From an uncultured Caryophanales bacterium (GTDB lineage: Bacteria > Bacillota_I > Bacilli_A > RF39 > UBA660): DNA of 37,365 nucleotides. Below the pieces are notes generated by a model. It did no database searches. It was given only the letters and a program-made list of their open reading frames with translations, and was not told the DNA's origin. The DNA lies in assembly GCA_946629545.1 (NCBI GenBank), contig CAMOXZ010000003.1, positions 1 through 37,365 on the forward strand, read 5' to 3'. Shown piece after piece: positions 1-37,365 of this stretch (its first letter is position 1; each line of letters starts with the position of its first letter). The position numbers were made by a program, and so were the translations under genes.

Positions 1-175
1 ATAATAAATTACTAATACTTATAAATAATAAAAAAGTAGTAAAACTTCCCACTATACTACCTATTACTACTATATTCATTTTATTATTTCTTTTTAATAT
101 TCTCTTAGTACCATAAAGTATCATAAAATCTAATAAAAAATTTAATATAATTACTTCTTCATAATAAATATTCAT
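1..175 (-). CDS. spoIIGA: SpoIIGA-like sigma-E processing peptidase, N-terminal fragment (truncated by window edge)
   Basis: Not in ORF track. Minus-strand ATG at 175 preceded by GGTGATTAG; reads MNIYYEEVIILNFLLDFMILYGTKRILKRNNKMNIVVIGSIVGSFTTFLLFISISNLL with no stop to the edge; resembles the SpoIIGA N-terminus (xIYxDxxxLNFLxDxxLL..KR..IGsxxGS). Confidence 0.72.
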   Translation of the reverse strand, partial: MNIYYEEVIILNFLLDFMILYGTKRILKRNNKMNIVVIGSIVGSFTTFLLFISISNLL

Positions 176-204
176 CTAATCACCAAGAAAATTATATAAA
201 TAAA

Positions 205-226
205 AAAACGACTTATTTGTCGTTTT
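205..226 (-). terminator. Rho-independent terminator
   Basis: AAAACGAC-AAATAA-GTCGTTTT followed by T-run on minus strand; overlaps the stop codon of the 225..545 CDS. Confidence 0.75.
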
Positions 227-545
227 ATATTTTTCTTTTCTTAATAAATATCTTAACTATATATACTAAGAAGAATATCATTATAACTATAAATGACCAT
301 TTAAGAGCCATATTGAAGAATGATCCATTACTAGTATATCTATTTATAATATCAAATACACTTTCAGGTAAGTATTTACCAATCGTTCTGCTTAAATCTT
401 TAAGTCCTAAATTATTCTTAATAAAAGCTAGTATTCGTAAAGCAATATCAATTATTGCCACCATAAATACAAATGATGAAAATCTCTTAAAAAACATTAG
501 AACTACTATAGTTAATATAATTAAAACTATTAAATCTATATACAT
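225..545 (-). CDS. small hypothetical membrane protein, hydrophobic segments at both ends
   Basis: 106 aa ORF with terminator at its 3' end and sporulation-gene neighbours; the antisense ORF 217..549 is less plausible. Confidence 0.6.
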   Translation of the reverse strand: MYIDLIVLIILTIVVLMFFKRFSSFVFMVAIIDIALRILAFIKNNLGLKDLSRTIGKYLPESVFDIINRYTSNGSFFNMALKWSFIVIMIFFLVYIVKIFIKKRKI

Positions 546-604
546 ATAATCACCTACTCTAATTATATTTTATCATAATTTAAGAATAATACAATAAAAA
601 AGAG

Positions 605-1573
605 CTAAGAAATAATCCTATCTCCTTCTTCTAACATCTTAGTAATAAATATACCATAACCTCTCTTAGTATTATCAACTATTACATAATTAACTACTCC
701 TATTATTTTATTATCTTGTATTATTGGAGATCCACTCATACCTTGAACTATACCTCCAGTTTTTTCTAATAAGTTTTTATCTGTAATCTCAAATAATATA
801 TTTTTAGTACTATTACTTTCATCTATATTTAATATATTTATAGAATAATCATTAATAGTATTATTAGAAATTACTGTTCTGATATAAGCTAAACCTTTCT
901 TTATAGAAGAAACATCTCCTACTTCAAGTATTTCTCTATTAGAATAATCATCTCCATATTTACCATATATACCAGTACCTTCATTTAATACAATATTACC
1001 TATCTCATTAGATTTATCTATATTAGCTTTCTTTTCTCCAGTATTACCATTAGTACTTTTTCTAATACTATTAACTGTAGATGAATAAATACTACCATCA
1101 CTTATCTCAAACTTAGAATAACTTTTACTTTCTAATATTTCATGACCTAAAGAACCAAATACTTTAGTTTCTGGATCTATATAAGATAAAGTACCTATAC
1201 CATTAATAGTATCTTTAACATATAAACCTGTTTTTAAAATATTATCTTCTAATTCTAATCTAATTGGTATAACTAAAGATTCATTATTACGTATAATACT
1301 AAATTTATATATAGAATCTTTATCTAATATACTATTAAGATTATTAATAGAAGAAATATCTACTCCATTAATTTTCTTAATAATATCACCTATCATAAAA
1401 CCAGATTCTTCTCCTATATTTTTACCATTAACAGGATAAAAACCAACTATATAAACCCCATTAGAATGAACTTCTATTCCAATAGTTTCTCCTCCTACAA
1501 TAATCTTATCAGAATAAGCAAATACATTTATAGGAAATACTAATAATATAAAAATAAGAATAAATTTCTTCAT
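605..1573 (-). CDS. spoIVB: SpoIVB-type peptidase (S55 family) with PDZ domain
   Basis: PDZ-like GFMIGDIIKKINGVDI; GSLGHEI; catalytic-type GMSGSPIIQDNKIIGVVNYV; N-terminal signal anchor. Confidence 0.9.
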   Translation of the reverse strand: MKKFILIFILLVFPINVFAYSDKIIVGGETIGIEVHSNGVYIVGFYPVNGKNIGEESGFMIGDIIKKINGVDISSINNLNSILDKDSIYKFSIIRNNESLVIPIRLELEDNILKTGLYVKDTINGIGTLSYIDPETKVFGSLGHEILESKSYSKFEISDGSIYSSTVNSIRKSTNGNTGEKKANIDKSNEIGNIVLNEGTGIYGKYGDDYSNREILEVGDVSSIKKGLAYIRTVISNNTINDYSINILNIDESNSTKNILFEITDKNLLEKTGGIVQGMSGSPIIQDNKIIGVVNYVIVDNTKRGYGIFITKMLEEGDRIIS

Positions 1574-1588
1574 ACTTACACCTCATTA

Positions 1589-1618
1589 TTATATTCCCCA
1601 TATTTCGACAATTTATGC
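1589..1618 (-). promoter_or_regulatory. possible forespore (sigma-F/G-like) promoter upstream of spoIVB
   Basis: Minus strand GCATA - 15 nt - GGGAATATAA, partial match to the sigma-F consensus GywTA..GGnrAnAnTw; spacing to the RBS is tight. Confidence 0.3.
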
Positions 1619-1624
1619 ATAGAA

Positions 1625-1648
1625 AAAGGTGTATTATTCTACACCTTT
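1625..1648 (-). terminator. Rho-independent terminator
   Basis: AAAGGTGTA-GAATAA-TACACCTTT then T's on minus strand. Confidence 0.75.
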
Positions 1649-1771
1649 ATCTAACATCATATCTTTTTCTAAATTCATCATTTTATTCATAATATCAGGA
1701 TGTTTTTTTAGATACATATAACCTGCTACTGAACATCCTCCAACTATAAACATAGCTATAGCTAATTTCAT
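1634..1771 (-). CDS. 45-aa small membrane-anchored protein
   Basis: Absent from ORF track. MKLAIAMFIVGGCSVAGYMYLKKHPDIMNKMMNLEKDMMLDKGVE*; RBS GAGGTGAAATT before ATG at 1771; terminator at its stop. Confidence 0.7.
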   Translation of the reverse strand: MKLAIAMFIVGGCSVAGYMYLKKHPDIMNKMMNLEKDMMLDKGVE

Positions 1772-1806
1772 AATTTCACCTCTAATATTATTATGAATAA
1801 AACAAT

Positions 1807-3990
1807 CTACTTTATACCATTAATTAAATAATCTTTAATAGTAGTTCTTCTATTATCATCTCTATCATTACTAGAAGCATATTTTAAAGCATTTATATCC
1901 CCTATAATAAATAATCTCTTTTTAGTTCTAGTAACTGCAGTATATATAAGTTTTTGATACAACATTTTATTATAACCTCTAACAATAGGAATAATTACCA
2001 CATCAAATTCAGATCCTTGAGATTTATGAATACTAATAGAATATGCAAGTTTAAAATTATTAAAATTACTTGGAGTATATTTAACTATATTACCATCAAA
2101 ATCTATATGTATCTCTTTCTTCTTAGAATTTACTATCTCACATATAATTCCAATATCTCCATTATATACATTTTCATCAGGCATATTAGTAAGTTGTATT
2201 ACCTTATCCCCTTCTCTATAAGTAATTTCTCCTACTTTATACTCTTTTTTAGAACTAGATTTCTTATTAAATAATTCTTGTATTTTACTATTAATAATAT
2301 CTATTCCATTCAATCCTTTATACATAGGAGCTAGTATTTGAAATTCATGATAATCTAAATCTTTATAAGTATTATAAATATCTATTATATTAGTAATCAC
2401 TTCACTATCTAAGCATTTAATAAATGTAAGATCATCTTTAACATTAAATATTTCTTCATTAATAGTTTTCTTTCGAATATCATATGCAAGATTAAGTATA
2501 TTACTTCCTTCATCTTGTCTATATTCATCTTTTAATCTAACTACATTTAACATATTAGATTCAATAATATCATGAAGTACATCACCTGGTCCTACTGAAG
2601 GTAATTGATGATCATCTCCAACAATTACTATCTTACAATTAGCTGATAAACCTTTTAATAAACTATTCATCAAATAAGTATCTATCATACTAGCTTCGTC
2701 TATAATAACAAACTCTACTTTACTTTTATTATATTCATTTACTTGGAATCTATTTTGTTCCTTTTGCCATTTTAAAAATCTATGTATAGTACTACTAGGA
2801 AATAATGTAGCCTCACTCATTCTTTTAGCTGCTCTACCAGTAGGAGCAAGTAATGCTACTCTTTCACTTAAATCACCATAACTAAGTTTATTAATCAATC
2901 TATATAACTCTAATATAGCTTTAATAATAGTAGTTTTACCTGTACCTGGACCACCTGTTATTATTAAGAAATCCTTTAATATACTTTGTTTTATAGCCTC
3001 TAATTGATCAGTATTATATTTAATATTAAAGAACTTCTCTAATTCTTTAATATTATCATCAATCTTTTTAATTTTATTCTCTTTAGAATTTAACATTCTA
3101 AATCTTTTAACTATAAAACATTCGGACATATACATATCTTTTAAATAATACTTATCATCTACAATAACTATTCTAGAGTCTTTTTCTAATTCATCTAATG
3201 CATATAAAAAATTATCTTCTATTATATTACATCCTAATACTCTAGGGATTAAACTAAGTAATTCATTATATAAGTAATATGAATGTCCATAAGTATTACT
3301 AATTTCATTCATAATATATATAATAGATGCTTTTACTCTAATTAAAGAATCTTTCTCTACTCCTTTATTTAAAGCAATCATATCTATCTTTTTAAAACTA
3401 ATATCATGAATATCTAATATAATCTGATATATATCAGATTCTATAATATCTTTTACTTTATTTTTATAATAATTATATATAATCATAGAATCCCTAGTAT
3501 TAAATCCTAAATCACTTAAATACATAATAGTCTCATAACTAGATTCATATTCTTTTAATTTACTATGTAGTATATTAATATCTTTCTCTGTTATCTTAGG
3601 AATAAGTACTAAATTACTAGGATTATTAAGAATAATATTTAATGTATCTTTACCTAAAGTATCAACTATACTTTTAGCTTTCTTTTCTCCAATACCTTTA
3701 AATAAACCACTAGTAAGAAATTCTAATATAGAATCCTTTTCTTCCGGTTTACATCTTTCATAACTATCTACTCTAAACTGTTCTCCATATTTTTCATGTT
3801 CAACAAGTTCTCCATAAAACTTATATGTATCAATATTATTAAGTTCATGAAAGTACCCTGTAAAAGTAATACTTCTACCTATATAATCGGATAAGTTTTC
3901 ACTATCAGTATCACTAACTTTAAAAATACCGATAACATAACCGGTATTATTTTCAAAAATACTTTTAGAGTAACTTCCTTTTATATACAT
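1807..3990 (-). CDS. recD2: RecD2-family ATP-dependent DNA helicase
   Basis: 727 aa; Walker A GGPGTGKTT, VIIDEASM, GDDHQLPSVGPGDVL, SIHKSQGSEFDVV, YTAVTRTKKRLF; N-terminal HhH-type region FKGIGEKKAKSIVDTLG. Confidence 0.95.
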   Translation of the reverse strand: MYIKGSYSKSIFENNTGYVIGIFKVSDTDSENLSDYIGRSITFTGYFHELNNIDTYKFYGELVEHEKYGEQFRVDSYERCKPEEKDSILEFLTSGLFKGIGEKKAKSIVDTLGKDTLNIILNNPSNLVLIPKITEKDINILHSKLKEYESSYETIMYLSDLGFNTRDSMIIYNYYKNKVKDIIESDIYQIILDIHDISFKKIDMIALNKGVEKDSLIRVKASIIYIMNEISNTYGHSYYLYNELLSLIPRVLGCNIIEDNFLYALDELEKDSRIVIVDDKYYLKDMYMSECFIVKRFRMLNSKENKIKKIDDNIKELEKFFNIKYNTDQLEAIKQSILKDFLIITGGPGTGKTTIIKAILELYRLINKLSYGDLSERVALLAPTGRAAKRMSEATLFPSSTIHRFLKWQKEQNRFQVNEYNKSKVEFVIIDEASMIDTYLMNSLLKGLSANCKIVIVGDDHQLPSVGPGDVLHDIIESNMLNVVRLKDEYRQDEGSNILNLAYDIRKKTINEEIFNVKDDLTFIKCLDSEVITNIIDIYNTYKDLDYHEFQILAPMYKGLNGIDIINSKIQELFNKKSSSKKEYKVGEITYREGDKVIQLTNMPDENVYNGDIGIICEIVNSKKKEIHIDFDGNIVKYTPSNFNNFKLAYSISIHKSQGSEFDVVIIPIVRGYNKMLYQKLIYTAVTRTKKRLFIIGDINALKYASSNDRDDNRRTTIKDYLINGIK

Positions 3991-3991
3991 A

Positions 3992-5263
3992 TTATTCTCC
4001 TATTACATATGGGTATTCTATAGATTTAATAGTTACTTTAACTAATTCATTATGAGGTAATTCTCTATTTATTTTAACATATAAATAATTACCTGTGTGA
4101 CCATAACTATAACCATCTTTATATTCTTCTACTAAAACTTCTACTTCTTTATCAATAAACTTATTCATATAAGCTATTTCTAACTCTTTAGAAACTTCTA
4201 TTAGTTTTCTACTTCTTTCTTTCTTTTCATGTTCATCTACTTTATTACTCATTCTAGAAGAAGCAGTACCACGTCTTTCACTATATGGAAAAACATGTAG
4301 TTTAGAAAAACCTATTCTTTTACATGTTTCTATTGTAGTATTAAATAATTCTTCCGTTTCACCAGGAAATCCCACAATAACATCAGTACTAATAGCTATA
4401 TTCTCTCTAATACCTCTAATTTCAGCTATTTTAGCTTCAAAAAAGTCTAAATCATATTTTCTATTCATAGCCTTTAAAATCTCGTTAGAACCAGCTTGTA
4501 TAGGTATATGTAAGTGATCTACTAAAACATTACTATTTCTTAATACATCTAAAACATCTTCATTTAATTCAGTAGCTTCAATAGATGAAATCCTTAATCT
4601 TTCAAGACCATTAATTTTAACTAATTTATTTAATAAATCAGAGAAATCAGTATCAAGATCTACCCCATAACTTCCAGTATGAATTCCTGTAAGAACTATT
4701 TCTTTATATCCATTATTTACTAAATCAGTTACTTCTTCAATTACTTTACTTTCATTTTTACTTCTACATTTACCCCTTACAAAAGGAATAATACAATAAC
4801 TACAGAAGTTATCACAACCATCTTGTATCTTAACAAAAGCTCTAGTTCTACCAGGAAAACTATTTATATACATATCTTCAAATTCTTTTAATCTACCAGT
4901 ATATTCTAATCTCATTTCTTCTTTATTATTAAAATACTCATCTAATAGTTCTACTATTTTAGATTTATCTTTATTACCAATAATAATATCTAAACCATCT
5001 ATTTTTATATCAGGATTAGCAGCAATAAAACAACCCATAGCTACAACGCATGCATTGGGATTACGCCTAATAGCTTGTCTAATCATTTTACGAGACTTTG
5101 AATCACTATTATTAGTAACAGTACAAGTATTAATAATATATACATCACAAGAATCACTAAAATCTTTAATCTCATAACCCGCTTTTTTAAGTTCATTAAT
5201 TACATATTCAGATTCATAAGTATTAACTTTACAACCTAAACTAAGTACTCCTACAGTTTTCAT
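3992..5263 (-). CDS. mtaB: tRNA (N6-threonylcarbamoyladenosine(37)-C2)-methylthiotransferase MtaB
   Basis: MTTase start GVLSLGCKVNTYESE; CTVTNNSDSKSRK; radical-SAM KIQDGCDNFCSYCIIPFVRG; C-terminal TRAM-like region. Confidence 0.95.
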   Translation of the reverse strand: MKTVGVLSLGCKVNTYESEYVINELKKAGYEIKDFSDSCDVYIINTCTVTNNSDSKSRKMIRQAIRRNPNACVVAMGCFIAANPDIKIDGLDIIIGNKDKSKIVELLDEYFNNKEEMRLEYTGRLKEFEDMYINSFPGRTRAFVKIQDGCDNFCSYCIIPFVRGKCRSKNESKVIEEVTDLVNNGYKEIVLTGIHTGSYGVDLDTDFSDLLNKLVKINGLERLRISSIEATELNEDVLDVLRNSNVLVDHLHIPIQAGSNEILKAMNRKYDLDFFEAKIAEIRGIRENIAISTDVIVGFPGETEELFNTTIETCKRIGFSKLHVFPYSERRGTASSRMSNKVDEHEKKERSRKLIEVSKELEIAYMNKFIDKEVEVLVEEYKDGYSYGHTGNYLYVKINRELPHNELVKVTIKSIEYPYVIGE

Positions 5264-5306
5264 GTAATCACCTCTAATGCCTATAAATTATACCATAAAA
5301 TAAAAA

Positions 5307-5323
5307 AAGTGACAACGTCACTT
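5307..5323 (-). terminator. Rho-independent terminator
   Basis: AAGTGAC-GTT-GTCACTT followed by TTTTTTATTTT on minus strand. Confidence 0.8.
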
Positions 5324-6260
5324 AATCTAATTTACTTTGTAATTCTTTCAAAGTCATTAAAAATTCATTAGTCTTCTTAATCTCTGCATCTAATTTTTCG
5401 TAATTAGCAGTATTTTCTAACTCTAAGTCATTAGTAACTTCTTGTTTTTCAATACCATATATTGGAGATATAATTGGACTACTTTTAAATCTTTTAACTT
5501 CAGGTTCTACAACTGTTTTAATCTTATCAAATTCATCTAATACTACTTCATTAGATTCTTCACCTACTGCATTAGCAATAACAAATGGTGAAGTAATAGG
5601 TTCAGCTTCTCTACCAGCTATAACTTCTAATTCACTAATACTAATTGGTTCAGTACCTTCATCATATTGAGTTAATTCATTAGCTTCATACATTTCTTTA
5701 CTCTTACTAACTAATTCATCTAAACTAATAATAGCAGATTGTTCTTGTTCTAACTCATAATCAGTTAAACGAATATTTTCAACTACTTCTTCTATTTTAG
5801 ATTCTTGTTCTTTTAATTCTTCAGTAATCTTAGATAATTCTTCTTTAGCTACATTAATATCAGGTTCAATATCAGTATATTCTAATTCTTCTATTGGTTC
5901 TAATAATTCTATTTCTTCTTCTTTAATATTTAACTCTTGTCTTACTTCAGTACTAATTTCTTCTATTACATTTTTAATATCTTCAGTAGATAATTCTTCC
6001 ACTTCTTCAAAAGTTTCTATAGAAGGTTCTTCTTCAATAACTTGTAATACAGGTTCAGTATTTTCTTCTTCAGGAATAATTTCTACTTCATCTTTAATTT
6101 GTTCTACAAGTTTATTTAACTCTTTTGTATTATGTCTCTTTCTTCCTCTATCGTTATGTTTTTCTACTAAATAAATAATGAAACATAAAAGACAAGCAAC
6201 TGCTGCAATGATATAGACAACAATGATTTCTTTTGATGTTAAAAATTCTACTATATCCAT
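5322..6260 (-). CDS. single-pass membrane protein with long Glu-rich acidic domain, unknown function
   Basis: N-terminal TM (KEIIVVYIIAAVACLLCFIIYLV) then a very acidic region. The track start (6275) lies in the SD; ATGGAGGTGTACAAAATG indicates the start at 6260. Confidence 0.75.
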   Translation of the reverse strand: MDIVEFLTSKEIIVVYIIAAVACLLCFIIYLVEKHNDRGRKRHNTKELNKLVEQIKDEVEIIPEEENTEPVLQVIEEEPSIETFEEVEELSTEDIKNVIEEISTEVRQELNIKEEEIELLEPIEELEYTDIEPDINVAKEELSKITEELKEQESKIEEVVENIRLTDYELEQEQSAIISLDELVSKSKEMYEANELTQYDEGTEPISISELEVIAGREAEPITSPFVIANAVGEESNEVVLDEFDKIKTVVEPEVKRFKSSPIISPIYGIEKQEVTNDLELENTANYEKLDAEIKKTNEFLMTLKELQSKLD

Positions 6261-6332
6261 TTTGTACACCTCCATATTAGTTTATCATAACTAATAAATT
6301 TAGACTTATTAAAACATAACTTTATTTATCAA

Positions 6333-6361
6333 TTGACAACCTTTTTTACAAACTTTTATAT
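6333..6361 (+). promoter_or_regulatory. candidate sigma-A promoter for spoVB
   Basis: TTGACA - 17 nt - TTATAT, about 94 nt upstream of the spoVB ATG. Confidence 0.5.
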
Positions 6362-6454
6362 ATGTTCGAGTAACCCTAGAGGACAATACTCTTACCAAAA
6401 TCAATATATCATATTTTTAGTTATAATGTATAGTATTTTTTAATAAAATTTACT

Positions 6455-7738
6455 ATGAAAAATAAATTTATAAAATCTACTATTATATTGTTAATTGGAG
6501 GATTACTTACTAAAGTATTAGGAATGATAATTAAGATAGTAATAGCCCGATTAATAGGTACTAAAGGACTAGGTATGTATATGCTAATATTACCTACTTT
6601 TACTCTATTAATTAGTTTAAGTCAATTTGGTTTTCCTATAGCTTTATCCAAATTAATTTCAGAAGAAAAGCGAAATAACAAACAACTAATATTCTCAAGT
6701 ATATTAGTATTAATAATCATAAATATATTACTAATAATATTAATAGTATTACTATCCCCTACTATTAGTAATAAATTACTACATAATAAAGATATTTATA
6801 TAAGTATATTATCTATGTCTTTAGTAATACCATTTACTTCAATATCTAGTATTTGTAGAAGTTATTTCTTTGGTAAACAAAAGATGTTTCCTCATGTCTT
6901 ATCTAATATTATAGAAGATCTAGTAAGATTAATAATCATAGTAATAGGAATACCTATTATTAAACCATTAGGTATTAAATATATAGTATGTTTTTTAGTA
7001 TTAATAAATATAATAAGTGAAATAGTATCTACAATTATCTTAATATTATTCTTACCAAAAAACATTAAAATAAAAAAAGAAGATTTATACCCAAATAAAT
7101 CTTATATAAAAGACTCTTTAAAAATATGTATACCTAATACTACAAGCAAATTAATAGGTAGTATTGGTTTCTTCTTAGAACCAATTATTCTTACAAATAT
7201 ACTTATAAATAATTATTCAATTAACTACATAACAAGAGAATATGGAGTAATCTCAGGTTATGTAATTCCATTAATACTATTGCCATCATTCTTCACTCTA
7301 GCATTATCTCAAAGTATTTTACCAGTAATTTCAAAATACTCCAGTATAAATGATATTAAAAGTATAAAAAGAAAAACTAATCAAGTAATACTATTATCAC
7401 TACTTATAGGTTTACCAGTAACAATAACACTATTATTAAAAGGAGATCTATTACTACAATTAATCTATCATACAAATGAAGGAGTAAACTATTTAAAAAT
7501 ACTGGCTCCTATATGTCTACTACATTATATTGAGTCACCTTTATCTAGTATCCTAGACGCTTTAAACAAATCTAAAGATAATTTAAAAATAACTATACTA
7601 GGTACTATAACAAGAACTATATCTTTAATACTATTTCATAAGAAAGGTATTTATTCTTTAATAATATCTATTTCATTAAATATATTAATAACCACATTTT
7701 ATCAAATAAAAAAAGTAAGATATTATCTTACTCATTAG
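6455..7738 (+). CDS. spoVB: SpoVB-like polysaccharide biosynthesis/lipid flippase (MOP superfamily)
   Basis: Multi-TM; KSTIILLIGGLLTKVLGMIIKIVIARLIGTKGLGMYMLILPTFTLLISLSQFGFPIALSKLISEE typical of SpoVB-type flippases. Confidence 0.85.
   Translation: MKNKFIKSTIILLIGGLLTKVLGMIIKIVIARLIGTKGLGMYMLILPTFTLLISLSQFGFPIALSKLISEEKRNNKQLIFSSILVLIIINILLIILIVLLSPTISNKLLHNKDIYISILSMSLVIPFTSISSICRSYFFGKQKMFPHVLSNIIEDLVRLIIIVIGIPIIKPLGIKYIVCFLVLINIISEIVSTIILILFLPKNIKIKKEDLYPNKSYIKDSLKICIPNTTSKLIGSIGFFLEPIILTNILINNYSINYITREYGVISGYVIPLILLPSFFTLALSQSILPVISKYSSINDIKSIKRKTNQVILLSLLIGLPVTITLLLKGDLLLQLIYHTNEGVNYLKILAPICLLHYIESPLSSILDALNKSKDNLKITILGTITRTISLILFHKKGIYSLIISISLNILITTFYQIKKVRYYLTH
7714..7732 (-). terminator. 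Rho-independent terminator in a convergent overlap
   Basis: AGTAAGATA/TATCTTACT dyad followed by TTTTTTTATTT on minus strand; spans the 3' ends of spoVB (+) and the 7728..8333 CDS (-). Confidence 0.65.
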
Positions 7739-8333
7739 TTTCATTTTCTTTTTTGAATAACATTTTAACATTAGATTGAATAGGTCCGTTAGATTCAACT
7801 TCTTCAACTAAAATATCATCGTTTACTACTAAAACATTTTTAACAAAAGCTAATCTTTCTTCATAAATACTATCTACTTTACTTCTAGTTAATCTATATC
7901 TTCTAGCAATAGTATTTCTATCCATTCCAGATAAAACATCTAAGAATACTTGATTATTTAATGAATTAGAACATTTTAATCCTTCGTATACTTTACTAAC
8001 TGCATTACGTCTAGTAGATTCTGTTTTATCATATGATGCATCACTAGCATTTAATTCTCTTAAACGAACTAATGCTGGTTTTGGTTCTTCTGCTAAACCA
8101 ATATTCTTAGCTACTTCTTCAAGAATTGAACAATATGTTGCTTCTTCAGTTCCTCTCTTATCTAATACTGCTGTTACTAATTCACTAGATAACTCACTAT
8201 ACATGTCTTCCCCAATAAATGGTTTAATTAATGTATATCCTTCTGTTATTATTTTGAATTCTGCTTCATCAAAAATACCTTGTTTTTGTATTTTATCAAA
8301 ATAATTCATTACTCTTTCATCTGCTTTAACCAT
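7728..8333 (-). CDS. hypothetical protein with C-terminal HTH-like segment
   Basis: MDRNTIARRYRLTRSKVDSIYEERLAFVK is HTH-like. SD GGAGG at the NGGF codons indicates the start at 8333 (MVKADERV), not 8366. Confidence 0.7.
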   Translation of the reverse strand: MVKADERVMNYFDKIQKQGIFDEAEFKIITEGYTLIKPFIGEDMYSELSSELVTAVLDKRGTEEATYCSILEEVAKNIGLAEEPKPALVRLRELNASDASYDKTESTRRNAVSKVYEGLKCSNSLNNQVFLDVLSGMDRNTIARRYRLTRSKVDSIYEERLAFVKNVLVVNDDILVEEVESNGPIQSNVKMLFKKENETNE

Positions 8334-8356
8334 AAATCCTCCATTTAGTAAGGAAT

Positions 8357-8385
8357 ATAATAACACAACACTATTTATAATTCAA
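8357..8385 (-). promoter_or_regulatory. sigma-A promoter for the 7728..8333 gene
   Basis: Minus strand TTGAAT - 17 nt - TATTAT. Confidence 0.55.
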
Positions 8386-8392
8386 GTATTTT

Positions 8393-10426
8393 TTAGTTAT
8401 AAATATATAATTCATGTTGTGCTCTAGTACAAGCTACATATAATAGATTTCTTTCATTATTTTTATACGAATTATCTCTATTATTATAGACAATTACACT
8501 ATCAAATTCTAATCCTTTAGAAACATATGCAGGCATAATAACTAAGTCTTTATGAAAACTCTTAGTATTATGATCTACTAAACTAATTTCTAAAGTATCT
8601 TTAACTAAATCATATAATACTTCTGCTTCTTTCATATCCTTAGTAATTAAAGCTACACTTTTATATTCTCTTTTTAATTTACTAATATCATTAATTAAAC
8701 TATTTCTTATATCTTCTACACCTTTTCTTATAATAACTGGTTTATTTAAAGTTTTTCTAATCGCATTAACATGATTTAAACCAAGTATCTTATTAGTATA
8801 ATTAATTATCTCTGGAGAAGATCTATATGTCTTTAATAATTCAATATATTTAGTCTCTCCCCTAAATAAGTTAGATAATTCATCCAAAGAATCATAATGA
8901 TAATATGGATTAATATTTTGATTGATATCTCCTAAGATAGTAAAATCTGCTTTTCTAAATATCTCATTAATTATAATATATTGAAGTCTATTATAATCTT
9001 GTGCTTCATCTATTATAACTTGTTTAATATTACCATCATATATAAATCCTTCAAGTCTACCCTTTAAATATGCAAATACTAAAGCATCTTCATAATTAAT
9101 AGAATCATTATTAATAAAATCATTAACAGTCTTTTCATCTAATTTAAACCTACAATACTCTGATAGATAAAACTCTTTCATAATAGCTTTTAAATCATGT
9201 TTAAAATTACTATTCTCATACATTAATTTTAAATATGTAGCCTTCTTCTTATTACTACCCTTATAATTATTAGAACTTAGTTTAGAAGCAATCTCATCCA
9301 TTCTCTCAAATAAAGGTAATCTATCATACTTATCATGTAACATATAATTCAATTCATCTTTAACTACATAATATTTTTCAGTCTCATTAAATGAATTAGT
9401 AAATAGACACCTAGAAACATAATCTTCAATATAAGCATCTAAATCATCTATAATTCTATCACTTTGTTTATACTCTACTAATTCCGGAAAAATTTCCTTA
9501 TATGAATAAAATCTAGATATAAAATCAGTAAAATCTTCTACATGATTATACTCAGTAATAAAGTTTTCTAAATAATCTGCAAAAGTAGTTTGAAGTGTAT
9601 TAGCCTCTCCTAAAGAAGGTAATACTTCTGATATATAATCAGTAAATATATTATTAGGAGAAAATATTAATACATTATTACTATTTAAATTTTCTATTCT
9701 ATATAATAAGAATGCTATTCTATGAAGTGCTACAGTTGTCTTTCCACTTCCCGCAATACCTTGTACTATTAAGTTATCATCTTCAAGATTTCTAATAACT
9801 TTATTTTGTTCCTGTTGAATAGTATTAACAACATTCTTCATCCTGTCACTAGATTCAGTAGCTAATACTTCTTGTAGTACTTCATCATCTATATTTAATG
9901 AATTATCAAACACTCCAACTAGTTTTCTATTCTCTATCTTATATTGTCTTTTTCTTTTTAATTCACCATTATATATTCCACCAGGAGCACTATAACTACA
10001 AGGACCTGTTTCATAATCATAGAATAAACTACATATTGGACTTCTCCAATCATATAATATATTATTTTCATTCTTATCTTTTAAATAAGTTAAAGACATA
10101 TAAATATTATATATACTATTATCTTTATCATCTTTAAACACAATAGATGCAAAATAAGGTTTATCTTTAATCATTTTAAGTCTTCTTAAATAATCTTGTT
10201 TACGAAAGAATTTATCTGCTTCAAGTGCAGTAGCTGCTTTTACTTGAGTCATTTCTCCTTCATCAAAACTATTAGAATCAGACCACATCATCTTTTTAAA
10301 TTCTATTAAATCTTCTTCACCTACTTTAACATCATCCGCTAAAGAATTATAAGTTTCATCAAATAAAGAGATAACTTTATTAAGTATCTTCTCTTCTTTC
10401 TTTAATTCTTCATTAGTAATAGACAT
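8393..10426 (-). CDS. helD: HelD-like UvrD/Rep superfamily helicase
   Basis: NTIQQEQNKVIRNLEDDNLIVQGIAGSGKTTVALHRIAFLLYR; VIIDEAQDYNRLQY; YVACTRAQHELYIY; long N-terminal coiled coil as in HelD. Confidence 0.85.
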   Translation of the reverse strand: MSITNEELKKEEKILNKVISLFDETYNSLADDVKVGEEDLIEFKKMMWSDSNSFDEGEMTQVKAATALEADKFFRKQDYLRRLKMIKDKPYFASIVFKDDKDNSIYNIYMSLTYLKDKNENNILYDWRSPICSLFYDYETGPCSYSAPGGIYNGELKRKRQYKIENRKLVGVFDNSLNIDDEVLQEVLATESSDRMKNVVNTIQQEQNKVIRNLEDDNLIVQGIAGSGKTTVALHRIAFLLYRIENLNSNNVLIFSPNNIFTDYISEVLPSLGEANTLQTTFADYLENFITEYNHVEDFTDFISRFYSYKEIFPELVEYKQSDRIIDDLDAYIEDYVSRCLFTNSFNETEKYYVVKDELNYMLHDKYDRLPLFERMDEIASKLSSNNYKGSNKKKATYLKLMYENSNFKHDLKAIMKEFYLSEYCRFKLDEKTVNDFINNDSINYEDALVFAYLKGRLEGFIYDGNIKQVIIDEAQDYNRLQYIIINEIFRKADFTILGDINQNINPYYHYDSLDELSNLFRGETKYIELLKTYRSSPEIINYTNKILGLNHVNAIRKTLNKPVIIRKGVEDIRNSLINDISKLKREYKSVALITKDMKEAEVLYDLVKDTLEISLVDHNTKSFHKDLVIMPAYVSKGLEFDSVIVYNNRDNSYKNNERNLLYVACTRAQHELYIYN

Positions 10427-10468
10427 AACTTCACCTTACAATCTATTTAAATATATCAAAAAAAAAGA

Positions 10469-10490
10469 ATTGTTTCTATATAGAAACAAT
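10469..10490 (-). terminator. Rho-independent terminator
   Basis: 22-nt palindrome ATTGTTTCTATATAGAAACAAT followed by TCTTTTTTTTT on minus strand. Confidence 0.8.
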
Positions 10491-10499
10491 AACTTTACA

Positions 10500-11186
10500 C
10501 TAAAATATTGTAGTTAATAATCCAAGTAATAAGAATATTACTAATATAATTATAGATAACTTAGTAATTTTAACTTTCTTAAGATTCTTAAATTTAAAAT
10601 CATTCTCATCATAATCTTTAACATCAATAATCTTTAAGAATATACTCTTCTTTTTTCTTAAATCACTTTTAGATATAATAACAAATTCATCTGGATTACC
10701 ACTCTCACTATAAGTAAAATCTTTAGGTAATCTTAAGAAATATATAAACATAGCTAAATCCATAGAAGCACCACTAATATTAACTATAGATAAAAATACT
10801 AATAATGGAATATTAAATATATAACCAAGTATAAATGTAATAACACCTATAACCACAAAAGGCATCTGTAACGAAATAAGAATATTCTTCTTAGTTAATT
10901 TTTGATATGCCATAGCATAAAATATACCCTTTTCAAGTTCTATTCCATAAGTAATATTTTTATGTTTAGTACCTCCTATAAAATAACCTAGTCCATGTAA
11001 TAATTCATGTAATATTAAATATAAAATTATAAATAAGAATGTTAAAAACATATTATCAAATTTAAATATATTTATTTTTAATAGTACTGCTAATGCTCCA
11101 CATAATATAAAAATTATAATACATAATATATTAGCAGGAACTAAATTCATTTTATATACATAAGTTTTTTTATTTGTTATACTCAT
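10500..11186 (-). CDS. DUF3267-like membrane putative metalloprotease
   Basis: Multi-TM with HELLHGLGYF (HExxH-like). SD AGAGGT inside the longer ORF supports the start at 11186. Confidence 0.75.
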   Translation of the reverse strand: MSITNKKTYVYKMNLVPANILCIIIFILCGALAVLLKINIFKFDNMFLTFLFIILYLILHELLHGLGYFIGGTKHKNITYGIELEKGIFYAMAYQKLTKKNILISLQMPFVVIGVITFILGYIFNIPLLVFLSIVNISGASMDLAMFIYFLRLPKDFTYSESGNPDEFVIISKSDLRKKKSIFLKIIDVKDYDENDFKFKNLKKVKITKLSIIILVIFLLLGLLTTIF

Positions 11187-12552
11187 TAATAATACCTCTA
11201 AATTCATCTTGAATTTCTTTCAATCTTTCCATACTAGTAGCTTCAAATCTAGCAGTAATATTAGGACCAGTATTAGAGCATCTAACTAAAGCCCATCCAT
11301 CAGAGAAATTAACTCTAACACCATCTATATCTATAAAATCATATCCCTTACTAATAACATATTCTTTTACTTTATCTACTACACTAAACTTAATATCATC
11401 ATCTGAATGATATTTTTCCTCCTCTTCAGAGTAATAAGTATTTATACCTTCTAATAAGTTTGCGATAGATTTATCGGTATTAGAAAGTATTTCCAAAAGT
11501 CTTAGTCCAGCATACATTCCACTATCAAATCCAGGCCATCTATCATTGAAATATACGTGTCCTGATAATTCACCACCAAATGGTAAATTATCTTCTTTCA
11601 CCTTTGCTTTAGTATAAGAATTACCTGTACGATAACATATACCAGTACCACCTAATTTTTCTATTTCATCACTTAAACTCTTAGAGCATTTAACATCGTA
11701 TAAGAATGTTTTATTACTAACTTTATTAATAATATCCCTAATAATTATAATCATATAAATATCAGTAGGAATAAACTTACCTGTATTAGTAATAACACCT
11801 AATCTATCTCCATCACCATCAAATGATATACCTATATCTGCCCCTACTTCTAATACTTTATTCTTTAATTGAGTAAGATTATCTTCAATACATGGATCAG
11901 GATGATGATTAGGAAAAGTACCATCATTTTCTTCATTAATTATAATTAAATCCATAGGATATAACTCATATAATTTTCTAACAAACTTAGAACAAGCTCC
12001 ATTAGCAGGATCAACTACTACTTTTAATCTTCTATTACCAAAATGTAAATTAGTCTTATATAATTCAATATAATCAGGAAATATATCATATCCTTCAATA
12101 TTACCTACCCCATATATAAAATTCTTTTCTTTTAATTCATTATAAAAATCTTGTATTTCTTGTCCTTTACAATTACCTTTTTCATCAAAAGCAAATTTAA
12201 ATCCATTATCGTCTTTAGGATTATGACTAGCAGTAACCATAACACCACTAGGTATACCTAATTTAATACAAGCATAATAGTACATTGGTGTAGTACAAAG
12301 ATCAAGTCCTACGACATCACATCCAGTACATAAAATACCATTAATTAAAGCCCTGTATAACGCAGGTGAACTAAGTCTATTATCATGACCTACTATACAT
12401 TTTTTAAATCCTAATCTTTGAATATGACTACCAAAGCCCAATCCAAAAGTATATGCAGTATCTTCATCTAAATTAAGAGGATATACACCTCTAATATCAT
12501 ATCCTCTAAATATATTTTTATCTAGATTCTCTTTATATTTATAATCAGTCAT
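11170..12552 (-). CDS. phosphomannomutase/phosphoglucomutase
   Basis: FRGYDIRGVYP, TASHNPKDDNGFKF, SFDGDGDRLGV, GGELSGHVYF motifs of the alpha-D-phosphohexomutase superfamily. Confidence 0.93.
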   Translation of the reverse strand: MTDYKYKENLDKNIFRGYDIRGVYPLNLDEDTAYTFGLGFGSHIQRLGFKKCIVGHDNRLSSPALYRALINGILCTGCDVVGLDLCTTPMYYYACIKLGIPSGVMVTASHNPKDDNGFKFAFDEKGNCKGQEIQDFYNELKEKNFIYGVGNIEGYDIFPDYIELYKTNLHFGNRRLKVVVDPANGACSKFVRKLYELYPMDLIIINEENDGTFPNHHPDPCIEDNLTQLKNKVLEVGADIGISFDGDGDRLGVITNTGKFIPTDIYMIIIIRDIINKVSNKTFLYDVKCSKSLSDEIEKLGGTGICYRTGNSYTKAKVKEDNLPFGGELSGHVYFNDRWPGFDSGMYAGLRLLEILSNTDKSIANLLEGINTYYSEEEEKYHSDDDIKFSVVDKVKEYVISKGYDFIDIDGVRVNFSDGWALVRCSNTGPNITARFEATSMERLKEIQDEFRGIINEYNK

Positions 12553-12556
12553 ATAA

Positions 12557-13282
12557 TCACCTTTTATCCTTTATTTTAACAAGTTTTATGGTCTTACCTA
12601 ATTGTTCATCCATAAACTCTCTTAATTTAATTATATTAGCATTCAGTTTAATATGAGGATAAGCCTTAAATAATCTCTTATAGAACACTCTATATTTACT
12701 TAAAGATTCAGCTACTTGTTCTTTTACTACAGCAGTAGCATCAGTATTAAGATACTTATTAGTATTAATTTTTAATTTAGAAATAACAAATGTAGAAACA
12801 ATAGTATCAATTATAATAACACTTGCAAATACCCATCCTACAATAACAATAATTGAAGGATCAAAAGATACTAAAAAATCATTAAGTATTGGATGAAAAT
12901 ATCTAACAATAACTACTCCACCTACTCCAAATAAAAATCCATTTCTTAAACAAATTCTACCATTAATATTAAATTTACTTTTTGAATAATCCCACCATCT
13001 TAATTTAAATATTTTTTCCATTAATAAACTAGTAAAATATTCAACTGCACTACATAAAAATGAACTAAGTACAAACAATACAAATATATCATCTTTATAT
13101 TTGCTTAATAATGTAACCATTATTAAAGCACCGAATCCAAATACTGGAATATATGGTCCTAATAAATAACCACGAGACATAGTAAATTTCTTAGTAACAA
13201 TAATACATGATGTAACCTCAATAATATATCCAATTATTGAATATATAAAGAATATTAAAAACCAATACATTAAATCATACAT
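12557..13282 (-). CDS. CmpB-type putative ABC transporter permease family membrane protein
   Basis: IYSIIGYIIEV...RGYLLGPYIPVFGFGA...EYFTSLLMEKIFKLRWWDYS...NGRICLRNGFLFG pattern. Confidence 0.8.
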   Translation of the reverse strand: MYDLMYWFLIFFIYSIIGYIIEVTSCIIVTKKFTMSRGYLLGPYIPVFGFGALIMVTLLSKYKDDIFVLFVLSSFLCSAVEYFTSLLMEKIFKLRWWDYSKSKFNINGRICLRNGFLFGVGGVVIVRYFHPILNDFLVSFDPSIIVIVGWVFASVIIIDTIVSTFVISKLKINTNKYLNTDATAVVKEQVAESLSKYRVFYKRLFKAYPHIKLNANIIKLREFMDEQLGKTIKLVKIKDKR

Positions 13283-13340
13283 ATAATCACCTATTATCTA
13301 ATACTATTATATTATATTTTTTATTACAAGAAAAGAAAAA

Positions 13341-13360
13341 AATAGGATAATTATCCTATT
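13341..13360 (-). terminator. Rho-independent terminator
   Basis: 20-nt palindrome AATAGGATAATTATCCTATT followed by TTTTTCTTTTC on minus strand; contains the stop at 13351. Confidence 0.75.
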
Positions 13361-13869
13361 ATAAATTTAAGTAATCCAAATGAAATAGCCATCATTATAA
13401 GACTAGCTATAAGTATACCAATCATAGCCGCAATAAAAGCTTTTTTTCTATTCATCTCTAAACAGGCAGCTATTAAACAACCAGTCCAAGCACCAGTTCC
13501 AGGTAAAGGTATACCTACAAATAATACTAATCCCCAGAATCCATATTTCTCTATAGTACCTTTATGTTTATCTACTTTCTTATCTAACCACTTAGCAATC
13601 TTATTTAAAAACTTAACTTTACTTTTTCTCATTAAATCAAGAATCCAAGTAATTAACCATAATATAAATGGTACTGGAATAATATTACCTATTATACAAA
13701 TAATATAACTTCTAATTGGATCTAACCCTAAAATAGAAGCAGCTAATAACCCACCTCTTAATTCAAGAATAGGCATTAAAGAAATAATAAAAACTGCTAT
13801 CTCTTTACCAAATCTAAATCCATTAAATCCACTCAATAATGATAGTAACCAACCTACTATACTCTCCAT
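13351..13869 (-). CDS. small multidrug export family (Sm_multidrug_ex-like) membrane protein
   Basis: PILELRGGLLAASILGLDPIRSYIICIIGNIIPVPFILW; KYGFWGLVLFVGIPLPGTGAWTGCLIA. Confidence 0.85.
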   Translation of the reverse strand: MESIVGWLLSLLSGFNGFRFGKEIAVFIISLMPILELRGGLLAASILGLDPIRSYIICIIGNIIPVPFILWLITWILDLMRKSKVKFLNKIAKWLDKKVDKHKGTIEKYGFWGLVLFVGIPLPGTGAWTGCLIAACLEMNRKKAFIAAMIGILIASLIMMAISFGLLKFIIG

Positions 13870-13880
13870 ATAACCTCCAA

Positions 13881-14360
13881 CTATTTAATACAATAAAAAA
13901 CTAATATAAATATAAATGACATTGCAGCACTAATCTCTTTTCTAAGAGAATATGCTTTCTCATATACAGCAGAAACATCATCAATAATATCTACTATCCA
14001 ACTCTCTAAATACTTAGGTGGTGTAAATGTAATAGGAAACATATGTGTCTTAATAATATCTTCCTGTATATCTGTTAAATCAACATATTTTGAAGCATTC
14101 TCAATTGCATACTTAGGATGTCTTCTAAGTTTAAATATACTTTTTTCTTCATCTACTTCATCAGTAAAAAAATCATGAAATAATGCAGCAACAGTAGCTT
14201 CCTCGTAATTAATATGTAATACCTTAGTAACTAAATAAGTATAATAAGCAACTCTAATAGAATGATCATATCTAGTAATACCATGATGTTCTATACTTTT
14301 TAATTCATAAAACTCATCTGTTAAATAAGGTTTAATAATATCATTAAATTCATCTTTCAT
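13881..14360 (-). CDS. HD-domain phosphohydrolase
   Basis: HHGITRYDHSIRVAYYTYLVTKVL...AALFHDFFTDEV; start MKDEFND (14360) after GAGATGATAAA is more likely than 14396. Confidence 0.8.
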   Translation of the reverse strand: MKDEFNDIIKPYLTDEFYELKSIEHHGITRYDHSIRVAYYTYLVTKVLHINYEEATVAALFHDFFTDEVDEEKSIFKLRRHPKYAIENASKYVDLTDIQEDIIKTHMFPITFTPPKYLESWIVDIIDDVSAVYEKAYSLRKEISAAMSFIFILVFYCIK

Positions 14361-14424
14361 TTTATCATCTCGCAAATAAAATGATACCATAAACATTATA
14401 ACTATTTCAATAATCTTTACAAAA

Positions 14425-14446
14425 ATAGACGTCTATTGACGTCTAT
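14425..14446 (-). terminator. Rho-independent terminator
   Basis: ATAGACGTC-AATA-GACGTCTAT followed by TTTTTGT on minus strand; contains the stop at 14443. Confidence 0.75.
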
Positions 14447-15729
14447 ACTAATTCATTTAAAATCTTATCTAATTCTTCTTGTTCTTCTTTAGTTGTTTCA
14501 AGTATTTCTTGTTCTTTATTAAACCAAGCAGGTAACTTTTCTTCTTTTACCTTCTTAGTAACATTTTTCTCTTTATGAATAGTTTTATTAAGTTCTTTAT
14601 GTTTCTTTTCGGCAAGTCTCATAGCATCTTCAACAGTTTCAACATTAAGTCTTTTCCATTGACCAGCTATTGTCTCAATATAATTTCTATTCAATTGTTC
14701 ATTATTTATCTTTAAAACATAACTAATTAATACATTAACTACTCCAGGAGCTAATTTTTGTTCTACTAATAAATCTTCTATTAACTTTTTATCTCTCTCA
14801 GTAGGATTACCACCTTTATATTTAGCTTTTAATAATTGATATGGAGTAATATTCTCAAATGTATAAACCATCTTAGCCCATTTAGAATTATCACCCTTAG
14901 GTTTCTTTAAATACTCAGGTTGTTTATTATATATTAATGTAGGTAAATTACCAAAATTATCAAACTTATAATAATCCCTACAACTCTTTCTTAATACACT
15001 TTTATCAATCATACCTTTTTCATTAATAGAATTTCGTATTAATCCTTGCATATCTAAAGTATCTAAATTATATATATAACTTAAAGTATTTATTAACTCT
15101 TTAGTATCATCAGTAAAACACTTTTCATATTCAGGTAAACCAGATATTAATAAACTATAATCAATTCTATTATTAATATTTATATTATTAGAATTATTAG
15201 TAATTATATCTTCACTTACTTCTGCAGTTCCTCTAACAGGAGTAAATACATCATCAAAAGATGCAGTTATATCTTCATAATCCTTTAATACTATTTTAGG
15301 TATTTTAAAATAATTTTTTACTTTTTCATATTCTTTCTTACCTAAATTATTATATAAAACTACATTAAGTACTGGGTGATTAAAAAATTCATTAGCACTT
15401 ATTGGTGAATATACTACATAAACATATTGATTAATATTATCTTTCTTCATATATGTTTTTATAAGTCCTACAGCTTCTAATTTTTCTCTTGAAACTAATA
15501 TATCTTCTAATCTTAATTGCATTGTATTCATTAAATGATGATGTGTTAAATCCTCACTCATCATTTGAGTTTTTTCTAAATCATCAAGTAATGTATTATA
15601 TAAACTAACAGCAGTATATCCAATTATTGGTTGATAAAGCATAGTAATTATCTTCTTATCATAAGAAGTAATAATACTCTTATTAATAACTGTATAAGTA
15701 TCTGCAGGTAAAACAGTAATACTCTTCAT
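14443..15729 (-). CDS. dnaB: DnaB-type replication initiation/membrane attachment protein (Firmicutes DnaB/DnaD family)
   Basis: N-term TMLYQPIIGYTAVSLYNTLLDDL; C-term DnaD-like YQLLKAKYKGGNPTERDKKLIEDLLVEQKLAPGVVNVLISYVLKIN..YIETIAGQWKRLNVETVEDAM. Confidence 0.85.
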   Translation of the reverse strand: MKSITVLPADTYTVINKSIITSYDKKIITMLYQPIIGYTAVSLYNTLLDDLEKTQMMSEDLTHHHLMNTMQLRLEDILVSREKLEAVGLIKTYMKKDNINQYVYVVYSPISANEFFNHPVLNVVLYNNLGKKEYEKVKNYFKIPKIVLKDYEDITASFDDVFTPVRGTAEVSEDIITNNSNNININNRIDYSLLISGLPEYEKCFTDDTKELINTLSYIYNLDTLDMQGLIRNSINEKGMIDKSVLRKSCRDYYKFDNFGNLPTLIYNKQPEYLKKPKGDNSKWAKMVYTFENITPYQLLKAKYKGGNPTERDKKLIEDLLVEQKLAPGVVNVLISYVLKINNEQLNRNYIETIAGQWKRLNVETVEDAMRLAEKKHKELNKTIHKEKNVTKKVKEEKLPAWFNKEQEILETTKEEQEELDKILNELV

Positions 15730-15746
15730 ATACATCACCCATAATT

Positions 15747-15774
15747 ACTATATCATAAAAACATATCTAATCAA
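15747..15774 (-). promoter_or_regulatory. candidate sigma-A promoter for dnaB
   Basis: Minus strand TTGATT - 16 nt - TATAGT with extended -10 TGA. Confidence 0.4.
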
Positions 15775-15781
15775 ATAAAAA

Positions 15782-15798
15782 AATTCCCAAAGGGAATT
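15782..15798 (-). terminator. Rho-independent terminator
   Basis: AATTCCC-TTT-GGGAATT followed by TTTTTTATTT on minus strand. Confidence 0.8.
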
Positions 15799-16564
15799 AT
15801 TTTAATGTTAAAAAATTTAAAATCATACTAGTATCCATCTTAGTAAGATATATAAATAAGAATGCTATTAAAAGAAATGGTCCAAAAGGAACTAATTTAG
15901 TCTTCTTTCTTAATAGAATTATTATTGATATAGGTAAAGCCATTAAACTTCCAAAGAATATTACAAATAAACTTGGTAATGGTGATAAGACAAGTCCTAT
16001 CACAAACATTAATTTAATATCTCCTCCACCCAATGATTCTTTCTTAAATATAAAGTTACCTAATAGCATAACTGTATACATAATAAGAAACATTACTAAA
16101 CCAGATAGCATATTTGAAAATGTAGACATGAATCCATTACTTAATGCAAATACTATTATAAAATATCCAATAAAGAATATTAGTACTTCATCCGGAATAA
16201 TATAATAACTAATATCAGAAACTGAAATAATTACTAGCATTGAAACAATTCCAAATGCAATTAATAATTCATAAGACATACCAAATATCAAATAACTTAA
16301 AGCAAATAATATACCAGTAAACAATTCCATATATGTAGATAATGGATCTATTTCTTTCTTACAATATCTACACTTACCACCTAACATTACAAATGAAAGA
16401 ACTGGAATCATATCTATAAATGATAAAGTATGTTTACAATTATCACAATAACTTCGATTAGTTATAAAATTTTCATGTCTAGGACATCTCAATCCAATTA
16501 CAGTATAAAATGAACCCATAAACAATCCAAAAATAAAGAAGATAATTAAATACAGAATACTCAT
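15797..16564 (-). CDS. type IV prepilin peptidase (A24 family)
   Basis: GSFYTVIGLRCPRHENFITNRSYCDNCKHTLSFIDMIPVLSFVMLGGKCRYCKKEI (two CxxC), GGGDIKLM. Confidence 0.93.
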   Translation of the reverse strand: MSILYLIIFFIFGLFMGSFYTVIGLRCPRHENFITNRSYCDNCKHTLSFIDMIPVLSFVMLGGKCRYCKKEIDPLSTYMELFTGILFALSYLIFGMSYELLIAFGIVSMLVIISVSDISYYIIPDEVLIFFIGYFIIVFALSNGFMSTFSNMLSGLVMFLIMYTVMLLGNFIFKKESLGGGDIKLMFVIGLVLSPLPSLFVIFFGSLMALPISIIILLRKKTKLVPFGPFLLIAFLFIYLTKMDTSMILNFLTLK

Positions 16565-16577
16565 ATAAAATTACCTC

Positions 16578-18035
16578 CTACTTAACTTGACTATAAATTG
16601 AGAACATTGGTTGAATGATTGAAAGTAATATGATACCAACAACTACTGCTAAGAAACAGATTAATAATGGTTCTACTAAACTCTTCATTTGATCAATAAC
16701 ATTTTTATGAAGTGTTTGGAAGTGGTTAGCAACCTTTTCCATCATTTGACCAAGTTGTCCAGTAGTTTCACCAGTAACAATCATTTCATAGGCAACTACA
16801 GGAATTGCCCATTCACCTTTGAAAGCACTAGATATTGAATCACCTTTACCAAGGTTTTCAAGTGTCTTATTGATTATTCTTTTATATGTTTCATTATTAG
16901 TAATTTTAGAAAGGATTTCCATACTATCAGTAATAAATACACCATGGTTTAATAATGAAGCAAATGTTTTAGTAAAGTTTGAAATTTCATTATAAATTAT
17001 AATATCTTTAAATACAGGTAAATGCATAAGAAATACTTGAATTTTCTCTCTTACTACTTGTACATGCGTATATAGATAATAAATTATAGCAACAATAGAT
17101 ACAGCTGCAATTATCAATATAATCCAGTTATTCTGGATAAACTCACTGACTGACATAACTGCAAGGGTTAAAGGTGGCAATGTTGCACCATTTGATTCAA
17201 ATAATGAATTAAATTGTGGAACTAAGTATGTAAGCATGAAGATTAAAACACCAAAAGCAATAAGTAATACAACAACTGGATATGTCATAGCAGATTTCAT
17301 TTGCTTACGTGTTTGATCAATAGATGTATAATACTCAGCCATATCATCAAGTATAGATGGTAAATCACCAGTCATTTCAGATGTCTTTACCATGTTTATT
17401 AAAAGTTTTGGATAAACTTTTGATTGCATTTCCATAGCTTCTGATAAACTTTCACCTTTTAATAATTGGTAAACAAGTTCATAAAAGCTTCTTCTAATTG
17501 CTGGTTTTTTAGATTGTTTTGCTAAGATTTTAACTGAATCTGCTAAAGCAATACCAGCTTTTAAATATGTAGATAATTGAGTTAGTGAGAAAGATAAATC
17601 ACTAGCACTAAACTTACCTCCACCAATATCAACATCAAGTTTTGAACGTTCTTTTACTTCAAGTACTTGGTAGTTTAATGATAATAAGAAATTACGTACA
17701 TCATTTTCAGTTTCAGCATCAAATGTACCAGTTTCTTTCTTACCTACTCCATTAATTATTGTATATCTATAACTAAAAACAGGGTTTTTAACACGTTCCC
17801 TACTATTGTCTATTTTAGCAATATCATTTGTAGAAATATCAGGTTTTGCAGATGCTTGTTGTAGATTTGCATTTGGTGTTTGTTGTTGGGCATTTTGTGC
17901 AACAGGTTGAACAGGTGCTACTGGTTGAACAGCTTGCACAGGTGTAACTGGCTGAACTGCTGGTTGTGGTGTAACAGGTTGAATAGCTGGTTGCCCATTT
18001 TGCGGTTGTAATAATTCAATATTATTATCTTGCAT
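16578..18035 (-). CDS. pilC: type II secretion/type IV pilus inner-membrane protein (GspF/PilC family)
   Basis: FSLTQLSTYLKAGIALADSVKIL, MKSAMTYPVVV, VTGETTGQLGQMMEKVA, SLVEPLLICFLAVVVGIILLSIIQPMFSIYSQ; Pro/Gln/Val-rich N-terminus. Confidence 0.93.
   Translation of the reverse strand: MQDNNIELLQPQNGQPAIQPVTPQPAVQPVTPVQAVQPVAPVQPVAQNAQQQTPNANLQQASAKPDISTNDIAKIDNSRERVKNPVFSYRYTIINGVGKKETGTFDAETENDVRNFLLSLNYQVLEVKERSKLDVDIGGGKFSASDLSFSLTQLSTYLKAGIALADSVKILAKQSKKPAIRRSFYELVYQLLKGESLSEAMEMQSKVYPKLLINMVKTSEMTGDLPSILDDMAEYYTSIDQTRKQMKSAMTYPVVVLLIAFGVLIFMLTYLVPQFNSLFESNGATLPPLTLAVMSVSEFIQNNWIILIIAAVSIVAIIYYLYTHVQVVREKIQVFLMHLPVFKDIIIYNEISNFTKTFASLLNHGVFITDSMEILSKITNNETYKRIINKTLENLGKGDSISSAFKGEWAIPVVAYEMIVTGETTGQLGQMMEKVANHFQTLHKNVIDQMKSLVEPLLICFLAVVVGIILLSIIQPMFSIYSQVK
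17895..17993 (-). repeat. tandem nonapeptide repeat at PilC N-terminus
   Basis: QPAIQPVTP / QPAVQPVTP / VQAVQPVAP / VQPVAQ. Confidence 0.8.
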
Positions 18036-18153
18036 ATCTACACCTTCCCTTTTTATCCTACTATATTACAATTCTAACATAATTATAATTTTTTTTAAAT
18101 ACCTAATTTAAACATTTTTATCATTTTACATATACTAAATTAGAGGTGATTTT

Positions 18154-20539
<2,386 letters not shown>

Positions 20540-20563
20540 AAACACACCCCTTTCATTAAAAAA

Positions 20564-20579
20564 GCACTTCCAAAAGTGC
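20564..20579 (-). terminator. Rho-independent terminator between queA and ruvB
   Basis: GCACTT-TTGG-AAGTGC followed by TTTTTT on minus strand. Confidence 0.75.
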
Positions 20580-20598
20580 CTTTATTATACAACAATTT

Positions 20599-21627
20599 CT
20601 AATTTAAATCTAGACTAGTCTGTGTATTTTTATCGTTTTTTTCTATTCCTAGTACTTCATATGCTTTTTCAGTAACAATTCTACCACGACTAGTTCTTTT
20701 CATTAAACCAAGTTGAAGTAAATATGGTTCATACACATCTTCTATAGTAGTAACTTCTTCTCCAATAGTAGAACTAATAGCATCAATTCCTACTGGTCCA
20801 CCATTAAATTTATTAATAATTGCAAGTAATAATTCTCTATCTGTATTGTCTAGTCCAATCTTATCAACTTTTAATCTATCAAGAGCTTTATTAGCAATAT
20901 CCAAATTAATTACACCACTACCATCTACTAAAGCAAAATCTCTAACTCTTTTAAATAATCTATTTGCTATTCTTGGAGTACCTCTACTTCTTTTAGCTAA
21001 CTCAATAGCTGCATCTTCTTCTATTTCTACATCTAATACTCTTGCAGTTCTTTTAACTATCTCAGTTAATTCTTCTACTGTATAATATTCAAGTTTATTA
21101 ATAATACCAAATCTGTCTCTTAATGGAGATGATAAATCTCCTGCACGAGTTGTTGCACCTACTAAAGTAAATGGAGGTAAATTAATCTTTATGTTACGAC
21201 TATTACCTTCACTTCCTACTATTATATCTAAAGAAAAATCTTCCATAGCTGGATATAATATTTCTTCAATATATCTAGGCATTCTATGTATTTCATCAAT
21301 GAATAAAACATCTCCCGGTTCAAGAGTAGAAAGTATCGCAGCTAAGTCTCCTGCTTTTTCTATACTAGGACCACTTGCAGTCTTTATATTACTGCCTAAT
21401 TCATGAGCTATAATAAAAGCTAAAGTTGTTTTACCAAGTCCTGGAGGACCATATAATAAAACATGATCTAATGCTTCATCTCTCATCTTAGCAGCTTTAA
21501 CAAATACTCTTATATTTTCTTTAACATCAGTTTGTCCAATATATTCATCTAATGTCTCAGGTCTAATAGTATTATCTAATGTATCATCATCTACTACATC
21601 ATAATTTTTAATAATACTTTCTTCCAT
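20599..21627 (-). CDS. ruvB: Holliday junction branch migration ATPase RuvB
   Basis: [65 protein letters not shown]. Confidence 0.98.
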
Positions 21628-21636
21628 ATAACCCTC

Positions 21637-22191
21637 CTATTTTAATAATAATTTTAATGCTTCTTTTACTTGATCTTCAATTGATAAAGTATTATCAATC
21701 TTAACAATAACTGGATTAATTTCTTTATCCTTATATCCTAATCCAAGTAATACTTCTCTTAATTCACTTTCAGTTTCTGTAACAACACCAGTAGCTACAA
21801 CACCAAGTTTTCCTTTTAAATCAAGAATAATCTGTTTAGCAAGTTTATCTCCAATCTTAGGAAATTTCTTAATATAAAGTATATTTTCTCTTTCAATAGC
21901 ATCTTTAATTCCATCAATTGAACCTACAGCTAGTATAGGAAGAGCCATCTTACAACCAAGTCCTTTAACACTAATAAGTTTTAAGAATAAATCTTTTTCT
22001 TCAATACTCTTAAATCCATATAAATTATTACTATCTTCAGTAATTTGTTGATAGATATATACTTTACTTTCTTTATCTAATTCAAAAGAATATGGATTAG
22101 ATACATATACTAAATAACCTATTCCATTATTTTCAATTACTATACTATTACCCTTAATATCTGTAATAATTCCCTTTATATAATCAAACAT
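21637..22191 (-). CDS. ruvA: Holliday junction branch migration protein RuvA
   Basis: N-term FDYIKGIITDIKGNSIVIENNGIGYLV; KFPKIGDKLAKQIILDLKGKL; C-term ALLGLGYKDKEI-type domain. Confidence 0.96.
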   Translation of the reverse strand: MFDYIKGIITDIKGNSIVIENNGIGYLVYVSNPYSFELDKESKVYIYQQITEDSNNLYGFKSIEEKDLFLKLISVKGLGCKMALPILAVGSIDGIKDAIERENILYIKKFPKIGDKLAKQIILDLKGKLGVVATGVVTETESELREVLLGLGYKDKEINPVIVKIDNTLSIEDQVKEALKLLLK

Positions 22192-22199
22192 CTAATCAC

Positions 22200-24041
22200 C
22201 TATTTCTTATCTACTTTTAATTTATCAATTAACTCTTCACTATCAGTCTCATCATCTACTTGTTCTAATAAATCTTCTGTTCTTTCAAATTGTTTATCTT
22301 TTCTCTTCATCTTCTCTTCTTGCATTAATACGTTATATGCAACTTTACCAACTAATGTCTTAGGAAGTTCATCCCTAAATTCATATTCATATGGCCAAGA
22401 AAATCTAGCAAGATTCTTTTCTACTAAACCTTTAATAGAATCAAGTATAGCTTCTTTATCTTTAGCATCTCTTTTTAACACAATAAATGCTTTAGCCACA
22501 GTTACTTTATATGGATGAGGTATACCTATAACACAACTCATCTTAACACTAGGATGAGAATCAATAACATTCTCAATCATACCTGGATATACACAGTAAC
22601 CTGAAGTTATAATCATACGTTTTAATCTACCCTTAAAGTAAACAAATCCATCTTTATCCATAATTCCAGAGTCACCCGTATGTAACCAAATACGTCCATC
22701 TCTATGTTTCTTTAAAGTAGCTTTAGTTTCTTTCTTATTATTAATGTATCCTGCCATTACAGTAGGACCAGTAATAACAATCTCTCCTTCAGTACCATAA
22801 GGTACTTCTTTTTCTTTACCTTCTTCTACTATTTTATAATATGTATCTGGATAAGGTATTCCAATACTACCAGGTCTATAATTATTAAGTGGAGTAAAAC
22901 AACTAGCAGCACAACACTCAGTTAATCCATAACCTTCTCTTATAGTAGTAGGAGAATGGTGTTTCTTTAACCATTCATCAAATTTCTTTTTTAACTCTAT
23001 TGATAAAGAATCTCCTCCAGAAATAACACATGTTAAATAATCTAATCTCATGAATCTAAAATTCTTATTATTACAAATAGCTTCAAATAATGTAGGAACT
23101 CCTACTAATACGTTAGGTTCATATTTTTTAACTATCTTATCAAATGTCTTCGCATTAAATTGTGGAAGTAATATACTTGTACCTCCAAAATATTGAACAC
23201 AATGAATACATACACTTAAACCAAATCCATGGAATATTGGCATAATAGCAAGTACTTTATCTTTATCATGAAGACATGCTACATGTTCAAAATTCTGCAT
23301 AGCAGAAGCATTAAGATTTAAATTAGTAAGTTTAACTCCCTTAGGAGTACCTGTAGTACCACCAGAATAAAGGATAGCCGCTACATCTTTACCTTTAAAA
23401 TTATCATCCATTTCTTTTAGATAATCTCTACCTAATCTAAGAAAACTACCCCAACTAATCTTCATACTATTAAGTTCATTATAATCTTCATTTAAATAAT
23501 TAATTGGATTTAATTTAGTCAATGTCTTAGTAACATTAGTAGCTGCATATAATGATTTCATCACTGGAGGCATAGACTCTCCTACACCAACACTAATTAC
23601 TTTCTTAACCTTAGTACTTTTAATAATCTTTTCTACTTTAGGTATAGTAAAATCAATAGTAATTAAATAACTACTTTTACTAATATTTAAATAATGTTTA
23701 ATTTCATTTTCAGCACTTAATGGATGTATCATAGAAGCAATTGCCCCTATCTTATTACATGCATAAAAAGATATTATAGCTTCAGGAGTATTAGGCATAC
23801 ATATACTAACTACATCTTTATATTTAACACCTAATGCTTTTAAACTTCTAGCTACTTCATCTATTTGTTTTAAAAATTCATGATAAGTCTTTTTATTACC
23901 ATAGTAATTATAACTAATATTATTTAAATGCTTACTAGCAGTATATTCTATTAATTTGTATGCAGAAAAATCTGGATACTCTAAATGTTGTTTCTCATCA
24001 CCATAATACTTTAACCAAGGAGCTCTTATGCTTCTACTCAT
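22200..24041 (-). CDS. AMP-binding long-chain fatty acid-CoA ligase family protein
   Basis: AAILYSGGTTGTPKGVKLTNLN, EGYGLTECCAASC, GRIWLHTGDSGIMDKDGFVYFKGRLKRMI; SD AGGTGAT supports the start at 24041. Confidence 0.9.
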   Translation of the reverse strand: MSRSIRAPWLKYYGDEKQHLEYPDFSAYKLIEYTASKHLNNISYNYYGNKKTYHEFLKQIDEVARSLKALGVKYKDVVSICMPNTPEAIISFYACNKIGAIASMIHPLSAENEIKHYLNISKSSYLITIDFTIPKVEKIIKSTKVKKVISVGVGESMPPVMKSLYAATNVTKTLTKLNPINYLNEDYNELNSMKISWGSFLRLGRDYLKEMDDNFKGKDVAAILYSGGTTGTPKGVKLTNLNLNASAMQNFEHVACLHDKDKVLAIMPIFHGFGLSVCIHCVQYFGGTSILLPQFNAKTFDKIVKKYEPNVLVGVPTLFEAICNNKNFRFMRLDYLTCVISGGDSLSIELKKKFDEWLKKHHSPTTIREGYGLTECCAASCFTPLNNYRPGSIGIPYPDTYYKIVEEGKEKEVPYGTEGEIVITGPTVMAGYINNKKETKATLKKHRDGRIWLHTGDSGIMDKDGFVYFKGRLKRMIITSGYCVYPGMIENVIDSHPSVKMSCVIGIPHPYKVTVAKAFIVLKRDAKDKEAILDSIKGLVEKNLARFSWPYEYEFRDELPKTLVGKVAYNVLMQEEKMKRKDKQFERTEDLLEQVDDETDSEELIDKLKVDKK

Positions 24042-24096
24042 AACTATCACCTAATACCATTTTATCATTTATTAACATAAAAATCTATATATTAAA

Positions 24097-24123
24097 CTTA
24101 TGGTCAAAAAAATTTACCATAAG
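24097..24123 (-). terminator. hairpin downstream of the ORF6N gene (weak terminator candidate)
   Basis: CTTATGGT/ACCATAAG dyad with 11-nt AT loop, only a short T tract after it. Confidence 0.4.
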
Positions 24124-24127
24124 CTAA

Positions 24128-25006
24128 TTATTTATCTATTATACTTTTTATAAAATTTTCTAAATTACTTTTTAGAAAACCTTTTTCTTGTAAAACTATT
24201 GAAAATACTTTTTTACCAAGATAATTAATAGATGTTCCAATATGATAAACTAAATTCCTATCCAAAATAACAAACCTATCATGAAATTTATTATTTTTAA
24301 AAACTCTTAATTTATTATTATATTGTTTATTAAATTTATTAATTTGTTTTTCAGTTAAATCCGATTTATTACTAGTAATCAATATAATTTTAGAATTAAT
24401 ATCCTTTATTAATTCTAAAACATCTAAACTAGCATAAGGATCCATTATTATTAATTCATTTTTTGCTTCCTTCAATATGCTATGTAAATAATAATATGCA
24501 TCATATACTGTACCAGATAAGAATAATCTTTCTTTTCTATTAAACTGTTCAAATAATTTGTTAATTTTTTCATCATGTTCAATTATCTTATTATTAATAT
24601 TATCTAGTGTTTGATAAATATCACTATTACTAGATAAATAATGTCTCATGGCCACAAAATTTCTCATAATTCTAACACTTATATCAGCAGCCACCTCAGT
24701 GTGAATAACAGAAGCAAGCATAGCAACGCCTTGCTCTGTAAAGACATGAGGCATATACTTTAGATTTTGACCTCTTTTTACATTCAAGGTTCCAATTTGG
24801 AACCTTGAACATTCCATAGGAGTTAATTGAAAATAAAAATCTTCAGGAAATCTTTCTACATTTCTCTTAACAGCTTTATTAATATCTTTTGTACCATTCT
24901 TGCATTCATAAAACTCTGCCAAATCGCTATCAAACATAACCTGTATTCCCCTAATTTCATAAATTTTATTTTGTATATTTTCATCACTTATTAAGAATTC
25001 TTTCAT
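24128..25006 (-). CDS. ORF6N-domain protein with C-terminal phospholipase D-like domain
   Basis: N-term IYEIRGIQVMFDSDLAEFYECKNGTKDINKAVKRNVERFPEDFYFQLT...FTEQGVAMLASVIHTEVAADISVRIMRNFVAMRHYL; C-term IIMDPYASLDVLELI and FHDRFVILDRNLVYHIGTSIN (HxRx4Dx7GTSxN variant of HKD). Confidence 0.88.
   Translation of the reverse strand: MKEFLISDENIQNKIYEIRGIQVMFDSDLAEFYECKNGTKDINKAVKRNVERFPEDFYFQLTPMECSRFQIGTLNVKRGQNLKYMPHVFTEQGVAMLASVIHTEVAADISVRIMRNFVAMRHYLSSNSDIYQTLDNINNKIIEHDEKINKLFEQFNRKERLFLSGTVYDAYYYLHSILKEAKNELIIMDPYASLDVLELIKDINSKIILITSNKSDLTEKQINKFNKQYNNKLRVFKNNKFHDRFVILDRNLVYHIGTSINYLGKKVFSIVLQEKGFLKSNLENFIKSIIDK
24783..24809. repeat. perfect 13-bp inverted repeat, 1-nt centre, inside the ORF6N CDS
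   Basis: TTCAAGGTTCCAA-T-TTGGAACCTTGAA read directly. Confidence 0.95.
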
Positions 25007-25021
25007 ATATTCAACCTCCCA

Positions 25022-25060
25022 TTAAATTCTATAACATAAATATTTTTCTAAATCTTTCAT
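25022..25060 (-). CDS. possible 12-aa leader ORF upstream of the ORF6N gene
   Basis: ATGAAAGATTTAGAAAAATATTTATGTTATAGAATTTAA = MKDLEKYLCYRI*, with GGGGGTG about 10 nt upstream. Confidence 0.3.
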   Translation of the reverse strand: MKDLEKYLCYRI

Positions 25061-25085
25061 GTCATATGTGCACCCCCATAATACA

Positions 25086-25114
25086 TATATAACATACATT
25101 TGTTCGTATGTCAA
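25086..25114 (-). promoter_or_regulatory. promoter of the ORF6N gene with dyad operator in the spacer
   Basis: Minus strand TTGACA - TACGAACAAATGTATGT (17) - TATATA; dyad ACATAC-N8-GTATGT overlaps -35/spacer. Confidence 0.65.
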
Positions 25115-25122
25115 ATATTAAA

Positions 25123-25145
25123 AAAAGAAGAATTAATCTTCTTTT
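25123..25145 (-). terminator. Rho-independent terminator of yebC
   Basis: AAAAGAAGA-TTAAT-TCTTCTTTT followed by T's on minus strand; contains the yebC stop. Confidence 0.7.
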
Positions 25146-25855
25146 AAATTATAATATACATCTTGTACATCATCTAAATCTTCTAATGTATCAACAAGAT
25201 TCATTACCTTTTCAGCTGCTTCTCCTTCTAAAGAAACTTCCATATTAGGAACATAAGTCAATTCACATTGTAGGAATTCAGCTACTCCATTAGATTCTAA
25301 TGCATCTCTAACACTAGTAAAGCTGTTTTGATTAGTTGTTATTACATAAGTATCTTCAACTTTTTCAAAATCATCTGCTCCTGCGTCTAATGCTACCATC
25401 ATCATAGTATCTTCATCATATTCACTAGGTATTACAATACTACCTTTTCTTTCAAACATATAACTAACTGAACCATCAGTTCCTAAGTTACCACCAGCTT
25501 TAGTAAAACTACTTCTTACCATTGAAGCTGTTCTATTTCTATTATCAGTTAAGCAATCAACCATGAATGCTACACCATTTGGTCCATATCCTTCATATCT
25601 TACTGATTCAAAGTTAGCACCATCAGCACCACCTGTTGCTTTTTCAATTGCTTTTTGAATATTATCTTTTGGCATGTTTTGAGCTTTAGCTTTATCAACT
25701 GCCAATCTTAATGCTGCATTTTGAGAAGGATCAGGACTTCCTCCCTTTGCTGCCACCATAATTTCTTTTGCTAATTTTTGAAATACTTTACCACGAGCTT
25801 GATCTAATAATCCTTTTTTTCTATGAATTGTAGCCCATTTAGAATGTCCACTCAT
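25133..25855 (-). CDS. yebC: YebC/PmpR family transcription/translation factor
   Basis: MSGHSKWATIHRKKGLLDQARGKVFQKLAKEIMVAAKGGSPDP; SD GGAGGT supports the start at 25855 (track start 25915 too long). Confidence 0.97.
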   Translation of the reverse strand: MSGHSKWATIHRKKGLLDQARGKVFQKLAKEIMVAAKGGSPDPSQNAALRLAVDKAKAQNMPKDNIQKAIEKATGGADGANFESVRYEGYGPNGVAFMVDCLTDNRNRTASMVRSSFTKAGGNLGTDGSVSYMFERKGSIVIPSEYDEDTMMMVALDAGADDFEKVEDTYVITTNQNSFTSVRDALESNGVAEFLQCELTYVPNMEVSLEGEAAEKVMNLVDTLEDLDDVQDVYYNLKED

Positions 25856-25916
25856 CTTATTACCTCCTCTTTCCATAGATATTATACAACAATAATTAAA
25901 AAAAAGAAAATACAAA

Positions 25917-27830
25917 TTATTTTCTTTTTATAAATACTAATTGATTATCCTTCTCAGCATCTAATCTCTTAGAATAATATTTTTTATTTAATAATATTTC
26001 TTTATATAAATCTTTTACTTTTTTATCTTTAACTTTACTCTTCTCTACTTGTTTTAAATAAGTATCTCCTTGTTTCATATCACCTAAGTAATAACAATCT
26101 CTAGCATATAGTAATTTAACATAATTAGTATCTTCTTCACTAAATCCTAACTTACCACAAGCATCAATTAATGAAATTTCACCTTCTTGAGTTAAACCAA
26201 TTAAATCATTTAAAAGAGTTTCATCTAAAGTAACATTTTTATTATCAGCATTAAATTCCTCTGCTTTAACTTCAACTCTTGGCTTTAAATTATCTCTATC
26301 ATCAGGATGTTCTATTTCATAAATTAAATCACTATAATCAAGATTACCACCAGATTCTTTACTTAAAATATTAGCTATTTTTAAATAATCTAAAGCTTCA
26401 TTTCTTCTATGCATACGTAGTAAAGTCAAACCATACATACCATAAGTAAAATCTCTAGGTCTTCCTAATTTTAATAATAATTCATATTGTTTAGCAGCTT
26501 CTTCATATTTACCTTTATAATATAAACTTTTTGCTTCTTTAATAACATCTAATTTATCTACATGTTCTTTTATAAAAGGATGATATCTTAAAACTATTCT
26601 TCTTTCAGGTTCTTGTCCTATACTAAATGCAGCTATATCGTTATATTTAGATGCAATTTTTTGAACTAAATCTCTTTTTTCTTTTGGCATAGGTTCTAAT
26701 AAGAATGCACTTCTACCAGAATGTAACTCTTCTATTTTAGACATAAGAGATTGTTTTTCTGTTTCACTTAAACTAACAATTCCTGATTTTTTAACTTCAT
26801 ATTTTTTTCTCATTTCACTAACTGCATCAATTAATGGTTGAATATTTGATTTCTTATTATCAATTAAACTAATCAATTTCTTTAACATAAGATGTAAATA
26901 ACTATCTTTTTCTATATTATGATCTTCAATATGTTGTTCTAAAAAATGAAGTGCTTGCTCATAATTATAATTATCAATAGCATCAAAAGTATCATATCCT
27001 TCACCTTTTACTTCAGGTATTTCATCAGTATTCTTTATTGATAAATATTGATTAACTAACTTTAATAAATATTGATCAGTTGTAGATAAGAATCTATGTT
27101 TATCTTCTTCTTCTAATAAATTTTTTAATTCTTCAAATTCATCTTGTTTTAAAAGTAAATAACTATTTTTATGTAAAAGCCTACTCTTAAATAACCATTT
27201 TAATATAAATTCTTTTTCTACTTTATTTTCAAAACTCATTTCATCTGCAGGTACATTCCCAAATCTTGCATCAAGCATACCATTAACTCTAAAATATGAT
27301 TTTGCATATACATTTTTTCTAAAATTATTCAATTCTTTAGACTCGTCATCTTTTTCTTCTAATAAAATATCATCTATTTTTATATTATCAAAACTATCTT
27401 TAAATTCGTTAGGTAAATCATATAAATTACCTAGTAAATATAAATAATAATTAGCATCAGCTTCATGACCATTCTTTTTCATATAATCACTAACAACACT
27501 AAAATGCTTAAATATATATTGTTCTTTAGCTTTTAATAAATTACGATAAAATAATTGATAATTAGCATTAAAATTATTACGATCAATTGAATATGCACAA
27601 ATAAATATTTCATTAGCAGTTTTATAATCTTTATTTGCTAATAATTCTCTTCCATAATAAACTAAATCATCAACGCTACCTACTGTATATTCTTCATTAT
27701 CAACAGTAGTAAGAATACCAGTTTCTAAAAAGTTTTCAATAAGTGAATCTGGTACACCACAATCAACTAAACCACTATAACTGATTCTTCTTTGTGTTCT
27801 TAAAATACTAAATACTCTACTTAAATCCAT
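25917..27830 (-). CDS. hypothetical protein with TPR-like repeats
   Basis: 637 aa; ELLANKDYKTANEIFICAYSIDRNNFNANYQLFY and AKSLYYKGKYEEAAKQYELLLKLGRPRDFTYGMYGLTLLRMHRRNEALDYLKIA. Confidence 0.75.
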   Translation of the reverse strand: MDLSRVFSILRTQRRISYSGLVDCGVPDSLIENFLETGILTTVDNEEYTVGSVDDLVYYGRELLANKDYKTANEIFICAYSIDRNNFNANYQLFYRNLLKAKEQYIFKHFSVVSDYMKKNGHEADANYYLYLLGNLYDLPNEFKDSFDNIKIDDILLEEKDDESKELNNFRKNVYAKSYFRVNGMLDARFGNVPADEMSFENKVEKEFILKWLFKSRLLHKNSYLLLKQDEFEELKNLLEEEDKHRFLSTTDQYLLKLVNQYLSIKNTDEIPEVKGEGYDTFDAIDNYNYEQALHFLEQHIEDHNIEKDSYLHLMLKKLISLIDNKKSNIQPLIDAVSEMRKKYEVKKSGIVSLSETEKQSLMSKIEELHSGRSAFLLEPMPKEKRDLVQKIASKYNDIAAFSIGQEPERRIVLRYHPFIKEHVDKLDVIKEAKSLYYKGKYEEAAKQYELLLKLGRPRDFTYGMYGLTLLRMHRRNEALDYLKIANILSKESGGNLDYSDLIYEIEHPDDRDNLKPRVEVKAEEFNADNKNVTLDETLLNDLIGLTQEGEISLIDACGKLGFSEEDTNYVKLLYARDCYYLGDMKQGDTYLKQVEKSKVKDKKVKDLYKEILLNKKYYSKRLDAEKDNQLVFIKRK

Positions 27831-27838
27831 ATGTACAC

Positions 27839-28549
27839 CTACCCTCTATCATTATATATAATTGGATAATTATTTCCAATTTCTTTTAAATACTTAACTT
27901 TTAATTTACCCATATTATTTTCATCTACAATTTTTCTTGTATTTTCAATAAAACTAAATGGCCAATCTAAATCTTCATTATACTGATCAAATAATTCCAA
28001 ATTATTATGACTGTCACATAAAACAATCATAAAATCTTTATTATGTCTTACAGCAGATTTTACTATAATTGAACTAGCACCACATGGTAATAATCCAATC
28101 AAAAGATCTGCACTACTAACATTATTCATCGAAGAAAACCTTCTTTTAATTAATTTCATATTAGAAAGTTTATCTTTAATATATAATCTCGGATCATAAA
28201 CTGTAATAGTACCTAATTCTTGCATAGAAGCTATTCTTTTAGCAAGACGAGGTATATTACCACCACCTATTTCAATAACACTTTTATTCTTTATATCAAA
28301 TGTTTCATTAACAAATTTACTAAACGCTTTATAGGGATTTAATGAATCTGGTAATATACCCAATTCATCATATAGTTGAAGAGTAATATAATTATGCATA
28401 CCACATTCAAAATATTCATTATCAAGCGCTTTTAAAACTTGCCATTTTTCCATGGAATTAAAAGCTTCTTCATTATCTCTTAAATAGTCAATAATCATTC
28501 CTATTCTTTCAACTTTTTTATTAACCTTATCCCCTGCAAGTATCATCAT
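27839..28549 (-). CDS. Rossmann-fold, SAM-methyltransferase-like protein of unknown function
   Basis: NKSVIEIGGGNIPRLAKRIASMQELGTITVYDPRLY motif I/II-like; SD AAGGAGA supports the start at 28549. Confidence 0.6.
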   Translation of the reverse strand: MMILAGDKVNKKVERIGMIIDYLRDNEEAFNSMEKWQVLKALDNEYFECGMHNYITLQLYDELGILPDSLNPYKAFSKFVNETFDIKNKSVIEIGGGNIPRLAKRIASMQELGTITVYDPRLYIKDKLSNMKLIKRRFSSMNNVSSADLLIGLLPCGASSIIVKSAVRHNKDFMIVLCDSHNNLELFDQYNEDLDWPFSFIENTRKIVDENNMGKLKVKYLKEIGNNYPIIYNDRG

Positions 28550-28582
28550 TAAGTCTCCTTTTATGAAAATTATTATAAAAGA

Positions 28583-28606
28583 AAAACCTTTAAAAGTAAA
28601 GGTTTT
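28583..28606 (-). terminator. Rho-independent terminator of obgE
   Basis: AAAACCTTTA-CTTT-TAAAGGTTTT then TCTTTT on minus strand; overlaps the obgE stop. Confidence 0.75.
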
Positions 28607-29876
28607 AATCTTTATAATCAAAATAGAAATCTAGTATTCTAACTTGGTCTCCTTCTTCAGCACCTAGTTCTCTTAATTTATCATCTATTCCCATTCTTCT
28701 AAGTTTTTTAGCAAATCTATAAATAGCTTCTTCACTAGAAAACTTAGTCATTTTAAATATACGTTCAATTTCCTTACCACTTATTACCCATACATCATCT
28801 TCTTTAGTAATAGTAAATGGTTCTTCTTTCTTGAATTTATATAATACATGACTCTCAATTTGACTATCATCATATAATGGATTATTAGGTAATTCTTCTA
28901 ACATATTAGCAAGTTCATCTACTACCAATTGTAATCCTTGATTCATAGCTGCACTTACTTCAAATATTTTTAAATGACATTTCTTTTTAAACTCTTCTAA
29001 GTTTTCTTTAGCTCCATCTAAATCCATTTTATTAGCTACAACAATCATTGGTTTTTTAATTAATTTTTCATTGAAAGCTTCAAGCTCTTTATTAATCATA
29101 ATAAAGTCTTCATAAGGGTCTCTTCCTTCAGAACCAGCCATATCCACTACATGAGCTATAACTTTAGTTCTTTCAATATGTCTTAAGAATTTATCTCCAA
29201 GTCCTTCACCATTAGAAGCACCTTCTATTAATCCAGGTAAATCTGCCATTACGAAACTTCTTCCATCACTACTTCTAACTACCCCTAGATTAGGATTTAA
29301 TGTAGTAAAGTGATATGCAGCTATTTTAGGTTTAGACTTCGAAACACAACTTATTATAGTACTTTTACCTACACTAGGTAATCCAACAAGTCCTACATCA
29401 GCTAACATTTTAACTTCTACTTTTAAGGTCTTGTGTTCTCCTTCTTCTCCATTTTCAGAGAAGTTTGGAGCTGTATTAGTTTGAGTCTTAAATGCAGTGT
29501 TACCACGTCCACCACGTCCACCTTTAGCAATAATTTCTTCTTGATCTTTATGAGATAAATCTGCAATTATAAATCCTGTATCTAAATCAGTAACTACTGT
29601 TCCTAGTGGTACCTTCACTACTAAAGCATCTGCACCTTTACCATGTTGATTCTTACCTCTACCATTTTCCCCATTTGGAGCTTTTAATGTTTTTTGATAT
29701 CTTAAATCAAGTAATGTAGTAAGCCCTTCATCTACTTTAAAAATGATATCTCCACCATGGCCGCCATTACCTCCGTAAGGTCCACCCATTTCTACGAACT
29801 TCTCACGGCGAAAAGCAGTGCAACCATCTCCACCTTTTCCAGCTTCTACTTTAATTTCTACCTCATCGACAAACAT
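28605..29876 (-). CDS. obgE: GTPase Obg/CgtA
   Basis: Gly-rich N-domain VEIKVEAGKGGDGCTAFRREKFVEMGGPYGGNGGHGGD; GLVGLPSVGKST; DLPGLIEGAS; C-terminal OCT-like domain. Confidence 0.98.
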   Translation of the reverse strand: MFVDEVEIKVEAGKGGDGCTAFRREKFVEMGGPYGGNGGHGGDIIFKVDEGLTTLLDLRYQKTLKAPNGENGRGKNQHGKGADALVVKVPLGTVVTDLDTGFIIADLSHKDQEEIIAKGGRGGRGNTAFKTQTNTAPNFSENGEEGEHKTLKVEVKMLADVGLVGLPSVGKSTIISCVSKSKPKIAAYHFTTLNPNLGVVRSSDGRSFVMADLPGLIEGASNGEGLGDKFLRHIERTKVIAHVVDMAGSEGRDPYEDFIMINKELEAFNEKLIKKPMIVVANKMDLDGAKENLEEFKKKCHLKIFEVSAAMNQGLQLVVDELANMLEELPNNPLYDDSQIESHVLYKFKKEEPFTITKEDDVWVISGKEIERIFKMTKFSSEEAIYRFAKKLRRMGIDDKLRELGAEEGDQVRILDFYFDYKD

Positions 29877-29892
29877 GGTCACACCTCCTTTT

Positions 29893-31806
29893 TTAAACTG
29901 TTTGAACTACTGCTTGTTGTTGAACATTATTTCTTATTCTATCTAATATATTTCTATTAGTTAAAATTCTGTGATTTCCACTAACTGTTACTCTAGAATT
30001 ATTTAATTTCTCACAAATACTTCTATTAAACTCAGATTTACTTTCAAATCTATTAGCTCTAAAATCATAAAAAGCAGCTCTTATTCCACTAAACATACCA
30101 TCTAATTGTCTTTCTGTTTCAGCCATCTTTTTATAATCTTCTGAATATTCTTTAAATACATCTGCTCTAGCATCAAAATGTCTACTCATAGTTCCTTTTC
30201 TTTGTTCAAATGCTAATTTAGGAACCATTATTTTCTTTTGTTTACCAACTATTTTTACTTTTGCTTTTTTAAGTTTATTAACTTTTTCAGTTCTCTTTTG
30301 AATCTTTTTATCAACTATCTTCTTACGTAATCTAGAAGTTAATTGTCCTTTTAATTCTTTTAATTCCTTTAAATCTTTTTCTAATTGAATTATCTTTTCA
30401 GTTTTCTTATTATATGATTTATCTAATCCTTCAATAAACTTATTATTGTTATATTCTGCATCTATATCTTTTAATTTTTCTATCTCTTTTTCTAATTCTT
30501 TTACTTTGATATCATAATGGGTACTTAATAATTTAGATTTCTCACCCTTACTAGCATACTTAGATTTTTTAGCATCTACAGCTTTAACTCTATCATTAAC
30601 TAATGAACTATATGCTGAAACATGTGGATTATTAAAGATCATAGTATCATTACCAGAATACTTACTTTGTAATCTCTTATTTAATTCAGCATTCTTAATT
30701 TTTCCAATAGCCTCATTAATTTGATCAATATTATCAATATTACTTACATTCTTAGAAATAACTTCCTCTACTATAGCATAATATCTATTACGTACATTCT
30801 CATCTAAAGTAGAATATCCACCATCTAATATACCTATAATAGTAGATAATTCTTCTAATTTAATACCTATATTTTTATTTGAAATACCAGTAGTTTTCTT
30901 ATCAACATCATTTCTTAATATATAGTTATCATTAGGAATACCATTGATAGTATTTACTACTGTCTCTCTTTTACTTTCATCTTCATATAACTTATTAGCA
31001 TTAGAACATAATATATTTAAATAACCATTATATTCTTCAGCTGTCACATCCATAGAAGACATTTTACTTGCTAAACTAGTAAATCCATCTAAATTCATTT
31101 GAACATCTAGTTTTTCATATTTTTTACTTAAATCATATGATAATTCATAATTACTAACATTATCAAGTTTTATAACTTCAGAATAATCCCCTATACTAGC
31201 AAATAATTTATCAACTAATTCTAAAGAATCTTCTTTAACTCTTCTATATTCATCTAAATCACTTATATTTAATGAATCTAAGACACTAATAGCTTCAGTA
31301 ACTAAACTAACTTTTTTTACTGATTCTTCCCCTAAAGAATTAATTTCACTAACTAAATCATTAAATTTATCTAATTGATCACTATCTAACTGATAATACT
31401 TTAATGTAGGATTAACATTTTCAATACCAGGTACTGCCTCTAAATCTTCTTCTACATTAAAACTTAAAAGTTCAGCCATTTCTTTTCTAATTTGGTATCT
31501 TCTAGTCTCTGCATTAGGTATTTGAGCAACTAAACTTCTATATTGATCATACTCTTCTTGAGTAAGATTATAAAAACTAATATCTACACTCTCTATACCA
31601 GCAAAATCATTCTTCATATATTCAGCATTTGTATCTAGTTTTAATAGCTTAGCTATTTCATATCTAATAGTAACTAATTCTAAATATTTAATTTCTTTTT
31701 CTAAACTATCAATAACTCGTGTATCTATACTAGGATTTGCAGATAGTTCACTTAAAAGATTTCTCTTTTTGTCTAATAATAATTCAATGACATCTATATT
31801 AAACAT
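29893..31806 (-). CDS. hypothetical coiled-coil protein with internal duplication
   Basis: 637 aa continuous ORF with RBS; two related N-terminal segments and a Lys/Glu-rich coiled coil. Confidence 0.75.
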   Translation of the reverse strand: MFNIDVIELLLDKKRNLLSELSANPSIDTRVIDSLEKEIKYLELVTIRYEIAKLLKLDTNAEYMKNDFAGIESVDISFYNLTQEEYDQYRSLVAQIPNAETRRYQIRKEMAELLSFNVEEDLEAVPGIENVNPTLKYYQLDSDQLDKFNDLVSEINSLGEESVKKVSLVTEAISVLDSLNISDLDEYRRVKEDSLELVDKLFASIGDYSEVIKLDNVSNYELSYDLSKKYEKLDVQMNLDGFTSLASKMSSMDVTAEEYNGYLNILCSNANKLYEDESKRETVVNTINGIPNDNYILRNDVDKKTTGISNKNIGIKLEELSTIIGILDGGYSTLDENVRNRYYAIVEEVISKNVSNIDNIDQINEAIGKIKNAELNKRLQSKYSGNDTMIFNNPHVSAYSSLVNDRVKAVDAKKSKYASKGEKSKLLSTHYDIKVKELEKEIEKLKDIDAEYNNNKFIEGLDKSYNKKTEKIIQLEKDLKELKELKGQLTSRLRKKIVDKKIQKRTEKVNKLKKAKVKIVGKQKKIMVPKLAFEQRKGTMSRHFDARADVFKEYSEDYKKMAETERQLDGMFSGIRAAFYDFRANRFESKSEFNRSICEKLNNSRVTVSGNHRILTNRNILDRIRNNVQQQAVVQTV

Positions 31807-31815
31807 ATACTCCTC

Positions 31816-32082
31816 CTATTGATTCATTAATAAGTCTAATTCTTCTTCTGCCTTTTCTTCTACCCTTTTTAATTCTTCTTCATTAGTAATTGCTTCAAAT
31901 CTATATTCGTCTCCAGAAATCTGATGAACTATAGAAACATATGTAACTATATTGTCCCCTTCTTCTTCATTTTTAGTATATAAAACGTATTCATGATTAT
32001 ATTCTTCCAATTGAAAGAAATCTAATACTTCTACTTCTTCCAACTCCCCTGATTCATTATAAACCTTTATTCTATTACTCAT
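31816..32082 (-). CDS. DUF1292 family protein
   Basis: Short acidic protein: VEVLDFFQLEEYNHEYVLYTKNEE...YVSIVHQISGDEYRFEAITNEEELKRVEE. Confidence 0.75.
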   Translation of the reverse strand: MSNRIKVYNESGELEEVEVLDFFQLEEYNHEYVLYTKNEEEGDNIVTYVSIVHQISGDEYRFEAITNEEELKRVEEKAEEELDLLMNQ

Positions 32083-32132
32083 AATCACACCTCTATTTTA
32101 ATTATACAAAATATTTTTATAAATTAAAAGCA

Positions 32133-32152
32133 AAAGAGCCTAATGGCTCTTT
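32133..32152 (-). terminator. Rho-independent terminator after rpmA
   Basis: AAAGAGCC-ATTA-GGCTCTTT then TGCTTTT on minus strand. Confidence 0.75.
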
Positions 32153-32159
32153 AAATCTA

Positions 32160-32450
32160 TTATTCTGCTATTGGATATACAGAAGCTTGTGTTTTATCTC
32201 TTCCTAAACGTTCAAATTTAACGATTCCATCAACTGTTGTATAAATAGAATCATCATTTCCACGTCTTGTATTAGTACCAGGGAATACCTTAGTACCTCT
32301 TTGACGATATATAATTGAACCAGCTGTTACGAATTCTCCATCAGCTGCTTTAGCTCCAAGTCTACGTCCTGCAGAATCACGACCATTAGATGTTGATCCT
32401 TGCCCTTTGTGGTGAGCAAATAATTGAATATCTAATTTTAAAAACTTCAT
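32160..32450 (-). CDS. rpmA: 50S ribosomal protein L27 with N-terminal propeptide
   Basis: [38 protein letters not shown]; Firmicute-type extension before AHHKG. Confidence 0.98.
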
Positions 32451-32461
32451 AATTCTCCTCC

Positions 32462-32761
32462 TTACATAACCTTAATATTTGTTGGATACTTTTCTTCCAA
32501 CTCTTTTAAAAGACTAACCATATTATGAATTAATGTATTAGTATTACTTCCATTTATATTAGAAATAATTACACCATCTTCATTAACTTCATAACTAAGA
32601 CTATCCTTATCTAGTGCAATACAACCATTTATTGTTGTAGTAACTATACTACTTACTGCACTACATACTATATCTTTACCATAATCAGCATACATAGCAT
32701 GACCAATTATAGCTACTTTTTTATATAAATCTTTTTCTTTTACAACTTCTACTTTAATCAT
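32462..32761 (-). CDS. prp: ribosomal-processing cysteine protease Prp
   Basis: [30 protein letters not shown] (His/Cys motifs); lies between rplU and rpmA. Confidence 0.95.
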
Positions 32762-32763
32762 AA

Positions 32764-33066
32764 TTAACCATTAATTTTAGTAATTTTAATTTTAGTATAA
32801 GGTTGTCTATGTCCTTGAGTCACACGGTTAGATCTATCTTTACTCTTATATTTGAAGATTTTAATCTTCTTAGCTTTACCATTCTTAAGAACTTCTCCTT
32901 GAACAGTAACACCAGTTAAGTAAGGATTTCCAACTTTAGAGTCAAGCATTAATACTTGGTCAAAACTTACTACATCTCCAGCTTCACAGTTTAATTTTTC
33001 TACGAAAATTTCACTACCTTCAGTAACATAGTATTGTTTTCCACCAACTTTAACAACTGCTTTCAT
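32764..33066 (-). CDS. rplU: 50S ribosomal protein L21
   Basis: MKAVVKVGGKQYYVTEGSEIFVEKL...KKIKIFKYKSKDRSNRVTQGHRQPYTKIKI. Confidence 0.98.
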   Translation of the reverse strand: MKAVVKVGGKQYYVTEGSEIFVEKLNCEAGDVVSFDQVLMLDSKVGNPYLTGVTVQGEVLKNGKAKKIKIFKYKSKDRSNRVTQGHRQPYTKIKITKING

Positions 33067-33159
33067 ATAATACCTCCTTTTTTTAACTTAAGACTCGCTC
33101 TTAAGGTACACAAAAGTGTTTTTACCTTCTCAATGCGGTTTGAGCATGAGGCGTCAAAC
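33067..33159 (-). ncRNA. ribosomal protein L21 leader (autoregulatory 5' UTR)
   Basis: Minus strand TTTGACGCCTCATGCTCAAACCGCATTGAGAAGGTAAAAACACTTTTGTGTACCTTAAGAGCGAGTCTTAAGTT between promoter and rplU SD; resembles the known Firmicute L21 leader. Confidence 0.8.
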
Positions 33160-33165
33160 ATATAG

Positions 33166-33194
33166 ATTATAACATTTATATACTTATATGTCAA
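33166..33194 (-). promoter_or_regulatory. consensus sigma-A promoter of the rplU operon
   Basis: Minus strand TTGACA - 17 nt - TATAAT. Confidence 0.9.
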
Positions 33195-33203
33195 CAAATT
33201 CTA

Positions 33204-35042
33204 TTAATCTATTTTATATGTTTTACTCTTTAAAATAGACTTAATACTTTCAATTTCATCATTACTCAAAATACCATCTTTAAGTATAGCTTTAAATAAA
33301 TCATTTATATCGAAATTTTTAGAAGTAATATTTCTAGCTACTCTGTTTTTAGAAATGATTACTCCATTGAAATTTAACGAATTTCTAGTAATAGAATTTT
33401 CTCCTACAATTCTAGCCAAATCAGTATCATAATCTATTCCTAAACCATCATAATACTTTGAAACATCTTCTATATATAAATATAATTTATCATCTGAAAC
33501 AAAGAATTTATCATCTCTTAAATATTTAAGTAATTCACTCTTACTTTCAGGTTTTAATCCCATATTCTTCAATACATAAATTCTATCCCAATTCTTTTCA
33601 TTTAATAAAGAAATATCTTCTATTAATAAATCTTCATAACCTAATTCTATTATTTTATCAATTTTATTACATAGATAATTACTATTTAAAAACGTATATT
33701 TCTTATCAGCCTTTAAACTACCAATAAGTCCATAACTATCTAATACCTCTAAATTTTCTTCTAAATTAATATTATCAATTAAGGCCTCTGGATTTTTACT
33801 AAATACTGTAAAATCAAAATTATAATTATTTATAGTTTCTATATTTTTATCTAATACTTTTCTTAATACACTATTACTATCAAATATTTCTGAATAATTT
33901 AAAAATGCTTTAGTACTTAAAATACCTCTTGTTTTTAATTCTTTAAAATACATAACATTTTCTAAATTACTATTCTCTATAATTTTAATAACAATTTCTT
34001 TATTACCAACAATAGCATTAAGTATTTTAAGCATTTTATCTAAATCTTCACATGTATTTTTACTTACTTTAATTAAATCAACTTCATCTTTCTTAATACC
34101 ATTACTCTTTAATGTAGATAAATAATTAACTAAAGAGTTTTTAGATAAACTTTCATATTCAACATCTATTTCTTCATATTTAATTCTATTATGTTGATAT
34201 ACAAGTCTTAAAAATTCTCTTTTTATATTTTCATCATCTATATCACGAATAATATTAGCATAGTTAGTAATTTCTTCTTTTTGAAAAGCAGCATCCATTT
34301 CTCTTAAGAATTTTTTATATGTAGAAATCTTACTTCTATATACAGCTTCTCTTTTTTTCCATTCATCACTTTGTATTCTACTGCATTCAATGATTTTTTC
34401 ACATAAAGAAAGAATATTTTTAATATTTTGACTATTTAATAATTCTTTACTAATAACACCTTTTTTTCTCTTAACTTCCGCTAAATCTTTAAGTACACTA
34501 ATTGATTCAGTAGCATTACTACAAGCAAATCTGTCTTTTTTATAATACTCTATTAATCCTGATGCATCCCAACCATATTTTCCATTATTCATAAGTACTT
34601 TTTCAATATGATGATATGCATCTTCAGCATCTTCTATATTAGTAGAATGTTCAAAAACTCTTTTTATTTCATTTGCAGCACGTTTTTTATTAGTATCATT
34701 AAATATATCAACTAAAATCTTTGATCTACCTGCATTAATAAAGCCTAAAAAGAAATGACTCATATCAGATATTTCATCTGCATTTAATTCTTCATATATA
34801 AATCTAGCTTTATATATATTATTATAGAAATCATTAAAATCCTCTCTAACCTCAAATACTGAATATAATAAAGCAATAACTAACTCAATATATGGTATTT
34901 TAATTATTTCATTAATATTTTTAAGTTTATAATTCTTAACAAAATCAGCATAAAACTTATATTCCTTAGGAGGATTTTCTATTGTCTTATTTAATGAATC
35001 TATTCTTCTATTAACTTCATCATATAATTCTTGCTTAGTCAT
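33204..35042 (-). CDS. large predicted all-helical protein of unknown function
   Basis: 612 aa from ATG at 35042; SD GGGGGA lies in the upstream CDS; TAATG stop/start overlap. Confidence 0.75.
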   Translation of the reverse strand: MTKQELYDEVNRRIDSLNKTIENPPKEYKFYADFVKNYKLKNINEIIKIPYIELVIALLYSVFEVREDFNDFYNNIYKARFIYEELNADEISDMSHFFLGFINAGRSKILVDIFNDTNKKRAANEIKRVFEHSTNIEDAEDAYHHIEKVLMNNGKYGWDASGLIEYYKKDRFACSNATESISVLKDLAEVKRKKGVISKELLNSQNIKNILSLCEKIIECSRIQSDEWKKREAVYRSKISTYKKFLREMDAAFQKEEITNYANIIRDIDDENIKREFLRLVYQHNRIKYEEIDVEYESLSKNSLVNYLSTLKSNGIKKDEVDLIKVSKNTCEDLDKMLKILNAIVGNKEIVIKIIENSNLENVMYFKELKTRGILSTKAFLNYSEIFDSNSVLRKVLDKNIETINNYNFDFTVFSKNPEALIDNINLEENLEVLDSYGLIGSLKADKKYTFLNSNYLCNKIDKIIELGYEDLLIEDISLLNEKNWDRIYVLKNMGLKPESKSELLKYLRDDKFFVSDDKLYLYIEDVSKYYDGLGIDYDTDLARIVGENSITRNSLNFNGVIISKNRVARNITSKNFDINDLFKAILKDGILSNDEIESIKSILKSKTYKID

Positions 35043-35998
35043 TATTTGCATCCCCCTTCTTCATTTACTTTACTACTAGATAATATAGCAAATAATTTTT
35101 CTTCTAATTGGTTATTCTTTAATATAAAGTCTTGATCTTTAATCTTTTCTTTTAATTCTTTTTCCATTGATTTAAACTCTGTATATCTATTTATTAGAGT
35201 GAAACGATATTCATTATTATTTTGAGTTTTCTTCATAAACATTGATACTATACCATAACAATCCTTAGATAATCTTTGGAACACTACACGTATTTGATGC
35301 CCTTTAACTTCAATAGCACCATTTAAACTTTTATTATTAGTAAATCTACGGATATTCTTAAAAGTACCATTTTTTATAGATTCAAACAATTCTAAGAACC
35401 CCGCATATTCTTCTTGAGGAATACTTTTTAACTCATCAAAAATACGAAACTCTTCAGTACCTTTAATTGGTAAAAATATAAGAGTATTTTGTTTATTATT
35501 ATCTATTTCATCTTCTTCATATAATAATATTTCTCTTAAAGTATCTCTCTTATTAGTTAAAGATAATAACTCTTCTTTATATTCTTCTAAATCATCTTTA
35601 TCCATAACAGAATCGCTAATAATAATTTCTCTTATATCTTTAATATCATGTGTAATCTCAGCCATAATACGTAGAACTATTCTCTCATAATGATAATTAC
35701 TACGAGATGGAAGAACATCTTCTATAGATTCTTTATCATATACTTTTAAATCAATGAAATCTGATAAATAGAATTCTACTTCTTTATTAAAATCATCATC
35801 ACACTCTACTACATCAATATTATTCTCTGAAATAACATCTTCAAATGTATCTCTCTTAACAATTTTCGTAGATTCAATAGCACTTCTTAGTTTTTTAATT
35901 TCTTCCCTTTTCTTATCTGCAGATATTCTTTTTGCATCCAAAAAACTAAGTATTTCATCAACACTCATATCTTCCATATTATTAAAATCAATACTCAT
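35042..35998 (-). CDS. hypothetical protein with RelE/HigB-like C-terminal region
   Basis: C-term FRIFDELKSIPQEEYAGFLELFESIKNGTFKNIRRFTNNKSLNGAIEVKGHQIRVVFQRL..YGIVSMFMKKTQNNNEYRFTLINRYTEF resembles RelE-superfamily toxins; N-terminal ~170 aa helical. Confidence 0.65.
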   Translation of the reverse strand: MSIDFNNMEDMSVDEILSFLDAKRISADKKREEIKKLRSAIESTKIVKRDTFEDVISENNIDVVECDDDFNKEVEFYLSDFIDLKVYDKESIEDVLPSRSNYHYERIVLRIMAEITHDIKDIREIIISDSVMDKDDLEEYKEELLSLTNKRDTLREILLYEEDEIDNNKQNTLIFLPIKGTEEFRIFDELKSIPQEEYAGFLELFESIKNGTFKNIRRFTNNKSLNGAIEVKGHQIRVVFQRLSKDCYGIVSMFMKKTQNNNEYRFTLINRYTEFKSMEKELKEKIKDQDFILKNNQLEEKLFAILSSSKVNEEGGCK

Positions 35999-36027
35999 AT
36001 ATTTTCCCCCTTTAAATAATGCTCTAT

Positions 36028-36056
36028 ATTATATCATAAAACCCTTATTTTTTCAA
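36028..36056 (-). promoter_or_regulatory. sigma-A promoter of the two-gene operon 33204..35998
   Basis: Minus strand TTGAAA - 17 nt - TATAAT with extended -10 TGA. Confidence 0.75.
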
Positions 36057-36062
36057 TAAAAA

Positions 36063-36086
36063 AAGCATAAATTAATATTTATGCTT
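36063..36086 (-). terminator. Rho-independent terminator of addA
   Basis: AAGCATAAAT-ATTA-ATTTATGCTT then TTTTTATTG on minus strand; contains the addA stop. Confidence 0.8.
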
Positions 36087-37365
36087 CTACTTCTCTTACT
36101 CTTTCATCAAGTATTGAATATAAATAACAATAAGTCTTTTTACCAGTTTTATTTTCAATATATTTTCTATATCCATTAAGTTGCTTATCATAAGCTTCAT
36201 CATCAATACCCTTTAATTTATAATCAACAATAATCATTTTATCAGTATCTTCAAGTAATAAATCTATAATTCCATGAGATAAAGTATTATCTTCTTCATA
36301 TAAAAATTCATATTCTTTATACATATTAAGATTTAACTTATCTTTCATAAAATCACTATTAATAAAATTAATTATCTTATTCTTAACATAATCATCAATA
36401 TTATATAAATCTAAATTATAATTATTAAAATCAATTAATTCTAAAATAGAATGAACCAAAGTACCAAAATCCATTATTTTTCTTTCATCTTCACTAATAA
36501 TATGTAACTTATCTTTAGAATAATGAACCTCTTCAATTTTCTCAGATACTATATTTATCTCATTTACAATATCTAACTCTTCACTAGAATCTAGTGTATT
36601 AGGATTTGTATTTATATTTTGATACTCTCTAGATCCTACAATATCAACTTCTTTTACATAACCCAATAAATTAGAATAAATACTCTTTATGATACTTAAA
36701 AATGAGTTATATTTTTCTTTTCTATAACTAGGAACTTCAACTGTTTCTAATTCTTCTTCTATATTAGGAATTACTATAATCATTTTTTCTCTAGCTCTAG
36801 TTAAAGCTACATATAAAAGTCTAATTCTTTCACTTATTTCTTCACGTCTTGTTTTTTTCTTAATTAATGTTTTTAATATAGTATCTTTATAGTATTCATC
36901 TACTTTAGGAACTACTATTCCATACTCATTATCAAATACTATTTTTTCTTTTAATTCTGATAAATTAAACCTACTATAGAATCCTCCAAAATAACATATA
37001 GGAAATTCCAATCCCTTAGACTTATGAATAGTCATAATTCTAATACTATTAGAATCACTACTATTAGTATTAAATTTTAAATCATAATCATTTTCAAATA
37101 TTTCATTTAAGTAATCTACAAAATCATATATAGTAATACCTTCATCTTCCATATTCTTAGCTAAATTATATAAGTATTCTGCACGTATTCTATATGATTT
37201 TATATTATTTATAGTAAGTAATTTTTCTTCATAATTAAATTCATCTAATACATATCTTAAATAACTACTTACATTCATTACATCCATAGAATCTATTAAT
37301 TTTAAACACTTTTTATATAAGTCTGTTTCTTTATAACTATTATTTACATAAATAGAATAAATTTC
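36079..37365 (-). CDS. addA: AddA helicase/nuclease subunit, C-terminal part (5' end beyond window)
   Basis: IRIMTIHKSKGLEFPICYFGGF, RIRLLYVALTRAREKMIIV, RecB-type nuclease motif GIIDLLLEDTDKMIIVDYK; frame stays open from 37287 to 37365. Confidence 0.92.
   Translation of the reverse strand, partial: EIYSIYVNNSYKETDLYKKCLKLIDSMDVMNVSSYLRYVLDEFNYEEKLLTINNIKSYRIRAEYLYNLAKNMEDEGITIYDFVDYLNEIFENDYDLKFNTNSSDSNSIRIMTIHKSKGLEFPICYFGGFYSRFNLSELKEKIVFDNEYGIVVPKVDEYYKDTILKTLIKKKTRREEISERIRLLYVALTRAREKMIIVIPNIEEELETVEVPSYRKEKYNSFLSIIKSIYSNLLGYVKEVDIVGSREYQNINTNPNTLDSSEELDIVNEINIVSEKIEEVHYSKDKLHIISEDERKIMDFGTLVHSILELIDFNNYNLDLYNIDDYVKNKIINFINSDFMKDKLNLNMYKEYEFLYEEDNTLSHGIIDLLLEDTDKMIIVDYKLKGIDDEAYDKQLNGYRKYIENKTGKKTYCYLYSILDERVREVEA

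Follow-up and report, generated by a model that had tools for sequence, protein, structure and literature searches.

What is conserved where a protein gene contains a perfect DNA palindrome, the peptide or the symmetry of the DNA? This question is raised by a gene of an uncultured Caryophanales bacterium whose product combines an ORF6N domain with a C-terminal phospholipase D-like (PLD-like) domain. The gene lies in a stretch of 37,365 nucleotides, analyzed here in full and referred to as the window.

The palindrome and its gene

The in-gene palindrome is exactly as the earlier note had described it: 13-bp arms that pair perfectly around a single central base. It runs from the third base of codon C66 to the first two bases of codon N75, thereby encoding (C)SRFQIGTL(N) (residues 66 to 75), and the FTEQGVAML motif follows 13 residues after this segment. 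No other perfect palindrome with 13-bp arms and a 1-nt center exists within the window. First-order Markov simulations gave an expectation of 0.003 such palindromes per window at any GC content, in agreement with the claim that the palindrome is unusual, and palindromes with at least five G+C per arm did not occur in 300 simulations. The palindrome is real and not due to chance. As single-stranded DNA, it would form a hairpin of -12 kcal/mol (z = -4.7). The prospect of finding the same 27-mer elsewhere in the genome did not hold: even with up to three mismatches, it occurs once in the 0.94-Mb genome. A second palindrome, overlooked in the earlier note, is kin to the in-gene one and lies 4 bp beyond the stop codon of the gene. 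Furthermore, the other ORF6N-PLD gene of the genome (L032) bears its own version, TTGAAGTCAAAAATTTTGACTTCAA.

Features of the ORF6N-PLD-like locus in the window
Feature	Position	Strand	Remarks
ORF6N-PLD-like gene	24128..25006	(-)	292 aa; houses the in-gene palindrome
ORF6N domain PF10543	24707..24970	(-)	residues 13-100, E = 4.7e-29
C-terminal PLD-like domain	24188..24538	(-)	about residues 157-273; Foldseek and alignment
In-gene palindrome TTCAAGGTTCCAA-T-TTGGAACCTTGAA	24783..24809	(-)	perfect 13-bp arms, 1-nt center
Second palindrome CTTATGGTCAAAAAAATTTACCATAAG (GGTCAA...TTTACC)	24097..24123	.	10/11 outer pairs
Inverted repeat in the PLD-like part of the gene	24388..24420		perfect, 14 bp, 5-nt loop

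The gene is flanked by a yebC-type gene on one side and an acyl-CoA ligase gene on the other. Its ORF6N domain scores 100.9 bits against a Pfam gathering cutoff of 27.8 and is thus a member of PF10543. The PLD-like domain matches NucT, Nuc, Zucchini, and TrmB in Foldseek; it carries HxR(x)4D, with K replaced by R relative to the HxK(x)4D motif of PLD nucleases, and H242, R244, and D249 are invariant across 29 aligned sequences. The product matches an anti-repressor family in PHROG and, over residues 5 to 276 (full-length profile match, E = 5.3e-85), the PADLOC candidate defense family PDC-S05. In the predicted fold, residues 72 to 81 have a pLDDT below 50, which places the palindrome-encoded peptide within a flexible, low-confidence loop; judging from this model, the protein may be able to put up with any residues that the palindrome dictates. 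The inverted repeat in the PLD-like part of the gene is AT-rich and lacks the motif described below, and is therefore probably due to chance.

Conserved position and covarying arms

ORF6N genes were collected by protein similarity and, for the Bacteroidota set, by the Pfam model; these gene sets are rich in metagenome-assembled genomes. The main set consists of 156 genes obtained by protein similarity alone, half from Bacillota and half from Bacteroidota. In each gene, the best palindrome between the FxFQL and FTEQG motifs was scored at 11 outer positions (k=3 to 13). Although these thresholds were chosen after the first palindromes were known, Bacillota and Bacteroidota gave the same result when scored separately, the two sets being alike in pairing. 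A single-protein search of viral contigs found no close relatives; the alignment search gave 24, which were left out of the statistics.

Our analysis shows that the palindrome is present at the homologous position in most ORF6N genes, as the earlier note had proposed to check. All 11 outer pairs are formed in 42% and 10 of them in 33% of 165 unique ORF6N genes, compared with 0.09% and 0.9%, respectively, when synonymous codons were permuted within each gene, and with 0.25% and 1.8% in control stretches from the same genes. Removal of nine genes from pattern-fetched loci (n=156) altered little (41% and 33%), and ascertainment bias from these loci was therefore rejected. In the 156 genes, at least 9 of the 11 pairs are formed in 94%, against about 6% under synonymous-codon shuffling. 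Most genes hold a single palindrome site, and two are rare. The palindrome is also present in one ORF6N gene each from Treponema (11/11) and Sulfuricurvum (10/11).

The pairing is not confined to a few positions. Observed versus expected pairing is 89% versus 31% at k=4, 96% versus 55% at k=5, and 89% versus 48% at k=8, and the excess extends to k of about 13 to 15 before it falls to background. No such excess exists for the central pair (k=1; 62% observed, 65% expected), as would be the case for a 3-nt loop. Among 65 disjoint gene pairs, which still have a common history beyond the reach of this control, double changes were compensated in 98 cases and uncompensated in 18, another 51 changes were single, and the arms diverge at about the same rate as their flanks. 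The closest gene pairs differ mostly by changes in one arm, indicating that restoration of pairing is not immediate.

Codon usage follows the palindrome. Whether the Ser codon is TCA, TCG, or TCC predicts the residue three codons downstream (Val/Leu, Ala/Ser, or Gly, respectively), with a mutual information of 1.16 bits (p < 1e-4). Together with the synonymous shuffles, this test rejects chance arising from a conserved peptide and codon usage as an explanation. In eight genes, pairing of the right arm would need a TGA stop codon, and all eight have a mismatched Cys codon (TGC or TGT) instead. The same palindrome is read in another frame in 11 to 14 genes (one base out of frame in 11 of 130 unique palindromes), where it encodes FLVENFDQK-like peptides rather than the usual LRSQxxT-like ones. 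Pairing of at least 10/11 is found in 5 of 13 broken ORF6N fragments versus 124 of 165 genes (p = 0.008). Mismatches within the stems are G.T in 24 cases and A.C in 25 cases, and because these are equally frequent, pairing of a sense-strand RNA is not the conserved feature.

A palindrome also exists at the corresponding place in phage Bro-N antirepressors, just before the NESGLY motif. In a small set of 33 unique genes, which came from two queries and mostly represents phages of Gram-positive hosts, at least 9 of the 11 pairs are formed in 54%, versus 0.6% under synonymous shuffling. The Bro-N stems (e.g., AAGGGTGTCGCAAAACGCGACACCCTT) are quite different from those of ORF6N genes.

Because the palindrome occupies a homologous position, its arms change together, and codon choice tracks it, it is the symmetry of the DNA, not the peptide, that is conserved. 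The base-pairing constraint acts at the DNA level, and neither the sequence nor the peptide is the conserved feature. The test proposed in the earlier note, in which compensatory changes in both arms would point to selection on the DNA palindrome rather than the peptide, thus spoke for this idea; neither synonymous codons that break the palindrome nor a want of positional conservation of dyad symmetry, which would have spoken against it, was found.

Copies beside the genes and flipping of the loop

Palindromes of the same type are not limited to coding sequences, and the consensus RGT..[C/A]A ... T[G/T]..ACY is common to coding and noncoding copies. The ORF6N loci, which amount to 837 kb, contain 224 motif-like palindromes and none under a fake pairing rule; although the loci reach farther, none of the 224 is more than 831 bp away from an ORF6N match. 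When the motif was not required, 94 palindromes were found within 1 kb of ORF6N, 68 of them with RGT..[C/A], compared with none of seven beyond 1 kb. A core-free pattern was also run against 392 genomes. Matches with a complementary core were present in 11 genomes, all of which have ORF6N, whereas matches with a noncomplementary core were present in 9 genomes, of which one has ORF6N (p = 7e-5). One match (G044:C3:63615), which at first seemed to lie apart from any such gene, falls inside a decayed ORF6N remnant. Complete genomes of Escherichia coli gave no match to the consensus palindrome.

The noncoding copies take various arrangements. Arrays of three to seven palindromes adjoin ORF6N genes in a Bacilli genome (G398), several palindromes lie 3' of ORF6N genes in another genome (G204), and in Bacteroidota they exist both upstream and downstream. 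Since these flanking copies show the consensus, it is kept without a coding need. At one locus (L009), the gene and its flank carry an identical palindrome. When flanking copies were compared with in-gene copies, the outer positions matched (p = 0.002) but the inner core did not do so significantly (p = 0.12); a self-encoded specificity, in which the inner core of the gene would equal that of its flanks, is thus unsupported. Beside one Bacteroidota ORF6N gene, four palindromes are set at an exact spacing of 34 bp (L241, 1105 to 1207).

In many viral contigs (L089 to L119) whose records show no ORF6N match, the palindrome CTTGAGGTCTCAAATTGAGACCTCAAG recurs between genes. These copies could be terminator-like hairpins or the same type of element with another reader. 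Some marine virus contigs likewise have a similar palindrome and no ORF6N gene on the contig record. Given such cases, another protein may act as the reader, or the viral copies may be unrelated terminator-like hairpins.

Comparison of close relatives shows how the palindromes change. In three loci that are about 95% alike, the loop is flipped exactly (AAA-TTT) at two intergenic palindromes, the in-gene palindrome differs by a single A-T substitution, which amounts to an inversion as well, and a further palindrome has undergone a wholesale compensated change. In the closest gene pairs, all six differences at the center are exact inversions. Loop inversions combined with compensatory changes are a footprint of template switching (PMC8794818). 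In a broken ORF6N gene (L109, 3379), a long fold-back with arms of about 35 bp has the palindrome at its center, the outcome expected of template switching at the hairpin. Tandem partial ORF6N units, several of them with stop codons, precede full ORF6N genes and share their orientation (L046, L037, L039, L040, L043, L069, and L084).

Possible roles of the palindrome and comparison with known systems

The earlier note had proposed that the gene may carry its own binding, autoregulatory, or recombination site. Our preferred reading, advanced tentatively as a real possibility, is that the palindrome acts in cis as a DNA element capable of forming a hairpin or cruciform and is probably recognized by the ORF6N or Bro-N protein encoded there. 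The element is carried within ORF6N and Bro-N genes and, in many cases, immediately next to them as well; the recognized form would be the DNA hairpin or cruciform, the reader would be the ORF6N or Bro-N domain of the protein from the same gene, and the outcome would be regulation of that gene, probably autoregulation or self-marking. New stems might arise when a mutation in one arm is followed by restoration of pairing, through selection and/or template switching through the hairpin, the latter of which would also invert the 3-nt loop. A cis site for the product of the gene would fit the way in which like palindromes gather around ORF6N genes, and symmetry, a partial consensus, pairing at all positions, the occurrence of both orientations, and placement within, before, or after the gene would fit a DNA structure that the protein recognizes. 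A plain operator of fixed sequence should have one sequence, yet copies within one locus differ, which speaks against it, as does the lack of a significant match between the inner cores of flanking and in-gene copies. A classical dyad operator would be a conserved sequence recognized by a dimer; a consensus exists here at the GT, CA, and TTGA positions, but unconserved positions also stay paired.

A more specific version, in which ORF6N and Bro-N genes embed a hairpin tag of free sequence in their own recognition domain and the protein reads its shape as a self-recognition code, seems to us rather unlikely. The encoded protein would then recognize the hairpin in its own gene, in the neighborhood, and perhaps in competing elements. 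If this were true, a protein family would owe some of its sequence, in different phyla, to nucleic acid structure, and antirepressor and candidate defense systems would contain a self-recognition code.

Several other explanations were weighed against the cis-acting element. The palindrome might be a small mobile or selfish element, similar to REP or Rickettsia palindromic elements (RPEs), that settles in or near ORF6N and Bro-N genes, is tolerated since the encoded loop is flexible, and is perhaps mobilized in trans by an enzyme that an element encodes. The six to seven copies that can be arrayed beside single genes, the tandem in-gene copies, the use of a different reading frame, the identical pair at L009, and the viral copies without ORF6N would suit such an element, but there is no spread through host genomes, copies staying within 0.83 kb of ORF6N matches; stems vary among copies instead of being nearly identical; neither a GTAG tag nor a RAYT-type gene was seen; and clean empty sites were not found, five related loci being too rearranged upstream to tell. 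We consider it an unlikely explanation. Maintenance by mutation without function, in which hairpin template switching or repair between the arms keeps them complementary, draws on a known mechanism that can create and maintain perfect stems (PMC8794818), on the loop inversions, and on the fold-back at L109, and a continual process of palindrome repair could imitate part of the covariation. It is nevertheless improbable in view of the uncorrected single-arm changes that separate the closest pairs, the common consensus of noncoding copies (unexplained by mutation alone), and the poorer pairing of broken genes, and it accounts neither for the clustering nor for a position that is fixed in two domain families.

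The tandem partial units, which are common upstream of full genes, and the modularity of ORF6N and Bro-N genes would be in keeping with a recombination or cassette site at which N-terminal and C-terminal halves, or else repeated ORF6N fragments, are swapped. Such a role is quite improbable, as the partial units continue beyond the palindrome to the end of the domain with no break at the palindrome, and no recombinase was linked. As to a hairpin in the mRNA that controls translation or stability, the stem is stable in either strand and antirepressor mRNAs are often under tight control, but RNA pairing should favor G.U over A.C mismatches, the loop occurs in both orientations, copies exist both upstream and downstream of genes, and no Rfam family matched at its gathering score. 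We regard this explanation as very improbable; the mismatch count and the Rfam result led us to reject an RNA hairpin as the main reading.

The cis-acting element was also compared with known palindromic systems. REP/RAYT repeats are tagged by GTAG and CGTC (PMC3733652); they resemble the present palindromes in being 20 to 40 bp long, in the logic of a single-strand hairpin, in occasional in-gene copies, and in arrays adjoining the gene that presumably acts on them. They differ in that no GTAG/CGTC tag accompanies the window copies or those flanking copies that were inspected, no tyrosine transposase is involved here, and copies are few and tied to one gene, whereas REPs are many and dispersed; complementary-core matches were found only in or beside ORF6N genes or their remnants, not dispersed genome-wide in high copy. 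Moreover, the coding position is fixed here in one domain superfamily, and the stem is free in sequence and conserved in pairing. RPEs are longer and occur in assorted genes and at varied places. Here, in contrast, ORF6N and Bro-N genes have the palindrome at a fixed place that is common to different phyla, and in-frame insertion into assorted unrelated genes was not seen, with one viral exception (the L113 copy, in another gene). What the two have in common is in-frame palindromic DNA inside protein genes (RPEs as cited in PMC3733652 and PMC2996958). PARCELs likewise represent dyad-symmetric coding DNA spread among diverse bacteria, but they are tandem 25-amino-acid repeats of imperfect symmetry in surface proteins, while the present element is a single perfect stem of free sequence in a DNA-binding domain and shows no tandem 25-amino-acid amphipathic repeats. 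Template-switch hairpins (PMC8794818) share compensatory stem changes and loop inversion; those were described in RNA genes under selection for RNA structure, whereas the present stem belongs to a protein gene and shows no wobble preference. TrmB-type regulators are similar in fold only, with an N-terminal DNA-binding domain and a PLD-like C-terminal domain; the former is a winged helix in TrmB and ORF6N here, and whole-chain superposition is poor (TM about 0.33).

REP/RAYT, RPE, and PARCEL each lack at least one defining feature here, and in open-access papers we found no description of palindromes in connection with ORF6N, KilA-N, or Bro-N. The covarying palindrome within ORF6N genes points to an undescribed DNA-level signal in and around genes. 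In a segment of a very widespread protein family, seemingly random variation is in fact dictated by DNA base pairing. If this reading is true, alignments, codon statistics, and selection tests of ORF6N genes have been taken to reflect the wrong level, and an unrecognized cis element is carried by a family of phage antirepressors and candidate defense proteins.

The neighborhoods of some ORF6N genes were recorded in passing. In several species (L051, L060, L083, and L069), the ORF6N gene comes directly after the end of the same gene, an ftsW/rodA-like frame ending in LPFLSYGGSSLLVSM. On a Treponema saccharophilum plasmid (L269, 1199 to 3700), an ORF6N gene lies within a type I restriction-modification locus, in the order methyltransferase gene, ORF6N, hsdS, and Fic.
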